From Myxococcales bacterium 68-20 (GTDB lineage: Bacteria > Myxococcota_A > Polyangia > Polyangiales > Polyangiaceae), in contig MKVQ01000025.1 in assembly GCA_001899635.1 (NCBI GenBank), positions 1-64,000 on the forward strand: a DNA stretch of 64,000 nt. The letters are read 5' to 3'. Positions within the stretch are counted from its first letter, which is position 1. The number at the start of each line of letters is the position of its first letter. A model generated the notes under the pieces. The model did no database searches, was not told where the DNA came from, and worked only from the letters and a program-made list of their open reading frames with translations. Positions 1 through 64,000 of the stretch are shown piece by piece. The position numbers were made by a program, and so were the translations under genes.

Positions 1-209
1 ACTATACCGTTCGAGCATCTACCTCGGGCAGCAAAGCTCGACCGCGTTCAGGGGCGTCCTCGGCCGCGACCGCTCCACCGTCCCCTGATATCCACCCATC
101 GGGTGCCCGCCCGCGGCTGGCTGCATGGATGGCCTGCCTCGGGAGGGTGGGCAGTCACTCGCGATGCCGCGGCGCGAGCGAGCGTGCGTGCGTGCGTCGT
201 CCGCTGCCG

Positions 210-1171
210 CCTGATGAATCAGGGCGACAATCGTTCTCGCCCCCGAGAGCGAGGGGGCCCGCGATGATGACGCGCGGTCGGCGGAGGGGAACGTCGGGCG
301 AGCAAGCGTACGTCTCGGCAGATGGAGCTGTCGGGTGATGCAGTCGCCGACGAGCTTGCCCTCGCCCATCAAGACTCGATGAATCAGGGCGACAATCGTT
401 CTCGCTACGCAGGGATGGCGACAGGCCGCTGACGCGCGGTCGGCGGAGGGGAACGTCGGCGAGCGAGCGTACGTCTCGGCAGATGGATCTGCCGCGGGTG
501 GGGCGCCTTCCGCTGCCCGCGACGTTGCCGCTCGATGAATCAGGGCCACAATCGTTCTCGCTTCGCTGGGATGGCGAGAGCGAGGGGCACGCGACGATGG
601 CGCGCGGTCGGCGGAGGGGAACGTCGGCAAGCGAGCGTACGTCTCGGCAGCTGGCGCTGCCGCGAGTGGCGATGCAGTCGCCGACGAGCTTGCCCTCGCC
701 CATCAAGACTCGATGGATCAGGGCGACAATCGTTCTCGCTTCGCAGGGATGCCGCGAGTGCGGGGGCTGGACTCGGCTGGAGCGGGGACCGCGAGGAGGG
801 GACGCGGTTGGGGAGTGTCATGTCCGAGGGCGAGCGCGCGTCTCGACCGATGGACCTGCCTCGAACTGGGCGCCTTCGATTCCGGCGACGTGGCTACCCG
901 ATGAATCCAGCGTTGTCGGGGCAGATGGAACTACTCGGGGGCGACTTCCGGTACCGCGGCAGAGCGCTGTCGCGAGAGATGGACGCCCTCGAGTTGAGCA
1001 CCTTCCAATCCCGGCGATCGTTGCCACCCGACGAATCAGGGCTACAATCATTCTGCCCTGCAGCAATGCCGCGCGGTGCTGGGCGGGATCGCGGTGAAGC
1101 GGGGGGGGCGCGGTTGGGGGAGTGGCATGTCAGGGAGCGAGCGCACGTCTCGACAGCTCGAGCTGCCTCGA
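210..1171. repeat. Degenerate long-unit direct repeat array upstream of a transposase gene
   Basis: The segment is built from imperfect copies of a unit of roughly 130-190 bp. A core reading GAATCAGGGCGACAATCG begins at about 216, 381, 537 and 715 (one mismatch in some copies), with decayed copies near 903 and 1033. Between cores are other shared blocks: GGTCGGCGGAGGGGAACGTC near 270, 437 and 609, and a block reading roughly CGTCTCGGCAGATGGA then CTGCC near 310, 473, 640, 836 and 1146. The last such block runs straight into the start codon of the transposase gene at 1172. Two copies also hold a 39-bp element (337-375 and 671-709) found again at 2634. Open frames on either strand exist only because the repeat is GC-rich; none looks like a conserved protein. 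Confidence 0.8.
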
Positions 1172-1861
1172 ATGGGGCGTCCTCGGCGGCGCGGTCCGAA
1201 GCGTCGCGCTTTCGGGCGCGTGCCGCACCGAGCGCGGCCGGTTCACAAGGGCCGGCATCCCGTACACGTGACGTTGCGCGCACGTCACGGGTTGCCTTCA
1301 TTTCGGCAGCAGCTCGTTCACGCGCTCGTTCTCAAGGTCCTCCGCGACCAGCGTCAGCGGGCGTACGAGGATAGCTTCCAGATCGTCCACTTCTCGATCC
1401 AGACCAACCACCTCCACCTCATCCTCGAGGCGGAGGACGGACCGACGAAGACATCGGCCACACGCTCGCGAAACGCGCTGCGTTCGGGCGTGAGTGGCTT
1501 CCTCATCGCGTTCGCGCGTCGGCTCAACAAGCTGCTCGGACGCAGGGGCAAGATCTGGAACGACCGGTACCACCGCCATGACCTCGAGAGCCCCCACGAG
1601 GTGAAGACCTCGCTGCGGTACGTGGTGAACAACTTCCGCAAGCACGGTCACGTGACCTTCGGAGCGGGGGCTTTCGACTACTACTCGTCGGCCCAGCACT
1701 TCGACGGCTGGAGCGATGCGCTGTTCGATTCGTTCGAAGAGCCCGAGCCATGGACCGAGGTCCGTCCGCGCACCTGGCTCCTCGGTACAGGCTGGAAGCG
1801 GCACGGCCTCATCCACACAGAAGAAGTGCCAGGCCCTCGTCGTCCGGCTGTACGTCGCTGA
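1172..1861 (+). CDS. Y1-type (REP-associated / IS200-like) transposase
   Basis: This 229-residue protein resembles the small HUH transposases of the Y1_Tnp/RAYT group, which nick and join single-stranded DNA. Seen in the sequence: the HUH histidines in NHLHLILEAED (about residue 80), a basic stretch GRRGKIWNDRYHRHDL, and the family-typical SLRYVVNNFRKHGHV helix. The start at 1172 fits the family N-terminus (GRPRRRGPKRR); upstream in-frame sequence is repeat array. The position where I expect the nucleophilic tyrosine, four to five residues before the Asn of RRLNK, reads Phe (AFARRLNK), so activity is uncertain; another tyrosine (DRYHRH) lies nearby. The gene sits between repeat arrays on both sides, which suits a transposase acting on, or coexisting with, short repeats. 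It may be inactive. Confidence 0.75.
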   Translation: MGRPRRRGPKRRAFGRVPHRARPVHKGRHPVHVTLRARHGLPSFRQQLVHALVLKVLRDQRQRAYEDSFQIVHFSIQTNHLHLILEAEDGPTKTSATRSRNALRSGVSGFLIAFARRLNKLLGRRGKIWNDRYHRHDLESPHEVKTSLRYVVNNFRKHGHVTFGAGAFDYYSSAQHFDGWSDALFDSFEEPEPWTEVRPRTWLLGTGWKRHGLIHTEEVPGPRRPAVRR

Positions 1862-2275
1862 GGCTGACGCCGTCACCCGCTGGGTGCACCGCGGTTCGTT
1901 GGGTGGGCTGGAGTCGAGGCGCTCGACGCCGGCGACAGCCGCGAGCGCGATGCCGGAATCAATCCCCTTCGGCTTGCGGCTCTGACGATCCGATCGATGA
2001 CGCCTACTCCGCCTCCGACGCTTGGCGGCGGTGCGTGGGGAATGCCGCGGCCGGAATCGCGGGGTCGTGGAGGCTGACGCTCACACGGCTGCGTGCACGG
2101 AGAACTCGAGTGGGGCTGGAGTCCAGGCACTCCACGTCCGTCGGGCGGCTGGCACGCGATTGCGTAATCGGATCCCCTTCGGCCTCTGGCTCTGACGACC
2201 AGATGACGCCGAGGCCGCGGTCGCCGCGTGGCGGCGATGCAAGGGCGCAATCCCGCTGCGCGAGTCGTGGGGGCT
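1858..2275. repeat. Two-copy imperfect direct repeat, period about 210 bp
   Basis: Three blocks recur in the same order. GAGGCTGACGC occurs near 1859 and 2070. A GGGCTGGAGTC(G/C)AGGC block occurs near 1909 and 2120. A TCCCCTTCGGC block followed by CTCTGACGA and GATGACGCC occurs near 1965 and 2175. The first copy begins at the stop codon of the transposase gene. The blocks are separated by diverged sequence, so this is an old duplication. No convincing coding region crosses it. Confidence 0.6.
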
Positions 2276-2289
2276 GTGCACGGGCTCCG

Positions 2290-2525
2290 CGCGCAGTCCA
2301 CACGCATCACGCACGCGCAGCCACGCACAGCCCACGCTCACTCCGACGCAGCAAATTGCATTCTCGCGCAGCCCACACATCCGCACGCGGCTCACTCATC
2401 CGCACGCAGCCCCCCCCTCGCACGCAGCCCACGCATCCGCACGCAGCCCGCGGCCCTCGCATTGGCCAGGCGCACTCCGCACACGGCCAAGCGCACTTGT
2501 CACGCGGCCACGCGCGGGCTGCCTT
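2290..2525. repeat. Low-complexity CGCACGCAGCCC-rich tract
   Basis: About 230 bp dominated by loosely tandem copies of CGCACGCAGCCC and CCCACGCATCCG, densest between 2370 and 2460. The copies are irregular in length. The tract interrupts all plausible reading frames with repetitive His/Ala/Pro or Cys/Ala/Trp codons, so I regard it as non-coding. It continues the repeat island downstream of the transposase. Confidence 0.6.
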
Positions 2526-2633
2526 GACGGTGATCTTCGTCGGCCGCTGTCGACGAATGCCCCCGGGAGCGAAGTCGTGGACGAAGACTTCCTGTTCTCG
2601 TCGAGCGGGAGCTTCTTGCGGCGGTGCGAGGCC

Positions 2634-2672
2634 GATGCAGTCGCCGACGAGCTTGCCCTCGCCCATCAAGAC
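2634..2672. repeat. Third exact copy of a 39-bp dispersed repeat
   Basis: The element starts GATGCAGTCGCCGACGAG and ends CTCGCCCATCAAGAC. It is identical at 337-375, 671-709 and 2634-2672, all in the same orientation. The first two copies are embedded in the long-unit array; this one stands alone about 770 bp beyond the transposase gene, so the transposase is bracketed by exact copies. Perfect identity against the strong decay around it suggests recent copying or selection. Confidence 0.8.
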
Positions 2673-2749
2673 GGCAAGGTGCGGGCTTCGCCGGATCGAT
2701 GCTGAGCGCGATGAGGTTCTCCTGGTGTACTCGAGCACCGGAAAGTCCT

Positions 2750-2878
2750 TCATCTCGTTCTCGGGACGTCGTGGATCACTACGACTTCATCCATCCCGGC
2801 TGTACGGAGGGAGAGCCAGTCCAGGGCGGCCACTGGCTCGAAGTCTTCGTCCTCCGATCGCTCTTTGTAGATTGCCAT
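2750..2878 (-). CDS. Possible small ORF or decayed gene end, uncertain
   Basis: A 42-codon frame starting MAIYKERSEDEDFEP and ending VIHDVPRTR has a protein-like composition unlike the flanking repeats. The same frame stays open upstream to about 3067 without a usable ATG or GTG, and includes a CSTC pair, so this may be the 3' part of a broken gene. Its stop overlaps an ATG (ATGA, 2753-2750) of another frame that begins MKDFPVLEYTRR and soon enters the 39-bp repeat. No family is recognised and I would not rely on expression. Confidence 0.25.
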   Translation of the reverse strand: MAIYKERSEDEDFEPVAALDWLSLRTAGMDEVVVIHDVPRTR

Positions 2879-2879
2879 G

Positions 2880-3502
2880 CCTCCACGCGCCGAGACCAAA
2901 CGACCAACGAGCGGAATGGGCAGCGCGCGGCCACCTTTTCCGACCGTGCCCGTCGAGCAGGTCGAACATCGCGTCGCTGGTCCGGACTCCTCCGCCGCGT
3001 CGAAGCGAAGTCCTCGTCCTCCTCCCGGCGCCGGCTGTCGGGACGCATCCGTCGACGAGGCGATGACTCAGACGCCAGACTCGAGGTCAACGTCGCCGGG
3101 ATCACGACCCTCGGGGGGCCTCGTCGAGCTTCGCCTTCGCGAGCTCGCGGCATCGGACGGACCTCGCGAACGTGGGTCAGGAAGAAGCGACGAAGCAACT
3201 GATACGGCGGGCAAGCCGAGCTTGTAGCAACTCAGGTCGCGCTCGCGCTTCGGCGCTCGGTATCGCGGAGCTCCTTTGCCTTCTTGGCGTTCCTCGCGAC
3301 GGAGTCGAGGAATGGACAGTCGCGTGAAACCCGCGTCCTTCCGGAACACCTCCAGCTCTCGCGACCTCGCTCACTGCAGAGCATCGAGACACATGCACAT
3401 CCATGCATGGTTACTGACGGCGGAGTTCGTACTCGTTCCACGAACGTCCCATCGAGGTCTCTCGCGTCGGCGCGCGATCGTGGATGGTACTGACCCCGCC
3501 CG
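2880..3502. other. Intergenic stretch with no supported gene
   Basis: Apart from the upstream continuation of the possible minus-strand ORF to about 3067, I see no reading frame with conserved character and no clear hairpin or promoter. It separates the repeat island from the lipoprotein gene at 3503. Confidence 0.5.
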
Positions 3503-4333
3503 ATGAAGTACTCGAGCCCCTTCAAAACGCCCTCTCTCGTCACTCGGACGGCGATCTCGCTGAGCGCGCTTGCCGGCTCCCTCCTCGCGTGCAGCTCGGA
3601 GAGCACGCGTTCGCCGTACGAAACGACGGCGATCGATCCAACCGAGCCGACGGCTCCCGAGACGCCGGCTCCCGCGACCGAGCCGACCGAGAGTGCTCCG
3701 GATTCGGACGCTGCGCCTGCACCCGGCGAATGCAAGCGAGCGGCGCCGAGCAACGTGTGCGGGGTGAGCCCGCAATGCGGATGCGATGCAGGGAAGACGT
3801 GTGACGTCGTCGATTCGGTCGGGACCGCCAGATGCGTCACCGCCGGAAACGCCGCGATGGGGCACCCGTGCACGGCGACCGCCGACTGCACGACCGGGCT
3901 GACGTGCATCTTCGGGATCTGCCATGCGTTCTGCAGCGACCCGACCAAGCCGTGCTCCCAGCCCAAGACCGGAGCCTGCGCGCAGATCCAGACGACGGAG
4001 GGCGCCGAGATCCCCAACCTCGCGATCTGCCGGGTCGCATGCGAGCCTCACGACAAGACGAGCTGCGGTGGCACGACGGCCGAGGGCACCGGCGTCTGTC
4101 GCGTCGACGTCAACGGCGAGACCGAGTGTCAGGCGGGCGGCTCACGGAACGATGGCGAGAGCTGCTCGCCTTCGGAGGAGTGCGGCCCTGGTCTCGTCTG
4201 CACGAGCTCGGCCTCGAGCAGCACCTGCAAGCGATGGTGCAGGGTCGGCCAGGACGACTGCGGTAGCGGCAAGTGCATGGGCTTCGCGAGCGAGATCAAC
4301 GTGCGCGGCGTCGTCTACGGACATTGCCCCTGA
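3503..4333 (+). CDS. Cys-rich secreted lipoprotein of unknown function
   Basis: This 276-residue protein starts with a basic N-region and a hydrophobic stretch ending in a lipobox (GSLLACSS), so it is probably exported and lipid-anchored at Cys30. A Thr/Pro/Glu-rich linker (about residues 35-75) leads into a cysteine-rich domain with many spaced CxxxxxC pairs (CGVSPQCGCDAGKTC, CTATADCTTGLTC, CKRWCRVGQDDC). Such disulfide-rich domains are common in myxobacterial surface lipoproteins but no catalytic motif is visible. Start: the ATG at 3503 gives the complete signal sequence; no clear Shine-Dalgarno is present. A strong palindrome follows 22 nt after the stop. Function unknown. Confidence 0.75.
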   Translation: MKYSSPFKTPSLVTRTAISLSALAGSLLACSSESTRSPYETTAIDPTEPTAPETPAPATEPTESAPDSDAAPAPGECKRAAPSNVCGVSPQCGCDAGKTCDVVDSVGTARCVTAGNAAMGHPCTATADCTTGLTCIFGICHAFCSDPTKPCSQPKTGACAQIQTTEGAEIPNLAICRVACEPHDKTSCGGTTAEGTGVCRVDVNGETECQAGGSRNDGESCSPSEECGPGLVCTSSASSSTCKRWCRVGQDDCGSGKCMGFASEINVRGVVYGHCP

Positions 4334-4355
4334 CGACACCTCCGCTGTAGACCGC

Positions 4356-4390
4356 TGCACGCCTGGAGGTCGACGACCTCCGGGCGTGCA
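4356..4390 (+). terminator. 35-nt near-perfect palindrome after the lipoprotein gene
   Basis: TGCACGCC-TGGAGGTCG pairs with CGACCTCC-GGGCGTGCA through about 17 base pairs (one G-T wobble) and a loop of a single base. It lies 22 nt past the stop at 4333 and well before the GH15 start at 4507. There is no T-run, so it is either a Rho-independent-like hairpin of a GC-rich genome or a symmetric protein-binding site. Confidence 0.55.
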
Positions 4391-4506
4391 GCTGATGCAG
4401 TTGAAGCAGCTGATGCTCGCGGGGACCTGGCGCGTCGAAGATCAGCCTGCCTCGATGCACTGCGCTCGGTATGGCTCGCCGCGTGCATCGTGCGGCATCC
4501 AACGCG

Positions 4507-6336
4507 ATGCCGTACGAGAGGATCGAGAGCTACGGTCTCATCGGAAACATGCGGACCGCCGCGCTCGTGAGCATGCGCGGCTCGATCGATTGGCTGTGCT
4601 TCCCGCACTTCGATTCGCCGAGCGTGTTCGCGGCGCTGCTCGATCACGGTCGCGGCGGACGCTTCTCGCTCTCCCCGCGCGACGACGGCGTGTCCTACAA
4701 GCAGCTCTACTGGCCGGACACGAACGTCCTCACGACGAGGTTCCTCTCTCCGGACGGCGTCGCCGAGATCGACGACTTCATGCCCGTCTCGTCCGCCGCG
4801 CAGTGGGAGGGACAGATCGTCCGCCGGGTCTCCGCGGTCCGCGGGGCGGTGGACCTCCACCTCGTCTGTGAGCCCGCGTTCGACTACGGGCGCGTCCGCT
4901 CCACCACGGAGATCACCCGGCACGGAGCGGTCTTCCAGGGAGCCGGCAACACGCTCGCGCTCTCGAGCGACGTCCCTCTCGTCGCGACCGGTCGCGGCGT
5001 CGAGGCGAGGTTCCGCCTCGCCGCCGGCGAGAAGACGACGCTCGTGCTCCGCGGGGTCGAGGGCTGCGGCGAATGCCGGGCACCTGCAACAGCGGAGCAG
5101 GCGACCACGGCCTTCGAGGAGACGATCAAATTCTGGCGCCGCTGGCTCTCGAAATGCACGTATCGAGGACGGTGGCGCGAGACGGTGCATCGCTCGGCGC
5201 TCCTGCTCAAGCTGCTCACGTTCGACCCGACCGGAGCGATCGTCGCCGCCCCGACATGCAGCTTGCCCGAGGTGCTGGGGGGAGGACGGAACTGGGACTA
5301 CCGCTACACGTGGATCCGCGATGCCGCGTTCACGCTCTACGGTCTCCTCCGGATCGGTTTCACGGAAGAGGCCGGACGCTTCATGGACTGGCTCGAAGGA
5401 CGCTGCCGCGAGTCGCACGCCGACGGACCGCTCCAGATCGTCTACGGCATCGACGGGCGAAGCGACCTCGCCGAGTCGACGCTCGATCACCTCGAGGGCT
5501 ACCGGCAGTCCAGGCCCGTACGCATCGGCAACGGCGCGTACGAGCAGCTCCAGCTCGACATCTACGGAGAGCTGATGGACTCCATCTACCTCTTCAACAA
5601 ATACGGAATGCCGATCTCCATCGCGCTATGGACGCAGCTCCAGGCCCACGTCGACTGGGTCTGCGCGAACTGGCAGCGGCCGGACGAAGGCATCTGGGAG
5701 ACCCGCGGCGGTCGAAGACAATTCGTCTATTCGAAGCTGATGTGCTGGGTCGCGATCGATCGTGCGATCCGCCTGGCCGCCAAGCGCTCGTTCCCGGCGC
5801 CGCGCGACCGGTGGCTCCGGGAACGCGACGCGATCTTCCAGCAGATCATGACCCGCGGGTGGAGCGAGAAGCGCCAGGCGTTCGTGCAAGTGTTCGATCA
5901 TGACGCCCTCGATGCTTCGAACCTGATCATGCCGCTCGTCTTCTTCGTATCGCCCGTCGACCCGAAGATGCTCGCAACACTCGAGGCCGTCACACGCACA
6001 CCGGCGCAAGGCGGGCTCCTCTCCGACGGCCTCGTCTATCGCTACGACGCCGACAAGCCCGAAGACGGTCTCACCGGCAGGGAGGGCACCTTCAACATGT
6101 GCACCTTCTGGCTGGTCGAGGCATTGACCCGCGCAGGGCGCGCGGACCGACGCAAGCTCGAACAGGCGAGGCTCCTCTTCGAGCGGATGCTCGGCTACGC
6201 GAACCACCTCGGGCTCTACGCCGAGCAGACGGGCTCCACGGGTGAAGCGCTCGGGAACTATCCGCAAGCGCTGACACATCTCGCGCTGATCAGCGCCGCG
6301 TACAACCTCGATCGCGCGCTCAGCGAGACGCGGTAG
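4507..6336 (+). CDS. Glycoside hydrolase family 15 (glucoamylase/trehalase-like)
   Basis: This 609-residue protein has full GH15 architecture: an N-terminal beta-sandwich (about 1-215) opening with the family signature [17 protein letters not shown], then an (alpha/alpha)6 barrel. Visible motifs are [16 protein letters not shown] (about residue 260), the probable general acid Glu in EGIWETRGG (about 395), [12 protein letters not shown] (about 530), and the probable catalytic base Glu in [15 protein letters not shown] (about 579). GH15 enzymes release glucose from alpha-glucans, and some actinobacterial relatives cleave trehalose; the substrate cannot be settled here. No signal peptide is seen, so a cytoplasmic role in storage-glucan or trehalose turnover is inferred. 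I chose the ATG at 4507 because the 12 upstream residues from 4471 are not family-like. Confidence 0.93.
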
Positions 6337-6418
6337 ACGCGCCCGCGCGGGCCGACATCCTCGATGGGAGTCACCTCATGGCTGGACGAGGACGGGCCTC
6401 CGTGGGAAACCATCCTAT

Positions 6419-7714
6419 ATGCAACAGGACGCCCGGCGTCGGATGCTCCTCCGCGTGCTCGCAGTGGTTTCGGGCGTGCCCGTGGCAGCGACGATGCTCG
6501 CAAACGCATGTGGTGGCCAGGTCGCTCGCGAGGAAGGCACCGGCAAGTCGAACGCGCCGGCACCGAAGGAGACGGCTGACTCCAGCACCTCGTCCGGAGG
6601 TGTCTTCGACCCAACCACGCCCCCGACCGATCCGCCGGAGCCAAAGCCGGCCCCTCCGGCCGACTGCCCGAAGCCGCTCCGCGAACCGCGCGCGGAGCGG
6701 TGCCTGCAGGAGAAGGAATGGAGCGAGTCGGTGTGCTTCCCGCTCCCGGAAGACGGCGGCTCCTGTGCATCGCGTTACAGCGAAAGCTGCATCCTCTGGA
6801 GCTACAGCTGCGGGCTGGTCCAGGGCGGCGACTCGATTGCTTGCACGATCCCCGCAACCGACGCCTGCTGCTGGCAGGTCCGAGGCGATTGCGCCGTCGG
6901 ACGCCCGTTCATCGTGGACGGCCACGCGCTCCTCGCGCCGCTCGCGCTCGGGGAGCAGACGTGGACGGTGGCGGAGCTCGCAACCCGGCTCGAAGGGCTC
7001 GGCGCCGATCTCGATCCCGCGGCAAGGGCTGCGATCGCGAACGTGTGGTCGCACGATGGGCTCGCCGAGCACGCATCGGTGGCATCGTTTGCGCGGTTCA
7101 TCCTCGAGCTGCTCACGCTCGGCGCACCTGCGGAGCTCGTCGCTTCGGCCCAGCGCGCGCTCGGTGAGGAGGTCGCGCACGCGGAGCGTTGCTTCAGCAT
7201 CGCCTCGATCTACGCGGGCGCACCGCGCGGCCCGGGAGCGCTCGATACGCGCGGCGCGCTCGCGTCGTCGCTCGATCTGGCAGGGTTCGCCGCGCGGACG
7301 GCCGCGGAGGGCTGCATCGCGGAGACCGTCGCCGCGCTCCAGCTCCACGCCTCCGCCGACGCGACGCGAGAGCCGGCCCTCGCTTCCCTCCTCCGGATGA
7401 CCGCAGAGGAAGAAGCCGAACATGCGCTCCTCGCGTGGCGCGCGGTTCGCTGGGCGATCGACCTCGGCGGAGCGCCGGTGCGTGAGGCCGTCGGTGCTGT
7501 CTTCGCGAGCGCGGCAACGCATGTCGGCTTCGGTCCGTGCCCAGACGAATCGATCGACGAAGCCGTGCTGCATGCGCATGGCATCCTCTCGCGACGCGAG
7601 CGGCACGATCTCGCGGTCGCTGCGCTCGCGTCGGTGATCGCTCCGGCGGGGAGAGAGTTGCTCGCCTACGCCGGGTCGCCCGCCACCTCCAGCGAACGAA
7701 TGGCAGTGGCCTAA
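6419..7714 (+). CDS. Ferritin-like-domain lipoprotein
   Basis: This 431-residue protein has an N-terminal export signal with a twin-arginine-like start (RRRMLLRVLAVV) and a lipobox (LANACGG), a low-complexity linker (about 35-80), a small Cys-rich segment (about 80-160), then an all-helical ferritin-like domain (about 200-420). The helices carry the carboxylate/His pattern of this fold: HDGLAEHASVASF, GEEVAHAERC, AAEGCIAETVAAL and EEEAEHALLAW. Ferritin-like domains bind di-iron centres, but whether this one oxidises, stores or senses metal is unknown. The coupling of a Cys-rich module, a surface anchor and a ferritin-like domain recurs in myxobacteria (family knowledge). It is convergent with the regulator gene downstream. 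Confidence 0.8.
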   Translation: MQQDARRRMLLRVLAVVSGVPVAATMLANACGGQVAREEGTGKSNAPAPKETADSSTSSGGVFDPTTPPTDPPEPKPAPPADCPKPLREPRAERCLQEKEWSESVCFPLPEDGGSCASRYSESCILWSYSCGLVQGGDSIACTIPATDACCWQVRGDCAVGRPFIVDGHALLAPLALGEQTWTVAELATRLEGLGADLDPAARAAIANVWSHDGLAEHASVASFARFILELLTLGAPAELVASAQRALGEEVAHAERCFSIASIYAGAPRGPGALDTRGALASSLDLAGFAARTAAEGCIAETVAALQLHASADATREPALASLLRMTAEEEAEHALLAWRAVRWAIDLGGAPVREAVGAVFASAATHVGFGPCPDESIDEAVLHAHGILSRRERHDLAVAALASVIAPAGRELLAYAGSPATSSERMAVA

Positions 7715-7756
7715 GCCAGGCTCGTCGTCGCTTCGTCACCCATTGCGCATCTCGGA

Positions 7757-7791
7757 GCTCCGTGCCGTCGACGGCCGCCCCGTCACGGAGC
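7757..7791. terminator. Hairpin between convergent genes
   Basis: GCTCCGTG (7757-7764) pairs with CACGGAGC (7784-7791), and the intervening sequence contains an inner palindrome GCCGTCGACGGC. It lies in the 80-bp gap between the ferritin-like gene and the minus-strand regulator gene, so it could serve as a bidirectional terminator. No T-tract. Confidence 0.45.
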
Positions 7792-7794
7792 GCT

Positions 7795-9084
7795 CTACGG
7801 CCGGGGGACGAGCCCGAGGAGCAACATCCGTGAGGCGATGGGCGTTCCCGGACGGTGATAGCGGAGGTCCTTGCCCTTGCCCGTGCGGACCGCCGCGCCG
7901 CTCTCGACGAGGGCACCGAGCGCGCGCTGCGCGGTGCGCAGCGAGACGCCGGCGTGCTCGGCGAGGCTGCGCGCAGACCACGCCGCTCCGTCACCGAGCA
8001 GGAGCGCGACGCGCGCAGCTTCGTCGTCCGACGGAGGCAGCAGCACGACGACCTCTCGCTTCGAATCGAGCACGTAGCCGTCGGACGTCGCGACGGGCTC
8101 CGCGCCAAGCCCCTCCATGACTTTTCGGAGCCGGCCGATCTCGACGCGGAGCCGTGCACGATGGGACGCGTTCACCCGCCGCGCGGCGAATGCGTTCGCC
8201 GCGAGCTCGTCTCTCGGCACCGAAGCCGGCCACGCCCGAGCGAGCAGCAGCAGGAGCTCGAAGAGCGCGGGACGGCGCACGAGTGGGATCGTGACGCGCC
8301 CGCCGATCGCGAGGCGCCGGCATGCGTCGACGAGGAGATGCTCGCCGCGCGAGAAGTCCTCGACGGCGAAGAGATCGGCGCCACGGAGCGCGCCTCCTCG
8401 CAACACGCGCGCGATCGGATGCGAGAGCTCTTGCTCCAGCGCGACGAGCGCGCGGGCGAGCAGCTGATTGGGAGCTCCCTCCAGGGCGCGCCGTGCGCGC
8501 GAGAGGGCGGCCCGCGCATTCGTGGTCGCGACGGCTCGGACGGCGATCTCCGCCTGAGCGAGCCAGGCGAGCGCATCCAGATCCGGCGTGAGCTTGGTCG
8601 CGAGGACCTCCTCGACGACGCGCCTTGCCTCGTCGAGGCGACCGAGCAGGACCTCGGCGCGCGCGAGAACGAGACGCATCATCACCGCATTGCGCGTGTC
8701 GCCGAGCCGGGCCAGCTCCTTCGCGGATGCTCTGGCGGCCTGCGCTGCAGGAGCCGGGTCGCCCGCAGACAGCGCGATCTCGACGAGCGCGGCGCGGGCG
8801 CGGGCGCGCGACCGCGCGTCGCTCGAGAGCGCAATGGCGCGTTCGAGAGCGAGCTTGGCGAGATCGAGATCTCCCATCTGCGCGTACGCGATCCCGCGGA
8901 GCGTGAGACCGAGCGGAGTCTCGACTCGCCCGACCAGTCCGAGCGCCTTCAGCGGCTCGCCCAGCGCGAGTGCGCGACCTGCATCGAGCAGGGCCGTCGG
9001 TACCGGTGGCATCTTCCGAGGATCGACCGGAGTCGCCGACTTGTCACGTCGCACGTACGGCGGCTCCGCCGATTGGGTCGGCAC
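7795..9084 (-). CDS. TPR / winged-helix transcriptional regulator
   Basis: This 429-residue cytoplasmic protein has three parts. Residues about 30-215 are Ala/Leu-rich TPR-like helices. About 255-330 resembles an OmpR/BTAD-type winged helix (RPALFELLLLLARAWP, then RARLRVEIGRLRKVMEGLG and GYVLDS). The C-terminus (about 345-415) is a second HTH (WSARSLAEHAGVSLRTAQRALGALVESG). Two DNA-binding-like domains after a TPR scaffold suggest a regulator that integrates a protein or ligand signal. It is divergent from the small beta-propeller gene at 9201, with a 116-bp intergenic region, so control of that gene is a reasonable inference. No phosphoacceptor domain is present. Confidence 0.75.
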   Translation of the reverse strand: MPTQSAEPPYVRRDKSATPVDPRKMPPVPTALLDAGRALALGEPLKALGLVGRVETPLGLTLRGIAYAQMGDLDLAKLALERAIALSSDARSRARARAALVEIALSAGDPAPAAQAARASAKELARLGDTRNAVMMRLVLARAEVLLGRLDEARRVVEEVLATKLTPDLDALAWLAQAEIAVRAVATTNARAALSRARRALEGAPNQLLARALVALEQELSHPIARVLRGGALRGADLFAVEDFSRGEHLLVDACRRLAIGGRVTIPLVRRPALFELLLLLARAWPASVPRDELAANAFAARRVNASHRARLRVEIGRLRKVMEGLGAEPVATSDGYVLDSKREVVVLLPPSDDEAARVALLLGDGAAWSARSLAEHAGVSLRTAQRALGALVESGAAVRTGKGKDLRYHRPGTPIASRMLLLGLVPRP

Positions 9085-9200
9085 GAGGTACGCGCGCCAG
9101 GAATGTTACTCCCGCGCTGAAGGGCGCCGTCCTAGGTTTCGTGGAGCTCGCGAGGGCGCGACACACCAACCACCAATCCGCGAACATGAGAGGGACGAAC

Positions 9201-9839
9201 ATGAGCACCACGGTTCACGCAGCAGAGGTCGTTCGCGAGTACGTCCCGCTGGACGAAGGGCGCATCCACGGAGTGACGTTCGACGGGAAGCTCGTCTGGT
9301 TTGCCCGCGACGACGAGATCGTCGCCTTCGATCCGGAGAAGGAGCAAGTCGTGCGTCGTCATCCCGTGCCTGCCGCCGACGCCGGGACCGCGTTCGACGG
9401 CGAGCACATCTACCAGCTCGCGCGCCACGAAATCCTGGTGATCCAGCCGGCCGACGGTCGCATCGTTCGAAGGCTCCCCGCCCCGGGGAAGGGGCAAGAC
9501 AGCGGGATGGCCTGGGCGGACGGTCACCTGTGGATCGGTCAGTGTTACGGCGCGAAGATCCACAAGGTCGACGCGAAGACGGGGGAGATCGTGAAGACCC
9601 TCACGTCCGACCGCTTCGTGACCGGCGTGTCGTGCGTCGACGGCGCGCTGTGGCACGGTGCGAGCGTAGACGGGAAGCCGAGCGAGCTCCGTCGGCTCGC
9701 GTCTGACGGATCGGTCGAGGAGGTCCTGAGCGTTCCGGTGGAGTCCATCGCCGGGGTCGAGCGAACGCGGGACGGGGACTTCTGGTGCGCCGGCGAGCGC
9801 GGAAGACTCCGCCTCGTCCGGCGCAAGAAGTCGGCCTGA
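9201..9839 (+). CDS. Small beta-propeller protein (glutamine cyclotransferase/Vgb-like fold)
   Basis: This 212-residue protein is made of about five WD/YVTN-like blades, each with a D-G-x-x-(I/L)-W/Y signature: GVTFDGKLVWFARDDEIVAFDP, GTAFDGEHIYQL and MAWADGHLWIGQ are examples. It resembles glutaminyl-peptide cyclotransferase or virginiamycin B lyase-like propellers, but no catalytic set is identifiable, so the activity is unassigned. No signal peptide: probably cytoplasmic. The ATG at 9201 is preceded by GAGAGGGA at good spacing; an upstream in-frame ATG at 9186 lacks this. It is divergent from the winged-helix regulator and followed by a strong hairpin. Confidence 0.75.
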   Translation: MSTTVHAAEVVREYVPLDEGRIHGVTFDGKLVWFARDDEIVAFDPEKEQVVRRHPVPAADAGTAFDGEHIYQLARHEILVIQPADGRIVRRLPAPGKGQDSGMAWADGHLWIGQCYGAKIHKVDAKTGEIVKTLTSDRFVTGVSCVDGALWHGASVDGKPSELRRLASDGSVEEVLSVPVESIAGVERTRDGDFWCAGERGRLRLVRRKKSA

Positions 9840-9864
9840 ACGATCGAGGCGAACGGCAGCGCCG

Positions 9865-9893
9865 GCGAGCGTGCGTCGAGCTCGCACGCTCGC
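9865..9893 (+). terminator. Strong hairpin after the propeller gene
   Basis: GCGAGCGTGCG (9865-9875) and CGCACGCTCGC (9883-9893) form a perfect 11-bp stem with a 7-nt loop, 25 nt past the stop codon at 9839. No T-run follows, as is common in GC-rich genomes. Confidence 0.6.
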
Positions 9894-10090
9894 GGCGCGG
9901 TCCGACGACCGACCTCGACGGCAGAGCAACGAAGCTCGACGAGCGCTGACCGGAGGCACGTGACCGCTTGGCGGGCGCGCCAGAGCGGACGCGACGAGCC
10001 GGCGCGCTCGCGTTCAGGTCACGAAACGCGCACGGGCATTCCGGTTGCTCGCGTTCTTCGAGAAAGGATGCGAGCAGCTCGCTCGCAACC

Positions 10091-12082
10091 ATGGCCGTGA
10101 CCCCTGCCGCTACAACGACGGACTTCCGCGCGATCTTCGAAGCGGTACCCGGCCGGTACCTCGCGCTGGCTCCCGACGAGCAATTCACGATCCTGGACGC
10201 AAGCGACGAATACCTGAGGGCCGCGAACACGAGCCGTGACGACGTCCTCGGACACGGCTTGTTCGATGTGCTTCCGCTCGAAGCGGCTGAGGCCGACGCA
10301 CCGGGCGTACGGAGCCTGTTTGCCTCACTTGACCGAATCGTGCGAACGCACTCCGGCGACAGCACCCCCGTGCAGAAGTACCGCATCCGTCGGCCCGAGG
10401 AGGAGGGCGGAGGCTTCGAGCCACGGTGGTGGAGCTCGACGAGCTCACCGGTGCTCGGAGAGCGCGGCGAGCTCCTCTACATCATCCATCGGATCGAGGA
10501 CGCCGATACCCGTGTCGAGGAGCTCGCGGCCGCCGGCAAGGCTGTGGCCGATGCCGTCGCCGGGATGCCCAGCGCAAGCGTGAGGACCGTCCTCGAGACG
10601 ATCGCGATGCAGGCGAGGAGCATGACGCACGCGGAGTACGCCAGCCTGGGCATCGGCACCGATCCCGACAAGCCGTTCGACCTCTGGGTGTTCGTCGGCA
10701 TGTCCCGGCAGCAAGCCGACGCCATCGGGCGTCACCCTCGTCCGGTTGGTGTGCTGGGCGTCATCGCCCGGGAGGGGCGGACGCTCCGCATTCGTGACGT
10801 GCGAAGACACCCCGCGTCTCGGCCGATGCCCCGCCAGCATCCCGAGGTCCGGAGCTTCCTCGGCGTGCCCATTCGCTTCCGTGGGCGCCAGGTCGGGTCC
10901 TTGTACCTCGGCAACAAGCGGGAGGCCGAGGAGTTCACGGAGAGCGACGAGCGTCTGGTCGAGATGCTCGCCGCACGCGTCGGGGTCGCGATCGAGACCG
11001 CGCGCCTCTACCACGAAGCAGGAATGGAAGGGGCATGGCTCAAGGCGGTCGTCGACCAGATGCCCGAGGGAATCCTCCTCATGGACGCCAAGGGCCACAT
11101 CACCGTGAACTCGTCGATGCTCGACCTGTCATCCGGGGACACGGGTGAGCGCGACCCGTTCGGCAACAGCATCCTCTTCGATATTCGGCGTCCGTCCGGA
11201 CAGCGCGTCCCACCGGCTCGGCATCCGAACGTCTTGGCGCTGAGCGGACAGATCACCCGCAGCGAGGAGCTCCGCTTCTACCGGAAGGACGGTCGAGGGA
11301 TCCCGGTGCTCGTCAGCGCGACGCCGGTTCGTGACGGCGACGATGCCATCGTCGGCGCGACGATGTTCGTGCAGGATATTTCCACGCTCAAGGAGCTCGA
11401 GCGGCGTCGCGAAGAGTGGGCGTCCGTCGTCGCACACGATCTCAAGCAACCGGTGAGCACGATCAGCATCGGCGCGCAGCTGCTAGCGCAGCGATTCCGG
11501 GACAGCCCCGAGGTGCTCAAGACCGTCAACCACATCCAGGCCGCCGCCGTTCGGCTCACTCACATGATCGACGACCTCATGGACGCCTCGCTCCTCGAAG
11601 CACGCAGCATGAAGATCGAACCTGCCGACATCGACCTCGGCCAACTCGCGCGGCAGATCGTCGAGCGCTCGGGACACGCGCCAACCGAGGTTCGCGTCTC
11701 CGACCACCTCCGCCCCGTTCGAGCCGATCCCCACCGTGTCGAGCAGGTCCTCGCAAACCTCATCTCGAACGCCGCCAAGTACGGCGAGCCGGGCTACCCG
11801 CTGGTCATCGACGTACGGTCCGACACTGACGAAGCGGAGGTCACCGTCACCAATCGCGGTCGCGGGATCGCGGCCGATGAGATCCCGCGGCTCTTCGATC
11901 GCTTCTTCCGATCGACGGCCGCACGCCGAAGCGGCCAGGTCGGACTGGGGCTCGGACTCTACGTGGCCAAAGGCCTCGTCGAGTCACACGGGGGACGGAT
12001 GTGGGTCGAGAGCACTCCGAACGAAACGACGAGCTTTCACTTCACGCTGCCGCTGTCTGCGAGCTCGAAGGTGATGGCGTAG
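10091..12082 (+). CDS. Sensor histidine kinase, PAS-GAF-PAS-HisKA-HATPase
   Basis: This 663-residue soluble kinase has an N-terminal PAS domain (about 8-125, FRAIFEAVPGRYLAL), a GAF domain (about 160-310), a second PAS (about 320-435), a HisKA dimerisation domain with phosphoacceptor His in VVAHDLKQPVSTI (about 446), and an HATPase domain with N-box NLISNAAKYGEP (about 555) and G-boxes GRGIAADEIPRLFDRFF and GLGLGLYVAKG. No membrane segment is present, so it should sense a cytoplasmic signal. The ATG at 10091 starts immediately before the first PAS; the open frame from TTG 9968 adds only non-conserved residues. No response regulator is adjacent, so it is an orphan. Confidence 0.9.
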   Translation: MAVTPAATTTDFRAIFEAVPGRYLALAPDEQFTILDASDEYLRAANTSRDDVLGHGLFDVLPLEAAEADAPGVRSLFASLDRIVRTHSGDSTPVQKYRIRRPEEEGGGFEPRWWSSTSSPVLGERGELLYIIHRIEDADTRVEELAAAGKAVADAVAGMPSASVRTVLETIAMQARSMTHAEYASLGIGTDPDKPFDLWVFVGMSRQQADAIGRHPRPVGVLGVIAREGRTLRIRDVRRHPASRPMPRQHPEVRSFLGVPIRFRGRQVGSLYLGNKREAEEFTESDERLVEMLAARVGVAIETARLYHEAGMEGAWLKAVVDQMPEGILLMDAKGHITVNSSMLDLSSGDTGERDPFGNSILFDIRRPSGQRVPPARHPNVLALSGQITRSEELRFYRKDGRGIPVLVSATPVRDGDDAIVGATMFVQDISTLKELERRREEWASVVAHDLKQPVSTISIGAQLLAQRFRDSPEVLKTVNHIQAAAVRLTHMIDDLMDASLLEARSMKIEPADIDLGQLARQIVERSGHAPTEVRVSDHLRPVRADPHRVEQVLANLISNAAKYGEPGYPLVIDVRSDTDEAEVTVTNRGRGIAADEIPRLFDRFFRSTAARRSGQVGLGLGLYVAKGLVESHGGRMWVESTPNETTSFHFTLPLSASSKVMA

Positions 12083-12112
12083 CGAGCGGGCCCCCAAGCA
12101 GCTCACCGGCGA

Positions 12113-13027
12113 TCACTTGATGATGGGGATGCCCCCACCGTCCTCGCTCATCGCCGGTGCCGCCGTGGTCGAGCCGGCGCCCCAGAACGCGAGCGCCGGT
12201 GGCGGATTCGCGACGGCGATGTCCTTCGTCACGAGCTGGTTGTTCGCCCACTCGATGGAGAAGACCTTGCCCTCCTCGGAGAAGCCAAAGACCGTACCGG
12301 CCCAGAACCCGAGCCCGTAGACGGCGTCATGGTTCACGCTGCCGTAGTTCTGGATCATGTCTCCGGTCTTCGGGTCGACCTGGATCAAGCAGTCGTTGCA
12401 GACGTTCCCCTTGACGGTGAGGAACGTACCGCCGCCGGTGACGGAGACGATGTCTCCGCTCGACGTGTAGCCGCCCTTCAACGCGCCGATCGTGCTCACC
12501 ACACCGGTCGCCGTGTCGATCCGCACGTACGTCGCGCCGTTGTAGCCGACCAATGCCTCGGCCGTGTCGTCGACCGTCCCCTTCGGAACGAAGGACAGGG
12601 AGTTCGGGTACGAGCCCCTGGCGATGAGCGTACAGGTCGCCGTGCCGGTATCGAGCCTGTAGAGCCCCTCGAACGTCGTGACGAAGGCGTTCGAGTCCTC
12701 ATCGAGCGCGAGGTCGATCACGCTCGAACACCCTCCATTGAAGGCGGCCACGACGGTCACGTTCTTCGTGACCGGATCGACCTTGTAGAGCGTGCCCGGG
12801 CTGTGGGCGTACACGATCGGTACCGGCGGAGGTGCTGCGCGATCCTCGCCAGCGCCGGCGTCGGAGACCTCGTCGGGGAAGGACTGCCCGAGCCCGCCCC
12901 CATCGTTACCGGAGCCCCGCCCTGCGTCCGCGTCGATGAAATCGCTGCGATCACTACTACCGCAGGCGAGCGCAATCGCCGCCAGGGCGAGGCCGAAGCC
13001 TGCAAGTGCGTATCGCGTCTTGTTCAT
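12113..13027 (-). CDS. Beta-propeller lipoprotein
   Basis: This 304-residue protein has a signal peptide ending in a lipobox (AAIALACGS), an Asp/Gly-rich linker typical of myxobacterial lipoproteins, and a propeller-like body (about 70-290) with repeated elements such as GTLYKVDPVTKNVT, GLYRLDTGTATC, TYVRIDTATGVV and LIQVDPKTGDMI. This repetition suggests a YncE-like or quinoprotein-like fold without a visible active site. Cysteines at about 99, 137 and CNDC may form disulfides. The ATG at 13027 begins the signal peptide MNKTRYALAGFG. It is transcribed in the same direction as the GH44 gene upstream, 230 bp away, so probably separately. Function unknown. Confidence 0.75.
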   Translation of the reverse strand: MNKTRYALAGFGLALAAIALACGSSDRSDFIDADAGRGSGNDGGGLGQSFPDEVSDAGAGEDRAAPPPVPIVYAHSPGTLYKVDPVTKNVTVVAAFNGGCSSVIDLALDEDSNAFVTTFEGLYRLDTGTATCTLIARGSYPNSLSFVPKGTVDDTAEALVGYNGATYVRIDTATGVVSTIGALKGGYTSSGDIVSVTGGGTFLTVKGNVCNDCLIQVDPKTGDMIQNYGSVNHDAVYGLGFWAGTVFGFSEEGKVFSIEWANNQLVTKDIAVANPPPALAFWGAGSTTAAPAMSEDGGGIPIIK

Positions 13028-13256
13028 GGGCGACCTCTCCGAGCTCAGCAGCATGGACGTCGATCCCTACCATGCCGCCGCCGCTCGAGGCCGTCTCCAA
13101 TCGAGTCTCAACAGGCGGAGGGCCCCCTCCCCGCTCGACGCAGTCGGTCCGTCCGTCACGGCGTCCGGCCACGCGGGCCGCGCCTCCCACCATGCCGCGA
13201 CCACCGGCACGACGGGGGGTCGGGCAGGCCGCCGGCGCCCGCCGAACGGATCTCGT

Positions 13257-15119
13257 TCAAGGCGCAGTGAAGACGAGCATCGCCGCGCTCATGGGCGGCG
13301 CCTCGTACGCGTACGCGTTCTTCTTGGCCAGCTTCTCCTGCATCGCGAGATGCGGGTGCGCGTGCTCCGCGTCGATCCGGTAGACGTCGACGCTCGTGAG
13401 CTTCTCGGTGTGAAACGCGCGTAGTCCGACCCGCCTGCTCGCCTTGGTCTTGTTGATGACGAGCATCGTCACGCGCTTGCCGGTGTCGCTGCCGGCGTAG
13501 ACCGAAGTCTCGACCTTCTCCGGATGTTCGACCTTGACCACGGTGTCCGCGAAGCGAAGCCCCTTGCCGTCGGCATTGCGAACCAGCATGAGCCCTCCGA
13601 AGGCGAACTCCAGCCGGGTGCAGGTCTGCCACATCGCCGCGAGATGGACCCCCATCCGCGCGAAGATGCCGAGCGAGTCGGCGACTGCGATGCCGCTCGA
13701 GATGTGGGCGCAGCCTCCGGGGAAGTACTCGGACACGCCGAGGTGTGTCCCCGGATAGGCGGCGTCGATGCGCGTCTGGAGGCGCTCGAGGATGAACGCG
13801 GGACCGAGGAGATGATCATTCGTGATCCACGAGTCCTCGTCGTATTCGTGGTCCCAGTAGCTGCGCGGACCCTGGACGATCTCCGTGATCTCCTTCTCCG
13901 TGAGCGGTCGGACGCTGTCGTCGAGGTCCCAGACGAAGACGCCACCGCTCAGCGTCTGCGGGTACCAGTGGAAGTCCCACGTATCGAGGAGACGCTTCCC
14001 GATCTTCTCGCTCTCCACCTTCACGGTCGCGAGGAAGTCGTCCATGTACCACTTGCCCCGGCTCGTGTACTCGGGCATCGAGCTGTGCCACGAGGTCCAG
14101 CCGTCGAAGTGATAGTGGCTCGGGCCGACGATCATCGCGCCGGGCGCGAGCGATTTGATGCGCTTCGCGAAGAGGAGGAACTTTGACGTGAACTCGGTGC
14201 CGGTCACGCGGGTGCCGATCTGGACGCCGTTGCTGGCGCGGAGCGGATCGCCTCCGCCGGTCTGGAGCATCGGGAAGTTGAACGCGTAGAGATCGGGCTC
14301 GTTGTCGATCCCGACCATCACCTGCGAGGGCCCCGGCGCGTAGATGTCCTGCCCGATCTTGTTTCGCATGTAGGCGAAGTGCTCGTCCGTGTAGACGAAG
14401 GCGTCGTTCAGGTCGGGCGTCGTCGAGAACGCCGTCGGCTTCACCAGACCGACCCTCTTGAAATAGAGGTCACGGTTCCAGCCGCCAGGGCTCGCGTAGG
14501 GGAAGTCGCCGCCGGTGGGTCCGGCGACGTATCCGTTCAGGACGAACGGCACCATCGTTCCACGCCCCGCAGCGCGGTTGCGGGTGATGAGCTCGAGATC
14601 GACCGCCGCGGGCGCGTTCGCATTGGGAAGCCCGCCCGCCAGATAGTAGTCATTGCTCCAATCGGTCTCGCCGGCGCCGTTCGAGACGTTGGTCTCCCAG
14701 TTGTACGCGTTCGCGCGATCGCCGCCCCGCCTCACGAACGAGATCGCGGTCATCACCTCGTCAGGCAGCGGAGTCGCTGTCGTGATCGTGTTGATGCCGT
14801 AGATGAGCGGCGAGATCGGTCTGCGACCCTCCGTGGTGCGGATGATCGAGACGACATCGACCTCGCTCTCGTCGAAGACATCGGGGTCGCCGGGCGGCTC
14901 GGGCGGTACCGCCGTCGTCGTCGTCGCCGGAGCGGGCTCGATGTTCGCTTGCCCCGGTGGCCGCTCGCCGCCGTCGCCACCGCCGGAGGCCTTGGCTTTC
15001 GTCCGCTCGGAGCTGCAGCTCGCGACAGCCAGCACGGCGATCAGATTCACCAGCGTCAGGCCCGCCGTCGCGCCGATGCGCTTGACGTCGAACCGGCCTC
15101 GTCCCGTCCCAAGGGCCAT
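13257..15119 (-). CDS. Glycoside hydrolase family 44 endoglucanase-like lipoprotein
   Basis: This 620-residue protein has a lipobox (LAVASCSS), a Pro/Ala/Thr linker (about 40-85) and a GH44 catalytic region. Family motifs are visible: RRGGDRANAYNWETNVSNGA, the acid/base Glu in GIDNEPDLYAF, HYHFDGW, DTWDFHWYPQ and the probable nucleophile Glu in GVSEYFPGG. The C-terminal part (about 530-620) matches the beta-sandwich that completes GH44 enzymes. GH44 members hydrolyse beta-1,4-glucan in cellulose derivatives and xyloglucan, so a surface role in plant polysaccharide breakdown is inferred. I chose ATG 15119 because AGGA lies 8 nt upstream; ATG 15128 and GTG 15137 are alternatives. Genes near it are not obvious polysaccharide partners. 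Confidence 0.9.
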   Translation of the reverse strand: MALGTGRGRFDVKRIGATAGLTLVNLIAVLAVASCSSERTKAKASGGGDGGERPPGQANIEPAPATTTTAVPPEPPGDPDVFDESEVDVVSIIRTTEGRRPISPLIYGINTITTATPLPDEVMTAISFVRRGGDRANAYNWETNVSNGAGETDWSNDYYLAGGLPNANAPAAVDLELITRNRAAGRGTMVPFVLNGYVAGPTGGDFPYASPGGWNRDLYFKRVGLVKPTAFSTTPDLNDAFVYTDEHFAYMRNKIGQDIYAPGPSQVMVGIDNEPDLYAFNFPMLQTGGGDPLRASNGVQIGTRVTGTEFTSKFLLFAKRIKSLAPGAMIVGPSHYHFDGWTSWHSSMPEYTSRGKWYMDDFLATVKVESEKIGKRLLDTWDFHWYPQTLSGGVFVWDLDDSVRPLTEKEITEIVQGPRSYWDHEYDEDSWITNDHLLGPAFILERLQTRIDAAYPGTHLGVSEYFPGGCAHISSGIAVADSLGIFARMGVHLAAMWQTCTRLEFAFGGLMLVRNADGKGLRFADTVVKVEHPEKVETSVYAGSDTGKRVTMLVINKTKASRRVGLRAFHTEKLTSVDVYRIDAEHAHPHLAMQEKLAKKNAYAYEAPPMSAAMLVFTAP

Positions 15120-15252
15120 CGACGGCATCCTAAGCACGGGCTTCCGCCGTGCTCGCCTCGAATGGCTTGCTCCGGCCTTTCTACGCTCGTACGACCGCGC
15201 GCCCCGATCGCTGCACGCCGTCGCGCGTTTCGGATCCGCGCGACGACCGTGT

Positions 15253-16164
15253 TCAGCCCGGGATGACGAGGGCCGGAGCCGCTCCGCCGGCCGCGACGTC
15301 GCGCACGCGATGACCCGCGTGGTGGACGTTGTCGGAAGGGAGGATCGCGGTCGCCGCGATGTCCTCGCTCGTGAGGAGGTCGGCGTAGATCGGCCCGAAG
15401 TCTTCGCGTGTCGCCTCGAACAGGGACTCGAAGCCGTCGATGACGAAGTAGGTCTCTTGGTACGTGTCGATCCGGAACTGCGTTCGCATCACGCGTCGCA
15501 GATCGAACCCGAGACGGTTCGGGACAGGCGAATCGAGGCAGTAGATGGACTCGCCCTTGGAGCTCACGATCCCGGCGCCGTAGATCCGGAGCCCGTCGGC
15601 CGTGCGGAGCAGACCGAACTCCACCGTGTACCAGTAGAGGCGAGTCAGCCGCTTCAGCGCGTCGGCTCCGAGCTTGGTCGCCTTCACTCCGCCGCAGCCG
15701 TACGCGTGCATGTAGTCCGCGAAGACCGGGTTCAAGAGCAGCGGCACGTGCCCGAACAGATCGTGGAAGAGATCGGGCTCGGAGATGTAGTCGAGCTGGT
15801 CGAGCTTCCGGATCCACCACGTCACCGGGAAGCGTCGCTGCGAGAGATGACCGAAGAACACGTCGTCGGGCAGAAGGCCCTCGACGCCGATCAGCTCCCA
15901 GCCGGTCGCCTGGCGGAGCGTGACGTTGAGCTCGTCGAACCGCGGGATGTGGGACTCGCTCATCCCGAACCGCTCCTGGTTCTCGAGGAGCTCACGACAA
16001 GCTCGACCGGGCAGGAGCGCGCGCTGGCGGCGGAACAAGGTCGCCCAGGCCTGGTGGTCCTCGCGCGAATAGTTGTCCCACGGTTGCGCGACGACCTCGG
16101 TCGCGTACACGGGGGCGAAGCCTCGGTCGGTCTGCTTGTGCTCGACACGTCGCGGTGTTGTCAC
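15253..16164 (-). CDS. phhA: Phenylalanine-4-hydroxylase
   Basis: This 303-residue enzyme belongs to the bacterial aromatic amino acid hydroxylases, which convert phenylalanine to tyrosine with tetrahydropterin, O2 and a mononuclear iron. The iron-binding 2-His-1-Glu set is visible in DLFHDLFGHVPLL and YWYTVEFGLL. Other family blocks are GWELIGVEGLLP, RFPVTWWIRKLDQLDY and YGAGIVSSKGE. There is no ACT domain, as is normal for bacterial forms. The start is the GTG at 16164 (VTTPRRVEHKQ), preceded by GAGG; further upstream codons run into the divergent promoter region. It is divergent from an Lrp/AsnC gene, with inverted repeats between them, so amino-acid-responsive control is likely. Confidence 0.95.
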   Translation of the reverse strand: MTTPRRVEHKQTDRGFAPVYATEVVAQPWDNYSREDHQAWATLFRRQRALLPGRACRELLENQERFGMSESHIPRFDELNVTLRQATGWELIGVEGLLPDDVFFGHLSQRRFPVTWWIRKLDQLDYISEPDLFHDLFGHVPLLLNPVFADYMHAYGCGGVKATKLGADALKRLTRLYWYTVEFGLLRTADGLRIYGAGIVSSKGESIYCLDSPVPNRLGFDLRRVMRTQFRIDTYQETYFVIDGFESLFEATREDFGPIYADLLTSEDIAATAILPSDNVHHAGHRVRDVAAGGAAPALVIPG

Positions 16165-16190
16165 GTTCCTCGATGTAGCCGATGCCGCGC

Positions 16191-16246
16191 GCAATTGGCT
16201 TGCGCGCGATTGCCGCTGGAACACAAAGTAAGCAATTCTATTGCTT
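16191..16246. promoter_or_regulatory. Candidate Lrp/AsnC operator region between phhA and lrp
   Basis: The 106-bp phhA-lrp intergenic region is richer in A/T than its surroundings and holds two inverted repeats: AAGCAAT-TCT-ATTGCTT (16230-16246) and a split GCAAT...ATTGC (16191-16213). The first ends 24 nt before the lrp ATG. AsnC-family proteins bind short inverted repeats and often autoregulate. Assignment as the operator for both genes is inference. Confidence 0.6.
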
Positions 16247-16270
16247 GATTCGACTCCAACGAGGTGACTC

Positions 16271-16759
16271 ATGGCCAAGCGCCGACTCGACGAGACCGAC
16301 CTCCACATTCTCGACGTCCTCCAGCGCGAGGGACGCATCACCAATGCTGAGCTTGCTGCCCGCGTCCATCTCTCGCCCGCACCGAGCCTCCGGCGGCTCC
16401 AGCGCCTCGAGAGCGAGCGCGTCATCACCGGGTATGGGGCACGCGTCGATCCGCGACGGGTCAACCTCGGGCTCCAGGCGTTCGTGCGCATCCAGCTCGA
16501 GAAGCACGACGCACGGACGATCGAACGCTTCAGCCAGCGGGTCAGGGGCTGGAACGAGGTCGTCTCCTGCTACGCCCTCACCGGCGATCTCGACTACCTG
16601 CTCCAGGTGTACGTCGCCGACCTCGACGACTTCTCGCGCTTCGTGAACAAGTTGCTCGCCGCAGGCGGCATCGCCGACGTGAACTCGAGCTTCGTGCTCA
16701 ACACGGTCAAGCAAGGCCACGGCCTGCCCATCCCGCGCCGATCAGCAGCGACGGACTGA
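16271..16759 (+). CDS. Lrp/AsnC family transcriptional regulator
   Basis: This 162-residue protein has the standard two-domain layout: an N-terminal HTH (LDETDLHILDVLQREGRI, then LAARVHLSPAPSLRRLQRLE) and a C-terminal RAM/ligand-binding domain (about 65-150; VVSCYALTGDLDYLLQVYV). Members bind amino acids and switch oligomeric state. The divergent phhA gene suggests it responds to phenylalanine, tyrosine or a related amino acid. The ATG at 16271 is followed directly by the family N-terminus (MAKRRLDETDLHIL). A perfect 9-bp hairpin follows the stop. Confidence 0.93.
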   Translation: MAKRRLDETDLHILDVLQREGRITNAELAARVHLSPAPSLRRLQRLESERVITGYGARVDPRRVNLGLQAFVRIQLEKHDARTIERFSQRVRGWNEVVSCYALTGDLDYLLQVYVADLDDFSRFVNKLLAAGGIADVNSSFVLNTVKQGHGLPIPRRSAATD

Positions 16760-16763
16760 GCGA

Positions 16764-16792
16764 CGCACCACGACGCACAGCGACGTGGTGCG
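16764..16792 (+). terminator. Terminator-like hairpin after the lrp gene
   Basis: CGCACCACG (16764-16772) pairs perfectly with CGTGGTGCG (16784-16792) around an 11-nt loop, 4 nt past the stop codon. No T-tract. Confidence 0.6.
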
Positions 16793-17130
16793 AACATCGG
16801 CGCGCGTCGGCTCGTGGCACGACGAGCGCGAAGCCGTCGCACCTTCGCCGCATCGAGTCATCGACGCCGCTCCGCGCCACGCGCTCCGAGATTAAGAGAC
16901 GAAGAGCCCGTCATCGCGGGCGGAGCTTTCGCGGAACGAGCAAAGTTGCTTGACGATTGGTCGTCGGCTCGCCATGCTTCGCGTGTCTCTCGCAAGAGAG
17001 GCCGCGCGAGATTTCGCCCACCTTGGGGGACGCGCGTTACAAGTATCCCTCTAAGCCGATGGGACCAAGTGGGCTTCCTCGCGTTTCGCGTGGAAGCTTT
17101 TTTCTTGGAATCAGTCCGGCGGTTCGTGGG
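16793..17130. other. Intergenic region upstream of homoserine dehydrogenase
   Basis: About 340 bp with somewhat lower GC than its flanks (for example 16925-16965 and 17035-17110) and no convincing gene. It probably contains the promoter and leader of the downstream operon. I cannot assign -35 and -10 boxes with confidence, and short frames here lack conserved features. Confidence 0.4.
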
Positions 17131-17147
17131 CGGAAAGGTCCTTTCCG
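17131..17147 (+). promoter_or_regulatory. Perfect palindrome over the hom ribosome binding site
   Basis: CGGAAAGG-T-CCTTTCCG is a perfect 8+8 inverted repeat whose last base abuts the ATG at 17148. The left arm contains the only purine-rich Shine-Dalgarno candidate (GGAAAGG). If the hairpin forms in RNA it would bury the ribosome site; as DNA it is a good dimer-binding site. Either reading is inference. Confidence 0.5.
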
Positions 17148-18410
17148 ATGCCCACGCCTTCTGTCCGTTGCGAGACCCGCCCCTTCTCATCGCCGCGCGG
17201 AGGCACACGAGGAGGCGGTGGAGACGGTTCGCTCGCACGCACGGCGAACCTCTTCGTCCTCGGCGCCGGTGTGGTCGGAAAGGAGGTGCTCGAGCAGGTG
17301 AGCTCGCTGCCTCCGCAGACCCGGCCGCCGTTCGTCGGCCTGCGCGTCGTCGGCGTCGTGACGCGGCGCGGAGGAGCGTTCGACATCCGTGGCGTCAATC
17401 GCGGAATCCTGGCCGATCTCCTCGTGACGCGAGCCCGTCATCCCTCCGCGAACGGCGGGACCACGAACGGCGCGTCGAACCAGCTCGAGCTACCCGCTCG
17501 TGCGACGCAGCTCGATACCCTCGCGCGACTCGGCGACACCGTCCTCGTCGACTGCACCGCGGCAGATGGGATGGAGGAGGTCTACGAAGAGGCGCTCTCG
17601 CGCGGGCTTCATGTCGTCACCGCGAACAAGAAGCCGCTCGTGGCGCCGCGCGAACGGGTCGAGCGGATCTTCGCTGCGGCCGCGCGGAGCGGAGCGAGCT
17701 TCCGCTACGAGGCGACCGTCGGAGCAGGGCTTCCGATCATCGGAACGCTGCAGGGGCTCGTGCGGACGGGCGATCGCGTCCGCTCGATCGAGTGCGCGCT
17801 CTCCGGGACGCTCGGGTTCATCACGAACGAGCTCGCCCGCGGAGTGCCGCTCTCGGAGGCGGTCGCGACCGCGAAGGCCGCCGGGTACACCGAGCCCGAT
17901 CCGCGCGAGGATCTGGCGGGGACCGACGTCGCGCGCAAGGCGGTCATCGTCGCTCGTGAGCTCGGGATCCCCCTCGAGCTCGAGGACGTGTCGCTCTCAC
18001 CGCTCGTGCCCGCCGAAGCCCTCGGCCGGGACGAGGACCTCGACGTCTCGCTCCGCCGGCTCGACGCGGACTTCGCTCAGCGCACCGCGGCTCTCCGGGC
18101 GCGCGGAGAGAAGCTCGTGTATCTCGCACAGATTCGCGTGGGGGATCCGAAGTCGGGACGCCGCACCGAGGTAGTCGTCGGCCCCCAGGCGATCCCGCTC
18201 GATCATCCGGCGGCTTCTCTCGAGGGGTCGTCTGCGCTCGTCGCGATCACGAGCGATCGCTACCCGGTGGCGCCGCTCGTCGTGCGCGGCGCAGGCGCGG
18301 GAGGGCCCGTGACGGCGACCGCCGTGCTCACCGACGTCTTCCTCAGTCTCCAGAGCACGCCGGACAACCGCGAGGCCCGTGCATGCGCGGCTACCCGCTC
18401 GTTCGCATGA
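17148..18410 (+). CDS. hom: Homoserine dehydrogenase
   Basis: This 420-residue enzyme reduces aspartate-semialdehyde to homoserine with NAD(P)H, on the path to threonine and methionine. It has an N-terminal Rossmann motif (LFVLGAGVVGKEVLEQ, about 35-50), the catalytic core with VTANKKPLV, SGTLGFITNEL and EPDPREDLAGTDVARK, and an ending GAGAGGPVTATAVLTDV. There is no aspartokinase domain, and the C-terminal ACT domain of longer forms is absent. The ATG at 17148 follows a palindrome that covers the Shine-Dalgarno. Thirty-five nt after the stop begins a class-V aminotransferase, then an AAC(3)-like gene: an unusual operon for hom. Confidence 0.93.
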   Translation: MPTPSVRCETRPFSSPRGGTRGGGGDGSLARTANLFVLGAGVVGKEVLEQVSSLPPQTRPPFVGLRVVGVVTRRGGAFDIRGVNRGILADLLVTRARHPSANGGTTNGASNQLELPARATQLDTLARLGDTVLVDCTAADGMEEVYEEALSRGLHVVTANKKPLVAPRERVERIFAAAARSGASFRYEATVGAGLPIIGTLQGLVRTGDRVRSIECALSGTLGFITNELARGVPLSEAVATAKAAGYTEPDPREDLAGTDVARKAVIVARELGIPLELEDVSLSPLVPAEALGRDEDLDVSLRRLDADFAQRTAALRARGEKLVYLAQIRVGDPKSGRRTEVVVGPQAIPLDHPAASLEGSSALVAITSDRYPVAPLVVRGAGAGGPVTATAVLTDVFLSLQSTPDNREARACAATRSFA

Positions 18411-18445
18411 CGGGCTCGACGATCCCCTTCGCTTCCAGGTGCCCA

Positions 18446-19882
18446 ATGACGACCATCGATTCAACGTCCATCGTTCCGCTCGCGCCGGCGTCGGCGCCGT
18501 TCTCCGAGCAGCTCCCGCTTCCGCTCGTCGGAGCAGACCTCGTCGTTCCGCTGGTGACGGGCGAGCGCGTGCGTTACGTGAACCTCGATTGCGCGGCGAG
18601 CGCGCCGTCCCTTCGCTCGGTGCACGAGGCTGTAAACGCGCTCTTGCCCTGGTACAGCAGCGTGCATCGAGGCTCAGGGTTCGCCTCGGTGGTGATGACC
18701 GAAGCGTACGACGAGGCACGTGAGGTCGTCGCCGAGGTCCTGGGCGCCCGCCCGGACGACGCCGTCATCTTCACCCGGAACACGACGGACTCGCTGAACC
18801 TGCTCGCCTCGGCGCTGCCCGACGACACCACGGTGGTGAGCTTCGCATCGGAGCACCACGCGAACCTCCTCCCGTGGCGACGAGGCCCGCACGTGCACCT
18901 CCCGGTCCCCCGGACCCTGGAAGAAGCGCTGACACGTGTCGACGATGCCCTCCGCGCGGCGACCACCCGCCATCGGCTGCTGGCGGTTACCGGCGCGAGC
19001 AACGTGACCGGCGAGATCTGGCCGCTCGCCGAGCTCACCGCGATCGCGCATCGGCACGGCGCGCGGATCGCCGTCGACGCGGCGCAGCTCGCGCCACACC
19101 GTCGTATCGACATCGCCGCGCTCGACGTCGACTACCTGGCGCTCTCGGGGCACAAGCTCTACGCGCCCTTCGGCGCGGGCGTGCTCGTCGGTCGCGCCGA
19201 CTGGCTCGATGCCGCGGAGCCGTACCTCGCGGGTGGAGGCGCCGTCCGTCGCGTCACGATCGATCACACCGAGTGGACCGACGGGTACGCGCGTCACGAG
19301 GCGGGAACGCCGAACGTGCTCGGTGCCGTCGCCCTCGCCGCGGCGTGCCGCGCGCTCGCCGCTGCCGGGATGGACGCGGTCGCCGCACACGAAGCTACCC
19401 TGCTCCAGCGCGCGACGCGCGGCCTCGCGAAGCTGCCCGGCGTCGAGATCCTCTCGATGTGGGGACCTTCGAGCAAGCGCGTCGGGATCGTCGCGTTCAC
19501 CGTGAAGGGCTGGCATCCGAACGCGCTCGCCGCCGCGTTGAGCGCCGAGCACGGCATCGGCGTTCGCGACGGCGCCTTCTGCGCGCACCCGTTCGTGGCA
19601 TCGCTCGTCGGTGTCGGGCCCGACGGCAAGACGCCGGGAGCCGTCCGCGCGAGCTTCGGTGTCGGCACGAGCACGGACGACATCGATCGGCTCGTCGACG
19701 CGATGGAGGCGCTCGTCCTCCGCGGACCGCGCTGGAGCTATCGCGTCACCGCGGGACGTTGCGTGCCCGATCCGGATCCCCGTGCATGGCCGCGTATCGT
19801 CCGAAGCCGCGCGCGGCGCGATCGACCTCGCCCCTGTTCGGGTACGATCGCCGGGACCGTGGATCGAGACCGTTTGGAATGA
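18446..19882 (+). CDS. Class-V aminotransferase-fold PLP enzyme (cysteine desulfurase-like)
   Basis: This 478-residue enzyme resembles SufS/CsdA-like members of the fold type I PLP family. Visible are YVNLDCAASAPSL near the N-terminus, the phosphate-binding FTRNTTDSLNLLA, the His of SEHHANLLPW, the PLP-contacting Asp/Gln in AVDAAQLAPH, and the Schiff-base Lys in YLALSGHKLYAPFG. A C-terminal GVRDGAFCAHP places a Cys near the desulfurase loop. The last 50 residues are Arg/Pro-rich and not family-like, so the frame may run past the ancestral end. Sulfur or selenium mobilisation, or a beta-elimination, is possible. It lies between hom and an AAC(3)-type gene, 4 nt from the latter. Confidence 0.8.
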   Translation: MTTIDSTSIVPLAPASAPFSEQLPLPLVGADLVVPLVTGERVRYVNLDCAASAPSLRSVHEAVNALLPWYSSVHRGSGFASVVMTEAYDEAREVVAEVLGARPDDAVIFTRNTTDSLNLLASALPDDTTVVSFASEHHANLLPWRRGPHVHLPVPRTLEEALTRVDDALRAATTRHRLLAVTGASNVTGEIWPLAELTAIAHRHGARIAVDAAQLAPHRRIDIAALDVDYLALSGHKLYAPFGAGVLVGRADWLDAAEPYLAGGGAVRRVTIDHTEWTDGYARHEAGTPNVLGAVALAAACRALAAAGMDAVAAHEATLLQRATRGLAKLPGVEILSMWGPSSKRVGIVAFTVKGWHPNALAAALSAEHGIGVRDGAFCAHPFVASLVGVGPDGKTPGAVRASFGVGTSTDDIDRLVDAMEALVLRGPRWSYRVTAGRCVPDPDPRAWPRIVRSRARRDRPRPCSGTIAGTVDRDRLE

Positions 19883-19886
19883 TGCC

Positions 19887-20663
19887 GTGACGCCGCTGCG
19901 CATCGAAGAGGTCACCGCTCAGCTCCTGGCGCTCGGCGTGAAGCCCGGCGGCGTCCTGCTCGTTCACACCTCGTTCCGCGCGGTGCGCCCAGTGGAGGGC
20001 GGTCCGCTCGGGTTGATCCAGGCGCTTCGCCAGGCGCTCGGTCCGGAGGGCACGCTCGTGATGCCGACGATGACCGACGGCGAGCGCATCTTCGATCCAC
20101 GATCGACACCGACCGTCGGCATGGGGATCACCGCGGAGCTGTTCTGGCGACAGCCCGGTGTCACGCGCAGCACGCATCCCGGAGGCTCGTTCGCTGCGGT
20201 GGGCCCACACGCCGAGCAGATCTGCGCTCCGCAGCCCCTCACTCCACCGCACGGCACGGAGAGCCCGCCCGGACGTGTGCACGATCTCGATGGTCAGGTC
20301 CTCCTCCTCGGGGTGACCCATGGCGAGAGCACGACCGTGCACGTCGCCGAGAGCATCGCGAAGGTGCCCTATGCCATCGAGCACCCCTGCGTCGTCGAAG
20401 TCGACGGGCGGCCGGCGACCGTGATGATCGCGGAGACCGACCACTGCTGCCGGGGCTTCGATCGACTCGATGTCTGGCTCTCCGGGCGCGAGCTCCAGCG
20501 TGTGGGCAGAGTCGGGAACGCAAGGGCGGTCCTCGCCGACGCACGTGCGATCGTGGCCGTCGCGGTGGAGCACCTCACCGAGGATCCGCTCGTGTTCCTG
20601 TGCAGCACGAGCGAGGCCTGCGAGGAGTGCGACGCCGCACGGGCAAGCATCGCGGCCGACTGA
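19887..20663 (+). CDS. AAC(3)-family (antibiotic N-acetyltransferase fold) acetyltransferase
   Basis: This 258-residue protein matches the aminoglycoside 3-N-acetyltransferase/YokD/FrbF family, which transfers acetyl from acetyl-CoA to amines. Family blocks are ALGVKPGGVLLVHTSFRAV, EGTLVMPTMT, WRQPGVTRSTHPGGSFAAVG, and the active-site segment LLLGVTHGESTTVHVAE. The C-terminus has unusual cysteine pairs (HCCRGF and EACEEC). The GTG at 19887 aligns with the family start (VTPLRIEEVTAQL) and lies 4 nt after the preceding stop, suggesting translational coupling. Placement behind hom and a desulfurase-like gene hints at a metabolic substrate rather than drug resistance; this is inference. Confidence 0.85.
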   Translation: MTPLRIEEVTAQLLALGVKPGGVLLVHTSFRAVRPVEGGPLGLIQALRQALGPEGTLVMPTMTDGERIFDPRSTPTVGMGITAELFWRQPGVTRSTHPGGSFAAVGPHAEQICAPQPLTPPHGTESPPGRVHDLDGQVLLLGVTHGESTTVHVAESIAKVPYAIEHPCVVEVDGRPATVMIAETDHCCRGFDRLDVWLSGRELQRVGRVGNARAVLADARAIVAVAVEHLTEDPLVFLCSTSEACEECDAARASIAAD

Positions 20664-20794
20664 AGACGAGCCGCACGGCATCGAGCCTCCCCGTCGATGA
20701 CACACGCAGCGACGGGCGACCGCTCACCCGTCATTTGCGACCGCCTGCCCGATTGGCCGGAACAGCATCGCGCCGTCGTGCGTACGTTGTCACG

Positions 20795-21478
20795 ATGCGC
20801 TGGCGCACGCTGGGTCTCTTCGCTGTTCGTATGGGCTCGACGTCCTTCGTCCAGTCTTCCGCGCTCGCGGTGACCTTGCTCGCCGCGCGTATCGGATGGA
20901 CGCGTGAGCGGGTCTACGCCTTCCTCCTCTGGAACCTGATGCTCGCATGGGTGCCATACGTCTGCGCCGCCGCGCTCCGGAGTCTCCACCAGCGCGGGGT
21001 GCGGACGCGCGCGCTCGTTCCACTGTTCGTCGTGTGGCTCGTGTTCCTCCCCAACGCGCCCTATCTCGTCACCGACTTCATCCATCTCCGCTGGCGTGAC
21101 GGCGCCCCGCTCTGGTTCGACGCCGTGATGCTCGCGTCGTACGCGTGGGCGGGCGTCGGACTCGGCGCCGCTTCGCTCCGCATCTGCTCGAGCATCGTCC
21201 GCGCACGCCGCGGCCCATGGACGGCCGCAGCCTTCGTCGCGATCTCCGGCCTCGCGACCGGCTTCGGGATCTACCTCGGTCGATTCGTCCGTCTCAACAC
21301 GTGGGACGTCGCGACGCGCCCGCTCACGGTGCTCGAGAATGCGCTCTCGCCGCTCGCTCATCCGCTCGATCACCCGCGTGCATGGGTCGTCACGTTGACC
21401 TTCGCGCTCTTCTTCCTCGCAGCCTACGGCGTCCGTGGCCAGGAGCTCCTCAGGACTTCATCGCGCACGCCGTCGTGA
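20795..21478 (+). CDS. DUF1361 integral membrane protein
   Basis: This 227-residue protein has about six hydrophobic helices and the DUF1361 signatures VYAFLLWNLMLAWVPY, FLPNAPYLVTDFIHL and GRFVRLNTWDV. The function of this family is not known. The ATG at 20795 gives the expected N-terminus (MRWRTLGLFAVR); the frame upstream is open but not conserved. It lies 131 bp after the AAC(3)-like gene and may be separately transcribed. It converges on the GGDEF gene 50 bp away. Confidence 0.85.
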   Translation: MRWRTLGLFAVRMGSTSFVQSSALAVTLLAARIGWTRERVYAFLLWNLMLAWVPYVCAAALRSLHQRGVRTRALVPLFVVWLVFLPNAPYLVTDFIHLRWRDGAPLWFDAVMLASYAWAGVGLGAASLRICSSIVRARRGPWTAAAFVAISGLATGFGIYLGRFVRLNTWDVATRPLTVLENALSPLAHPLDHPRAWVVTLTFALFFLAAYGVRGQELLRTSSRTPS

Positions 21479-21527
21479 CGCCGGGGTGCCCCAAAGGCAG
21501 GAGCCCTTCGCCCGCTCACATGATGCT

Positions 21528-23471
21528 TCAAGCCGCGCCCGCACGAGGAACGCGCTCGGCCGAGCCCGCTTCGGGGTGACCGGCGCTCAGCCGGATCGTG
21601 TTGCGGCCGGCGCCTTTCGCCTCGTAGAGAGCCTCGTCTGCGAGCTGGATGAGAGCGTCTCCGTCGGCCGCTTCGTCGGCCGTCGTGGCGCAGCACGCCA
21701 CGCCGAACGATGCGGTCACGATCACCTGACCGCGAGGCGTCTCGATCGGGGTCTCGGCGAGCGCGCGCCGGAGCCGCTCGGCCACACCGAGCGCTTCCGC
21801 GGCCTGTGTCGCGGGGAGAAGGACGATGAACTCTTCGCCTCCATAACGCGCGAGCACGTCTGCGGAGCGAACCCCGCTCGCGATCCGCGCAGCCACTTCC
21901 TTGAGGACCGCATCTCCCGCCGGGTGTCCGAGCTCATCGTTGATCCGCTTGAAGTGGTCCACGTCGACCATCATCAGGGACAGCGGCAGGCCGTGATGTT
22001 GCGCCTCGCCGATCGCGCGCTGCAGCGCCTCGGTGAACGCACGTCGGTTGGCGACTCCCGTGAGCAGATCCGTGTCCACCTGCAGGTGCAGCGCTGCGTT
22101 CGCGTCACGAAGCTGACCGGCAAGGAAGTTCTTCTCTTCGATCACCGCCTGCAGCGTGCGAACGAGATCGGTGTAGCTCTCGGAGAGCTCTGCGAGCATT
22201 CCCTGCGCTCCCTCGTGCATGTCCGCGAGCGACGGGAGCACGGAGACGCGACGTCCCAGCGCGGCGGCGGCGGCGGACACTTCTTTCGGCAACGCATCGA
22301 GGATGGCGCTCACGTGCCCGTGCGAGACACCACATGCCGTCGCCGCACGGAGCGCGAAGCGATGATTCTGGATCGGCGCGCCTGCCTCGAAGACCCCGGC
22401 GAGCGCTTCCGCCAGCCAGGCAATCCGGCCGAGCGCCGATGCCGGAGGCTCGACGTCGTGATGAGTGCCCACGGCTTCGAGCAACGCAGGCGGGAGCTGC
22501 CAGGCCGCCCCCATCTTCACACCACGCTCGGCGTGACCGACCTCCCCGCTCGCACACTCGCGAACGAGGCGAGAAGCTGCCGGGCTGCGCGCAACGGCCA
22601 GGGCGCCCGCGACGTCGTGCCGTGCGCGCGCGATGAGCCCGGCATCGAGCAGGAGACCGACCGTGAACGCGTCTGCGGGCGACGCCAGCCCCGTGGCCTC
22701 GGCCAGTAGACGGCCCGCCACCGCTCTGCGGAGGACGTTTGCCAACAGAGCCTCGGATTCGACCGACGGCGGAAGCTGCTCGAGGATGGCCTCGGCCACC
22801 GACGCAGCACGCACGGCGTCGAGTGTGTGCGCAGCATCGCCGCGCGACGGCGGCCCGGCGGAGGAGCCCTGCCCTACGACGCCGGTCCGCAAGACGCGCG
22901 CGATCCGCTCCGAGATCCGCGGAGAGGTCGCGAGGCTCTCGACGATGCCCTGCCGGTCCTGTGCGGAGTGCAGACGGGTGACGAGCCCCGATGCCTCGCA
23001 CCCGAGCACCTGGACCTCGCTCAGGGCCATGGAGAGGGCTGCGAAGTCCACGGGCTTCGGGACCAGCCTGCTCGCCCCCGCTCGCCGCAGCTCTTCTTCG
23101 GAGTAGCGCGAGGTGTAGGCGCTGACGAAGAAGATCGGCGCCTCACACGGAGGGAGGTTCCGCGCGAAGTCGGGGAGCGGAACGTTCCCGCGCTCTCCGC
23201 GCAGGAGCCGGGTGAGCGTGATGCCGTCGAGCTGCGAGCCCTTGAGCTCGATGTCCATGAGAATGAGGCTGATCGAGTGACCGTGCTTCGCGATGAGGTC
23301 ACACGCCTCCGCGTCGCTCTTCGCCCAGACGAGATCGAATCGGCGGCGGAGGAACAGCTCCGTCACGGCCCAGTTGTCCACGTCGTCTTCGACGTAGAGC
23401 ACGAGTCGCTGCTCTGGCGGAGGCTCCGTGAGCGTGCGCAGCCGGACGTTCGTCTTGGACAGTACCTTCAT
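21528..23471 (-). CDS. Response regulator diguanylate cyclase, REC-HDOD-GGDEF
   Basis: This 647-residue protein has a receiver domain (about 22-150: VLYVEDDVDN, phospho-Asp in LILMDIELKG, Lys in LVPKPVD), an HDOD domain (about 200-400; HDOD is a His/Asp-poor HD fold linked to signalling), and a C-terminal GGDEF domain with active site RYGGEEF (about 543). An inhibitory I-site RSAD lies five residues before GGEEF, so product feedback by c-di-GMP is expected. Its ATG (23471-23469) overlaps the TGA of the upstream histidine kinase, which points to translational coupling and identifies the kinase as its probable phosphodonor. Phosphorylation would then control c-di-GMP synthesis. Confidence 0.92.
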   Translation of the reverse strand: MKVLSKTNVRLRTLTEPPPEQRLVLYVEDDVDNWAVTELFLRRRFDLVWAKSDAEACDLIAKHGHSISLILMDIELKGSQLDGITLTRLLRGERGNVPLPDFARNLPPCEAPIFFVSAYTSRYSEEELRRAGASRLVPKPVDFAALSMALSEVQVLGCEASGLVTRLHSAQDRQGIVESLATSPRISERIARVLRTGVVGQGSSAGPPSRGDAAHTLDAVRAASVAEAILEQLPPSVESEALLANVLRRAVAGRLLAEATGLASPADAFTVGLLLDAGLIARARHDVAGALAVARSPAASRLVRECASGEVGHAERGVKMGAAWQLPPALLEAVGTHHDVEPPASALGRIAWLAEALAGVFEAGAPIQNHRFALRAATACGVSHGHVSAILDALPKEVSAAAAALGRRVSVLPSLADMHEGAQGMLAELSESYTDLVRTLQAVIEEKNFLAGQLRDANAALHLQVDTDLLTGVANRRAFTEALQRAIGEAQHHGLPLSLMMVDVDHFKRINDELGHPAGDAVLKEVAARIASGVRSADVLARYGGEEFIVLLPATQAAEALGVAERLRRALAETPIETPRGQVIVTASFGVACCATTADEAADGDALIQLADEALYEAKGAGRNTIRLSAGHPEAGSAERVPRAGAA

Positions 23472-25792
23472 GACCGAGCTCCCCCGTAGTCGACCCCGCC
23501 CTGGAGCGCGCGCGGATCCGCGGCGGCTCCCGGCGACACCACGAAGGCGCCGCTGCTCTCGGTGCACGTTCGCTTGCGGGGCAGCCGCACGAAGAAGGTG
23601 GTTCCCCGACCGGGCGCGCTCTCGAGCCAGATCTCGCCGTCGTGCAGCTCGACGAGCTTGCGCGCGATGGCGAGCCCGAGCCCCGTCCCTCCGAACCTTC
23701 GCGTGTGTCCGCCTTCGACCTGACGAAAGCTCTCGAAGACGATCGCGTGGTGCTCGCGGGCGATCCCGATCCCCTGATCACACACGACGAATAGAATCGC
23801 GTCTCGCTCCTCCGTCACGCTCACCTCCACGAGACTTCCGGCCGGAGAGAACTTGATGGCGTTGCTCGTCAGGTTGATGAGCACCTGGGCGAGCTTCACC
23901 GGATCGGCCTCGAGGGTGAGGTCCGGAGCGTGCGTGACCTCGATGCGGATGTCGTTGCGCTCCGCGATGGGCGCGACCGTCGACATCACGCGCGTCAGGA
24001 CCGCCGAGATCTCGAGGACCTCGGCACGGAGGCTCATCGTTCCAGATTCGGCCTTGCTCATCTCGAGGACCTGATCGACGACCTCGAGGAGGTGCTTGCC
24101 GCTACGGTGTACGGAGTCGAGGTACTTCGTGGCCTCCGCGGCGTCGCCCGTGAAGCGCGTCACCGGCGTCTCCTCGAGCGATCCTTTCGCCCCGCACTCG
24201 GGGCAGCCGGACGCCGGGATCTGCTCGAACGGTTCGAGCTCGAACAGGGCCTCGCAGGCGACGCACTTGGCGCCGCGCTCGGTCGCGAACTGCCCGATGA
24301 GCCAGGAAGGGACGTTGACGATCGTGTTCAGCGGGGTGCGGAGCTCGTGAGACACGGTGGCGAGAAACTCTCCTTTCACACGGGTCGACTCGTTTGCAGC
24401 TAGGAGTGCGTGTCCGAGCTTCGTCCCCATCTCCACCACGCCGCCGACGGTGGTCTGGAGCTCGGCGACCGGGAACAAGGGCGCTTCCTGCTCGTACTCC
24501 CCGCGCGCGATGCGCTCGACCAGCTCGTCCATCTGATGGAGCGGCGCAGAGATGCTCCGCGCCATCCCGCGCGCGCGTTGGTAGAGGATGACGAGGAAGA
24601 CCGCGTAGAAGACGACGAGGCCGGCGATCATCCACACGCCGATCGAGAACATCTTCTGACCGACCTCGCGCGCGTGGGCATAGATGTTCTCCTCCGGGAC
24701 GATCACGAGGAGCTTCCATCCCGTCTCGGGGATCACCGACCACGCGGCGAGCTTGCTTCCGCCGAGCTCGACGGGGGCGATCCCGGCTCGGCTCCTCAGC
24801 TTCTCGCCGAGGGACGCGAGCCCCGGCCGCTTGAACAGGTTGAACGACTCCGGCTTGAAGGTGTCCTGCAGCACGGCCTGGTCGTACGAGTAGGTGGTGA
24901 GCTCGGAGAGACCGAAGTCCTTCTCTCCCGCGCGCGGAATCGCGAGCAGGGTCCCGTCCTCTCCGAGCAGCACGCCGTAGCCCGCCCACGGGAGCGGGAG
25001 CGCGAGCACCGACTGGGTGATCGTCCCCACCGTGACGTCGAGACCGACGACGCCCTCGAGGAAGTCGCCTCGGTACACCGGAGCCACGGCGGACGTCATC
25101 CACCCGTTGCCGACGGGATCGACGTACACCCCGGTCCACACCACCCCGCGCGACGGATCGTGGGCGGCATCGGCGGCGTAGTAGAAGTTGTAGTTCGGGA
25201 TGTTCATCTTCGACGGCAGCTGGCCGATCGCGTCGAAGTAGGGGTAGAGCCGGTTCAGTGAGTCGTGCGTGTTGAAGTAGACCTGGACCAGCAGCGGCTG
25301 CGTGTTCTTGAGGTCACGCATCAACGGATCCAGCTGCGTCAGCTGCGCCGCCTTGAGCCGCTCCTTGGGCCCGACCGGAACGATGCCGCTGTAGTAGACG
25401 GACGCCCCGCCGTTGTCGCGAGTCGAGTGGTAGGCGACGCCGTCCTCCGCGTACGCGTAGCGCGCCACCTCTTCCGCCCCGGGATCGAAAGGCGTCCGGA
25501 TCGCGAGCTCGGCCTGCCTCCGGAACATGTCCGTGCTGCGGGAGATGGCCGCGAGCTGCTCCTGGACCACGTTCGCTTCGCGGGTGACGATCCGCTCGAG
25601 CTCCGCTTCGGCCAGGGCTCGCACCGCCTGCTGGTGCTGCCGCGTCGCCGAGTAGTTGGCCGTCAGGTAGACGGTCACGATCAGCAGCTCCACGATCAAA
25701 AGCGGCGCGAGCGAGGCCCGGAGGTACGAGCGCCAGACCCACTCGAGTAGCGGAACGGTGGCTCGTGCTGCGGAACGCTGCGGGTTGGCCAT
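23468..25792 (-). CDS. dCache sensor histidine kinase with a zinc-ribbon-like HisKA insertion
   Basis: This 774-residue kinase has TM1 (about 28-50), a large periplasmic dCache-like sensor (about 55-345), TM2 (about 373-400), HAMP (about 402-455), then HisKA and HATPase domains. The phosphoacceptor is His482 in TVSHELRTPLNTI. Between the two HisKA helices lies an insertion of about 55 residues with two knuckles, CVAC (Cys510, Cys513) and CPEC (Cys530, Cys533), resembling a zinc ribbon. The second helix resumes at YLDSVHRSGKHLLEVVDQVL. HATPase boxes are NLTSNAIKFSP, CDQGIGIAREH and GGTGLGLAIARKLVE. It overlaps the downstream REC-HDOD-GGDEF gene by 4 nt. It likely senses a small periplasmic ligand; the insert could add metal or redox control. 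Confidence 0.92.
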   Translation of the reverse strand: MANPQRSAARATVPLLEWVWRSYLRASLAPLLIVELLIVTVYLTANYSATRQHQQAVRALAEAELERIVTREANVVQEQLAAISRSTDMFRRQAELAIRTPFDPGAEEVARYAYAEDGVAYHSTRDNGGASVYYSGIVPVGPKERLKAAQLTQLDPLMRDLKNTQPLLVQVYFNTHDSLNRLYPYFDAIGQLPSKMNIPNYNFYYAADAAHDPSRGVVWTGVYVDPVGNGWMTSAVAPVYRGDFLEGVVGLDVTVGTITQSVLALPLPWAGYGVLLGEDGTLLAIPRAGEKDFGLSELTTYSYDQAVLQDTFKPESFNLFKRPGLASLGEKLRSRAGIAPVELGGSKLAAWSVIPETGWKLLVIVPEENIYAHAREVGQKMFSIGVWMIAGLVVFYAVFLVILYQRARGMARSISAPLHQMDELVERIARGEYEQEAPLFPVAELQTTVGGVVEMGTKLGHALLAANESTRVKGEFLATVSHELRTPLNTIVNVPSWLIGQFATERGAKCVACEALFELEPFEQIPASGCPECGAKGSLEETPVTRFTGDAAEATKYLDSVHRSGKHLLEVVDQVLEMSKAESGTMSLRAEVLEISAVLTRVMSTVAPIAERNDIRIEVTHAPDLTLEADPVKLAQVLINLTSNAIKFSPAGSLVEVSVTEERDAILFVVCDQGIGIAREHHAIVFESFRQVEGGHTRRFGGTGLGLAIARKLVELHDGEIWLESAPGRGTTFFVRLPRKRTCTESSGAFVVSPGAAADPRALQGGVDYGGARS

Positions 25793-25962
25793 GGGACGAC
25801 GGAAGGACGTCTCCGGAGAGAACGGCAGGGCGCGGCCGTTTCGAAAGGCCCACCGAGCCGGATTTCGCGTCTCCGCGGCTCGTCCGGCCCTCTGCGACGT
25901 CGATCGAGAGACGACCTCGAGTCACCGGTTCGCTCGGCGCTTCTCGGCGGTAGATTGACCTC

Positions 25963-26571
25963 GTGTCGTTCTACGTCTCCCGCGCCGTCGCCAGTGCCAA
26001 GGACTCACAAGATCGCGCCGACATCTTCGCGCGCGGGGATCATGCGGTCCTCGCGGTCGCGGACGGAGCCGGAGGGATCGGTGACGGCGGCCGGGCGGCC
26101 GACCTCTTCATCGAGCGCGTTCGCGACGCCGTGCTCGATACGTCATTCGATCTCCTCACTCCGAATGCATGGCACCGCCTCTTCGCCGACGTCGATGCGG
26201 ACCTTCGTTCGATCGGCGAGTCCACCGCCCTCGTAGTGGTGCTCGCCCCCGGCATGCTCCTCTGCACCACGGCCGGTGACAGCGAAGCGTGGATCGTCCA
26301 CGCGCACGACGTCGAGCGGCTCACGGGCGGCAGCAATCGAGCGCGGCTCGGCAGTGGAAGAGCGAAGACCTCGAGCGTGACGCGCCGCGAGCTCGACGGA
26401 CGGCTCGTCGTCGCGACCGATGGCCTCTTCAGCCACGTCCCCGAGCATCGGATCCTCGAGGTGGTGCGCGGGGAGCGCTTCGGTCGGATCGCCGATGCGC
26501 TCGTCGAGAGCGCGCGACTCCCGTCGGGCGATCTCTGCGACGACATCGCGGTGCTCGTCGCTGAGCGCTGA
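25963..26571 (+). CDS. PP2C-family protein phosphatase
   Basis: This 202-residue protein is a compact PP2C-like phosphatase. Metal-binding acidic motifs are visible: VADGAGGIGDG near the N-terminus, VVATDGLFSHVP (about 148), and CDDIAVLVAER at the end. Such enzymes dephosphorylate Ser/Thr residues and would oppose the Ser/Thr kinases of this genome, though none is adjacent. It starts with GTG at 25963 (MSFYVSRAVASAKDSQDR); there is no strong Shine-Dalgarno. It is short compared with typical 240-residue bacterial PP2Cs, so peripheral elements are reduced. Confidence 0.85.
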   Translation: MSFYVSRAVASAKDSQDRADIFARGDHAVLAVADGAGGIGDGGRAADLFIERVRDAVLDTSFDLLTPNAWHRLFADVDADLRSIGESTALVVVLAPGMLLCTTAGDSEAWIVHAHDVERLTGGSNRARLGSGRAKTSSVTRRELDGRLVVATDGLFSHVPEHRILEVVRGERFGRIADALVESARLPSGDLCDDIAVLVAER

Positions 26572-26685
26572 CTCGATGCCGCCGCGAGACATGCGAGGTC
26601 GGACGGACGAGCTAGACGGTCGAAATGATCGGGGGGATCGCTCCGGAAGCGTCGCGCGCCGCTTCTTCGTGCAACACTGCGCGCA

Positions 26686-27543
26686 ATGACCGTCGACGAG
26701 CTTCTCGGGCACCATGTTACGCTGACGATTCGTCGCTTCGGATCGCCGGGTGCTCTGCTCGCGGTAAACGAGCGTGAGGAGGTCCTCCTTCTGGGGAGCG
26801 AGATCCCGGAAGGAGCAGAGGTCGGCGACGAGGTCGACGTCTTCGTCTACCTCGACTCGGAGGCGCGTCCGCTCGCGACGACGCGCGTCGCGAAGCTCGA
26901 GCTCGGCGAGGTCGCATTCCTCGAAGTGACCGAGGTCACGCGTTTCGGCGCGTTCGTCGATTGGGGAATGCCGAAGGAGCTCCTCGTCCCCTTCGCAGAG
27001 CAGACGGCCGAGATGCGGCCCGGCGCGCGCTATCCCATCGGCCTCTACATCGACGACAGCGGCCGCTTCGCCGGCACGATGCGGGTGAGCGAGATGCTCT
27101 CGTCCGGCGGCAGCGACGTCGAATGGAAAGAGGACGAGTGGGTCGAGGGTGAAGCATGGCGCAACGATGCGGAGATCGGGCTCTTCGTCATCGTCGAGCG
27201 TGCGTTCGTCGGGCTCGTCCCACGCAGCGAGCCGCACTCGTTGTCGCGTGGCGAAGCCGCACGCTTTCGGGTGACCAACGTCCTGCATGACGGAAAGATC
27301 GAGCTGTCACTGCGCAGGCATGCCCACGAGGAGCTCGTCGACGACGCAAAGGCGATCCTCGAAGCGTTGACCCGCCCGGGCGCACCGAAGATCGGTGACA
27401 AGTCGAACCCAGACGAGATCCGCGACGCGTTCGGCATCAGCAAGAAGGCCTTCAAGCGGGCCGTCGGTCGTCTCCTGAAGGAGCGCTCGGTCGTGATCGA
27501 TGCCGACGGCATGCTCGCCATCGCGCCGCGCGACCGTCGTTGA
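26686..27543 (+). CDS. CvfB/YitL-like S1 RNA-binding protein
   Basis: This 285-residue protein has the CvfB arrangement: tandem S1-like OB domains (about 1-65, 68-130 and 150-215) and a C-terminal winged helix (about 225-285; IRDAFGISKKAFKRAVGRLLKE). Diagnostic segments are LLLGSEIPEGAEVGDEVDVFVY and VTRFGAFVDWGMPKELLVPFAEQ. CvfB proteins bind RNA and influence virulence gene expression in Firmicutes; the role elsewhere is not settled. It begins at ATG 26686. The hydrolase gene begins 58 nt after its stop and may be co-transcribed. Confidence 0.88.
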   Translation: MTVDELLGHHVTLTIRRFGSPGALLAVNEREEVLLLGSEIPEGAEVGDEVDVFVYLDSEARPLATTRVAKLELGEVAFLEVTEVTRFGAFVDWGMPKELLVPFAEQTAEMRPGARYPIGLYIDDSGRFAGTMRVSEMLSSGGSDVEWKEDEWVEGEAWRNDAEIGLFVIVERAFVGLVPRSEPHSLSRGEAARFRVTNVLHDGKIELSLRRHAHEELVDDAKAILEALTRPGAPKIGDKSNPDEIRDAFGISKKAFKRAVGRLLKERSVVIDADGMLAIAPRDRR

Positions 27544-27601
27544 GAAAGCCGCACCGATTGCGCGCGCTGGAACCCCGCCCGCGATCGTGCAAGGAGATGG
27601 C

Positions 27602-28450
27602 GTGACGGTGGCGAAGGGTCGAGCACGAAGGCGCATCCTGACGATCGCGAGCGTCGTCCTCGCCGGCTACCTCGCGCTCTGCCTCGTCGCGCGCGTGGCC
27701 TACCCGCGCATGCTCTTCCCCGCGCCGCGGCTCGATCGCGCCCCTCTCGTCGAGGGCTCGCCGGCCAAGCTCGTCGACCTCCCGCAGGAGGGCGGCTCGC
27801 GGACATCCGCGCTCCACTTCCCTGCCGCGACGGACGCTCGCACCGTGATCGTCTTCCATGGCAACGGCGAGACGATGTTCGACAACGTCGGCCTCGCCGC
27901 CGAGCTCGTACAGCGTGGCGTCGGAGTCCTCCTCGTCGAGTACCGCGGGTACGGCACCACCTATGGCTCGCCGCCGACGGAGGAGATGCTCTACGAGGAC
28001 GGCGAGGCAGCGATCGCGTACCTCGCGCGTGCGGGCGTGCCGGCCGAGCGCGTCGCGTTGTGGGGATGGTCGCTCGGGACCGGCGTCGCCGCGGAGATGG
28101 CGCGACGGGGACACGGCGCGCGGCTCGTCCTGATCGCTCCGTACACGTCGATCACCGATATGGGACGGCGCGTCGCCCCGATCTTGCCCGTGTCACTGCT
28201 GATGGCGCATCGGCTCGACACACTCTCGAAGGCCGGCGCGATCAAGCAGCCCACGCTCGTCGTCCACGGCGACGCCGACGCGCTCATCCCTCTCGCGATG
28301 GGCGAGGCCGTGGCAAGCGCGATCCCTGGCGCCCGGCTCGTGCGCGTGGAGGGAGGTCACCACGCCGATCTCCTCGCCGCAGGCGCGACCGGACGACCGA
28401 ACTCACGCGAGCTGCTCGATCAGCTCGCCGCACATCTGTCCGCGCGTTGA
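27602..28450 (+). CDS. Alpha/beta hydrolase, membrane-anchored
   Basis: This 282-residue protein has one N-terminal membrane anchor (ILTIASVVLAGYLALCLVA) and an ABHD13/BEM46-like alpha/beta hydrolase domain. The oxyanion segment is FHGNGETMF, the nucleophile elbow GWSLGTG, the acid HGDADALIPL, and the His is in VEGGHHADLL. The substrate is unknown; esterase, lipase or thioesterase activity is possible. The start is GTG 27602, five nt after a consensus AAGGAG, which is the best ribosome site in this area; a second GTG at 27608 is less well placed. The active site would face the cytoplasm or periplasm depending on topology; the Arg-rich N-terminus favours export of the domain. Confidence 0.85.
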   Translation: MTVAKGRARRRILTIASVVLAGYLALCLVARVAYPRMLFPAPRLDRAPLVEGSPAKLVDLPQEGGSRTSALHFPAATDARTVIVFHGNGETMFDNVGLAAELVQRGVGVLLVEYRGYGTTYGSPPTEEMLYEDGEAAIAYLARAGVPAERVALWGWSLGTGVAAEMARRGHGARLVLIAPYTSITDMGRRVAPILPVSLLMAHRLDTLSKAGAIKQPTLVVHGDADALIPLAMGEAVASAIPGARLVRVEGGHHADLLAAGATGRPNSRELLDQLAAHLSAR

Positions 28451-28481
28451 TCGCGGATCGAGCGCATCCGCTCCGAGCGAC

Positions 28482-29717
28482 TCATGCCGGAGCGGCATAC
28501 CGCGCGCGGAGGGTCGCGAGCTCGCCATCGTCCGGAAACTCGCCCGTCGTGCGGTAGCGCGGCGGGTGGAGCGCGGGCACCTTTGTGAGCCGTGCTTCGA
28601 TCGCCTCCCACGGAACCGGCAGGACGCTCTCGGCGGCCGTTCCCTCTTCGTTCACCACGACGAGTGATACCCACGCAACCTTCGGCAAGAGCGTATCGAC
28701 AGTCTTGGTCCACGAGGCCGTCGATCGGATACTCCCGTCGTCGCGCTGGTAGACGGTGTACTTCGCGACGAAGAGCTCCTCCTCGGTCGCCTTCAAGTGC
28801 TCGGCCTGCTGGCAGTACTCGTAGATGGCGAGCTTCTCGTGCGCGATTCGCACAGCCGGATCATCGGCGACATACGGGACCACGCGGCCTTCATCGTCGA
28901 CGGTGTAGAGCGCCGGCGAGATGTTTCGCAGCGACGAGGAGTACTCCCGGTCGGCCATCGCGACGAGGCGACCCACCATCTCGGGGCGGGCGTTCCCACC
29001 AACGAAGATCATCCCGCGCTGCGGAATGATCGCGATCGGCTCGCCCTCCACCGCGCCGCGGAACGACGCGAGCCACCCTGGGATCAAGAGGCGCGACGAC
29101 TCGTACGAGTCGTTCGTCGTGAGGTGATAGAGCGGACCGTGGAGGTCGTCGTACAGCTCGGCCTCCGTGCTCGCGCGCGCGCCGAAGTTCGCGAGAGCCT
29201 TGTCCAGCACGTCGTCGAGCGTGACGCCCCACCCCTTCGTTTTCGCGGCGGTGACGTACGCCATCGCGGCAGGCGTATCGACCACCACCATCACGTCGAC
29301 GAAAGGCACGAACGATCGCCGCACCGGGAGGTTGTCCCCCATGACTTCATGCGTGGCCGGCATCCCAGACGGCGCGATCTGCCCGAAGGTCGCGCCGCGG
29401 ATGACCGGCAACAGGCTCTCTTGCGCTTCCTCCCACGAGAGCTCTCGGTCCGCGTCCACGCCGGCGAGCACGGCGACGATGCGCATCCGTCGCTCGTCCG
29501 GCGACATCTCGCGCGTCTCGACGAAGTGGTTCTGGAGGAACATCTCGTACTTCCGACCGGAGGGGAGCGTCAGAAGGAGAGCAAACGCATCGTCGCTCGG
29601 CTCCACCGCAGCGACGTGCGGCTGCGAACGGACGATCGCCATCACTTCGGCAAGGAAGGACGCTTTGGGATCGACAGAACTCTGCTTCCCGAACAGCGCA
29701 CGGAGGCGACCGAACAT
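28482..29717 (-). CDS. DUF1444 (YtpQ-like) family protein
   Basis: This 411-residue cytoplasmic protein resembles the DUF1444/YtpQ family across its middle: LLPVIRGATFG, VPFVDVMVVVDTPAAMAYVT, LYHLTTNDSYESSRLL and IAIIPQRGMIFVGG. It is longer than the Bacillus form (about 270 residues), with an extra C-terminal region of about 110 residues ending in a degenerate acidic/aromatic segment. No catalytic residues are known. The ATG at 29717 follows the short gap from the YCII gene (32 nt), so the two are likely co-transcribed. Confidence 0.75.
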   Translation of the reverse strand: MFGRLRALFGKQSSVDPKASFLAEVMAIVRSQPHVAAVEPSDDAFALLLTLPSGRKYEMFLQNHFVETREMSPDERRMRIVAVLAGVDADRELSWEEAQESLLPVIRGATFGQIAPSGMPATHEVMGDNLPVRRSFVPFVDVMVVVDTPAAMAYVTAAKTKGWGVTLDDVLDKALANFGARASTEAELYDDLHGPLYHLTTNDSYESSRLLIPGWLASFRGAVEGEPIAIIPQRGMIFVGGNARPEMVGRLVAMADREYSSSLRNISPALYTVDDEGRVVPYVADDPAVRIAHEKLAIYEYCQQAEHLKATEEELFVAKYTVYQRDDGSIRSTASWTKTVDTLLPKVAWVSLVVVNEEGTAAESVLPVPWEAIEARLTKVPALHPPRYRTTGEFPDDGELATLRARYAAPA

Positions 29718-29749
29718 CTGAACCTCGCGGAGCTCTGAAGCCGACGACG

Positions 29750-30118
29750 TCAGTAGCGGCCTTCGGTCCGCAGCGCTTCCTCGACGGGGCGTACCTCGAT
29801 GTTGCCGAAGCGCGCGCCAGGCCATTTGGAAGCGATCCGAATCGCTTCGTCCTTGTCCTTCGCCTCGATCAGGAAGAAGCCGCCGATCTGCTCCCTCGTC
29901 TCGGCGAACGGTCCGTCCGTGATCAAGACTTCGCCCTTTCGAACCCGCACCATCGACGCCTTGCGAGCGCTCTGCAGCGCGTTGGTCAGAACGAGCTGAC
30001 CGCTCTTCTGCAGCGAGTCGACATACGCAAGCGTCTCCTCGCGTAGCGCTTCCCACTCCTCGGCCGGCATCGAGGTGAAGGTCTCTTCGGCTTCGTAGGC
30101 AATGCACAAAAACTTCAT
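29750..30118 (-). CDS. YCII-related domain protein
   Basis: This 122-residue protein is a single YCII/DGPF domain (MKFLCIAYEAEE, VRKGEVLITDGPFAETREQIGGFFLIEAKDKDEAI). These ferredoxin-fold proteins are small, often dimeric, and often accompany ECF sigma factors of the ECF41/SigJ type; no such sigma gene is adjacent here. The DGPF motif is intact. It is the first gene of a probable two-gene minus-strand unit with the DUF1444 gene. Confidence 0.9.
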   Translation of the reverse strand: MKFLCIAYEAEETFTSMPAEEWEALREETLAYVDSLQKSGQLVLTNALQSARKASMVRVRKGEVLITDGPFAETREQIGGFFLIEAKDKDEAIRIASKWPGARFGNIEVRPVEEALRTEGRY

Positions 30119-30557
30119 CGTTCGTTCACTCGCTCCGAGCGCAGCGAATCACACCGGTCCGTCCGGAGGCAATGTGCCATCGCAGACGCTGCTCGAGCCT
30201 GACGCCCAGCGCTGACGCAAGCGCGCACGCGTTGGTCATGGGACGGCGAGCGCGTCGATCCAGATCGACGATGTCGGCGTCGAGGGACTCGGCGGCTCCG
30301 GGCGGCGTTCATCGCCGCACCACGCGCCGCGGCGGGATCGATGGCGACGCGCAGACTTCGGGAGACGCGACGTCGAAGCCTCGACAGTGCCATCTGCGTA
30401 ACAACGTACGCACACGTTTGCGCCAGTTAAACCAGGCAGTTTGCGAACGACCTCGCGCCGCCTCCGTTCGGCGCCCGCAATCCCGGTCGGCCGCGTCCAA
30501 ACATGCGAGACCATTCATTGCCGCCCTCTACCTCGTGCGGTAAGGACGCAGGCCCCC
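30119..30557. other. Divergent promoter region upstream of elbD
   Basis: About 440 bp between two divergently transcribed genes. The part at 30390-30450 has more A/T (GTAACAACGTACG, CCAGTTAAACCAGG) and could hold promoter elements for elbD. Short frames exist on both strands but have no recognisable protein character, so I see no gene here. Confidence 0.4.
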
Positions 30558-33500
30558 ATGCAGCACAACGGAGCCAACGGTCCGGGAGTCGTCAGCAAAG
30601 AGCAGAACGGGAGCGGCGCGGCCGCCACCCCGATCCCCACGCTCGATATCCGGGCGCAGCTCGACGGGGCACGGCTCCTCGTCCTCGGTGGGACCGGATT
30701 CCTCGGCAAGATCTTCTGGGTCCTCCTCCTCCATCGCTATCCGGAGATCGGGAAGATTTTCCTCCTGGTCCGGAAGAGCGCGAAGGAGACGAGCGAAGAG
30801 CGCTTCTGGAACACGATCGCGACGAGCGAGGCGCTCGATCCGCTCCGCAAGGTCCACGGCGACGGGCTGACCGCGTTCTTGAAGGAGAAGGTCGTTCCGA
30901 TCGACGGCGACGTCGGGCTCCCGCTCTGCGGCATCGACGTGAAGGACCTGAAGGGCACGATCGACGCCGTCGTGAACGTCGCGGGCGTCGTCGACTTCAA
31001 CCCGCCGCTCGACGAGGCGCTCGATACGAACGCGTTCGGGGCGCAGAACCTCGTCGCGCTCTCGAAGGCGCTCGGCGACGCGCCGCTGATGCACACGTCG
31101 ACGTGCTACGTCGTCGGTAACCGCGAAGGCCTCATCCTCGAGGAGAAGCCCGGCGAGAAGCACCCCTTCCCGCGCGCCGAAGAGCTCGGATGCAACGTCT
31201 GGGATCCGGAGCGCGAGATCGCCGACTGCCTCGACCTGATCGCGCAGGCGAAGAGCCGCTGCGAGGATGCGTTCCGCCAGAGCGAGTTCCTCGAGCGCGC
31301 CACCAAGAACCTCACGCGCCGATGCGAGCCCACCGTCGGTGCGCCGCTCGAAGAGGAGCTCAAGAGCGTCAAGCGCAAGTACGTGTCGGACCGCCTCGTC
31401 GAGGCCGGCCTCGAGCGCGCCACCCACTGGGGCTGGCCGAACATCTACACGTACACGAAGAGCATCGGCGAGCAGATCATCGCGCGCTCCGGGATCCCGT
31501 ACACGATCGCGCGTCCGGCCTGCTGCGAGAGCACGATCCGTTTCCCCTTCCCCGGCTGGAACGAGGGCATCGGCACGTCGGCGCCGATCATCTTCCTCTC
31601 GATGAAGGGCCACCACCAGATCATCGGGCGTGACACCATCCTCGACTTCATCCCCGCGGACATCGTCTGCGCCGGCATGGTCCTCACGCTCGCCGAGCTC
31701 CTCGAGGGCACGGCCAAGCCCGTCTACCAGTACGGCGCGAGCGACGTGAACCCCGCCACGAGCGAGCGCTTCGGCGAGCTCATCGCGCTCTACAAGCGCA
31801 AGTACTACCAGCGGCGCGGCAAGGGGAACCCGTTCATCAACTTCCTCCAGCAGTACATGGAGCCCGCGATCGTCTCGCAGGAGCGGTTCGACGCGTTCGG
31901 CCCGGGCGCGGTGGCGCGTGCGGCGAAGTCGATGGCGAAGGTGCTCAAGAAGGCGCCCGGACCGGCGAAGGCCGTCGCGCGTCCCGCGGCGAGCGCGCTC
32001 GAGAGCGCCGCGCGCACGGAAGAGAAGATCGATCACATCATCCGTCTCTTCGCGCCCTTCACCTGGGACCAGAAGGGCCCGTTCTCGTGCGCGAACACGC
32101 GCGCGGCCTACGCGCGCCTGTTGCCCGAGGAGCGCGAGTCGCTCGACTGGACTCCGGAGAAGATCGACTGGGCCGACTACTGGATGAACCAGCACATGCC
32201 GGCGATGGAGAAGCGCGTCATCCCGTGGATGGACGAGCGCTACAAGAAGGAGCTCAAGCCGCTCAAGGCGCACGACACGCTCGCGTCGCTCGTCGATCAG
32301 ATGGCGGAGCGTCACGAGCACGCGCTCGCCTTCGGCCGACTCGAAGAAGACGGCATCGCGCGGACCACGTTCCTCGACGTCCAGGCCCGCGCGAACGCGA
32401 CCGCCGCCCGCCTCGCCGCTCTCGGCGTGAAGAAGGGTGACCGCGTCGTCATCTCCGGCCACAACCACCCCGACTGGCCGGTCGCGTTCTTCGGAGTCGT
32501 CCGCGCCGGCGCCACCGCCGTTCCGATCGATCCGGCGCTCGAGCCCGTGCAGCTCGCGAACGTCGTTCGCGAGAGCGAGGCCCGCGTCGTCCTCTGGGAC
32601 GCGAAGGTCGAAGAGGCGTGCCGCGCAGAGGTCGAGAAGCTCGGGAAGGAGCTCGTCACGCGCCCGCTCGGCGATTTCACGACCGCCGATCCGTCGCTCA
32701 CGCGTCCCGCCGTCGAAGTGGAGGACGACGACGTCGCGAGCCTCATCTACACGAGCGGCACCACGGGCAAGCCGAAGGGCGTCATGCTCACGCATGCGAA
32801 CTTCACTTCGCTCGCCTCCGCCCTCGCGCCGCTGTTCCCGCTCGGAAGCGGCGACCGCGTCCTCTCCGTCCTGCCGATCCACCACACGTTCGAGTTCACG
32901 TGCGGAATGGTGCTGCCGTTCTCGCGCGGCGCGCGCGTCGTGTACCTCGACGAGCTGAAGGGCGATCGCGTCTCGACCGCGCTGAAAGAGGCACGCGTCA
33001 CGGCGATGGTCGGCGTCCCCGCGGTGTGGCAGCTCCTCGAGCGCCGCATCCTCTCGCAGGTGCAGGCCAAGGGTCCGATCGTCGAGAAGGCGTTCGAGCT
33101 CGCCGCCGATCTCAACCGCCAGCTCTCGAAGGGCACGGGCATCGATCTCGGGAAGGTGCTCTTCGGACCTGTGCACGAGGGCCTCGGCGGCAACATCCGC
33201 TGGCTCATCTCCGGCGGCGCCGCGCTCCCGCCCGAGACGCAGAAGCTCTTCGCCGGCCTCGGCTTCAAGCTCACCGAAGGCTACGGGCTCACCGAGGCCG
33301 CGCCGGTGCTCACCGTCGCGAAGCCTGGCTCGCCCGCCGGTCAGGTCGGCAAGCCGATCCCGGGCGTGAAGATCAAGATCGACTCCCCGGACGAGCACGG
33401 CGTGGGCGAGGTCCTCGCGCGCGGCCCGAACGTCATGGCCGGCTACACCGACGCCGAGGCGACCAAGCTCGTGAAGAGCGAGGACGGCTGGCTCCACACC

Positions 33501-35270
33501 GGCGACCTCGGCAAGCTCGATCGCGACGGCCGGCTCGTCCTCGTCGGCCGCGTGAAGGACGTCATCGTCACGGCGACGGGCGAGAACGTCTACCCGGACG
33601 ACATCGAGCGCACGCTCGGCAAGGTCCCGCACGTCCTCGAGCTCGCCATCGTCGGCGTGACCGGTCGGAGCGGCGGCGAGCGCGTCGGCTGCATCGCGGT
33701 GCCGGACGAAGACGACAGCGTCGACCGGACGACGCGTATCGAACGCGCGCAGGCCGCTCTCCGCGCCGCGATCTCGAAGCTGCCGTACGGACGGCAGCCG
33801 ACGATCGTCCACGTCTACGACGCGCCGCTCCCGAAGACCGCCACCCGTAAGGTGAAGCGGAACGAGGCGCGGAAGATCCTCGAGCGCCTCATGCAGGCGA
33901 CCGCGCGTCCGGAGGAGGGCGAGGCGCCGTCGACCCCGGTGCGCGTGGCGCTCGCCGCGGTGAAGGGCAAGAAGGCGGCCGAGATCCACGGCGAAATGAC
34001 GCTCGGTGACGACCTCGGCTTCGACTCGCTCGCGCTCACCGAGCTGCTCGTCGCGCTCGAGGCGAAGTACGGCACGATCGAGCCGAAGGCGCTCCAGGCT
34101 TGCCGCACGGTCGCCGACGTCGAGAACCTCGTCGGCACCGAGCGCGCGTCGCTCCGCCCGCAGACGCTCGCGAAGTCGCGCTACGCGATCGAGGGTCGTG
34201 GAGGCAGCGCGGAGGACTCGAAGAAGCCGCTCGTCTTGCCCGAGCCCGTGCAGGAGCAGGGCAAGCGGCTCATCGGGAAGCTCCAGGACCTCTTCTACGG
34301 CGACGTGATGCGCTCGAACGTCGTCGGACGAGCGTTCATCCCGCACAACCGCAACACGATCGTCATCGCGAACCACGTCAGCCACCTCGACATGGGCTTC
34401 GTGCGTCACGCGCTCGGTACGTACGGCGAGGACATCATGTCGCTCGCCGCGCAGGACTACTTCTTCGAGAAGAACTCGCTCCAGCGCGCGTTCTTCGAGA
34501 ACCTCACCAACCTCAAGGCGGTCGACCGCAAGGGCGGCCTCCGTGCGAGCGAGCGCCAGGCGGGCGAGATCCTCTCACGCGGCAAGACGATGCTCATCTT
34601 CCCCGAGGGCACGCGCTCGACGGACGGTGAGCTCCACGAGTTCAAGCCGCTGCTCGGCCACCTCGCGCTCACCTACGGCGTCGACATCCTCCCGCTCTAC
34701 CTTTCGGGTACGCGCGAGGCGATGCCGAAGGGAGGCAAGATCCCGCTCCGCCGCGACATCGAGGCTCGCATCGGCCCGCCGATCACCGTGACGGACATGC
34801 GGCGCCTCACGAAGGGCCTCTCCGCCGGAGATGCGTCCCGCGAGGTCGCCAAGCTCGCACATCGCGCCGTGCTCGCGCTCCGCCAGGGCACCATCCTCGA
34901 CGTCGCGCGCCTCGAGAGCCTCGAGGAAGACGGCGGCCCGAAGGAGCATCCGCTCGTCACGCTCTTCGCCGAGCTCGAGGGCAAGTTCCAGAAGGATGCC
35001 GTCGACAAGCCGGTCTCGTTCTACTTCACGCTCGGAAGCGACGAGAAGGCGAAATGGACCGTGCTCGTCTCGAAGGAGTCGTGCGAGGTGAAGCTCGGTA
35101 AGCCGGCCGGCGGCACCGCCGACTGCGTGCTCAAGACGAGCGCGGAGATCTTCACGAAGATCGTCCGCGACGCCTATACACCCGGCCCGACCGAGTTCCT
35201 CTCGGGTGCGATCAAGTCGAACGACGTCGGCCTGCTCATGACCTTCCAGAAGGTCTTCGCGCTCGCCTGA
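30558..35270 (+). CDS. elbD: Multidomain ether-lipid biosynthesis enzyme (ElbD-like)
   Basis: This 1570-residue fusion has, in order: a fatty-acyl-CoA reductase/NAD-binding_4 domain (about 35-450; GGTGFLGKIF and the active-site TYTKSIGEQ), an AMP-dependent acyl ligase (about 570-1120; YTSGTTGKPKGVM near 730, GYGLTEAAPV near 907, HTGDLGKLDRDG near 980, C-terminal Lys in LPKTATRKVKR), an acyl-carrier domain with phosphopantetheine Ser in GFDSLALTEL (about 1156), a PlsC acyltransferase (HVSHLDMG near 1272, FPEGTRS near 1347), and a C-terminal SCP2 lipid-binding domain (about 1470-1570). This domain set matches ElbD of Myxococcus xanthus, needed for alkyl ether lipids made during fruiting-body development. 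The ATG at 30558 begins a short flexible leader; upstream codons are not conserved. No other elb gene is adjacent. Confidence 0.9.
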   Translation: MQHNGANGPGVVSKEQNGSGAAATPIPTLDIRAQLDGARLLVLGGTGFLGKIFWVLLLHRYPEIGKIFLLVRKSAKETSEERFWNTIATSEALDPLRKVHGDGLTAFLKEKVVPIDGDVGLPLCGIDVKDLKGTIDAVVNVAGVVDFNPPLDEALDTNAFGAQNLVALSKALGDAPLMHTSTCYVVGNREGLILEEKPGEKHPFPRAEELGCNVWDPEREIADCLDLIAQAKSRCEDAFRQSEFLERATKNLTRRCEPTVGAPLEEELKSVKRKYVSDRLVEAGLERATHWGWPNIYTYTKSIGEQIIARSGIPYTIARPACCESTIRFPFPGWNEGIGTSAPIIFLSMKGHHQIIGRDTILDFIPADIVCAGMVLTLAELLEGTAKPVYQYGASDVNPATSERFGELIALYKRKYYQRRGKGNPFINFLQQYMEPAIVSQERFDAFGPGAVARAAKSMAKVLKKAPGPAKAVARPAASALESAARTEEKIDHIIRLFAPFTWDQKGPFSCANTRAAYARLLPEERESLDWTPEKIDWADYWMNQHMPAMEKRVIPWMDERYKKELKPLKAHDTLASLVDQMAERHEHALAFGRLEEDGIARTTFLDVQARANATAARLAALGVKKGDRVVISGHNHPDWPVAFFGVVRAGATAVPIDPALEPVQLANVVRESEARVVLWDAKVEEACRAEVEKLGKELVTRPLGDFTTADPSLTRPAVEVEDDDVASLIYTSGTTGKPKGVMLTHANFTSLASALAPLFPLGSGDRVLSVLPIHHTFEFTCGMVLPFSRGARVVYLDELKGDRVSTALKEARVTAMVGVPAVWQLLERRILSQVQAKGPIVEKAFELAADLNRQLSKGTGIDLGKVLFGPVHEGLGGNIRWLISGGAALPPETQKLFAGLGFKLTEGYGLTEAAPVLTVAKPGSPAGQVGKPIPGVKIKIDSPDEHGVGEVLARGPNVMAGYTDAEATKLVKSEDGWLHTGDLGKLDRDGRLVLVGRVKDVIVTATGENVYPDDIERTLGKVPHVLELAIVGVTGRSGGERVGCIAVPDEDDSVDRTTRIERAQAALRAAISKLPYGRQPTIVHVYDAPLPKTATRKVKRNEARKILERLMQATARPEEGEAPSTPVRVALAAVKGKKAAEIHGEMTLGDDLGFDSLALTELLVALEAKYGTIEPKALQACRTVADVENLVGTERASLRPQTLAKSRYAIEGRGGSAEDSKKPLVLPEPVQEQGKRLIGKLQDLFYGDVMRSNVVGRAFIPHNRNTIVIANHVSHLDMGFVRHALGTYGEDIMSLAAQDYFFEKNSLQRAFFENLTNLKAVDRKGGLRASERQAGEILSRGKTMLIFPEGTRSTDGELHEFKPLLGHLALTYGVDILPLYLSGTREAMPKGGKIPLRRDIEARIGPPITVTDMRRLTKGLSAGDASREVAKLAHRAVLALRQGTILDVARLESLEEDGGPKEHPLVTLFAELEGKFQKDAVDKPVSFYFTLGSDEKAKWTVLVSKESCEVKLGKPAGGTADCVLKTSAEIFTKIVRDAYTPGPTEFLSGAIKSNDVGLLMTFQKVFALA

Positions 35271-35282
35271 GGCAGCTCGCGC

Positions 35283-35300
35283 CACGCTCGACCTAGCGTG
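35283..35300 (+). terminator. Short hairpin after elbD
   Basis: CACGCT (35283-35288) pairs with AGCGTG (35295-35300) around a 6-nt loop, starting 12 nt past the elbD stop. The stem is short and lacks a T-tract, so this is a weak terminator candidate. Confidence 0.35.
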
Positions 35301-35374
35301 AGCGAGGCCGGCGGTTCGGTGAACGGCAGCACGCCGACACGCACCGAACCGCCTGACCTCCAGCGAGCTCGATT

Positions 35375-36370
35375 ATGCTCCTCCCTCGACTCCATGAGGC
35401 ACGACGCTCCCTCCTCGCCGGAGGCGTGGCGCTGCTCGCTCACGTGGCGCTCTTCGTCGTCGGCGCCGGAGCGCCGCCACCGCCCCGCGTAGCCAGCAAG
35501 CTGCTGCCCGCCGATGACTACGCGATCGAGGTGTTCACGCCGAGCGAGCCCGCGCCCACGCCAAGTGAGGAGAACGCGGGCCGAAGCGAAGAGACGGGCG
35601 CGCTGACGGCAACGGAGCCGCTCGCGACGAGCGACGCGGTCGTCGAGCGCCCGAGCGAGACGAGATCGAGGTCGCGTGCGGAGACACCGGCAGCAGGAAC
35701 GAGCGCGAATGAGGCCCCCCGCTCGGACGGCAGCGCGCCTTCTCCCGACGCCCCTGCGACGCCGAGCGACTCGAGCGCACCGGTCACGCTCTTCATGCCG
35801 TCGGCGACCGCGCTCGGGTTGTCGGGCGACGGCCCAAACCCGTTCGCGGTCGCGCCCGGGCCTCGAGTAGCAGAGCCCCCGACGTCGAGCCATCGCTCCG
35901 CGGCCCCGGACGCACCGACCGCGATCGAAGCGAAGCGCGCCGTCGAGCAATCGTTGAGGGACGGCGTCCGGAAGCACGACACGGGCATCGGCCTCGGTCC
36001 GGAGGGGCCGGTGATGCGCGCGCTGCGTGATGCGGCCTACGCCGGCCTCGCGCCCGAACGTGGGAGCGCTACGTTCCGCGCGGTGATCGATGCTGGCGGC
36101 ATCGTCGTCGACGTGCGACTGCTCTCGTCGAACGGCAACGAGCACGGCTGGTCCGATGCGCGAGCGCGAGCCATGCGCGCCCTCGGCGGCACGAAGCTCG
36201 CGCTCCGCGGAGCGCGCGGCGCGGAGCTCGTGATCGCCGTCGACTCCGACGTCCGCCTCCCGAGCGGCAGCAACCCCGGCTCTCCGATCGACACGTTCGA
36301 CGTCACCGACATCTCTGCAAAGCCGGTCCGGGTCGTGCACGCTCGACTGATGTCGCTCACGACGCTCTGA
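35375..36370 (+). CDS. TonB-like membrane-anchored protein, unassigned
   Basis: This 331-residue protein has one N-terminal transmembrane helix (LLAGGVALLAHVALFVVGAG), a long Pro/Ser/Ala/Glu-rich region (about 35-170) and a compact C-terminal domain (about 215-320) with an alternating strand-helix-strand pattern (GSATFRAVIDAGGIVVDVRLLSSNG). This layout is that of TonB/energy-transducing proteins, and the C-terminal segment resembles a TonB C-domain, but similarity is faint. ExbB/ExbD or TonB-dependent receptors are not adjacent. The ATG at 35375 gives a positively charged N-terminus before the helix. Function unproven. Confidence 0.6.
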   Translation: MLLPRLHEARRSLLAGGVALLAHVALFVVGAGAPPPPRVASKLLPADDYAIEVFTPSEPAPTPSEENAGRSEETGALTATEPLATSDAVVERPSETRSRSRAETPAAGTSANEAPRSDGSAPSPDAPATPSDSSAPVTLFMPSATALGLSGDGPNPFAVAPGPRVAEPPTSSHRSAAPDAPTAIEAKRAVEQSLRDGVRKHDTGIGLGPEGPVMRALRDAAYAGLAPERGSATFRAVIDAGGIVVDVRLLSSNGNEHGWSDARARAMRALGGTKLALRGARGAELVIAVDSDVRLPSGSNPGSPIDTFDVTDISAKPVRVVHARLMSLTTL

Positions 36371-36416
36371 TCGCGAACGAGATCGTGGAGGGTCGCTGAC
36401 GCTCGCGTCAGGCCTG

Positions 36417-38072
36417 CTAGACGCGAGGGCTCGCACCGCGGTCGGGGCGCCGCTCGGACTTGGCCTTCCGTACGACGGTATCGATGTCGAGGTGATCGTC
36501 GCCCGAGCTCGCGAGGTAGTCGGCGTACGTGCCGGGCCGATCGCGGAAGCCGTCCTCGGTGACCTCGACGATGCGCGTGGCCAGCGCGGAGACGAAGGCT
36601 CGGTCGTGGGAGACGAAGAGGAGCGTTCCCTCGTAGGCCTTGAGCCCCTCGGTCAGCGCCTCGATGGACTCCATGTCGAGGTGGTTGGTCGGCTCGTCGA
36701 GGACGAGCACGTTGGCCTTCTCGGCCATGATGCGGGCAAAGACGAGGCGGGCCGCCTCGCCGCCGGAGAGCGTGGAGATGCGCTTGTTCACGTCACCGCC
36801 GGAGAAGAGGACGCGACCGAGTCGACCGCGGACCACGAACTCGGCCTCCGTCGGGCACGCCGACTTCATCAGCGCGAGGGGCGTCGCCTTGGGATCGGTC
36901 AGGAGGTCGCCGTGATCCTGCGCGAAGTACCCGTGCCGGGCCTCGTAGCCCCAGCGCGCCTCACCGGCATCGGCGCCGAGCCGTTTCACGGCGATCTTCA
37001 GGAGCGTCGACTTACCGAGGCCGTTGGCGCCGAGGATGGCGACCTTCTCTCCTCGCCGGATGACGAGCGAGACCCCCTTCAGCACGCGCTTGTCGCCGTA
37101 CGCCTTGGTGACTCCGGTGAGCTCGAGGACGTCCTTGCCGCTCTGTCGCTCGATCGGGAACTGGAACAGCGGCGCTGCGCGGCTGCTCTCCACGAGCTCC
37201 TCGACCTCGATCTTCTCGATCTGCTTCAGGCGGCTCTGCGCCTGCTTCGCCTTCGACGCCTTCGCCCCGAACCGATCGACGAAGGCGCGCTTGTCCGCGA
37301 TGATCTTCTGCGCGCGGGCGATCTCCGCCTCCTTGCGTTCGCGGGTCGCGCGCTTCTCCAAGGCGAACGCCTCGTAGCCGCCCGTGTAGAGCTCGACGGT
37401 GCCGTAGTCCACGTCGAGGATGTGCGTGGCGATCGCCTCGAGGAACCGCTGGTCGTGGGAGATGACCAGCGCACATCCCTGGTATTCGAGCAGGAACGTC
37501 TCGAGCCACCGGATGGAGAGGATGTCGAGGTGGTTGGTCGGCTCGTCGAGGAGAAGGACGTCGGGGCCGGCGACGAGCACCTGCGCCAGGAGCACGCGGA
37601 GCTTGAAGCCTCCCGAGAGGGTAGACAGCGGCTGCCTCTGGACGGCGAGCGGGATGCCGAGGCCCTCGAGGACGGCGGACGCGCGTGCCTCCAGTGTGTA
37701 GCCGTCGTGCGCGCGCAGGACGTCCTCGATGTCCGCGAGGCCGCTCGCGTCGGCGCCGTGATCCACGATGCGGGACTGCTCGCAGAGCGCCTTCCAGACG
37801 ACGGTGTCGCCCATCATCGCGAGGTCGAGGATGATCGCGCTATCGTCGAGGAAGCGATCCTGCCGGAGCACGCCGAGCCGCGCCTCGCGGGGAATCGAGA
37901 CACTCCCACTCGTCGGCGCCTCGTCCTTCGCGATGATCTTGAGGAGCGTGGACTTCCCGGAGCCGTTCGCGCCGACGAGGCCGTAGCGCGATCCCGCGTT
38001 CAGCTGGAGGGATACGTTGTCGAACAGCGTGCGTCCGCCGTAGGACTTTTCGAGACGCGAGAGGCCAATCAT
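36417..38072 (-). CDS. ybiT: ABC-F family ATPase, YbiT type
   Basis: This 551-residue soluble protein has two ABC ATPase domains joined by a charged linker and no membrane segment, the layout of ABC-F translation factors. Domain 1 has Walker A GANGSGKST, signature STLSGGFKLRVLLAQ and Walker B VLLLDEPTNHLDI. Domain 2 has GANGLGKST, STLSGGEAARLVFA and VLVLDEPTNHLDM. The order of motifs and GVTKAYGDKRVLKG match E. coli YbiT closely. ABC-F proteins act at the ribosomal E-site and relieve stalling or antibiotic inhibition; the YbiT-specific role is less clear. It is divergent from the SDR gene with 227 bp between. Confidence 0.92.
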   Translation of the reverse strand: MIGLSRLEKSYGGRTLFDNVSLQLNAGSRYGLVGANGSGKSTLLKIIAKDEAPTSGSVSIPREARLGVLRQDRFLDDSAIILDLAMMGDTVVWKALCEQSRIVDHGADASGLADIEDVLRAHDGYTLEARASAVLEGLGIPLAVQRQPLSTLSGGFKLRVLLAQVLVAGPDVLLLDEPTNHLDILSIRWLETFLLEYQGCALVISHDQRFLEAIATHILDVDYGTVELYTGGYEAFALEKRATRERKEAEIARAQKIIADKRAFVDRFGAKASKAKQAQSRLKQIEKIEVEELVESSRAAPLFQFPIERQSGKDVLELTGVTKAYGDKRVLKGVSLVIRRGEKVAILGANGLGKSTLLKIAVKRLGADAGEARWGYEARHGYFAQDHGDLLTDPKATPLALMKSACPTEAEFVVRGRLGRVLFSGGDVNKRISTLSGGEAARLVFARIMAEKANVLVLDEPTNHLDMESIEALTEGLKAYEGTLLFVSHDRAFVSALATRIVEVTEDGFRDRPGTYADYLASSGDDHLDIDTVVRKAKSERRPDRGASPRV

Positions 38073-38299
38073 TGGCGCCCTCTTAGCGCAGGTCCATCGC
38101 CCGCGCCCCCCGCGATGTCAGCCGATGAGGTAGTTGGCGAGCAGGATGAGCTCAGCCTTCCGCTTCATATTCGGGCTCGAACGACGCCTCGTGATACTGA
38201 CCCAGCACCTCCCTGAGGATGCGCTGCCCACCGATGGTGACATCGCCCAGCTCATCGGAGAAAGGCGTCTCGAGCGCCAAAGCTAAGGAAACTGGCGAA

Positions 38300-39880
38300 A
38301 TGCCCGATTTTACGCCCGAACAGCTGCAGCAATCGCTCGAGCTCCTGGAGTCGATCCTCGAGGATCGTACGCGCCTCACGGTCATGCCCGAGGAACTGCG
38401 CGTCGCGTTCCTGGTCGCTGCCGGCCGCGTCTCGCGCCCCAGCCGTGACGAGAAGCGAGACATCGCGAAAGGGGCACGGCGCATCGCACGGAAGAAGGCG
38501 CAGAGCCACGATCGCGACGTGCGAGCCGCCACCGAGATCCGCGCCGCCCGGCGCGCCGAGGTCTTCACCGCACCGCCGCAGCTCGTGCCGGCCGAAGCGT
38601 CTCCGGGCCCTTCCGGCGCTTCCGGGGAGGAAGCCGCGCGCGAGCTCGTGAAGGGGCGCGGCTGCTACGTCTGCAAGACGTGGTTCACCAAGGTGCACTT
38701 TTTCTACGACGCCATGTGCACGCAGTGCGGCGATCTCAACTACCGGAAGCGGTTCCAGACGGCCTCGCTCGAGGGTCGCGTAGCCGTCATCACGGGCGCG
38801 CGGGTCAAGATCGGCTTCCAGGCTGCGCTGATGATGCTCCGGGCGGGCGCACACGTGATCGTGACCACACGGTTCCCGCGGGATGCCGCGTCGCGGTTCT
38901 CCCGTGAATCGGACTTCGGACAATGGCAGAGCCGGCTCGAGGTCTACGGGCTCGATCTGCGTCATTCGCCGAGCGTCGAGATGTTCGCGCGGTACATGAC
39001 GCAGACGAAGAACCGTCTCGACATCCTCATCAACAACGCGGCGCAGACCGTGCGACGCCCCGCGGGGTTCTACGCCCACATGCTCGAGCTCGAGCAGCGT
39101 CCGTTCGAAGACCTGGCGCCCGAGCTTCAATCGGTGCTGCGCGGCCACGAGTCGTGCAAGACCGCTATGACGATGGGCGCCCATGTCGACGCAGCGAGCG
39201 ACGGTCGTGCGCTCGTCGGCGGCGGCCGCGCCGGCGGCTTCGTGGCGTGGCGCGGTGATGGTCCGGGAGTCGGAATCCGTTCCTCCGCGTTGCTCTCGCA
39301 GGTGCCGTGCGCCTACGACGACGCGACGAACGACGCCGAGATTTTTCCGGTCGGAAAGGTCGATGCGGATCTGCAGCAGGTCGATCTCCGCTCCAACAAC
39401 AGTTGGCGCCTAAAGCTCGCGGACGTGCCTTCACCGGAGATGCTCGAGGTGCAGCTCGTGAACGCCGTGGCGCCCTTCATCCTCTGCAGCAAGCTGAAGC
39501 CGCTGATGCAGCGCGATCGAACCGGTGAGAAGCACATCGTCAACGTGTCCGCAGTGGAGGGTCAGTTCTCGCGGCGGAAGAAGACCGACAAACATCCGCA
39601 CACCAACATGGCGAAGGCCGCGCTCAACATGATGACGCTGACGAGCGCGCCCGACTACGCAGCCGAGGGCATCTTCATGAACGCGGTCGATACCGGCTGG
39701 GTCACCGACGAAGATCCTGCCGCGCTGTCCGCGCGCAAGCAGGAGCTGCACGACTTCCAGCCACCGCTCGACATCGTCGACGGAGCAGCGCGCATCTGCG
39801 ATCCGTTCTTCTCGGGTCTCCTCACCGGCGAGCACGTGTGGGGAAAGTTCCTGAAGGACTACGCTCCGTGCGCGTGGTGA
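38300..39880 (+). CDS. Zinc-ribbon short-chain dehydrogenase-like oxidoreductase
   Basis: This 526-residue protein has an N-terminal helical/basic region (1-115), a four-Cys knuckle pair (Cys122, Cys125, Cys140, Cys143) and an SDR Rossmann domain. Cofactor motifs are VAVITGARVKIGFQ and ILINNAAQTVRRP; the active-site Ser is in NVSAVEGQF. The YxxxK motif is altered: HPHTNMAKAALNM has Thr where Tyr is expected, although Lys is kept. A large insertion (about 300-385) interrupts the fold. Whether it is a divergent oxidoreductase or a binding protein is open. The ATG at 38300 follows AAGGAA at 10 nt; upstream in-frame residues from 38219 are poor. Its 3' end overlaps the S41 reading frame on the other strand. 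Confidence 0.75.
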   Translation: MPDFTPEQLQQSLELLESILEDRTRLTVMPEELRVAFLVAAGRVSRPSRDEKRDIAKGARRIARKKAQSHDRDVRAATEIRAARRAEVFTAPPQLVPAEASPGPSGASGEEAARELVKGRGCYVCKTWFTKVHFFYDAMCTQCGDLNYRKRFQTASLEGRVAVITGARVKIGFQAALMMLRAGAHVIVTTRFPRDAASRFSRESDFGQWQSRLEVYGLDLRHSPSVEMFARYMTQTKNRLDILINNAAQTVRRPAGFYAHMLELEQRPFEDLAPELQSVLRGHESCKTAMTMGAHVDAASDGRALVGGGRAGGFVAWRGDGPGVGIRSSALLSQVPCAYDDATNDAEIFPVGKVDADLQQVDLRSNNSWRLKLADVPSPEMLEVQLVNAVAPFILCSKLKPLMQRDRTGEKHIVNVSAVEGQFSRRKKTDKHPHTNMAKAALNMMTLTSAPDYAAEGIFMNAVDTGWVTDEDPAALSARKQELHDFQPPLDIVDGAARICDPFFSGLLTGEHVWGKFLKDYAPCAW

Positions 39881-41003
39881 ATGCCGTTTCCGAGGAGCTG
39901 TCCAGCGAAGTGAGGCCGGGTCGAGTGTTCGGCATCGACGTCGGACGTGACGGAAGAGGACACCGGTCTCCTCCACTGCCCGTAGGCCCCGAGCGCTGTC
40001 GGCAATCACCGCATGGTTCGACTGGGTCGACGAGTACATCTAGTCGCTCGCGTCCCAGAAGCGACTTGGCCGCGTCAGCGTTTCGGCGCTCCGTCGCCAT
40101 CAGCCAGTACACGTAGGCTGGAGCGCGGATCGGATCGTCGTCCGCGCTCGGCTGGGTCACGTCGACGAGTACGTCAGGACGAAGCCGCCACCGAGGTGTG
40201 CCGTCGACGTGAAAGACCGGCTCCGCAGAGACTTGCAGCGGTATCTGCGTCCAGCCGAGCACGACGTCGATGACCCCGGCGCCGAGCCCCATCATCGGTG
40301 TACCGACGATCGTCGCGCGGCCGATGCCGTGCATGCCCATCGGGAAGCCTTCGGCCATGCTCGCGCTCCAGTGATTGACCAGGACGACGACGGGCGGCGT
40401 GTACGTCCATGGACCACGCGGCTCGACGAACTCCGGCCAGCGCGGTGCCATCTGACGGCCGGCGCGCCGGGACATCCAGGCGTACTGCTTTCGCGTTTGG
40501 ATGAAGCGTCCCATGATGGGGCGCGCCAGGGCGGTGTTGCCGCCACCGTTGTTGCGAACGTCGATGACGAGGCCACGGGTCGTGCGCAGCGCGTCGAGGG
40601 CTCTGTCGAAGCGCTCGACGAGATCAGGCTGCGCGAAGCTGCGTATGGCGATGTACCCGCGATTGTCGTCGAGCAGCCGGAAGGTGAGCGGCTCGTCGTC
40701 GTTCGTCGCCGTGGCGGCGGGAATCGAGATTGAACGCGTCGCCCCGTCGGCGGCTCGGACCGAGAGCGCACGCGCGGCGCCGTGCCGACCTGAGAGCACG
40801 GCGAGCAAGGCCCATCCGGCAGCCTCTCTATCCTCCTCCGACAGCGCGCTCGGACGCCGTGTGCGTGTGGCCTCCGCGATCGGAACACCGTCGATCGCGA
40901 GGACCTCCCAGCCGGCGCGCAGTCCCGCGTCCCAGGCTGCCGATGGCCGACGCACCTCGACGACGATCGCTCGACCCTCGCGCCACTCCGGCCAAATTTT
41001 CAA
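39822..41003 (-). pseudogene. S41/C-terminal-processing-like protease, damaged at both ends
   Basis: The frame encodes a PDZ domain (AIVVEVRRPSAAWDAGLRAG, EVLAIDGVPI) and an S41 peptidase core: YIAIRSFAQPDLVERFDRA, VIDVRNNGGGNTALARPIMG, and the catalytic Ser in LVNHWSASMAEGF. It begins with a TTG directly at the PDZ, with no signal peptide or N-terminal helical domain that such proteases normally carry, and upstream in-frame sequence does not supply one. At the other end, after about residue 315, it runs into low-quality Pro/Thr/Arg-rich sequence overlapping the SDR gene tail-to-tail by 59 nt, as if the native stop were lost. I call it a truncated gene, possibly still expressed. Confidence 0.6.
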
Positions 41004-41104
41004 CGCCCGCGTCGGGCGCGGTCACGGATTCCGATTCCGATTCCACGATCGATTGTTGCCTGCAGTGTATCTGCCCCCATTCGTCCGGGGCTTCCTTGCC
41101 CTCG

Positions 41105-42163
41105 TCATTGGCACTCCAGGGCGCGAAGCGCGTCGATCTCGGCGGTGAGCGTCTCGTCGCGCACGAGCTCCTCGAGCGCCTCGGCGTCGAGCCCAAGCTC
41201 ACTCATGGTCTTCGTGGCATTCAAATAGAACCACGCCCGATCCCAAATCGTCAGCGTTACTTGGCGCCAGCATGCGTTCGAGTGGATGAACGCGTAGGTG
41301 TCGGGGTAGCTCTCCTTTGCCAGTTTGAGATAGCGCTCGATGTACCAGAGGAACGTGAGAATGCCGTCGCGCTCCGTGATGCGCGAACCGCGCTTATGGG
41401 CATCTTCGAAGGCGAGGGCGGTCGCCAGCGAGTTGACGTACTGCGAAGCTTCTTCGAGGAGCAGGTTGTATCCTTGATCGCCGCTCTCGAACTTCGCGTC
41501 GTCGGGATCGCCGTTAAGATAGATGTCCGCGTAGAAGTCGCAGCCCTTGGCCGTCTCATCGGCGCCGCACGTCCGACGTTTGGTAGCGTATGCGTCTTTG
41601 CGAATCCGGCTGCGCGCGAACGTCATTCCCTTTCGGTCCGTCGTGTCTCCCTGTTCGCAGCTGAACGAGAGATCTTCGCGAATCACGTAAACGCTCGTCG
41701 GATCTTTCGCCTTACCCAAATCGAGGTAGTGGCCGCATTCGTGAACGATCTGGCTTGCCTGGAGGAGCACCTTCGGAGCGCTCGACACCTCGGTGAAGTA
41801 TTGCTCGAAACAGTTTTTTTGCGTCGGTGCGTAGGGACTCGTGAGTCCTTCGGAGACAATGAACTTGCCGAGCGGGAAGCGGAGATCGAGGGCGTCGAGG
41901 AGGTACTGCTGTGAACTTGCGGCCGAGAACGAAAGGCCATCGAGGCTCGCGTTCGTCGGCAACGTCTCGGCGTAGGCGTTGCCTGCACAGCCGGGCCTTT
42001 CGGGGTGTAGAGGCGCGCCGCCCCCATTGGTGCCGTCACGGCCGCTGCTGCTGCCGTCGTCCGGACTGCTGGTACATCCTGCGAGTCCGAGTACAAGCGT
42101 CAGGAGGCTCGTGAGGGTGACCAACGTGAGGAGCCGATGGCCCGATGCGTTTCTGCACATCAT
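41105..42163 (-). CDS. Lipoprotein with HExxH metalloprotease-like motif
   Basis: This 352-residue protein has a signal peptide with lipobox (LGLAGCTSS), an Asp/Gly/Ser-rich linker (about 30-50) and a globular domain with QIVHECGHYLDLGK (about 137-150). HECGH is an HExxH zincin motif with Glu as candidate base. A second Glu ligand may lie in the downstream helix FYADIYLNGDPDDAKFE or LLEEASQYVNSLATAL; I cannot decide which. Conserved-looking cysteines (CFEQYF, CEQGD, CGADETAKGC) may form disulfides. A double ATG starts the frame at 42163. No partner gene is obvious; it lies next to a repeat array and transposase remnant, so recent arrival is possible. Confidence 0.7.
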   Translation of the reverse strand: MMCRNASGHRLLTLVTLTSLLTLVLGLAGCTSSPDDGSSSGRDGTNGGGAPLHPERPGCAGNAYAETLPTNASLDGLSFSAASSQQYLLDALDLRFPLGKFIVSEGLTSPYAPTQKNCFEQYFTEVSSAPKVLLQASQIVHECGHYLDLGKAKDPTSVYVIREDLSFSCEQGDTTDRKGMTFARSRIRKDAYATKRRTCGADETAKGCDFYADIYLNGDPDDAKFESGDQGYNLLLEEASQYVNSLATALAFEDAHKRGSRITERDGILTFLWYIERYLKLAKESYPDTYAFIHSNACWRQVTLTIWDRAWFYLNATKTMSELGLDAEALEELVRDETLTAEIDALRALECQ

Positions 42164-42327
42164 TGCGCCATCGTTCTTCGCATCTTCATCCAGGAATTCA
42201 AGCACCGTGTGCTTCCCTCCTCCTGAAGGTCCCGCCCACACCCGCTCATGATCGCCCTCGAAGTGTTCGCCGGCGGCGCATTCCTGAGCATGAGCTTGAG
42301 TGCTCGGAGATGCACGGATCGGATGCG

Positions 42328-42524
42328 CGGCAGCATCGTGGACCGGACCCATCCTGGACCGCGTGGCAGCATCGTGGACCGGAGTTGATGGTCGACGAAT
42401 GTTGTCGCGCGCGGGGCGTGGTGGGCGGAAGCGACGCGCGGCAGCTCGGGCCCGGACCCATCCTGAGTGATGGTCGACGGATGTTGTCGCGCGCGGGGCG
42501 TGGTGGGCGGAAGCGATGCGCGGC
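42328..42524. repeat. Tandem repeat array beside a transposase remnant
   Basis: A 57-bp unit starting TGATGGTCGACG and ending AAGCGACGCGCGGC occurs at 42386-42442 and 42468-42524, with two mismatches (55 of 57 identical, my alignment by eye). A shorter GCAGCATCGTGGACCGGA block occurs near 42330 and 42366, and a CCGGACCCATCCTG block near 42343 and 42452. The array lies 3' of the transposase fragment on its coding strand. Confidence 0.8.
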
Positions 42525-42654
42525 GCTCGCATCGCCGCGACGCAGCGTGCCGACGAGCACCTGGGTCGGACTGCTGATCCGTCGACGAGCGCCCAATCCC
42601 GACCTCTGATGGGAAGAGGTCGGCGCGCGTGCGCACTCTGGCCGTATCGGTGGT

Positions 42655-42974
42655 AGGGCGCTGCGTGCTTGCCCGGATTGCGGATCGCGTGCCGGTGGCG
42701 AGCGGGTCTCCTCCGAGAGCTCCTCGAAGCCGTCGGGCCGCTCGATGCGGAGCGTGACTTCGTTGGGCATCTTGCCATTGGACCGAAAGAAGCCCCTCGG
42801 CCGCTTCACCGTTTTCGTCGCCCCCGACAGGTGTATCCCGAGCGAGCACGCTCCGGGCCAATCGCTGCCCCGGTCGACGAGGTAGTCGGCGACCGGGTTC
42901 GCCAGCAGGTAGACGAGCTTGGCGAAGCGATCGGCAGGCTCGACCAAGTAGACCGCGTTACAGCTAGACGACAC
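42655..42974 (-). pseudogene. Truncated Y1-type transposase (C-terminal part only)
   Basis: The frame reads AVYLVEPADRFAKLVYLLAN, PVADYLVDRGSDWPGACSLG, then RPRGFFRSNGKMPNEVTLR, a run typical of the region downstream of the catalytic core in the larger Y1/RAYT transposases of this phylum. The HUH motif and the N-terminal half are missing: the match begins immediately next to the sensor kinase gene at 43032. After about codon 105 the frame enters repeat sequence with no family character. It is therefore a remnant, and differs in type from the shorter gene at 1172. Confidence 0.65.
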
Positions 42975-43031
42975 GCGATCTCGCCGTCGATCGGCGCCTC
43001 GGAGGAGGCATCAGCCCGCGCTTGAAAGGCG

Positions 43032-44195
43032 ATGCCTAGCACCTACGGTGAGGCGTTGATGGTGCGCGTCGCTGAGCCCCCCGAGAGTACGCTCGGCGTC
43101 GAGTCGGTTGGATTGAAGCGGGACCAAACCGAACGTGAATCACTGCTGCGCTCGCTGGAAGAGTCCGACGAGCGCTACCGGTTTGCCGCTCTTGCGACGA
43201 ACGATACCATCTGGGACCTGAACCTCGAGACGGGGCGCCTGAACTTCCACGGGAAGATCGGGGCTCTTCAGGGTGAGCGCATCGAGCTGACGGACTGGGA
43301 GGATCTCATCCACCCGGAGGATCGCGAACGGGTCGTTGCCGGGATGAACCATGCCATCGCGAGCGGACAGAACCATTGGCAGGACGAGTACCGCTTCCGA
43401 AGCAGCGACGGCGAATGGCTGAACATCATCGACCGCGCCTACCTGGCCTACAACGCCGAGGGCCGTCCGTTGCGCATGGTGGGTGCAATGCACGACGCCA
43501 CCGCGCGACGGAGACAGGAGGAGTTCGAGCGACAACTCATGGGCATTGTGAGTCACGACCTGCGGGGCCCGCTCAACACGATCACCCTCGCGGCAGCGAC
43601 GATGGCTCGGTCGGGGGACGTCGGCGACCGAGCCGTGATGAACCTGGTCCGCATTCAGGTAGCCTCCGAACGCGCGACACGCTTGATCCATGACCTCCTC
43701 GATTTCACCCGAGCACGGTTCGGTGAGGGCATCCCAATCGAGCGCCGTCGAGTAGACCTCGGTGCCATCTTCCAGGGGCTACTGGAAGAGTCGCGAATCG
43801 CTCACCCCGATCGGTCCATCAGTCTCCACACGTTCGGCGACACGGCGGGCGAGTTCGATAGAGACCGCCTCGCTCAAGTGCTGACCAACTTGATAGATAA
43901 CGGCGTAAAATACAGCCCCTCGAGCAGCACAGTCGATATCGTGCTTCAAGGAGAGCCTGATGGGGTCTTGCTGAGCGTGCACAACGATGGGCCAGCTATC
44001 CCCGCCGACCTGATGCAGCGCATCTTCGAGCCGCTCCAGCGCGGTACCGGGACCGTCAATGTTGTAGGACGCAGCGTCGGGCTTGGACTCTACATCGTGA
44101 AGCACGTCGTGACTCGCCACGGCGGGCGGGTCGCCGTCCACTCGTCGGACGGCGACGGCACGACTGTGGAGGTTTGGCTCCCCCGCTCGGTGTAG
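43032..44195 (+). CDS. PAS-containing sensor histidine kinase
   Basis: This 387-residue soluble kinase has a short coiled leader (about 20-50), a PAS domain with its PAC segment (about 48-160; IWDLNLETGRLNFHGKIG, WEDLIHPEDRERV, EYRFRSSDGEWLNIIDRA), a HisKA domain with the phosphoacceptor in GIVSHDLRGPLNTIT (about 178), and an HATPase domain with NLIDNGVKYSP and GLGLYIVKHVV. The PAS may bind a small cofactor but no heme or flavin residue is identifiable. A start at 43059 (MVRVAEPP) is an alternative to 43032. No response regulator is adjacent. Its start abuts the transposase remnant, so its promoter may have been remodelled. Confidence 0.88.
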   Translation: MPSTYGEALMVRVAEPPESTLGVESVGLKRDQTERESLLRSLEESDERYRFAALATNDTIWDLNLETGRLNFHGKIGALQGERIELTDWEDLIHPEDRERVVAGMNHAIASGQNHWQDEYRFRSSDGEWLNIIDRAYLAYNAEGRPLRMVGAMHDATARRRQEEFERQLMGIVSHDLRGPLNTITLAAATMARSGDVGDRAVMNLVRIQVASERATRLIHDLLDFTRARFGEGIPIERRRVDLGAIFQGLLEESRIAHPDRSISLHTFGDTAGEFDRDRLAQVLTNLIDNGVKYSPSSSTVDIVLQGEPDGVLLSVHNDGPAIPADLMQRIFEPLQRGTGTVNVVGRSVGLGLYIVKHVVTRHGGRVAVHSSDGDGTTVEVWLPRSV

Positions 44196-44307
44196 CCGCC
44201 GCCGCACGGCTGACCAACCACGAGCACGGCCGAGGCGAGAAGGAAACGCAAAGCACTCCAGACGAGCAAGAGCCGTCAAGCCCCACCGCTCCGGAGTGGA
44301 CGTCGCT

Positions 44308-44385
44308 CACACGGGCTCGCTCACGAGCTCCGGATGGGTCTTGCTCATACGGGCTCGCTCACGAACTCCGGTGGGGGTCTGGCTC
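44308..44385. repeat. Two-copy direct repeat with CTCCGG-TGGGTCT motif
   Basis: GGGCTCGCTCACGA(G/A)CTCCGG followed by (A)TGGG...TCT(T/G)GCTC occurs twice in tandem with a period of about 36 bp (44308 and 44344). A related sequence, CTCGCGAACTCCGGATGGG then TCTCGCTGAT, occurs near 55974. Both places lie next to duplicated gene 3' ends. Confidence 0.55.
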
Positions 44386-44392
44386 GCTCCGC

Positions 44393-44499
44393 CGACGCCT
44401 AGACACCCGCCCCGACCGAGTTCCTCTCGGTGCGATCAAGTCGACGACGTCGGCCCGCTCATGACCTTCCAGAAGGTCTTCGGGCTCGCCTGAGACAGC
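44393..44499 (+). pseudogene. Degenerate copy of the 3' end of elbD
   Basis: About 107 bp match 35168-35276, the last codons of elbD (SCP2 domain) plus a few bases past the stop. Compared with elbD the copy has a TAT to TAG nonsense change right at the start, two single-base deletions (near 44429 and 44442) and a few substitutions; the final segment coding TFQKVF-LA and the stop is retained. It cannot encode the domain. The similarity stops within a few bases of the stop codon. Confidence 0.85.
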
Positions 44500-44579
44500 G
44501 GGGCGTCAGCTGGGCCTCCCCCCGCCGAGCTGACGTTTCGAGGCGGAAGAGTTACAATCGCCGACGAGGAGGGTGGACG

Positions 44580-45383
44580 TTGGGTTCGTCGCGCGCGATC
44601 CGATGCGGAATGCGAGCCGTGATCCTCTCGGCGTCGTTCGCGCTCGCCATCGGCTGCTCGCTCATGAGCTCGCTCGATGGGCTGAGCGCAGGCCACGGAA
44701 CGGACTCCGAACCTACTGACGGAGGCGCTTCGAACGACGCTCGCGAGGCGATGCCGGGCGCCCGAACCGATGCCTCCGCGACCGGCTTCTGCAGTGGCCT
44801 CAATCCTCCTCCACACTTCTGCGTCGACTTCGACGATCGACTCGTCTTCCGTCCCGTCACCGATCGAAACTTCGACCAGCAGACGACGATTGGCCCGGTC
44901 TCGCGCCCCGCTCTCGACGACACGTCATTCGGGACGTCGGCTCCGTCGGTGAGGTTCGAGGCCGGAGCGGAGGGCACCACCATCCTCTTGCGAACGTACG
45001 CGAGCCAGCCCTCACGCGTCGTCTACTCGCTCGGCATGCGTATCGATTCGGGCGATGCCAAGCTCGACCTCTTCGAGATTCGACTCGGCCAGAACAACGA
45101 GCTCAACATCTTCATGACGACGGAAGGCAAGGCCTTGTCCTTCAACGTCAACAGCGTTTCACATCCCGTCGGCTTCGAGATTCGAGCGGGAGAATGGCAT
45201 CGATACGAGATGGTCGTGGATGCCACGTCATCGACCTTCCAGGCCTCCGTCGACGGAGTGCAGCTCCTGACGACGTCGGTGAATGTCTCCTCGGTCCGGC
45301 CAGGCCTCCAGATCGTCGCCGGGGTGACATGGGCAACTGGGCCCGGCACGGTCTGGGTGGACGACGTCATCGTCGATTTCTGA
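44580..45383 (+). CDS. Lipoprotein with lectin-like C-terminal domain
   Basis: This 267-residue protein has a signal peptide and lipobox (SFALAIGCSLM), an Asp/Gly/Ala-rich linker (about 35-65), and a beta-rich domain (about 75-265). The ending segment RAGEWHRYEMVVDATSSTF, VDGVQLLTTS and GTVWVDDVIVDF is typical of concanavalin-A-like/LamG folds. It may bind carbohydrate, but no catalytic residues are visible. I chose TTG 44580 because GGAGGG sits 8 nt upstream; ATG 44610 is the alternative and would still leave a signal peptide. It is flanked by the elbD-end copy and by a short copy of a TPR gene end, as if it were inserted between duplicated pieces. Confidence 0.7.
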   Translation: MGSSRAIRCGMRAVILSASFALAIGCSLMSSLDGLSAGHGTDSEPTDGGASNDAREAMPGARTDASATGFCSGLNPPPHFCVDFDDRLVFRPVTDRNFDQQTTIGPVSRPALDDTSFGTSAPSVRFEAGAEGTTILLRTYASQPSRVVYSLGMRIDSGDAKLDLFEIRLGQNNELNIFMTTEGKALSFNVNSVSHPVGFEIRAGEWHRYEMVVDATSSTFQASVDGVQLLTTSVNVSSVRPGLQIVAGVTWATGPGTVWVDDVIVDF

Positions 45384-45429
45384 CCGAGCGAACGACAACG
45401 TGCCCGCTCGCTCGTGATCCGCGCTCACC

Positions 45430-45453
45430 TCAGAACGTGCCGGCGACGCCGAC
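45430..45453 (-). pseudogene. Short match to the 3' end of a TPR-protein gene
   Basis: The 23 nt TCAGAACGTGCCGGC plus GACGCCGA are identical to the stop codon and last codons (VGVAGTF) of the minus-strand gene ending at 57748, and to the copy at 55763. The upstream codons here (CGAGGGCTGGTC) do not continue the match. It may be a trace of a lost paralogue or of a duplicated gene end. Confidence 0.45.
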
Positions 45454-45526
45454 CAGCCCTCGCCAAGAATCCATTCAACTTCGACGAGTGAGGCACCCTA
45501 CGATGGTTGGTTGACCGCCACCGGGA

Positions 45527-45697
45527 ATGACGAGTTCATCCCCCCCACAACCGCAGACCCGCGAGATCGATGGACGCCTGCTCGAGGTCTGGGCCAGCCA
45601 CCCGGGCCAAGTGAGCATCGACGCAGATGTGAGCGTCGTCCAGAAGACTGCGCGCGCCCTCGAGGCCCTTCGCGCTCTCATGCAGCAGCCGGTCTAA
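45527..45697 (+). CDS. Small hypothetical protein
   Basis: A 56-codon frame from ATG 45527 to TAA 45697 encodes a soluble, mostly helical peptide (REIDGRLLEVWASHPGQ, ALEALRALMQQPV). Codon use has strong G/C at third positions, and CGGGA precedes the ATG at a fair distance. No family is recognised. It could be a true small protein or the C-terminal remnant of a larger gene, as this region is rich in fragments. Confidence 0.4.
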   Translation: MTSSSPPQPQTREIDGRLLEVWASHPGQVSIDADVSVVQKTARALEALRALMQQPV

Positions 45698-45850
45698 ATG
45701 GCGCTAGGCCCTCGTTCGCGCGGTCGTGCCGCAGAGCATGCACAAAGGCACAACGACTGCACCGCACAACGAAGCCGAACGTCCGGAGCGGTCGTCATCG
45801 CCCCATTGGGGCCCCCTCGGCTCTCCACGCACGCGCCAGCTCGTGAATTG

Positions 45851-47080
45851 CTATCCGTTCCGCATGCTCGCGGCGACGCCCTTCGCCCAATCGGTATCAT
45901 CGTCGTCATCGAGCACGATCGTGAGAATGGCCAGGCGCTGCGGCCTCGCGAGCTCGATCGTCAACTGCGTGGCACCATCGTCAGTGGTCAGCTTCGATGC
46001 TCGATGGGCGTAGCCGTCCGGCAAGCCCGGCACCACGAACACTTCGCCCTCGTGCGCCTGATCCGACAACGTCTCCTCCGCGCTGAGCGTGGGTGACTCG
46101 GGGTCGCCGAAGCGAAACGAGCTCATCCAGATCGTGCGACCGGGCATGAATGCGCTCCAGGTACCTTCTTCATCGAGCTCGGTGGCCATCTCGCCTGGAA
46201 CTCGTATCGACCATCCTCCGGTGAGAGCGGGTCGCACCGGCCGGCGCCGATAACCGATTCGCGGGGAGAGGCGCCGTCCTCGCTCGAGGACTTCACGCGC
46301 GAGCGCGTCATCCCGTTCGAGCCAGCGGGTGATCTCTGCCCACTCGGCCCACGGAAGATCGAGCGAAGGCTTCAACCCATGCGCTCGACGCAAATCGGCA
46401 TCGATTCGCTCGAACAGTGCTCGTTCGGAGTCGTCGAGCGGTGGTCGCCAGCGAACCTCCGTCCACATTCGGGCCAGCGCTCGGCCAAACGCGTGCTCGG
46501 CCCCAAGACCATGCGCCCACCACGGGAACAGATCGATGCCCCGCCTCGGGTCTTTCGTCGTCGCCTCCAGCCATGCTCTGTCACGCGGGCCCATCGGCGT
46601 GATGATGAGCCCCTCGGCCTCGTAATGCGTGTCGGTCGGCAGGTTGACCGACAAGTTGCCAACGCCGTCGGCGGCTTGCTCGGCGATCACGTCGCAGAGA
46701 CCCCGGAGCCATCCGAGCATCTCGGCCTCGAGCCCGGCTCGATCGTGGCTCGCAAAGTAGCCGGTCTCGTCGCCCTCTTCGTCGTCGACCGCCGGTGCCC
46801 ATTTCGTCCCAAGGTCGTCGCCGACACATTCGAGCAGCTCGCAGACGAACGCATGGTACCCAGGCCCAGCGGTCGATGTCTTCGCGCTGACCGTGACGGT
46901 GGCGTTCTGGAGGACGAACTCGACATCTTCGGCAGCAGGGTGAAGACCAACAGCGAGAGCGGCGGCGTCTCCACCGATATGCTCGACGACGTCGGCGAAC
47001 CGCGAGCGAAGAACACGTTCGATCGCTTGCAGAGGCTCGGGGTGACTTGTGGTTGTTCGCAGAAAGAGCCCGAGTCCCAT
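45851..47080 (-). CDS. Hypothetical protein, 409 residues
   Basis: No family is recognised. The protein is acidic and apparently cytoplasmic, with no signal peptide or membrane helix. The N-terminal half (about 1-150) is mixed alpha/beta; the middle (about 175-280) is helical with many Trp/Arg (DLFPWWAHGLGAEHAFGRAL, LPWAEWAEITRWLERD); the C-terminal part (about 290-409) is beta-rich (GGWSIRVPGEMATELDEEGT, FMPGRTIWMSSFRFGD) and ends in an Asp-run DDDDDTDW. The C-terminal segment resembles the accessory domains of peptide immunity-type proteins only in composition. It follows a probable IS91 remnant upstream. Confidence 0.65.
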   Translation of the reverse strand: MGLGLFLRTTTSHPEPLQAIERVLRSRFADVVEHIGGDAAALAVGLHPAAEDVEFVLQNATVTVSAKTSTAGPGYHAFVCELLECVGDDLGTKWAPAVDDEEGDETGYFASHDRAGLEAEMLGWLRGLCDVIAEQAADGVGNLSVNLPTDTHYEAEGLIITPMGPRDRAWLEATTKDPRRGIDLFPWWAHGLGAEHAFGRALARMWTEVRWRPPLDDSERALFERIDADLRRAHGLKPSLDLPWAEWAEITRWLERDDALAREVLERGRRLSPRIGYRRRPVRPALTGGWSIRVPGEMATELDEEGTWSAFMPGRTIWMSSFRFGDPESPTLSAEETLSDQAHEGEVFVVPGLPDGYAHRASKLTTDDGATQLTIELARPQRLAILTIVLDDDDDTDWAKGVAASMRNG

Positions 47081-47148
47081 GGGCCCGCAGTTCAGACGCC
47101 GGCGAACAGGGCGTCAATCGCGTTCCGCACCGTCCACACAGGAAGCGT

Positions 47149-47364
47149 TCAGCGAGAGGGCGGCTGGTTCGGCGGGACGGGCGGGCTCGACCAGTTGTAG
47201 CGCCACGTCAACACGAGCATCACGACGATGCCGAGCGCGACGAAGCTCCGCCTTCGTGGGCTGGCCCAGATCAGCCAGCACGGTTTCGTCTGGACAACGG
47301 CCTCGACGATTCGAAGGCGGCCGTGACAGGTGGGGCACTCAGGAACACCACGTCGAGCGTTCGT
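47149..47364 (-). pseudogene. Probable IS91-type transposase C-terminal remnant
   Basis: One frame reads PECPTCHGRLRIVEAVVQT, like the CPxCxGRLRxVA segment near the end of IS91-family (Y2) transposases. After this the family normally continues with a helix such as ILEHLGLPTE; that continuation appears in a second frame (DETVLADLGQPTKAELRRAR), implying a frameshift. The open frame has no start codon after its upstream stop at 47365-47367. No terminal ends of the element were identified. Family assignment is by recall of conserved wording and should be tested. Confidence 0.45.
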
Positions 47365-47427
47365 CTAGAGGAGCTCGGGCCATCGCAGGCGCGGTCCAGC
47401 CCGGTGACCTCTTCGCCGACGCCGCGA

Positions 47428-48582
47428 TCAGCGGACGACGACGGCGTTGTGGTACACCAGCGGCATCGGGAGCGTCGTCGTCGATCGCCACGCCGTCACG
47501 TTGCCGTCGGGGGTGAGGTCTCCGACGAAGACATCGCTCGAGTAGCCACCGCCCGGCGCCTCACCTCCGAGGACGTACAGTCGATCGTCGACCACCACGA
47601 TGTCGTGGCGGTTCCGCGTTGCTGGCAACGGCTTCGTCTTGCGTACGGCGCCAAGGTTTCCGGAGCTGTCGATCGGATAGACGAGCACGTCGTCGACGCT
47701 GACCCCTGCCCCTGTCAAACCGCCCACCACGAGGAGCGAATTGCGATAGACGACGGCTCGAGCGTAGTTGCGCGCGGAAGGCAGGTTCCCCGCGGGGACG
47801 AACGGAGCGAGGCCGCCTCCGTCGAAGCTGGCGGTCAGGATCTCGGCCCGTCGCGCGGAGCTCTCGTCCATGCCGCCCACGACATAGACGTTGGAGGCAC
47901 TCGAAGCGGTCGCGAAGCGTGTGAGCGGCGAGGGCAGCGAAGGTCCGGCGACGAACAGCCCCACACTCCCCACGTCGAGCTCCCCGTGCTCCACGTCGCC
48001 GCGCGCGGGACCGTCCAGTCCTCCCATCACGAAGACGTGCGAGCCGCGCATCACCGCCCCTAGATGCTGCCGCGGCGTGAACGCGCTGTCCGACTCCGAG
48101 AACCCGGTGATCACCCCGCCGTCGTAGGGTCCGACGAGGAACTTCCCGCTGGCCCCCACCCCCTTCAAGAGACCGCCGGCGATCGCCACGAACGAGTCAG
48201 TCACGACGGCAGCCCCGTACAGACACGGACGCGGGACCGGCGGCCCGGCCTTCCAGGCGCCGAGCGATCCATCGCCCTGGACGACCGCGTAGCTCGTCGC
48301 ACCGTCTTCCCGGAGGTTCACTCCGTCGCTCGAGCCGCACATCACGTAGATGCGTGCGGGCGGCCTACCGGCGTCTGCATCGCCGGCTTCGGTACCGGCG
48401 TCGACGGCCCCCTCACTCGTGGTCTGGATGACGTCCGCGGTCGACGCATCGTCCGGAGGCTGACTGGGGACTCCTTCAGGCGTACCTCCCGCGAAGTCGT
48501 CGGTCGCAAACAGCAGGGAACAACCGACGAGCGTCACGCTTCCCACCCCACAGGCGAGCGCGAGAAGTCGGTGAAGGCTCAT
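47428..48582 (-). CDS. Kelch-like beta-propeller lipoprotein (paralogue A)
   Basis: This 384-residue protein has a signal peptide with lipobox (TLVGCSLLF), an Asp/Ala/Gly-rich linker (about 25-75), and six kelch-like repeats with the signature (V/I)YV-GG: ARIYVMCGSSDGVN, SFVAIAGG, HVFVMGG, NVYVVGG, SLLVVGG and RLYVLGG. Kelch propellers usually bind proteins or glycans; the copper-radical residues of galactose oxidase are not evident. It is closely related to the protein at 54666, with shared GDLTPDGNVTAWRSTTTLP-like C-termini. It lies downstream of the DNRLRE/PA14 lipoprotein in the same direction (132 bp gap), and its ATG at 48582 begins the signal peptide. Confidence 0.82.
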   Translation of the reverse strand: MSLHRLLALACGVGSVTLVGCSLLFATDDFAGGTPEGVPSQPPDDASTADVIQTTSEGAVDAGTEAGDADAGRPPARIYVMCGSSDGVNLREDGATSYAVVQGDGSLGAWKAGPPVPRPCLYGAAVVTDSFVAIAGGLLKGVGASGKFLVGPYDGGVITGFSESDSAFTPRQHLGAVMRGSHVFVMGGLDGPARGDVEHGELDVGSVGLFVAGPSLPSPLTRFATASSASNVYVVGGMDESSARRAEILTASFDGGGLAPFVPAGNLPSARNYARAVVYRNSLLVVGGLTGAGVSVDDVLVYPIDSSGNLGAVRKTKPLPATRNRHDIVVVDDRLYVLGGEAPGGGYSSDVFVGDLTPDGNVTAWRSTTTLPMPLVYHNAVVVR

Positions 48583-48714
48583 GAAACGGAATCCTCGGTG
48601 GGTGACGCCGGGTCGAGCAATCGGCATCGGACTCACTTCACGACGAAGGCTCGTTTCGACCGCCGCTCATCGCGGGATCGAAACGAGCCGATCGATGTTC
48701 ACAGTATGGATCAA

Positions 48715-51174
48715 TCAGTACACGGTGCCATACACCTTGACTGGGAGCGGGTTGCCGGCCGCATCGGTACGAACGATGTCGACCAGTCTCTGTTTTGTCG
48801 CACCGTACGACTGGATGTTCACAGCGCCGGGGGTCGGTCCGTTGTCGAAGTCGACGCCCACGAACTTCAGCTTGGCCGAGCCGCCTTCTGCGAAGAGCCC
48901 CACATGCAAGCTGCCCCCGGTGCCCTGGTCGGCAGGCTTCGGCGACTTGCCACCGTTGCCCTTGTAGTCGGACCAGTTCGACCCACCGATCCATTCGAGC
49001 TCGAAGCCGGCTTGGGTCTTCTCGATGTTGAGGCCGGGCCCCTGGTTGAACCGGGTGTTCACGTTCGACAAGACGTGTTTTCCGCCGCTGTTCCAGATCG
49101 TGAGCATTCCAGCGTAGGTCTCGCTCGCGTCGGTGTCCTCGATCCTGCCTCCTGGGGAGCTGTTGATCATGATCGGTGAGGAACCGACACGCTTACCGCT
49201 GATGTCACGCGTGCCGAGGATGCACTTGCTGATGAGGTACGAGCCCTTGTTCGAGGAGATGGCGCCGGTCTCGCCGTTCGGCACGCCCTGAAAGCCTCGC
49301 CAGCCCGCGGTCAGGTCGAGCCGCTCGTACGTCTGCACGGTCCCGCTGCTCGACAGTCCGCTGTAGGCGACGCCGCCGAGATCACGTGTCCGCATCGTGA
49401 AGTTTCCGAAGTACGGCGCGGTGTGCTCGGCCTCGAAGACCTTCTCCTGGGCGCCGATCAGCTCGCCCATCGTCTGACCGCTCGTGTTGATCCAGGTCCG
49501 TCCAGGCGACACCCAGCCGTCGGCCTGGACGCTTCCCTTGTCTTCGATCTGCCGCTCCTGAGTCCACGACGAGGCGCTCATCTCGATGCGCGCATTCGGA
49601 CCGAGGCCGAGGATGCCTCGTCGGGCACGCGCCATCGCGAACCACGTTCGCGCGTTGCGGATCCCCTTGTAGCGGCTGACGATGGGAACCTGACCGTTGC
49701 GCCCCTGCACCGACTGGACGCCGGCGGCGCGGAACCCTTCCGACGAATCCACGATGTATGGCGCGGCGCGCTCGGGGAGGACGAGGATGTCGTTCGGACC
49801 GAGCTCCGTCGCGAAGACGTCCTCGAGGTCGCGATTGGCCGGCCACGACGGATTCCACATCACGTAGCTCGCATCGGCCGGGGCCTTCAGAGCAGCACGA
49901 GCCGCTGCGAGCGTCGGGAAGCTGATGGGGCCCCTGCCCGAGCTCCCTGCTCCGGAGTCCGTGCCGGGAGCGCCGGAGTCCGTACTGGGGGCGCCGGCGT
50001 CGGCGACGGGCACGCTGTCCGGGAACAGCGAAGCCGCGGGAACGATTTGCTTGGGCTGACTCGGCGACGACCACGAGAGCTGCACGACCGCGCCCCCCGT
50101 GGCCTCGTAGTATTCGAGCTTGATGGCGTACTTCTGACCAGCCGTGAGCGCGATCGTCCCAAGGTTTTCGACCGCAGCGTGGTTCGTCCAGTTGTCGATC
50201 ACCTTCTGGCCGTTGACCCAGAGCCGGACGCCGTCGTCACTCCTCGTGTAGAAGGTGTACGTCTGCGAATGAGCCGGAAGGACCTGGCCGGACCAGCGAA
50301 CGCTGAAGTTGTCCGTACCCACGCTCGTCCCCGAAGGCGCAGCAGAGCCCCAGTCGAAATTCACGGTCGAATCGGTGCGCGTCGTGGCGAGCGCCTCGAA
50401 GCTCTTCCCCGTGTAGTACTGCGCGAGCAGGCCGGTGCCGACCGGCGCGGGTGTGTCGTACCCGACGGAGAACCGGGGACGGTTGGCCGCCGTCGACACC
50501 TCGGACGAATCGAACTCCAGGCCATCCATGTTCGTCGGCGCCTCGAGCACGAAGCCGTGATTCGTCGACGGCGAGGCGACCCAACCTTGCACGACTCGAA
50601 CGCCGTCGGCGTTCAGCGATAGCGTGTACTTTCCCACCGTCGTGGGCAGGAGGACGCCGAGGGGAGTCGACCCGTGGTCTGCGCCGCGTGCGCCGCCTGG
50701 GCTCCAGGCGCTCCCCGCTCGCGCCGTGTTCCACGTGACGACGGGCTCGTCCCATGCGCGGTTCAACGCGTAGAGCGTGTACCCCTCGCCCCCGGTCGCG
50801 TTGGTCACGTTGATGGTCAGCGACGCCGACTTGATCGTGCTCGCCTTTGGGATCGCGCTCAGATCGAAGCGCAGCACGGCCGTGGCCGCTTTGCCCGTCC
50901 CGGACGGGTAGTCCATGTCGACGCGCATCGTCGTGTCGCTTCCGACGTTCGTCGTGGGACTCGCCTGCTGCAGGACCGCATCCGTCGTTCCCGCGTAGCT
51001 CGTCGAGGGGGCGACGCCGTCCTGGAAGGACATCGTCGTCGTCAGTGCGTCGGCCTGAGCGAACGCCTCGTCACCGTCTCCGCTCTCGACACCGCAGCCG
51101 CCCCACGCCCCCGCAGCGATGACCGCCGTTGCGCAGAGGGTGATTCTCGACATCGTTCGACGCCACGCTGTCAT
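48715..51174 (-). CDS. Surface lipoprotein with DNRLRE, PA14 and beta-helix regions
   Basis: This 819-residue protein has a signal peptide and lipobox (AGAWGGCG), a DNRLRE/CBM96-like domain (about 48-230; TAVLRFDLSAIPKASTIKSA, VTWNTARAGSAW), a PA14 domain (about 245-385; GLLAQYYTGKSFEAL, YTFYTRSDDGVRLWVNGQ, VIDNWTNHAA), an Asp/Ser/Gly linker, and a long C-terminal parallel beta-helix-like region (about 415-819). These modules bind or remodel polysaccharides in other proteins, so attachment to or cleavage of an extracellular glycan is inferred; a lyase active site is not identifiable. The ATG at 51174 has GGAG 6 nt upstream. The sigma factor gene lies 200 bp upstream in the same direction and may control it. 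Confidence 0.82.
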   Translation of the reverse strand: MTAWRRTMSRITLCATAVIAAGAWGGCGVESGDGDEAFAQADALTTTMSFQDGVAPSTSYAGTTDAVLQQASPTTNVGSDTTMRVDMDYPSGTGKAATAVLRFDLSAIPKASTIKSASLTINVTNATGGEGYTLYALNRAWDEPVVTWNTARAGSAWSPGGARGADHGSTPLGVLLPTTVGKYTLSLNADGVRVVQGWVASPSTNHGFVLEAPTNMDGLEFDSSEVSTAANRPRFSVGYDTPAPVGTGLLAQYYTGKSFEALATTRTDSTVNFDWGSAAPSGTSVGTDNFSVRWSGQVLPAHSQTYTFYTRSDDGVRLWVNGQKVIDNWTNHAAVENLGTIALTAGQKYAIKLEYYEATGGAVVQLSWSSPSQPKQIVPAASLFPDSVPVADAGAPSTDSGAPGTDSGAGSSGRGPISFPTLAAARAALKAPADASYVMWNPSWPANRDLEDVFATELGPNDILVLPERAAPYIVDSSEGFRAAGVQSVQGRNGQVPIVSRYKGIRNARTWFAMARARRGILGLGPNARIEMSASSWTQERQIEDKGSVQADGWVSPGRTWINTSGQTMGELIGAQEKVFEAEHTAPYFGNFTMRTRDLGGVAYSGLSSSGTVQTYERLDLTAGWRGFQGVPNGETGAISSNKGSYLISKCILGTRDISGKRVGSSPIMINSSPGGRIEDTDASETYAGMLTIWNSGGKHVLSNVNTRFNQGPGLNIEKTQAGFELEWIGGSNWSDYKGNGGKSPKPADQGTGGSLHVGLFAEGGSAKLKFVGVDFDNGPTPGAVNIQSYGATKQRLVDIVRTDAAGNPLPVKVYGTVY

Positions 51175-51342
51175 GCAGATCTCCGTTGAATGAGCACCCG
51201 CTCAGCGAAGAGCTCGGGCAGACGAACGACGCGGCACCGACGTGTGCTCATCGAGACAGTGGCGCGCGTCGACGGAGAGATGCTCGCGCACGCGCTCTCT
51301 TGCGCAGCACGCGCAATTTTGGCCGTAACCGCCCGAATCCAG

Positions 51343-51371
51343 GCGAAAAAAGAGGTACTCCCCGTCAGGGG
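51343..51371 (-). terminator. Intrinsic terminator after the sigma factor gene
   Basis: On the minus strand the sigma gene stop at 51378 is followed by CCCC-TGAC-GGGG (51371-51360) and, 8-10 nt later, a run of six T (51349-51344). This is the only hairpin-plus-T-run I noted in the window and separates the sigma gene from the surface lipoprotein gene. Confidence 0.6.
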
Positions 51372-51377
51372 CCCCCG

Positions 51378-52253
51378 TCAGCCCCGCCGGCGCAACACTT
51401 CGCTCAAGTGCACGTCGAGCTCGCTCTCGACGATGGCTCGCAGGTCGTGAACACTCGTGGTTCCGATCGAGAGGTCCTGTTTCACGTCGTCCAGCAAGCG
51501 GCTCCGCAGGGCTTGGAGCCGGCGCGCCATCGTCGACTCGTGCACGTGATAGATGCGCCCCAAGGCTGCGAGCGACATCCCTTCGATGAAGTACAGACGT
51601 AGAAGTGCACGCTCTCGTTCGTCGAGTGCCTGAAGGGCGCGCTCCAGCGCATCCCCCATCAGCCCGAGCCCCTCGCGCTTGAGGAGAGCGAGCTCGGGCG
51701 AGCCGACGCGCGTCGCAGGACCAACCTGACGAGCGGGATCGGCAGCAGCGCCATCGACCGCCGCCCGGCGCGCTCCGCGGCGCAGCAGGTAGCGCGCCTC
51801 GCGGATCGCCGTCACGCGCAGCCAAGCGCCGAGCGGCGAGCGCCCCGTATACGTGAGGATCGCAGGCTCACGCTCGGGCTCGCGTACCAGGAGCCGCATC
51901 CGCAAATTCTGAGCGGCTTCGTCGATGAGCCCGTCGACGCGACGATGCACCCGGCGTGCGTATTCGATGGCGGGTGACAGGAGCTCCGTGTCGAACGTCG
52001 CGATGGCTGCCTCACTTCCAAGCGCGCACGCGCACGCGAGGTAGAGATCCTCGACGTGCACTGCCGCGAGCGTTGCGGCGACGTCTGCGTCCCTCCCCAC
52101 ATGTCTCGCAAGGTGCGCGACGAACGCCGACGACTCGATCTCGAGACGTGGCCGAGCCCGACGCGCACGCGCGACCGTCGCCTGGAGCACGGCTTCGCCA
52201 TCATCGAAGCGAGACCCGCCGTTCTCGACGAACGTGACCACCATGCTCGCCAT
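51378..52253 (-). CDS. Sigma-70-like (ECF-type) transcription factor
   Basis: This 291-residue protein has a sigma-2-like helical region (about 95-175; PAIEYARRVHRRVDGLIDEA, RSPLGAWLRVTAIREARYLL) and a sigma-4 helix-turn-helix (about 215-270; ALQALDERERALLRLYFIEG, MSLAALGRIYHVHESTMARR). It is longer than typical ECF factors, with about 90 extra N-terminal residues. It is divergent from a Ser/Thr kinase gene, and the start codons are within about 20 bp, so the pair shares one short control region. The kinase carries an anti-sigma-like zinc segment, which suggests a regulatory pair. An ATG at 52244 is an alternative start. Confidence 0.82.
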   Translation of the reverse strand: MASMVVTFVENGGSRFDDGEAVLQATVARARRARPRLEIESSAFVAHLARHVGRDADVAATLAAVHVEDLYLACACALGSEAAIATFDTELLSPAIEYARRVHRRVDGLIDEAAQNLRMRLLVREPEREPAILTYTGRSPLGAWLRVTAIREARYLLRRGARRAAVDGAAADPARQVGPATRVGSPELALLKREGLGLMGDALERALQALDERERALLRLYFIEGMSLAALGRIYHVHESTMARRLQALRSRLLDDVKQDLSIGTTSVHDLRAIVESELDVHLSEVLRRRG

Positions 52254-52271
52254 ATGCTGATTTCTTGCCGT

Positions 52272-53843
52272 ATGGTCGCTACGATCTCAAGCGCATTGGG
52301 GACGTGCCTCGACGATCGTCAGCTGCTCTCGTACGTGCAGGGGGCGCTCGCTCCCGATGAGCGCGAGCAGCTGGATGCACATCTCGGAAGGTGCCCCGCC
52401 TGCTGCGAGGTCGTTGCGGAGACCACGAAGCTCCTCGACGCCGACTCGCTCCCCGCGAGCTCGCTGACGTCCATCGCGAGGACGCCGTTCGAAGAGCCGG
52501 CAGAGGCCGACGTACCTGCGAGCGTGGGCCGGTACCAGCTCTTGTCGATCCTCGGGCGCGGCGGCACGGGCGTCGTCTATGCCGCTCACGATCCAGAGCT
52601 CCACCGACGCGTCGCGATCAAGCTGCTACGGGGTGACGTGCTCGAGCGGAGCAACGACGACGGCCGAGCGCGGTTGCTGCGCGAGGCACGGGCGATGGCT
52701 CGTGTGTCCCATCCGCACGTCGTGGTCATCTACGACGTCGGCATCTGGTTGGAGCAGGTCTTCGTCGCGATGGAGCTCGTCGAAGGACGCACGCTGCGTA
52801 CGGTGCTCGAAGACGAGCGCATCTCGTGGCGGAGACGCCTCGACTGCGTGATCGAAGCCGGACGGGGCCTCTGCGCCGCTCACGCAGCGGGCCTCGTCCA
52901 CCGCGATTTCAAACCCGAAAACGTGCTCGTTGGTGACGATGGCCGCGTACGCGTGACGGACTTCGGCCTGGCGAAACCTGCCCGTGGCGACCGTGGCGAA
53001 GACGAGAGCGGGGACACCGGCTCCAAATCGCCACGCGAGGTTCTCGAGACGGTCACGCTCACCGGGCGCACGACGGGAACCCCCGCGTACATGGCTCCCG
53101 AGCAGTTCCTCGACACGAGCACCGACGCGCGGGTCGATCAGTTTGCGTTCTGTGTGGTGGTCCACGAGGCACTCTTCCGAACGCGTCCCTTCGCCGGTAA
53201 GGCGGTCGCCGAGATCGCGCGCAACGTGCTCGAGACTCGCATCACGGACGTGTCCGGGGCGATGCCTGCCGATCTCCCCGAGGGCGTTCGCGCGGTCATC
53301 TTGCGCGGACTTTCGCGTGATCCGAACGAGCGTTTCCCGAGCCTCGAGCACCTGCTCGCCGAGCTCGAGGCTCTATGCGGCGTGAACGAGGACGCTCGAA
53401 CGAGCGTCGAGATCGTCGACGACCGCGCCATGCAGCACACAAGCGTGTCGGTCGAGAAACCACGAAGACCAGCCCTTCGGCGACGGAGCATCGTCCTGCT
53501 GGCCTCGACGACGATCGTGCTCGGCACGAGCGTGTCGATCGCGTGGCGCTCGATCCGCTCGAGCGAGCCAGCTCCTCCGATCACGTCGCCGCAAGACGAT
53601 CTCTCGCGAGAGGCGCCCGCTCGCCGGGACATGAACCGGATGGCCGCCAATGTCCCCGCATCGAGCGCAGTCGCACCACCGGTCTCCGTCGAAGCGAGTC
53701 ACTCGACCACCGGCAGCGCAGCGAAGCCCTCCGCCCAACCGAGTGCTCCACGAAGCCACGGCCCGGCGCCCGTCGTGAGGGGCAACACGCGCGCGACCCG
53801 GCGCTCGCAACCATTGGGAGATCGTGTCGAGAATCCGTTCTGA
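52272..53843 (+). CDS. Ser/Thr protein kinase with N-terminal zinc-binding anti-sigma-like segment
   Basis: This 523-residue membrane kinase begins with a zf-HC2/ZAS-like motif (LLSYVQGALAPDEREQLDAH, then LGRCPACCEVV: His-x3-Cys-x2-Cys pattern). The kinase domain (about 87-355) has the glycine loop GRGGTGVV, catalytic HRDFKPENV, DFGLAKP and APE in YMAPEQF. A transmembrane helix (about 418-438) and a Pro/Ser/Ala-rich extracytoplasmic tail follow. ZAS modules in anti-sigma factors bind and hold ECF sigma factors, so this protein may both bind the divergent sigma factor and phosphorylate it or a partner; this is inference. ATG 52272 starts just before the zinc segment; ATG 52254 is possible. The next gene overlaps its 3' end by 20 nt. 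Confidence 0.85.
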   Translation: MVATISSALGTCLDDRQLLSYVQGALAPDEREQLDAHLGRCPACCEVVAETTKLLDADSLPASSLTSIARTPFEEPAEADVPASVGRYQLLSILGRGGTGVVYAAHDPELHRRVAIKLLRGDVLERSNDDGRARLLREARAMARVSHPHVVVIYDVGIWLEQVFVAMELVEGRTLRTVLEDERISWRRRLDCVIEAGRGLCAAHAAGLVHRDFKPENVLVGDDGRVRVTDFGLAKPARGDRGEDESGDTGSKSPREVLETVTLTGRTTGTPAYMAPEQFLDTSTDARVDQFAFCVVVHEALFRTRPFAGKAVAEIARNVLETRITDVSGAMPADLPEGVRAVILRGLSRDPNERFPSLEHLLAELEALCGVNEDARTSVEIVDDRAMQHTSVSVEKPRRPALRRRSIVLLASTTIVLGTSVSIAWRSIRSSEPAPPITSPQDDLSREAPARRDMNRMAANVPASSAVAPPVSVEASHSTTGSAAKPSAQPSAPRSHGPAPVVRGNTRATRRSQPLGDRVENPF

Positions 53844-54666
53844 GACGCGCGCAGGCATGATCGCGGCGTCTGCCGCCGCGGTCGGCATGCTGATCACCAC
53901 GGAGGTGCGTGCGGAGCCTTCGCCGGCGGCCGACGCCAAGGCCCTCTACCGTGAAGGCGCACGACACTACGATGTCGGCGAATACGACCAGGCCGTCGAC
54001 TACTTTCAACGCGCGTATCTCATCACGGGAGCGCCGATGCTCCTCTTGAACATCGGTCAGGCCCACCGTCTGAGCGGCGCATGCGCACTGGCAGCCGCGG
54101 CGTACAGGAGATACCTCGAAAGAGCTGGAGCCTCGGAGCATCGCGATGAGGTCGAGCGGCGGATCGTCGAGATGGACGAATGCGCGGGCGTCCGCACGAC
54201 GCCTCGAGCGCCCTCGAATGAATCGCTCCCTGCGAGGCCCGCTGCCGAGAACCCGAGCGCCGCGCCCTCGGACGACCTTCGCGCCGAAGCCCCCTCGACG
54301 AGCTCGTCGTGGCGCACGCTCGGCTGGGTTGGTCTGGGCGCCGGAGTCACGGGCGCGGCGCTGGGAGCGGTAGGCCTCGGGCTCACGCTCGACGCACAGG
54401 CAGGGCTCGATCGTGTGTGCGCCTCGGATGGGGCGTGCCCTCGCACGGCGGGAAGCCGGCTCGACGCCTACGAGCGCTGGCGCGTGGTCGCCATATCTGG
54501 CGCCGCGGTCACCATCGTCGGCGCCGCGGCGGCGATCGTAGGATTCATGGCGACCCCGTCGAACCAGAAGAGCGCCTCGACCAGGAGCGCGCACGAACGC
54601 TCGAGTGATGTGGCGATCGAACCATGGCTCGACCTCTCGGCGGCAGGGCTCCGCGGAACTTTCTGA
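53824..54666 (+). CDS. TPR-containing secreted/membrane protein
   Basis: This 280-residue protein has a signal-type N-terminus (MIAASAAAVGMLITTEVRA), two TPR motifs (about 38-105; ADAKALYREGARHYDVGEYD and LNIGQAHRLSGACALAAAAY), a Pro/Ala-rich linker, and two hydrophobic helices (about 165-190 and 225-245). It ends GLRGTF, resembling the FGVAGTF end of the protein at 57748. TPR partners of Ser/Thr kinases in this phylum are common; the substrate or ligand is unknown. It overlaps the kinase gene by 20 nt and its stop overlaps the next start by 1 nt, so the three genes form a tight operon. Confidence 0.8.
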   Translation: MSRIRSETRAGMIAASAAAVGMLITTEVRAEPSPAADAKALYREGARHYDVGEYDQAVDYFQRAYLITGAPMLLLNIGQAHRLSGACALAAAAYRRYLERAGASEHRDEVERRIVEMDECAGVRTTPRAPSNESLPARPAAENPSAAPSDDLRAEAPSTSSSWRTLGWVGLGAGVTGAALGAVGLGLTLDAQAGLDRVCASDGACPRTAGSRLDAYERWRVVAISGAAVTIVGAAAAIVGFMATPSNQKSASTRSAHERSSDVAIEPWLDLSAAGLRGTF

Positions 54667-55751
54667 TGAAGAGCCGCACGCATCTTGCTCGCGTTGCCGT
54701 GACCGCAGTCTTGGTCTTCGCCATGGGGTGCCGTTCGTACTTCCTGGCGGACGAGCCTTCGGACGCTGGCGGGGGGAATGCGGAGGTAGGAGCCGCGGAC
54801 GCGAGCGTCACCGCGAAGGCGCGGAGGATTTACGTCTACGGAGGCTCTCCCGACGGCGTCACGTTGCCGGAGGAGCCCATGGCTCACTACGCGGAGATTC
54901 TCCCCGACGGATTGCTTGGCCCCTGGCGAGCGGCACCCAAGCCGCCCACGTCGATGATCTGGCACTCGTCGGCCCAGGGAAGAGACTTCATCGCCCTTCT
55001 GTCGGGGATCGCTCGCCCGCATGGCGGCAACTTGAAGATCTTCGTCGGCTCGGTCGCCGACGGTGCGGTGACGAGCTTCGTGACGTCGCCGGACCTGTTC
55101 CCCAACCCGATCCATCACGGCGCATCGCTCATCCGCGGAGACGTGCTCTACGTGATGGGCGGACAGATCGGCGACGACAAGCCTCCCACCGCAGACGTCT
55201 GGCGCAGCGCGATCACCGCCACGACCTTCGCTCCCCCGGTACGTGTCACGCCGTTGCCGGCACCGGTCGCGCGGATGGCGATGGCCGAGGGCGCGGGTTC
55301 CGTCTTTCTGGTGGGAGGCACCGACCAGAACAACGCAAACACGACGAGCATCCTTCGAGCGCGATTCCAAGTCGACGGATCGCTCTCGACCTTCGAAGCG
55401 CAGACGCCTCTGCCCTCCGGGCGGCGATACCTCGCAGCCGCCGTGCATCGAAGCTCACTCCTGGTCGTCGGAGGGCAAGCGGTCGAAGAGATCGACAACG
55501 TGCTCACCTGCCCGATCGACGCCTCCGGGAACGTGGCGCCATGCGTCGAGACGACCGCCCTTCCGGAGCCACGCTCACGCCATCGCGCGGTCATCCACGA
55601 TGGGCGGCTCTATGTCGTGGGAGGACGTACCAAGTCCGGGGGCAAGGATGTCCTCGTCGGCGACCTGAACGACGAAGGCGGGATCGTCGGCTGGCGAAAC
55701 ACGAGCCCGCTCCCCACCTCTGCGATCTACACGACGCTCTTGTTGCTGTAG
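54666..55751 (+). CDS. Kelch-like beta-propeller lipoprotein (paralogue B)
   Basis: This 361-residue protein has a signal peptide with lipobox (LVFAMGCRSY) and six kelch-like repeats (RRIYVYGGSPDGV, VLYVMGG, SVFLVGG, SLLVVGG, RLYVVGG). It matches paralogue A at 47428 along its length, including VGDLNDEGGIVGWRNTSPLP near the C-terminus, but has a shorter linker and lacks one Cys pair. Its ATG at 54666 overlaps the preceding TGA (TGATG), giving translational coupling with the kinase-TPR unit. Likely surface-bound, binding a protein or glycan. The last codons lie at the edge of a duplicated segment (55746). Confidence 0.85.
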   Translation: MKSRTHLARVAVTAVLVFAMGCRSYFLADEPSDAGGGNAEVGAADASVTAKARRIYVYGGSPDGVTLPEEPMAHYAEILPDGLLGPWRAAPKPPTSMIWHSSAQGRDFIALLSGIARPHGGNLKIFVGSVADGAVTSFVTSPDLFPNPIHHGASLIRGDVLYVMGGQIGDDKPPTADVWRSAITATTFAPPVRVTPLPAPVARMAMAEGAGSVFLVGGTDQNNANTTSILRARFQVDGSLSTFEAQTPLPSGRRYLAAAVHRSSLLVVGGQAVEEIDNVLTCPIDASGNVAPCVETTALPEPRSRHRAVIHDGRLYVVGGRTKSGGKDVLVGDLNDEGGIVGWRNTSPLPTSAIYTTLLLL

Positions 55752-55879
55752 GGCTCGCCGTTCAGAACGTGCCGGCGACGCCGAACGGGCCCGCGATCCA
55801 GCGCGGCGACCGCTTCGTGGACGTCAATCCCGGGTCGCCCTTCGGCGACTCGACGTTCGGGTCGAGCAGCCCGTAGACC
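55746..55879 (-). pseudogene. Duplicated 3' end of the TPR-protein gene
   Basis: This segment matches 57726-57864 at roughly 90% identity, including 14 bp beyond the stop (GCTGTAGGGCTCGC), and encodes about the last 39 residues of that protein (VYGLLDPNVESPKGD, SPRWIAGPFGVAGTF) without frameshift. No start codon or upstream part of the gene is present. It overlaps the end of the kelch paralogue B gene. It is a partial duplication rather than a functional gene. Confidence 0.8.
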
Positions 55880-56098
55880 TCCCGCGATCGACACCGGGCC
55901 TCTACCAGTGAGATCGCTTCCCCTGCTGCTCCAATGCCCAGCGTCGTGCACGGAACGCGACGAGAGCGGCGAGCTCGCGAACTCCGGATGGGTCTCGCTG
56001 ATGGGTCTCGCTCCATTACCGGCTTTGACGAACCGCTGCTCGGAGCCCTGACGCGAACGAGACTTGCGGCGAGGGTCGCGCCAGGGCACGGCTACGCG

Positions 56099-57679
56099 GT
56101 GCAACGCCTCCGCCGGCTGATCCCCGTCCTCACTTTCTTCTCGCTCGGGGCCTGCGGCGTGGACGCGGCGAGCACCTCGCCGAGCGACCTGCCCCCGGAG
56201 GTTCCGAAGACGCCCGAGAGCACGCCGACCGAGGACAGGCCCGAGGACAGGCCCGAGCAGGAGCCCGAGACGATCGCTGTCGCACACGAGCGGGAGCTCC
56301 GCGCCGCGTGGATCCACTACGTCTGGAACGGGGTTTGGCCGAGCCGCTCCGGAATGACGCAGGCGGAGGCCAAAGCCGAGCTCGTCGGGCTCTTCGACGG
56401 CCTCGCCGCCGCGCGGATGAACGCCGTCTTCCTCCAGGTACGGACCGAGGGCGACGCGCTCTACCCATCGGCGCTCGCGCCCTGGGCACGCTTTCTCACC
56501 GGCACGATGGGGCAAGATCCGGGCTGGGATCCCCTCGCCTTCGCGATCGACGAGGCGCACGCGCGCGGCATCGAGCTCCACGCCTGGCTCAACCCGTACC
56601 GCGCGCTCTCCCAGACCTCGCTCACGCCGCCCGCTTCGCACGTGACGAAGCGGATGCCTGAGGTGACCGTGCCTTGGGGCACGCAGATCTGGCTCGATCC
56701 GGCGGCGCCCGAGGTGCGCACCGACCTGCAGAACGTCATCGCGGAGCTCCTCGACCGCTACGACGTCGACGGCATCCACTTCGACGACTACTTCTACCCG
56801 TACCCGAACGGCAACCTCACGTTCGACGACGACAAGCGCTTCAACGCGTACGTGGGGCAAGGAGGCACGCTCGTCCGGACCGCTTGGCGCAGGCAGAACG
56901 TGAACACGCTCGTGCGCGAAGTCTCCGAGCACGTGGCGCAGAAGCGCGCCGACGCGCGCTTCGGCATCAGTCCGTTCGGCATCTACAAGCCCGGCGTGCC
57001 CGAGGGTATCCAAGGCCTCGACGCCTACAACGTCATCGCCTGCGATCCCGTGACCTGGATCGACGAGGGCTGGGTCGACTACCTCGTCCCGCAGCTCTAC
57101 TGGCCGACGACGCGCGAGAAGCAGGCGTTTGGCAAGCTCGTGACTTGGTGGGCGTCGCTCGCCAGAGACGGACGCTCCGTGTTCGTTGGGCACGACATCA
57201 CGAAGATCGGGCAAGACGAGTGGCCGCTCGAAGAGATCGAGCTCCAGATGCATCTCTCCCGCGCCGAGCGCACGGCGGGAAAAGGCCTCCGCGGGAACGT
57301 GTTCTTCACGGCGAGGCCGCTCGCCAACGACCAGCTCGGCCTCCGCACGTCGCTCACGACGACCTACTGGCAGACCCCCGCCACGACCCCGCCGCTCGCC
57401 TCGGCGTTGGCTGCGCGCGCGAGCGGCGCTCTCCAGGATCCGAGCGCGCCGCGCGTGGTGCAGCGCGGAGCCGAGCTGACGGTCACGCCGGGAGACGACA
57501 CCCGCGCGCGCGCCTTCGCGATCTACGACAGAAGCGGCGCCTCTCCTGCCCTCGCCGAGCTCGTGCCTGCGCGCGCGAGCGGTGGAACCGACGTGACGCT
57601 CGGGACGGGGCATTGGGCGATCAGCGTCGTCGACCGGCACGGGCTCGAGTCGCGCGCGGTCGTCGTCGTCGTCCCCTGA
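56099..57679 (+). CDS. GHL10/DUF187 glycoside hydrolase-like lipoprotein
   Basis: This 526-residue protein has a signal peptide with lipobox (FFSLGACG) and a TIM-barrel domain of the GHL10 (formerly DUF187, YngK-like) family (about 70-400). Motifs are RAAWIHYVWNGVWPS, MNAVFLQVRTEGDALYPS, HAWLNPYRALS, VDGIHFDDYFYPYP and PQLYWPTT. A C-terminal beta-sandwich (about 425-525) follows. Members are predicted or shown to act on glycans such as peptidoglycan or exopolysaccharide; the acid residues are probably the Asp pair of HFDDYFYP. The GTG at 56099 starts a normal signal peptide; in-frame upstream codons from 55934 are repeat-derived. A TPR-gene fragment lies just upstream. Confidence 0.85.
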   Translation: MQRLRRLIPVLTFFSLGACGVDAASTSPSDLPPEVPKTPESTPTEDRPEDRPEQEPETIAVAHERELRAAWIHYVWNGVWPSRSGMTQAEAKAELVGLFDGLAAARMNAVFLQVRTEGDALYPSALAPWARFLTGTMGQDPGWDPLAFAIDEAHARGIELHAWLNPYRALSQTSLTPPASHVTKRMPEVTVPWGTQIWLDPAAPEVRTDLQNVIAELLDRYDVDGIHFDDYFYPYPNGNLTFDDDKRFNAYVGQGGTLVRTAWRRQNVNTLVREVSEHVAQKRADARFGISPFGIYKPGVPEGIQGLDAYNVIACDPVTWIDEGWVDYLVPQLYWPTTREKQAFGKLVTWWASLARDGRSVFVGHDITKIGQDEWPLEEIELQMHLSRAERTAGKGLRGNVFFTARPLANDQLGLRTSLTTTYWQTPATTPPLASALAARASGALQDPSAPRVVQRGAELTVTPGDDTRARAFAIYDRSGASPALAELVPARASGGTDVTLGTGHWAISVVDRHGLESRAVVVVVP

Positions 57680-57747
57680 TGACGACTGCCCGACGGCGAG
57701 GCGAGGGCGTGGCGGAGCTCGAGCTGCTGTAGGGCTCGCTTCGCCGC

Positions 57748-58725
57748 TCAGAACGTGCCGGCGACGCCGAACGGGCCCGCGATCCAGCGCGGCGACTTCT
57801 TCGCCGACGTCGATGCCGGGTCGCCCTTCGGCGACTCGACGTTCGGGTTGAGCAGCCCGTAGACGAGGACGGCGGCACCGACGCCGACGACGACGAATGC
57901 CACCGTCGACACGGTGCCGAGCGTCTCACCACGCTCGATGTCGGCATGCGTGTCCTGCGGACAGCGGACGCCCCGATCGCAGCGCCCGGCGATGTCGGCG
58001 TGGACGCTGAACGCCATGAGCCCCGTGACGGCGCCCACGGCCGCGCCGACTCCGGCGATGCCACCGCCGATCCACACGAGCGAGCTGGTGCTCGTCTCCT
58101 GCTTGGCCTTCTCCGGGTGATCGGGGCTCGTCTTCGGCGGTGACGGCGCCGCGCCGGCGAGCGTGAGCTCCACCGTCTTGGTCTCCCCCTCGGCGATGTC
58201 GACCGTCTGGCGCTTCTCGTCACCTGCGAGCGACGCGACGATCTCGTGCTTGCCCGGGTTCACCTTCAACGGCACGTTGATGCTCGACGACGAGATGTCG
58301 GAGTCATCGAGCTTCACCTGCGCATCGCTCGGGACCGAGATCGTGAGCGTCCCGAGCTTCGGCGCGATCTCGTCGGCAAGCAGCTTCGCCTCCTTGCGTG
58401 CGCGCTTGAAGGCGCGCGACTCATCCGCGCGCACGGGGTAACGCGCAGCCTCGAGGAACGTCGCGCGCGCTTCCACGAGCATCCCCAGCTCCTGCTGCGC
58501 CTTCCCGAGATCGAGCCCGGTCGTCGGGACGCGCATGATCGCGTGCGCCTTTTCGAAGTCCTCGAGCGCGCCCATCAGCTGCCCGTTCTTGCGCTTCTCT
58601 CGTCCCGAGAGCAGCAGCGTGCGCGCCGTCTCGCGCTCGGAAGGCGTGGGCTCGGCGCTCGCCGAACGCGTCGTCAGCATCAACCCGAGCGCGAGCGAGG
58701 CCGCAAGGATCCGGATCACTCGCAC
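57748..58725 (-). CDS. TPR/PEGA-like secreted protein
   Basis: This 325-residue protein has a cleavable signal (ALGLMLTTRSASAEP), a TPR-like region (about 30-110; LLLSGREKRKNGQLMGALED), a PEGA-like beta domain (about 125-190; LTISVPSDAQVKLDDSDISS, VNPGKHEIVASLAGD), a Pro/Lys/Ser linker, two hydrophobic helices (about 220-245 and 275-298), and an end SPRWIAGPFGVAGTF. The terminal Phe resembles outer-membrane barrel ends, but no barrel is evident. It begins at GTG 58725, one nt after the stop of the upstream kinase gene, so the two are co-translated. Its 3' end has been copied to 55746. Confidence 0.82.
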   Translation of the reverse strand: MRVIRILAASLALGLMLTTRSASAEPTPSERETARTLLLSGREKRKNGQLMGALEDFEKAHAIMRVPTTGLDLGKAQQELGMLVEARATFLEAARYPVRADESRAFKRARKEAKLLADEIAPKLGTLTISVPSDAQVKLDDSDISSSSINVPLKVNPGKHEIVASLAGDEKRQTVDIAEGETKTVELTLAGAAPSPPKTSPDHPEKAKQETSTSSLVWIGGGIAGVGAAVGAVTGLMAFSVHADIAGRCDRGVRCPQDTHADIERGETLGTVSTVAFVVVGVGAAVLVYGLLNPNVESPKGDPASTSAKKSPRWIAGPFGVAGTF

Positions 58726-58726
58726 G

Positions 58727-60211
58727 TCAGAAGCCTACATCGTCGTCGTCGACCCGGCCGCCCTTCTTCCCCGAGGTCGCGCGGGGAGGCTTGCGGACCG
58801 GAGACGCCGTGGGTCGAACGGTGGGTGCCGGAGCCGCCGGAGCCGCGCTCGGAGGAGGCGGCGCGATCACCACGATGGACGGCGTGAGCGCCGGCGGGGC
58901 AATGAGCTCCGCCGTTGGCGGGACCGTCGGCGCCGGCGGGACGGCCGCTGTCGGCAGGGCCGTCGCCGCTGGCAAGACCGTCGTCGCTGGGAGCGGCGGC
59001 GGCAGCTCGGCCGCCGGGGGAAAGACCGGCTCCTCACGGCGCAGGCCATAGCCGACGCGGAAGGCACCACCGATCAGGAGGACGGCGGCCGCGGCGCTCC
59101 CCATGACCCACCACTTGAAACGCGGCGACGTGAGGTACGGAGAGTGCGTGATCGCCGAAGGGCCGAGCGTCGCGCCGACGCCGTCGAACCCCATTGGCCC
59201 CGAAGGCGCCCCCGACGGCGGCGGCGGCATGAGCATGGGGCCGCTCGGCGGCGGCATGAGCATGGGGCCGGTCAGGTTTCGCCCCGTGCTCGGCCTGGCG
59301 AACGGATGCGATCCCGCCCCCGCCATGAACAGCCTGCTCGTGGTGATGTGCGCGAGGTCGCCGAGCGCCATCGCGAGCGTCTCTGCCATCTCCTGCGCCG
59401 ACGCGAAGCGGTCGCGGGGCTCACGCGCGAGCGCGCGCTCGATCCACGCATCGACCGCAAGCGGGAGGTCCGGCCGGGTCTGGGTCACTCGCGGCGTGCC
59501 CTCGTTGAGGATCGCGTGGGCGATGTTCGCGACGTGAGCGCCCCGGAAGGGCACCGCCCCGGTGAGGCAGTGGAACGCGAGGACACCGAGCGCCCAGAGA
59601 TCGCTCCGATGATCGATCGCCCCTACCCCGCCCATCTGCTCCGGGCTCATGTACGCCGGCGTCCCGAGGAGCGCGTTCGTCGCAGTCATCGTCTCGTCCT
59701 CGAGACGCTTCGCGATGCCGAAGTCGACGAGCTTCACGAACGGGCGCGGGCTGCCGTTGCACATGAAGACGTTGGCCGGCTTGATGTCTCGATGGACGAT
59801 GCCTCGCTCATGCGCCTTCGAGAGCGCGGCGGCGACCCCATCGACGATGTGCTGCACCTCGTCCGGACGGAGATGGCCCCGGGCGCGAAGGACCTTCGCG
59901 AGGTCCTGCCCCTCGAGCAGCTCCATCACGATGTAGGGCACGCCCCCCTCGGTCACGCCGTGGTCGAGCGTCTGGACGACGTGGGGGCTCCGCACCTGGA
60001 TCGTCGCGACGACCTCGCGCGAGAAGCGGGCGCACGCCTCCTCGTCGCTCGTGAGCGACTCGGAGAGGAACTTCACGACCACCTCGCTCTGGAGCTTTCG
60101 GTGGCGTGCGAGCCAGACGGTGCCCATCCCCCCGGCTCCAAGACGGCGCACGAGCGCGATATCGCTCGTAACGTCGTAGCCAGGCTTGAGAGCCCCCATG
60201 CCTCGAATCAT
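58727..60211 (-). CDS. Ser/Thr protein kinase with extracytoplasmic Pro-rich tail
   Basis: This 494-residue kinase has an N-terminal Hanks domain (about 15-280): glycine loop GAGGMGTV, Lys in VVVKFLSE, catalytic HRDIKPANV, DFGIAKR, and YMSPEQMGG. A Pro/Met/Gly-rich stretch (about 315-355), one membrane helix (about 370-390) and a Pro/Ala-rich tail follow, ending in acidic DDDDVGF. Unlike PknB it has no PASTA repeats. It is translationally coupled to the downstream TPR/PEGA protein. Start choice is uncertain: ATGs at 60229, 60211 and 60199 are all possible. Confidence 0.88.
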   Translation of the reverse strand: MIRGMGALKPGYDVTSDIALVRRLGAGGMGTVWLARHRKLQSEVVVKFLSESLTSDEEACARFSREVVATIQVRSPHVVQTLDHGVTEGGVPYIVMELLEGQDLAKVLRARGHLRPDEVQHIVDGVAAALSKAHERGIVHRDIKPANVFMCNGSPRPFVKLVDFGIAKRLEDETMTATNALLGTPAYMSPEQMGGVGAIDHRSDLWALGVLAFHCLTGAVPFRGAHVANIAHAILNEGTPRVTQTRPDLPLAVDAWIERALAREPRDRFASAQEMAETLAMALGDLAHITTSRLFMAGAGSHPFARPSTGRNLTGPMLMPPPSGPMLMPPPPSGAPSGPMGFDGVGATLGPSAITHSPYLTSPRFKWWVMGSAAAAVLLIGGAFRVGYGLRREEPVFPPAAELPPPLPATTVLPAATALPTAAVPPAPTVPPTAELIAPPALTPSIVVIAPPPPSAAPAAPAPTVRPTASPVRKPPRATSGKKGGRVDDDDVGF

Positions 60212-60271
60212 ACCCTTCCGCGGGGCCATCCCGTCGAACGGAAGGCTCCCGAGGAGCGACCCGAAGCTGTC

Positions 60272-61705
60272 TCAATATTGCCGGGAGGCCACCGGATCCG
60301 CGGTGATCCGGTCGCGGGCCGCTGCGGCGAGGCTTCCGGCACCCCACATTTTGCGGCTTTTTCGCGCGGGAGGCCCCGGCGACGGCTCCAAGGTGGGTGT
60401 CGTGGTCGGCTCGAGCCGTACGGATGGGCTCTCTCCCTCCGCCTCGCGGGTCTTCCGCCCGAGCACCAGGGCGAGCACCATCAGGGCCACGACCAGGAGA
60501 CCGACCCCGACGAGCGTGAGGATCAGGCGGAGCCGGCGCTGGGCGCGGCGTTGGGCTCGCCGCGCGGCCCTCGACTCCGCGACCGCTCGGGCGGACTCGC
60601 GCGCGCTGGGCGACTCCACCTTCGTGACCGGCGCGAACGGCACCGGCTCCGGGATCGTCTCGTTGCCGCGCGCGGTCAGGACGTCGAGCACCGTCTGCGC
60701 CTCGCGCTCGAGCCGCGGCGCCCGAGACGTCTGGAGGGCACGCACGTGCGCCGCCCGCTGCTCGATCTCCTCGCGCGCGATCGACGCGATGGTCGCGACG
60801 ACCTCGGCGCGCGAGGCGGGCTCGAGCGCGGCACGCAGAGCGTTCGCCATCTGCTCGGCGGACCACCATCGATCCTGACGCTCCCGAGAGAGCGCCCGGA
60901 GCACGACGTGGTCGATCGCGCGCGGCACGGGAACAGGCGCGACGGTGCTCGGCGGCGCGACGGTGCCTTCGAACATCTGACGAACGAGCTCGTCGTCATC
61001 GCGCGCAGTGAACAGGCGCCGTCCGACGAGCAGCTCCCAGAGGACGATCCCGGCCGCATAGACGTCGGAGCGGCGGTCGACCGGCTCACCGAACTGCTGC
61101 TCCGGCGGCATGTACGCGAGCTTGCCCTTGATCTCTCCCTGCGCGGTGACGTGACGGTGGCTCGCCGCCTTGGCGACGCCGAAGTCGAGAATGCGAGCGA
61201 CGCCGTCGAGACCGATGAGGACGTTCTGCGGAGAGACATCGCGATGGACGACGGAGAGCGGCCTTCCGTTCTCGTCGACGAGCTCGTGGGCCGCGTGGAG
61301 GCCACGAAGGACGTCGCAGAGGACGCTGACGACGACTGCCGGAGGGACGTGCGTGCGGCGCGCCGCGGCGAGCTCGAGGAGCCGCCCCACGGAGACGCCC
61401 TCGACGAACTCCATGACGATGAGGAGCTTGCCGTCTGCCGAGACGACATCGAGGGTCGAGACGACGTTGGGATGCTTGATCCGCGCGGTGAGGGTGGCCT
61501 CGTCCAGGAACATCGCCGCGAACGCGTCGTCGGCCGCCAGCTCCTGGTGCATGCTCTTCACGGCGACCAGCCGCGCGCCCGCGGCGCCCCGACGGCGACC
61601 GAGATAGACGGTGGCCATTCCGCCTGAAGCAAGCTCTCCGAGTAGCTCGTAGCGCGCATGGCGCTCGGGGCCCTCGACCGACAGGGAGCCGAGCATGGGG
61701 GCCAT
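60272..61705 (-). CDS. Ser/Thr protein kinase, single-pass membrane
   Basis: This 477-residue kinase has a Hanks domain (about 18-285): GELASGGMATVYLG, Lys in LVAVKSMHQE, HRDVSPQNV, DFGVAKAA and PPEQQFGEP. HRDVSPQN with Ser in place of Lys is typical of a common myxobacterial subfamily. A basic coiled region (about 380-410), a membrane helix (about 413-435; LILTLVGVGLLVVALMVLAL) and a short periplasmic tail follow. It lies upstream of the next kinase in the same direction but with a 60-bp gap. The start at 61705 (MAPMLGSLSVEG) was chosen over 61696. Confidence 0.87.
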   Translation of the reverse strand: MAPMLGSLSVEGPERHARYELLGELASGGMATVYLGRRRGAAGARLVAVKSMHQELAADDAFAAMFLDEATLTARIKHPNVVSTLDVVSADGKLLIVMEFVEGVSVGRLLELAAARRTHVPPAVVVSVLCDVLRGLHAAHELVDENGRPLSVVHRDVSPQNVLIGLDGVARILDFGVAKAASHRHVTAQGEIKGKLAYMPPEQQFGEPVDRRSDVYAAGIVLWELLVGRRLFTARDDDELVRQMFEGTVAPPSTVAPVPVPRAIDHVVLRALSRERQDRWWSAEQMANALRAALEPASRAEVVATIASIAREEIEQRAAHVRALQTSRAPRLEREAQTVLDVLTARGNETIPEPVPFAPVTKVESPSARESARAVAESRAARRAQRRAQRRLRLILTLVGVGLLVVALMVLALVLGRKTREAEGESPSVRLEPTTTPTLEPSPGPPARKSRKMWGAGSLAAAARDRITADPVASRQY

Positions 61706-61750
61706 GAGGATAGCTGAGATCGTCGCCCCGCAGTCACGTAGGATGCAGCC

Positions 61751-63433
61751 GTGAGGGGAGGTCCTGGCACGACGAGCGCTGGCGCCGGGCGTCGAGAGAC
61801 GCCTCGTTCGGCGCCACCGCCCGCGATCGCTCATTCTCGTTCTCGCCCCGGCGGCTCGGTCCGCGCCGCGCACGCAAGCACGTCGTCGATCCGACGGAGC
61901 GACCTCGCCTTCTTCGTCGTCGCGCTCTTCGCCCTCGCCTGGCTTTTCTGGAAGAACACGGTGCTCGCGAGCCGCGTCATCGACGGGACGCGCTACTTCC
62001 TGCTCGACGACGACATGATGATCTCGATGCGCTACGCCCGGAACCTCGCCGAGGGGCAGGGCCTGGTGTGGAACCCGGGGGAGCGCGTCGAGGGTTACAC
62101 GAACTTCCTCTGGACGGTCGTGATGGCCGGCATCCACTTCATCCCGCACTCCGATGCGAACGTCGCGCTCCTCGTGAAGGGCGTGAACTTCGTCCTCACG
62201 GGCGCGACGCTCTGGCTGTCGATCCGGTTCCTCCGGCTCTTCGCGCCGCGCTCGCTGCTCGTGCCCCCGCTCCTGCTCGTCGTGATGGTGACGTGCGCGG
62301 ACGTGCTCCTCTGGTCGGTTTGGGGCTTCGAGGTCGCGCTCCTCTCGTTCTTGAACCTCTTCTTCTTCTACCGCCTCGCCCAGGATCGGCACGACGCGCT
62401 GACCTACGCGGCGCTCGCGCTGATCCCACTGACGCGCGGGGACGGCATCTACGTCTTCGCCGGCAACGCCCTCGTCGCGCTCGCGCTGTCGAAGGACTCA
62501 CGCAAGCCCCTCACCTACCTCGCGATCGCCGCGCTGCCGACGGTCTGCCACTTCCTCTTCCGGCACGCATACTACGGCGACTGGCTGCCCAACACGTACT
62601 ACCTCAAGGTGTACGGGCTCGAGGAGCCGTACAAGCGAGGCTGGTCGTACGCGCGGAACTTTCTCCTCCAGTACTCCGTCGTACTCGCGCTCGCCGCCGC
62701 GTCTGCCCTCGCGCTCCTGCGGACCGACCGGCGCGGGCTGATCCCGATCGGAGCAGCGTTGCCGACGCTCGGGTGGGTCGTCGTCGTCGGAGGCGACATG
62801 TTCACCTGGTACCGCTTCTTCGCGCACCTCATGCCGCTCGTCTTCGTCTTCGCGACGGTGGGCGTCGCGACCCTCGCGCGTGGGGCCATCGGGCAGCTCG
62901 CTTGGGCGGCGGTCCTCTTCATCGTGAGCTTTCCGCTCGTTCGCCCGCTCGGTCGACTCGTCTTCCTCGATACGAACGGCGACCCGCTCGAGCAGATCCA
63001 GGTCGCGATGCTGATCAAGAAGAACGCGAGCCCGGACAGCAGCGTCGCCGTCATCACCGCCGGGATCGTCCCCTACTTCACTCGACTCAGGGCGATCGAC
63101 ATCCTCGGCAAGAGCGACAAGCACATCGCACGGCTCCCGCCCTTCAAGGGCGCGATGATCGGGCACGGCAAGCTCGATCCCGCGTACACGCTCGGCAAGG
63201 ATCCGGACCTCGTCGTCTCGTGCCGGAGCTACCCGTTCGCCCTCGGCCTCACGACGGACACACGCACGCACGATCCGGTGCTCAGCTTCCTCGCCTCGAG
63301 CGCGTTCCAGTCGAAGTACCGCGGAGCGCCGATCAATGAGGCGTTCACGCTCGGCAAGACGGCGATCTACACCCATGCCGGATCGAAGGAGATCGCGCGC
63401 CGCGATTGGCAGGGCGTCGTGGTCACGCCCTGA
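61751..63433 (+). CDS. GT-C fold membrane glycosyltransferase
   Basis: This 560-residue protein has about ten hydrophobic helices after an Arg/Ser-rich cytoplasmic leader. The first loop holds the motif LLDDDMMISMRYARNLAEGQ, then GLVWNPGERVEGYTNFLW, a signature shared with polyprenyl-phosphate-sugar-dependent arabinofuranosyltransferase-like (AftB/Rv3805c-type) and related GT-C enzymes; the Asp pair is the likely catalytic site. The C-terminal soluble part (about 420-560) faces the periplasm. The donor and acceptor are unknown, so transfer to LPS, a polysaccharide or a protein are all possible. It starts with GTG 61751; later starts in the leader are possible. Confidence 0.82.
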   Translation: MRGGPGTTSAGAGRRETPRSAPPPAIAHSRSRPGGSVRAAHASTSSIRRSDLAFFVVALFALAWLFWKNTVLASRVIDGTRYFLLDDDMMISMRYARNLAEGQGLVWNPGERVEGYTNFLWTVVMAGIHFIPHSDANVALLVKGVNFVLTGATLWLSIRFLRLFAPRSLLVPPLLLVVMVTCADVLLWSVWGFEVALLSFLNLFFFYRLAQDRHDALTYAALALIPLTRGDGIYVFAGNALVALALSKDSRKPLTYLAIAALPTVCHFLFRHAYYGDWLPNTYYLKVYGLEEPYKRGWSYARNFLLQYSVVLALAAASALALLRTDRRGLIPIGAALPTLGWVVVVGGDMFTWYRFFAHLMPLVFVFATVGVATLARGAIGQLAWAAVLFIVSFPLVRPLGRLVFLDTNGDPLEQIQVAMLIKKNASPDSSVAVITAGIVPYFTRLRAIDILGKSDKHIARLPPFKGAMIGHGKLDPAYTLGKDPDLVVSCRSYPFALGLTTDTRTHDPVLSFLASSAFQSKYRGAPINEAFTLGKTAIYTHAGSKEIARRDWQGVVVTP

Positions 63434-63568
63434 TCGCTCGACCTCCGACGGAAGCTCCCGGATGCGTCAGCGCGATGGGACTTCGAGCGCGTTTTCGTTG
63501 CCCATCGAGTGTCGTTCCGCCGCCGCGCTGACCGTCAGCGTTGGCTCCCCAGCACCACCCGCTCCCCG

Positions 63569-63670
63569 TTCCGGCCTCGCTTCTGGCCTCGCTTTCTGGC
63601 CTCGCCTTCCGGTCTAGCTTTCTGGCCCCGCTTTCCGGTTTCGCCCTCTGGCCCCGCTTTCTGGCCGCCT
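63569..63670. repeat. Tandem degenerate 12-14 bp repeat
   Basis: About eight head-to-tail copies of a 12-14 bp unit, consensus TTCTGGCC(T/C)CGCT with substitutions (for example TCCGGTCTAGCT and TTCCGGTTTCGCC). It sits in the 334-bp gap between the GT-C gene and the epimerase gene. On the minus strand it would encode repeated Lys/Ala/Glu/Arg-rich segments, but no start or conserved protein accompanies it. The rest of this gap (63434-63568 and 63671-63767) shows no other feature. Confidence 0.75.
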
Positions 63671-63767
63671 GGGCGCGCTCACTCGGCCGGCGCGTCGGGA
63701 CACCTCCCACCTCGGACCGCCTCGCCGCCCTTGCTGGCGAACGCCCGCGCGACTACGAATCGCAGCC

Positions 63768-64000
63768 GTGAGCTCGAAATATCTCGTCACGGGGGCCACC
63801 GGTTTCCTCGGAAGGCATCTCGTTCACACGCTGCTCGACAAGGGCCACGCCGTCGTCGCGCTGGTCCGCAGAAAGGGAGCCGACCTCCCCGAGAGCGTCA
63901 CTCAGGTCGAGGGAGATATCCTCGACCAAGCAAGCATCGAGGCGGCACTCGCGGGCTGCGCGGGCGTCTTCCACTGCGCCGGCAAAGTCTCGCGCAAGCC
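63768..64000 (+). CDS. NAD-dependent epimerase/dehydratase, 5' part only
   Basis: The window ends 77 codons into an extended-SDR gene. Seen so far are the Rossmann start KYLVTGATGFLGRHLV, the second-strand basic residues in ALVRRKGADL, VEGDILD and CAGVFHCAGKVS. Members act on nucleotide sugars, dihydroflavonol-like or steroid/terpenoid substrates; specificity needs the missing C-terminus. It begins with GTG 63768 immediately before the Rossmann motif. Confidence 0.85.
   Translation, partial: MSSKYLVTGATGFLGRHLVHTLLDKGHAVVALVRRKGADLPESVTQVEGDILDQASIEAALAGCAGVFHCAGKVSRK

Follow-up and report, generated by a model that had tools for sequence, protein, structure and literature searches.

A TIGR03001 sigma factor paired with a zinc-finger Hanks-type kinase in a four-gene block of Myxococcales bacterium 68-20

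RsgI-type anti-sigma factors combine an extracellular carbohydrate-binding domain and a sigma-binding domain in one polypeptide. Class I anti-sigma factors, many of which are membrane-bound, are marked by the zinc signature Hx3Cx2C, and in the solved complexes outlined in PMC7406223 helix 4 of the anti-sigma touches region 2 of the sigma. Sigma factors activated by kinases are also known (EcfP/PknT and EcfK/PknS); the ECF43 section of PMC8999054 describes the acidic DAED motif of region 2.2 in this group as replaced by uncharged, phosphorylatable residues. The locus considered here combines elements of these systems. It lies at 47428-55751 of the window, by which we mean the whole 64,000-nucleotide stretch of DNA that was analysed, and six open reading frames were confirmed there. 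Its features are as follows, with the lipoprotein status of the kelch A, kelch B and PA14 proteins judged by eye alone.

47428..48582, minus strand: kelch lipoprotein A, 384 aa, a kelch B paralogue (38% identity to kelch B)
48648..48689, no strand: perfect 12-bp inverted repeat with an 18-nt loop, between the PA14 gene and kelch A
48715..51174, minus strand: DNRLRE/CBM96/PA14 lipoprotein, a neighbour outside the conserved block (domain matches)
51378..52253, minus strand: sigma-70 factor of family TIGR03001 (Sig-70_gmx1), 291 aa, core (NCBIfam match and orthologue)
52254..52295, no strand: conserved divergent-start junction, a candidate shared regulatory element (alignment with the relative)
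52296..53843, plus strand: Hanks-type kinase with N-terminal zf-HC2 and a predicted TM segment, core (Pkinase and zf-HC2 over cut-offs)
53824..54666, plus strand: secreted TPR-like protein, 280 aa, core (weak TPR match; signal peptide by eye)
54666..55751, plus strand: kelch lipoprotein B, 361 aa, propeller, core (kelch families over cut-off)

The earlier note had read these genes as one mirror-like system, with a sigma factor and an anti-sigma-like kinase at its center and surface glycan binders at both outer ends. All six genes are intact, yet they do not form a single mirror-symmetric system. Four genes make up the conserved core, those for the Sig-70_gmx1 sigma factor, the zf-HC2 Hanks kinase, the TPR-like protein and kelch lipoprotein B. 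A matching block, with order and orientations kept, occurs on contig JAHFDV010000178.1 of a related genome at 46-63% identity (sigma factor, loci L080/L084, 61-63%; kinase 51-54%; TPR-like protein, in the same place, 49%; kelch B 46-48%). The contig scan for further copies returned JAHFDV010000178.1 alone, and the sharing of the full block with just one other genome weighs against the explanation that we favor below.

In JAHFDV010000178.1 no left wing was found next to the sigma gene; the contig stops 1.3 kb past that gene, so that a more distant left wing could still lie there. Kelch A was not found in the relative either, a single kelch match being returned genome-wide from an assembly that is ~83% complete, and the apparent PA14 orthologue is located on different contigs, among different genes. 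Since no left wing turned up with the block in this single relative, the six-gene mirror system was rejected as a conserved unit; the neighbourhood comparison suggested in the earlier note recovered the four core genes together in one relative and not the set of six. The mirror-like layout itself is superficial, since the left wing is loosely spaced, with 203 bp between the sigma and PA14 genes and 132 bp between the PA14 gene and kelch A, the latter gap containing the inverted repeat, which is possibly a terminator or operator. On the right, overlaps of 20 nt (kinase/TPR, dependent on a GTG start) and 1 nt (TPR/kelch B, of the TGATG form and the same in the relative) are present as first described.

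That all six genes nevertheless act as one system, with the end propellers as regulated glycan binders, is in our judgement improbable. It would account for the position of kelch A and kelch B, the sole members of their subfamily found in the genome, on either side of the sigma/kinase pair, and their proposed paralogy stands (at E≤0.001 the only own-genome match of kelch A is kelch B). It would also suit the PA14 protein, in which the DNRLRE and PA14 domains reported earlier were matched together with CBM96, and whose PA14 domain is closest to the solved RsgI3 PA14 (E 2.7e-70); no family or solved-structure match covered its C-terminal half, the putative beta-helix of the earlier note. The carbohydrate-related families CBM96 and PA14, however, match only this protein among the six, and the kelch propellers give no such indication. 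Both kelch proteins exceed kelch family cut-offs, and the fold was predicted for kelch B alone (AlphaFold2, pLDDT 75.2, pTM 0.77). The best 50 of its 402 Foldseek matches at E≤0.001 (E 4.8e-12 to 9.6e-10) are peptide-binding or other kelch domains (Plasmodium Kelch, KLHL3, KLHL12, KLHL20, Keap1), several of them in peptide complexes, and designed proteins, leaving the glycan-binding role proposed for the kelch propellers unsupported. Besides the left wing missing from beside the relative's sigma gene and the loose spacing, the upstream sequences also argue against a single system. When the two genomes were compared, the sequences preceding the PA14 gene had no identical non-coding string of ≥10 bases in common, and no k-mer of 9 or more was shared between the PA14-gene and kelch A upstream regions. 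A shared promoter motif was discarded, as the only 10-mer shared in the k-mer comparison of the PA14-gene (both genomes) and kelch A upstreams falls within coding sequence in the relative. Kelch A and the PA14 protein are neighbours that are not conserved with the block, and they may or may not belong to its regulon.

Of 183 genomes, 14 match the kelch profile at E≤1e-25. Besides the window genome and the relative, only one of the 183 (G166, of the same genus) has a match better than 1e-50, and the 8.9-kb contig that bears it has a kinase but no sigma match. In the window's own genome, contig C43 bears a different kelch-containing frame of 1130 aa.

The two central proteins bear out the domain calls of the earlier note. 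The sigma-70-like factor matches TIGR03001 at 183.3 bits (cut-off 154.6; model positions 1-243 of 244), and the kinase, a divergent member of the Hanks type, exceeds the cut-offs for both Pkinase and zf-HC2 (the latter 25.2 bits against 22.2), its N-terminal zinc-binding, anti-sigma-like segment carrying HLGRCPAC, an Hx3Cx2C signature. The kinase retains HRDFKPEN and DFG, followed by a hydrophobic stretch, after which comes a tail of 99 residues that ends in PLGDRVENPF and has no Pfam match. A search of 12 genomes (11 of the same genus plus the relative) gave no further near-full-length kinase match in the genus at E≤1e-60, and one genome (G096) gave two partial kinase-domain matches. The gene for the proposed TPR protein is likewise present, although its match to TPR_2 is weak (21.4 bits, below the cut-off of 27). 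A structure model of the sigma factor was unusable (pLDDT 40.5) and no reading was drawn from it.

The region between the divergent sigma and kinase starts is probably ~42 bp long, rather than the ~20 bp first proposed, judging from alignment with the relative. We prefer a TTG start for the kinase (alternatives 52254 and 52272); in the relative's kinase frame a TTG is the first ATG/GTG/TTG past the stop, and it aligns with 52296 of the window. This junction is identical to that of the relative at 32 of 42 bases, whereas third codon positions in the genes on either side reach 42-48% identity. The binomial P is 4e-5 if p=0.45 is assumed and rises to 0.025 with the regional mean of 0.61, and 19% of 42-column segments in the region equal or exceed its score.

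Whether the sigma/kinase adjacency recurs was assessed by a census of 90 similar sigma loci, comprising, besides the window, at least 84 matches at E≤1e-25 and five other best own-genome copies. These came from 35 of 98 genomes searched, the window's included, and form a lower bound, with at most 24 candidates scored per genome. The 84 relatives' sigmas were chosen by similarity to the window sigma, without TIGR03001 scoring; four of the six best own-genome copies exceed the family cut-off and two (L044 and L045) fall below it. A finger-kinase lies within 3 kb of the sigma gene at 71 of the 90 loci, with distances taken between BLAST matches rather than gene ends, and at least one pair occurs in 34 of the 35 genomes having such loci. 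No finger-like partner was found at 16 of the 90. Several loci are cut by contig ends (e.g., L104, L164, L175), and at L045 there is no kinase within 5.5 kb.

Presence of the finger falls off with distance from the sigma gene; the finger was detected by a pattern, which makes its H and its two C ligands invariant by design. Counting up to three nearest kinases per locus, 57 of the 58 kinases within 400 bp have it, as do 5 of 7 between 400 and 1200 bp, 9 of 16 between 1200 and 2900 bp and a single one of the 15 farther than 2.9 kb away (Fisher P 6e-13 comparing nearest with farthest, uncorrected for relatedness). The sole fingerless kinase within 400 bp, at L044, has by eye a similar segment without the ligands. 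Among finger-kinases within 400 bp, 44 are divergent from the sigma gene and 13 co-directional. In the window's own genome, seven of nine zf-HC2 matches have a sigma match (accepted to E 1e-3) no more than 215 bp away, and in one case the two share a frame. The two matches away from any sigma match would fit a finger that has another partner or is purely structural, the sigma factor and kinase being neighbours without direct contact. We consider this unlikely, given that finger presence tracks distance to the sigma gene and that the pairing recurs in several orientations. Sigma and finger distances correlate at 0.75 over 63 pairs and 0.13 among distant ones; this correlation comes mostly from close relatives and is not used as main evidence. 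The proposed partnership of the sigma factor with a kinase bearing an anti-sigma-like finger is supported by the orthologous block, the pairs at 71 of 90 loci and the near/far contrast, and across related genomes the neighbouring surface-protein genes appear to vary while the pairing recurs.

In the window sigma, the core-binding residues D111 and E112 are aligned to the final two residues of the DxED motif in nine ordinary own-genome sigmas (picked by pattern among 24 loci). Residue 112 is D or E in 89 of 90 sigmas and residue 111 in 66 of 90; the first acidic position (109) is usually non-acidic in this family, which weighs against sequestration. Because two acidic core-binding positions that are absent in the phosphorylation-activated ECF43 sigmas are kept here, we favor sequestration at the kinase with release by signalling. 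The predicted cytoplasmic zf-HC2 finger would bind the sigma factor and hold it at the membrane, and the short, predicted periplasmic tail, perhaps via the TPR protein, would receive an envelope signal. The activated kinase would then alter the finger/sigma contact and free the sigma factor, which, with its own acidic core-binding residues, would transcribe the divergently oriented operon by way of the conserved junction of 42 bp. The sequences themselves show the domain content, the recurrent adjacency of sigma and finger-kinase genes, a single four-gene block kept in the relative, the conservation of the junction and the two retained acidic positions; the membrane topology, the binding and sequestration of the sigma factor, its release by phosphorylation, the signal and autoregulation are inferred. 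Sequestration and the reading of the core as a four-gene envelope-signalling module share a single estimate, which we put at about an even chance.

Evidence from the kinase side leaves room for another reading, in which the finger docks the sigma factor onto the fused kinase and phosphorylation turns it on. The linker between the last finger cysteine and the kinase glycine loop has a median length of 50 residues (range 30-286 in 62 kinases) and looks low in complexity in the 25 inspected by eye; with such a linker separating finger and kinase domain, no helix 4 like that of a complete anti-sigma domain is evident. This counts against sequestration and would allow docking of a substrate. The finger-kinases also keep their catalytic motifs (HxDxKxxN in 63 of 71 in the stretch examined, DFG in all 63), and a serine occupies position 277, near the C-terminus, in 70 of the 74 paired vs. 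10 of the 16 unpaired sigmas (P 0.0017, uncorrected for relatedness, the paired group including L044, L141 and L175, loci without a scored finger-kinase). The usual loss of the acidic residue at sigma position 109 points the same way. Such activation is possible but in our view the less probable course. The acidic last core-binding position, unlike the STTA of EcfP, implies that these sigmas should depend less on phosphate there, and the ECF43 section of PMC8999054 and the PknS paper, as far as they go, mention no zinc finger on the kinase.

Under either sequestration or activation, the recurrent pairs may represent, at slightly below an even chance, a regulator class of the host's bacterial family that joins a pared-down zinc anti-sigma finger to a Hanks kinase, one membrane protein both holding the sigma factor and carrying the switch that releases or activates it. 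A kinase-fused finger would probably be annotated as a kinase and overlooked as a sigma partner; PMC3696898 reports 109 sigma factors, 6 anti-sigma proteins and 347 further sigma-related proteins for the large myxobacterial genome of Sorangium So0157-2. If true, the class could supply anti-sigma factors that annotation missed under kinase labels, would join two signalling strategies in one protein, and would give each such kinase an obvious cognate target in the adjoining sigma factor.

Set against the described systems, the window sigma is a member of TIGR03001 (Myxococcales family 1 sigma factors), whose family entry, as displayed, is silent on a kinase partner; the finger-kinase pairing is measured here. 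No description of TIGR03001/finger-kinase pairs was found in the open literature among the matches listed, and the 2021 ECF re-classification could describe them. The likeness to RsgI-type anti-sigmas is confined to the neighbouring lipoprotein and its RsgI3-like PA14 domain, which lies on a separate, non-conserved protein and off the sigma partner, the kinase tail being without a Pfam match. As in ChrR and RsiW, an Hx3Cx2C finger is encoded beside its sigma factor, but here it forms one protein with a kinase that has catalytic motifs, and no helix 4 is evident. As in the ECF43 pairs, the sigma gene adjoins a Hanks-type kinase gene, divergently in both the window and the relative; the window sigma, however, belongs to TIGR03001 and keeps D111/E112, and its kinase bears an N-terminal zinc finger. 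The sigma/finger-kinase pair is, with no earlier description among the matches listed, a variation on a known kinase-linked type of sigma factor.

All six genes that the earlier note had combined into one mirror-like system are intact where it placed them: kelch A, the PA14 protein and the sigma factor in the left wing, and the kinase, the TPR protein and kelch B in the right wing. The sigma factor belongs to TIGR03001 (Sig-70_gmx1; 183.3 bits, cut-off 154.6), with region 4 alone above cut-off in the Pfam scan. The anti-sigma-like zinc finger proposed for the kinase is supported, with zf-HC2 fused to Pkinase and each over its Pfam cut-off; catalytic motifs HRDFKPEN and DFG are present, and a hydrophobic segment precedes a 99-residue tail. 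The TPR match of the TPR protein was weak (Pfam). The PA14 protein carries DNRLRE, CBM96 and PA14 domains. Among solved structures the last is nearest to the PA14 of RsgI3, an anti-sigma factor (E 2.7e-70); the domain type is shared, which does not imply an anti-sigma role for the window's protein. Lipoprotein signals were assigned by eye. The gap that separates the PA14 gene from kelch A holds a perfect 12-bp inverted repeat (48648-48689; 18-nt loop, with no clear T run by eye), which could keep the transcription of the two apart. At 57748-60229 on the minus strand, a second Hanks kinase, for which no finger was matched, precedes a TPR/PEGA-like protein whose matches are weak, the same order as in the sigma/finger-kinase block.

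The two kelch proteins share 38% identity, and within the 11.9-Mb genome of the window kelch A matches no protein besides kelch B; a different kelch-containing frame lies on contig C43. An AlphaFold2 model of kelch B (three-sequence alignment; pLDDT 75.2, pTM 0.77) supports a kelch propeller. The fold matches listed for it (best 50) are kelch domains, including Plasmodium Kelch, KLHL3, KLHL12, KLHL20 and Keap1, and designed proteins, and give no hint of the glycan binding that had been suggested. Kelch B may act as sensor, as output or in both roles.

In a search of 98 genomes from the family, the closest sigma factor (63% identity) and a kelch relative lie 2.5 kb apart on the same 10.3-kb contig, JAHFDV010000178.1, from a Myxococcales metagenome assembly. 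This contig holds the sigma factor, the divergent kinase, the TPR protein and kelch B (61, 51, 49 and 46% identical to the window's, respectively) in the window's order and orientations, with the same TGATG stop/start overlap of the TPR and kelch genes. Past the sigma factor, the next query-matching frame, 0.75 kb away, is a different kinase, and the contig ends at 1.3 kb. The relative's genome (assembly ∼83% complete) has one kelch match, and its apparent PA14-protein orthologue is split over two other contigs, cut by their ends (residues 4-422 on one, 66% identical, and 427-819 on the other, 81% identical), neither of which has any other match to the window queries. Because no left wing was found beside the relative's block and the apparent PA14 orthologue lies elsewhere, the conserved unit, judged from this single relative, is the right wing plus the sigma factor, and the left wing is not conserved with it. 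The mirror layout, real as an arrangement, is superficial. In the same relative, at least eight other open frames of 552–938 aa (contigs C208, C547, C56, C475, C251, C283, C589, and C679; scoring covered 10 of 22 candidates) contain the N-terminal DNRLRE and/or PA14 part at 44–59% identity, as though this part were a common module that presents differing C-terminal domains.

The relative's kinase frame has TTG as its first possible start codon, found in the window at position 52296. From the sigma start to this TTG, the 42 bp are 76% identical (32/42) and include an exact TGCTGATTTCTTG in both; third codon positions of the two flanking genes are 42–48% identical. The chance of such identity is about 4e-5 if the background is 45% but only 0.025 if the regional mean (61%) is used; among the 42-column windows as a whole, 19% score at least as high. 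We regard the junction as a likely shared regulatory element.

The partnership of sigma factor and kinase has support and extends well beyond the window. We examined 90 sigma loci: every match of the family search (at least 85, the window's included; 35 of the 98 genomes had one or more) plus five further copies, the best others in the window's own genome, of which two fall below the family cut-off. Within 3 kb, 71 loci have a finger-kinase (a kinase bearing such a zinc finger), 4 a kinase without finger, and 15 no kinase; 34 of the 35 genomes hold at least one pair. Pairs within 400 bp are divergent (44) or co-directional (13). Finger presence tracks the closeness of the kinase to the sigma factor: 57/58 below 400 bp, 5/7 at 400–1200 bp, 9/16 at 1200–2900 bp, and 1/15 beyond 2.9 kb. 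Conversely, of the 9 zf-HC2 matches in the window's genome, 7 have a sigma match no more than 215 bp away. At two loci (L141, L175) a finger was seen by eye where no kinase scored. The sole finger-less kinase within 400 bp (L044, 9803-12283), divergent to a TIGR03001-like sigma factor, has by eye a finger-like segment without zinc ligands, as in non-zinc anti-sigma domains. A 290-aa open frame on contig C40 of the window's genome (L203, 874-1743), a sigma-factor match followed by a zf-HC2 match, is possibly a natural sigma/finger fusion.

Since pairs recur across loci while the next genes differ, sigma factor and finger-kinase are, judged by sequence, a recurrent cassette with changing neighbours. 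Among ten candidate genes 3' of the kinase that were scanned with Pfam are some for TPR or PEGA proteins, one for a protease of the trypsin family and one for a protein of the beta-lactamase family; by eye, further kinases or the sigma factor itself also occur in this place. Three similar loci (L130, L137, L143) have a co-directional pair and then a glycine-rich frame resembling a lipoprotein, whose repeats by eye look like those of a beta-propeller; that of L130 had no Pfam match. Three others (L152, L168, L178) have a secreted protein after the finger-kinase, a trypsin-family protease in L152 (Pfam) and alike by eye in the rest. Short kinase tails frequently close with a motif of the L-x-D-R type (PLGDRVENPF, GLLDRK, ALSDRK), seen in the window (53800-53843), the relative's locus (L080), L041, L123, L133, L147, L160, and L179. 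A secreted TPR/PEGA-like protein with an aromatic last residue follows the kinase in the window, L080, L133, L147, and L160, though not in all; this may be a periplasmic contact signal.

The ECF43 group, the best-studied kinase-linked sigma factors, lacks acidic residues in region 2.2, phosphorylation providing the charge for RNA polymerase binding (PMC8999054, section 3.4). Residues 109–112 of the window's sigma factor align at the DxED motif of nine ordinary sigma factors from the same genome; the first position is mostly non-acidic, and D/E occupies residue 111 in 66/90 and residue 112 in 89/90 sequences. In contrast to ECF43, window-type sigma factors thus mostly retain the acidic residues at 111 and 112, so they should be at least partly competent alone and would need holding back. 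The finger is a candidate for this role because it has Hx3Cx2C, which PMC7406223 describes as the zinc signature for anti-sigma domains of class I. According to that account, these domains place helix 1 on sigma region 4 and helix 4 on region 2; finger-kinases share the signature, but helix 4 is not evident in them, since a linker (median 50 residues, 62 kinases) separates finger from kinase domain. The finger alone would tether the sigma factor to the membrane, the kinase domain perhaps shielding region 2 meanwhile, and we give such sequestration an even chance. That the finger instead docks the sigma factor as a kinase substrate, for activation, seems rather unlikely; a weak lead in its favour is the C-terminal sigma residue Ser277, Ser in 70/74 paired vs. 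10/16 unpaired factors.

Among the papers listed in searches of an open library, none describes TIGR03001 sigma/finger-kinase pairing. Kinase-linked sigma regulation is known; what seems new here is the anti-sigma-like finger fused to the kinase.
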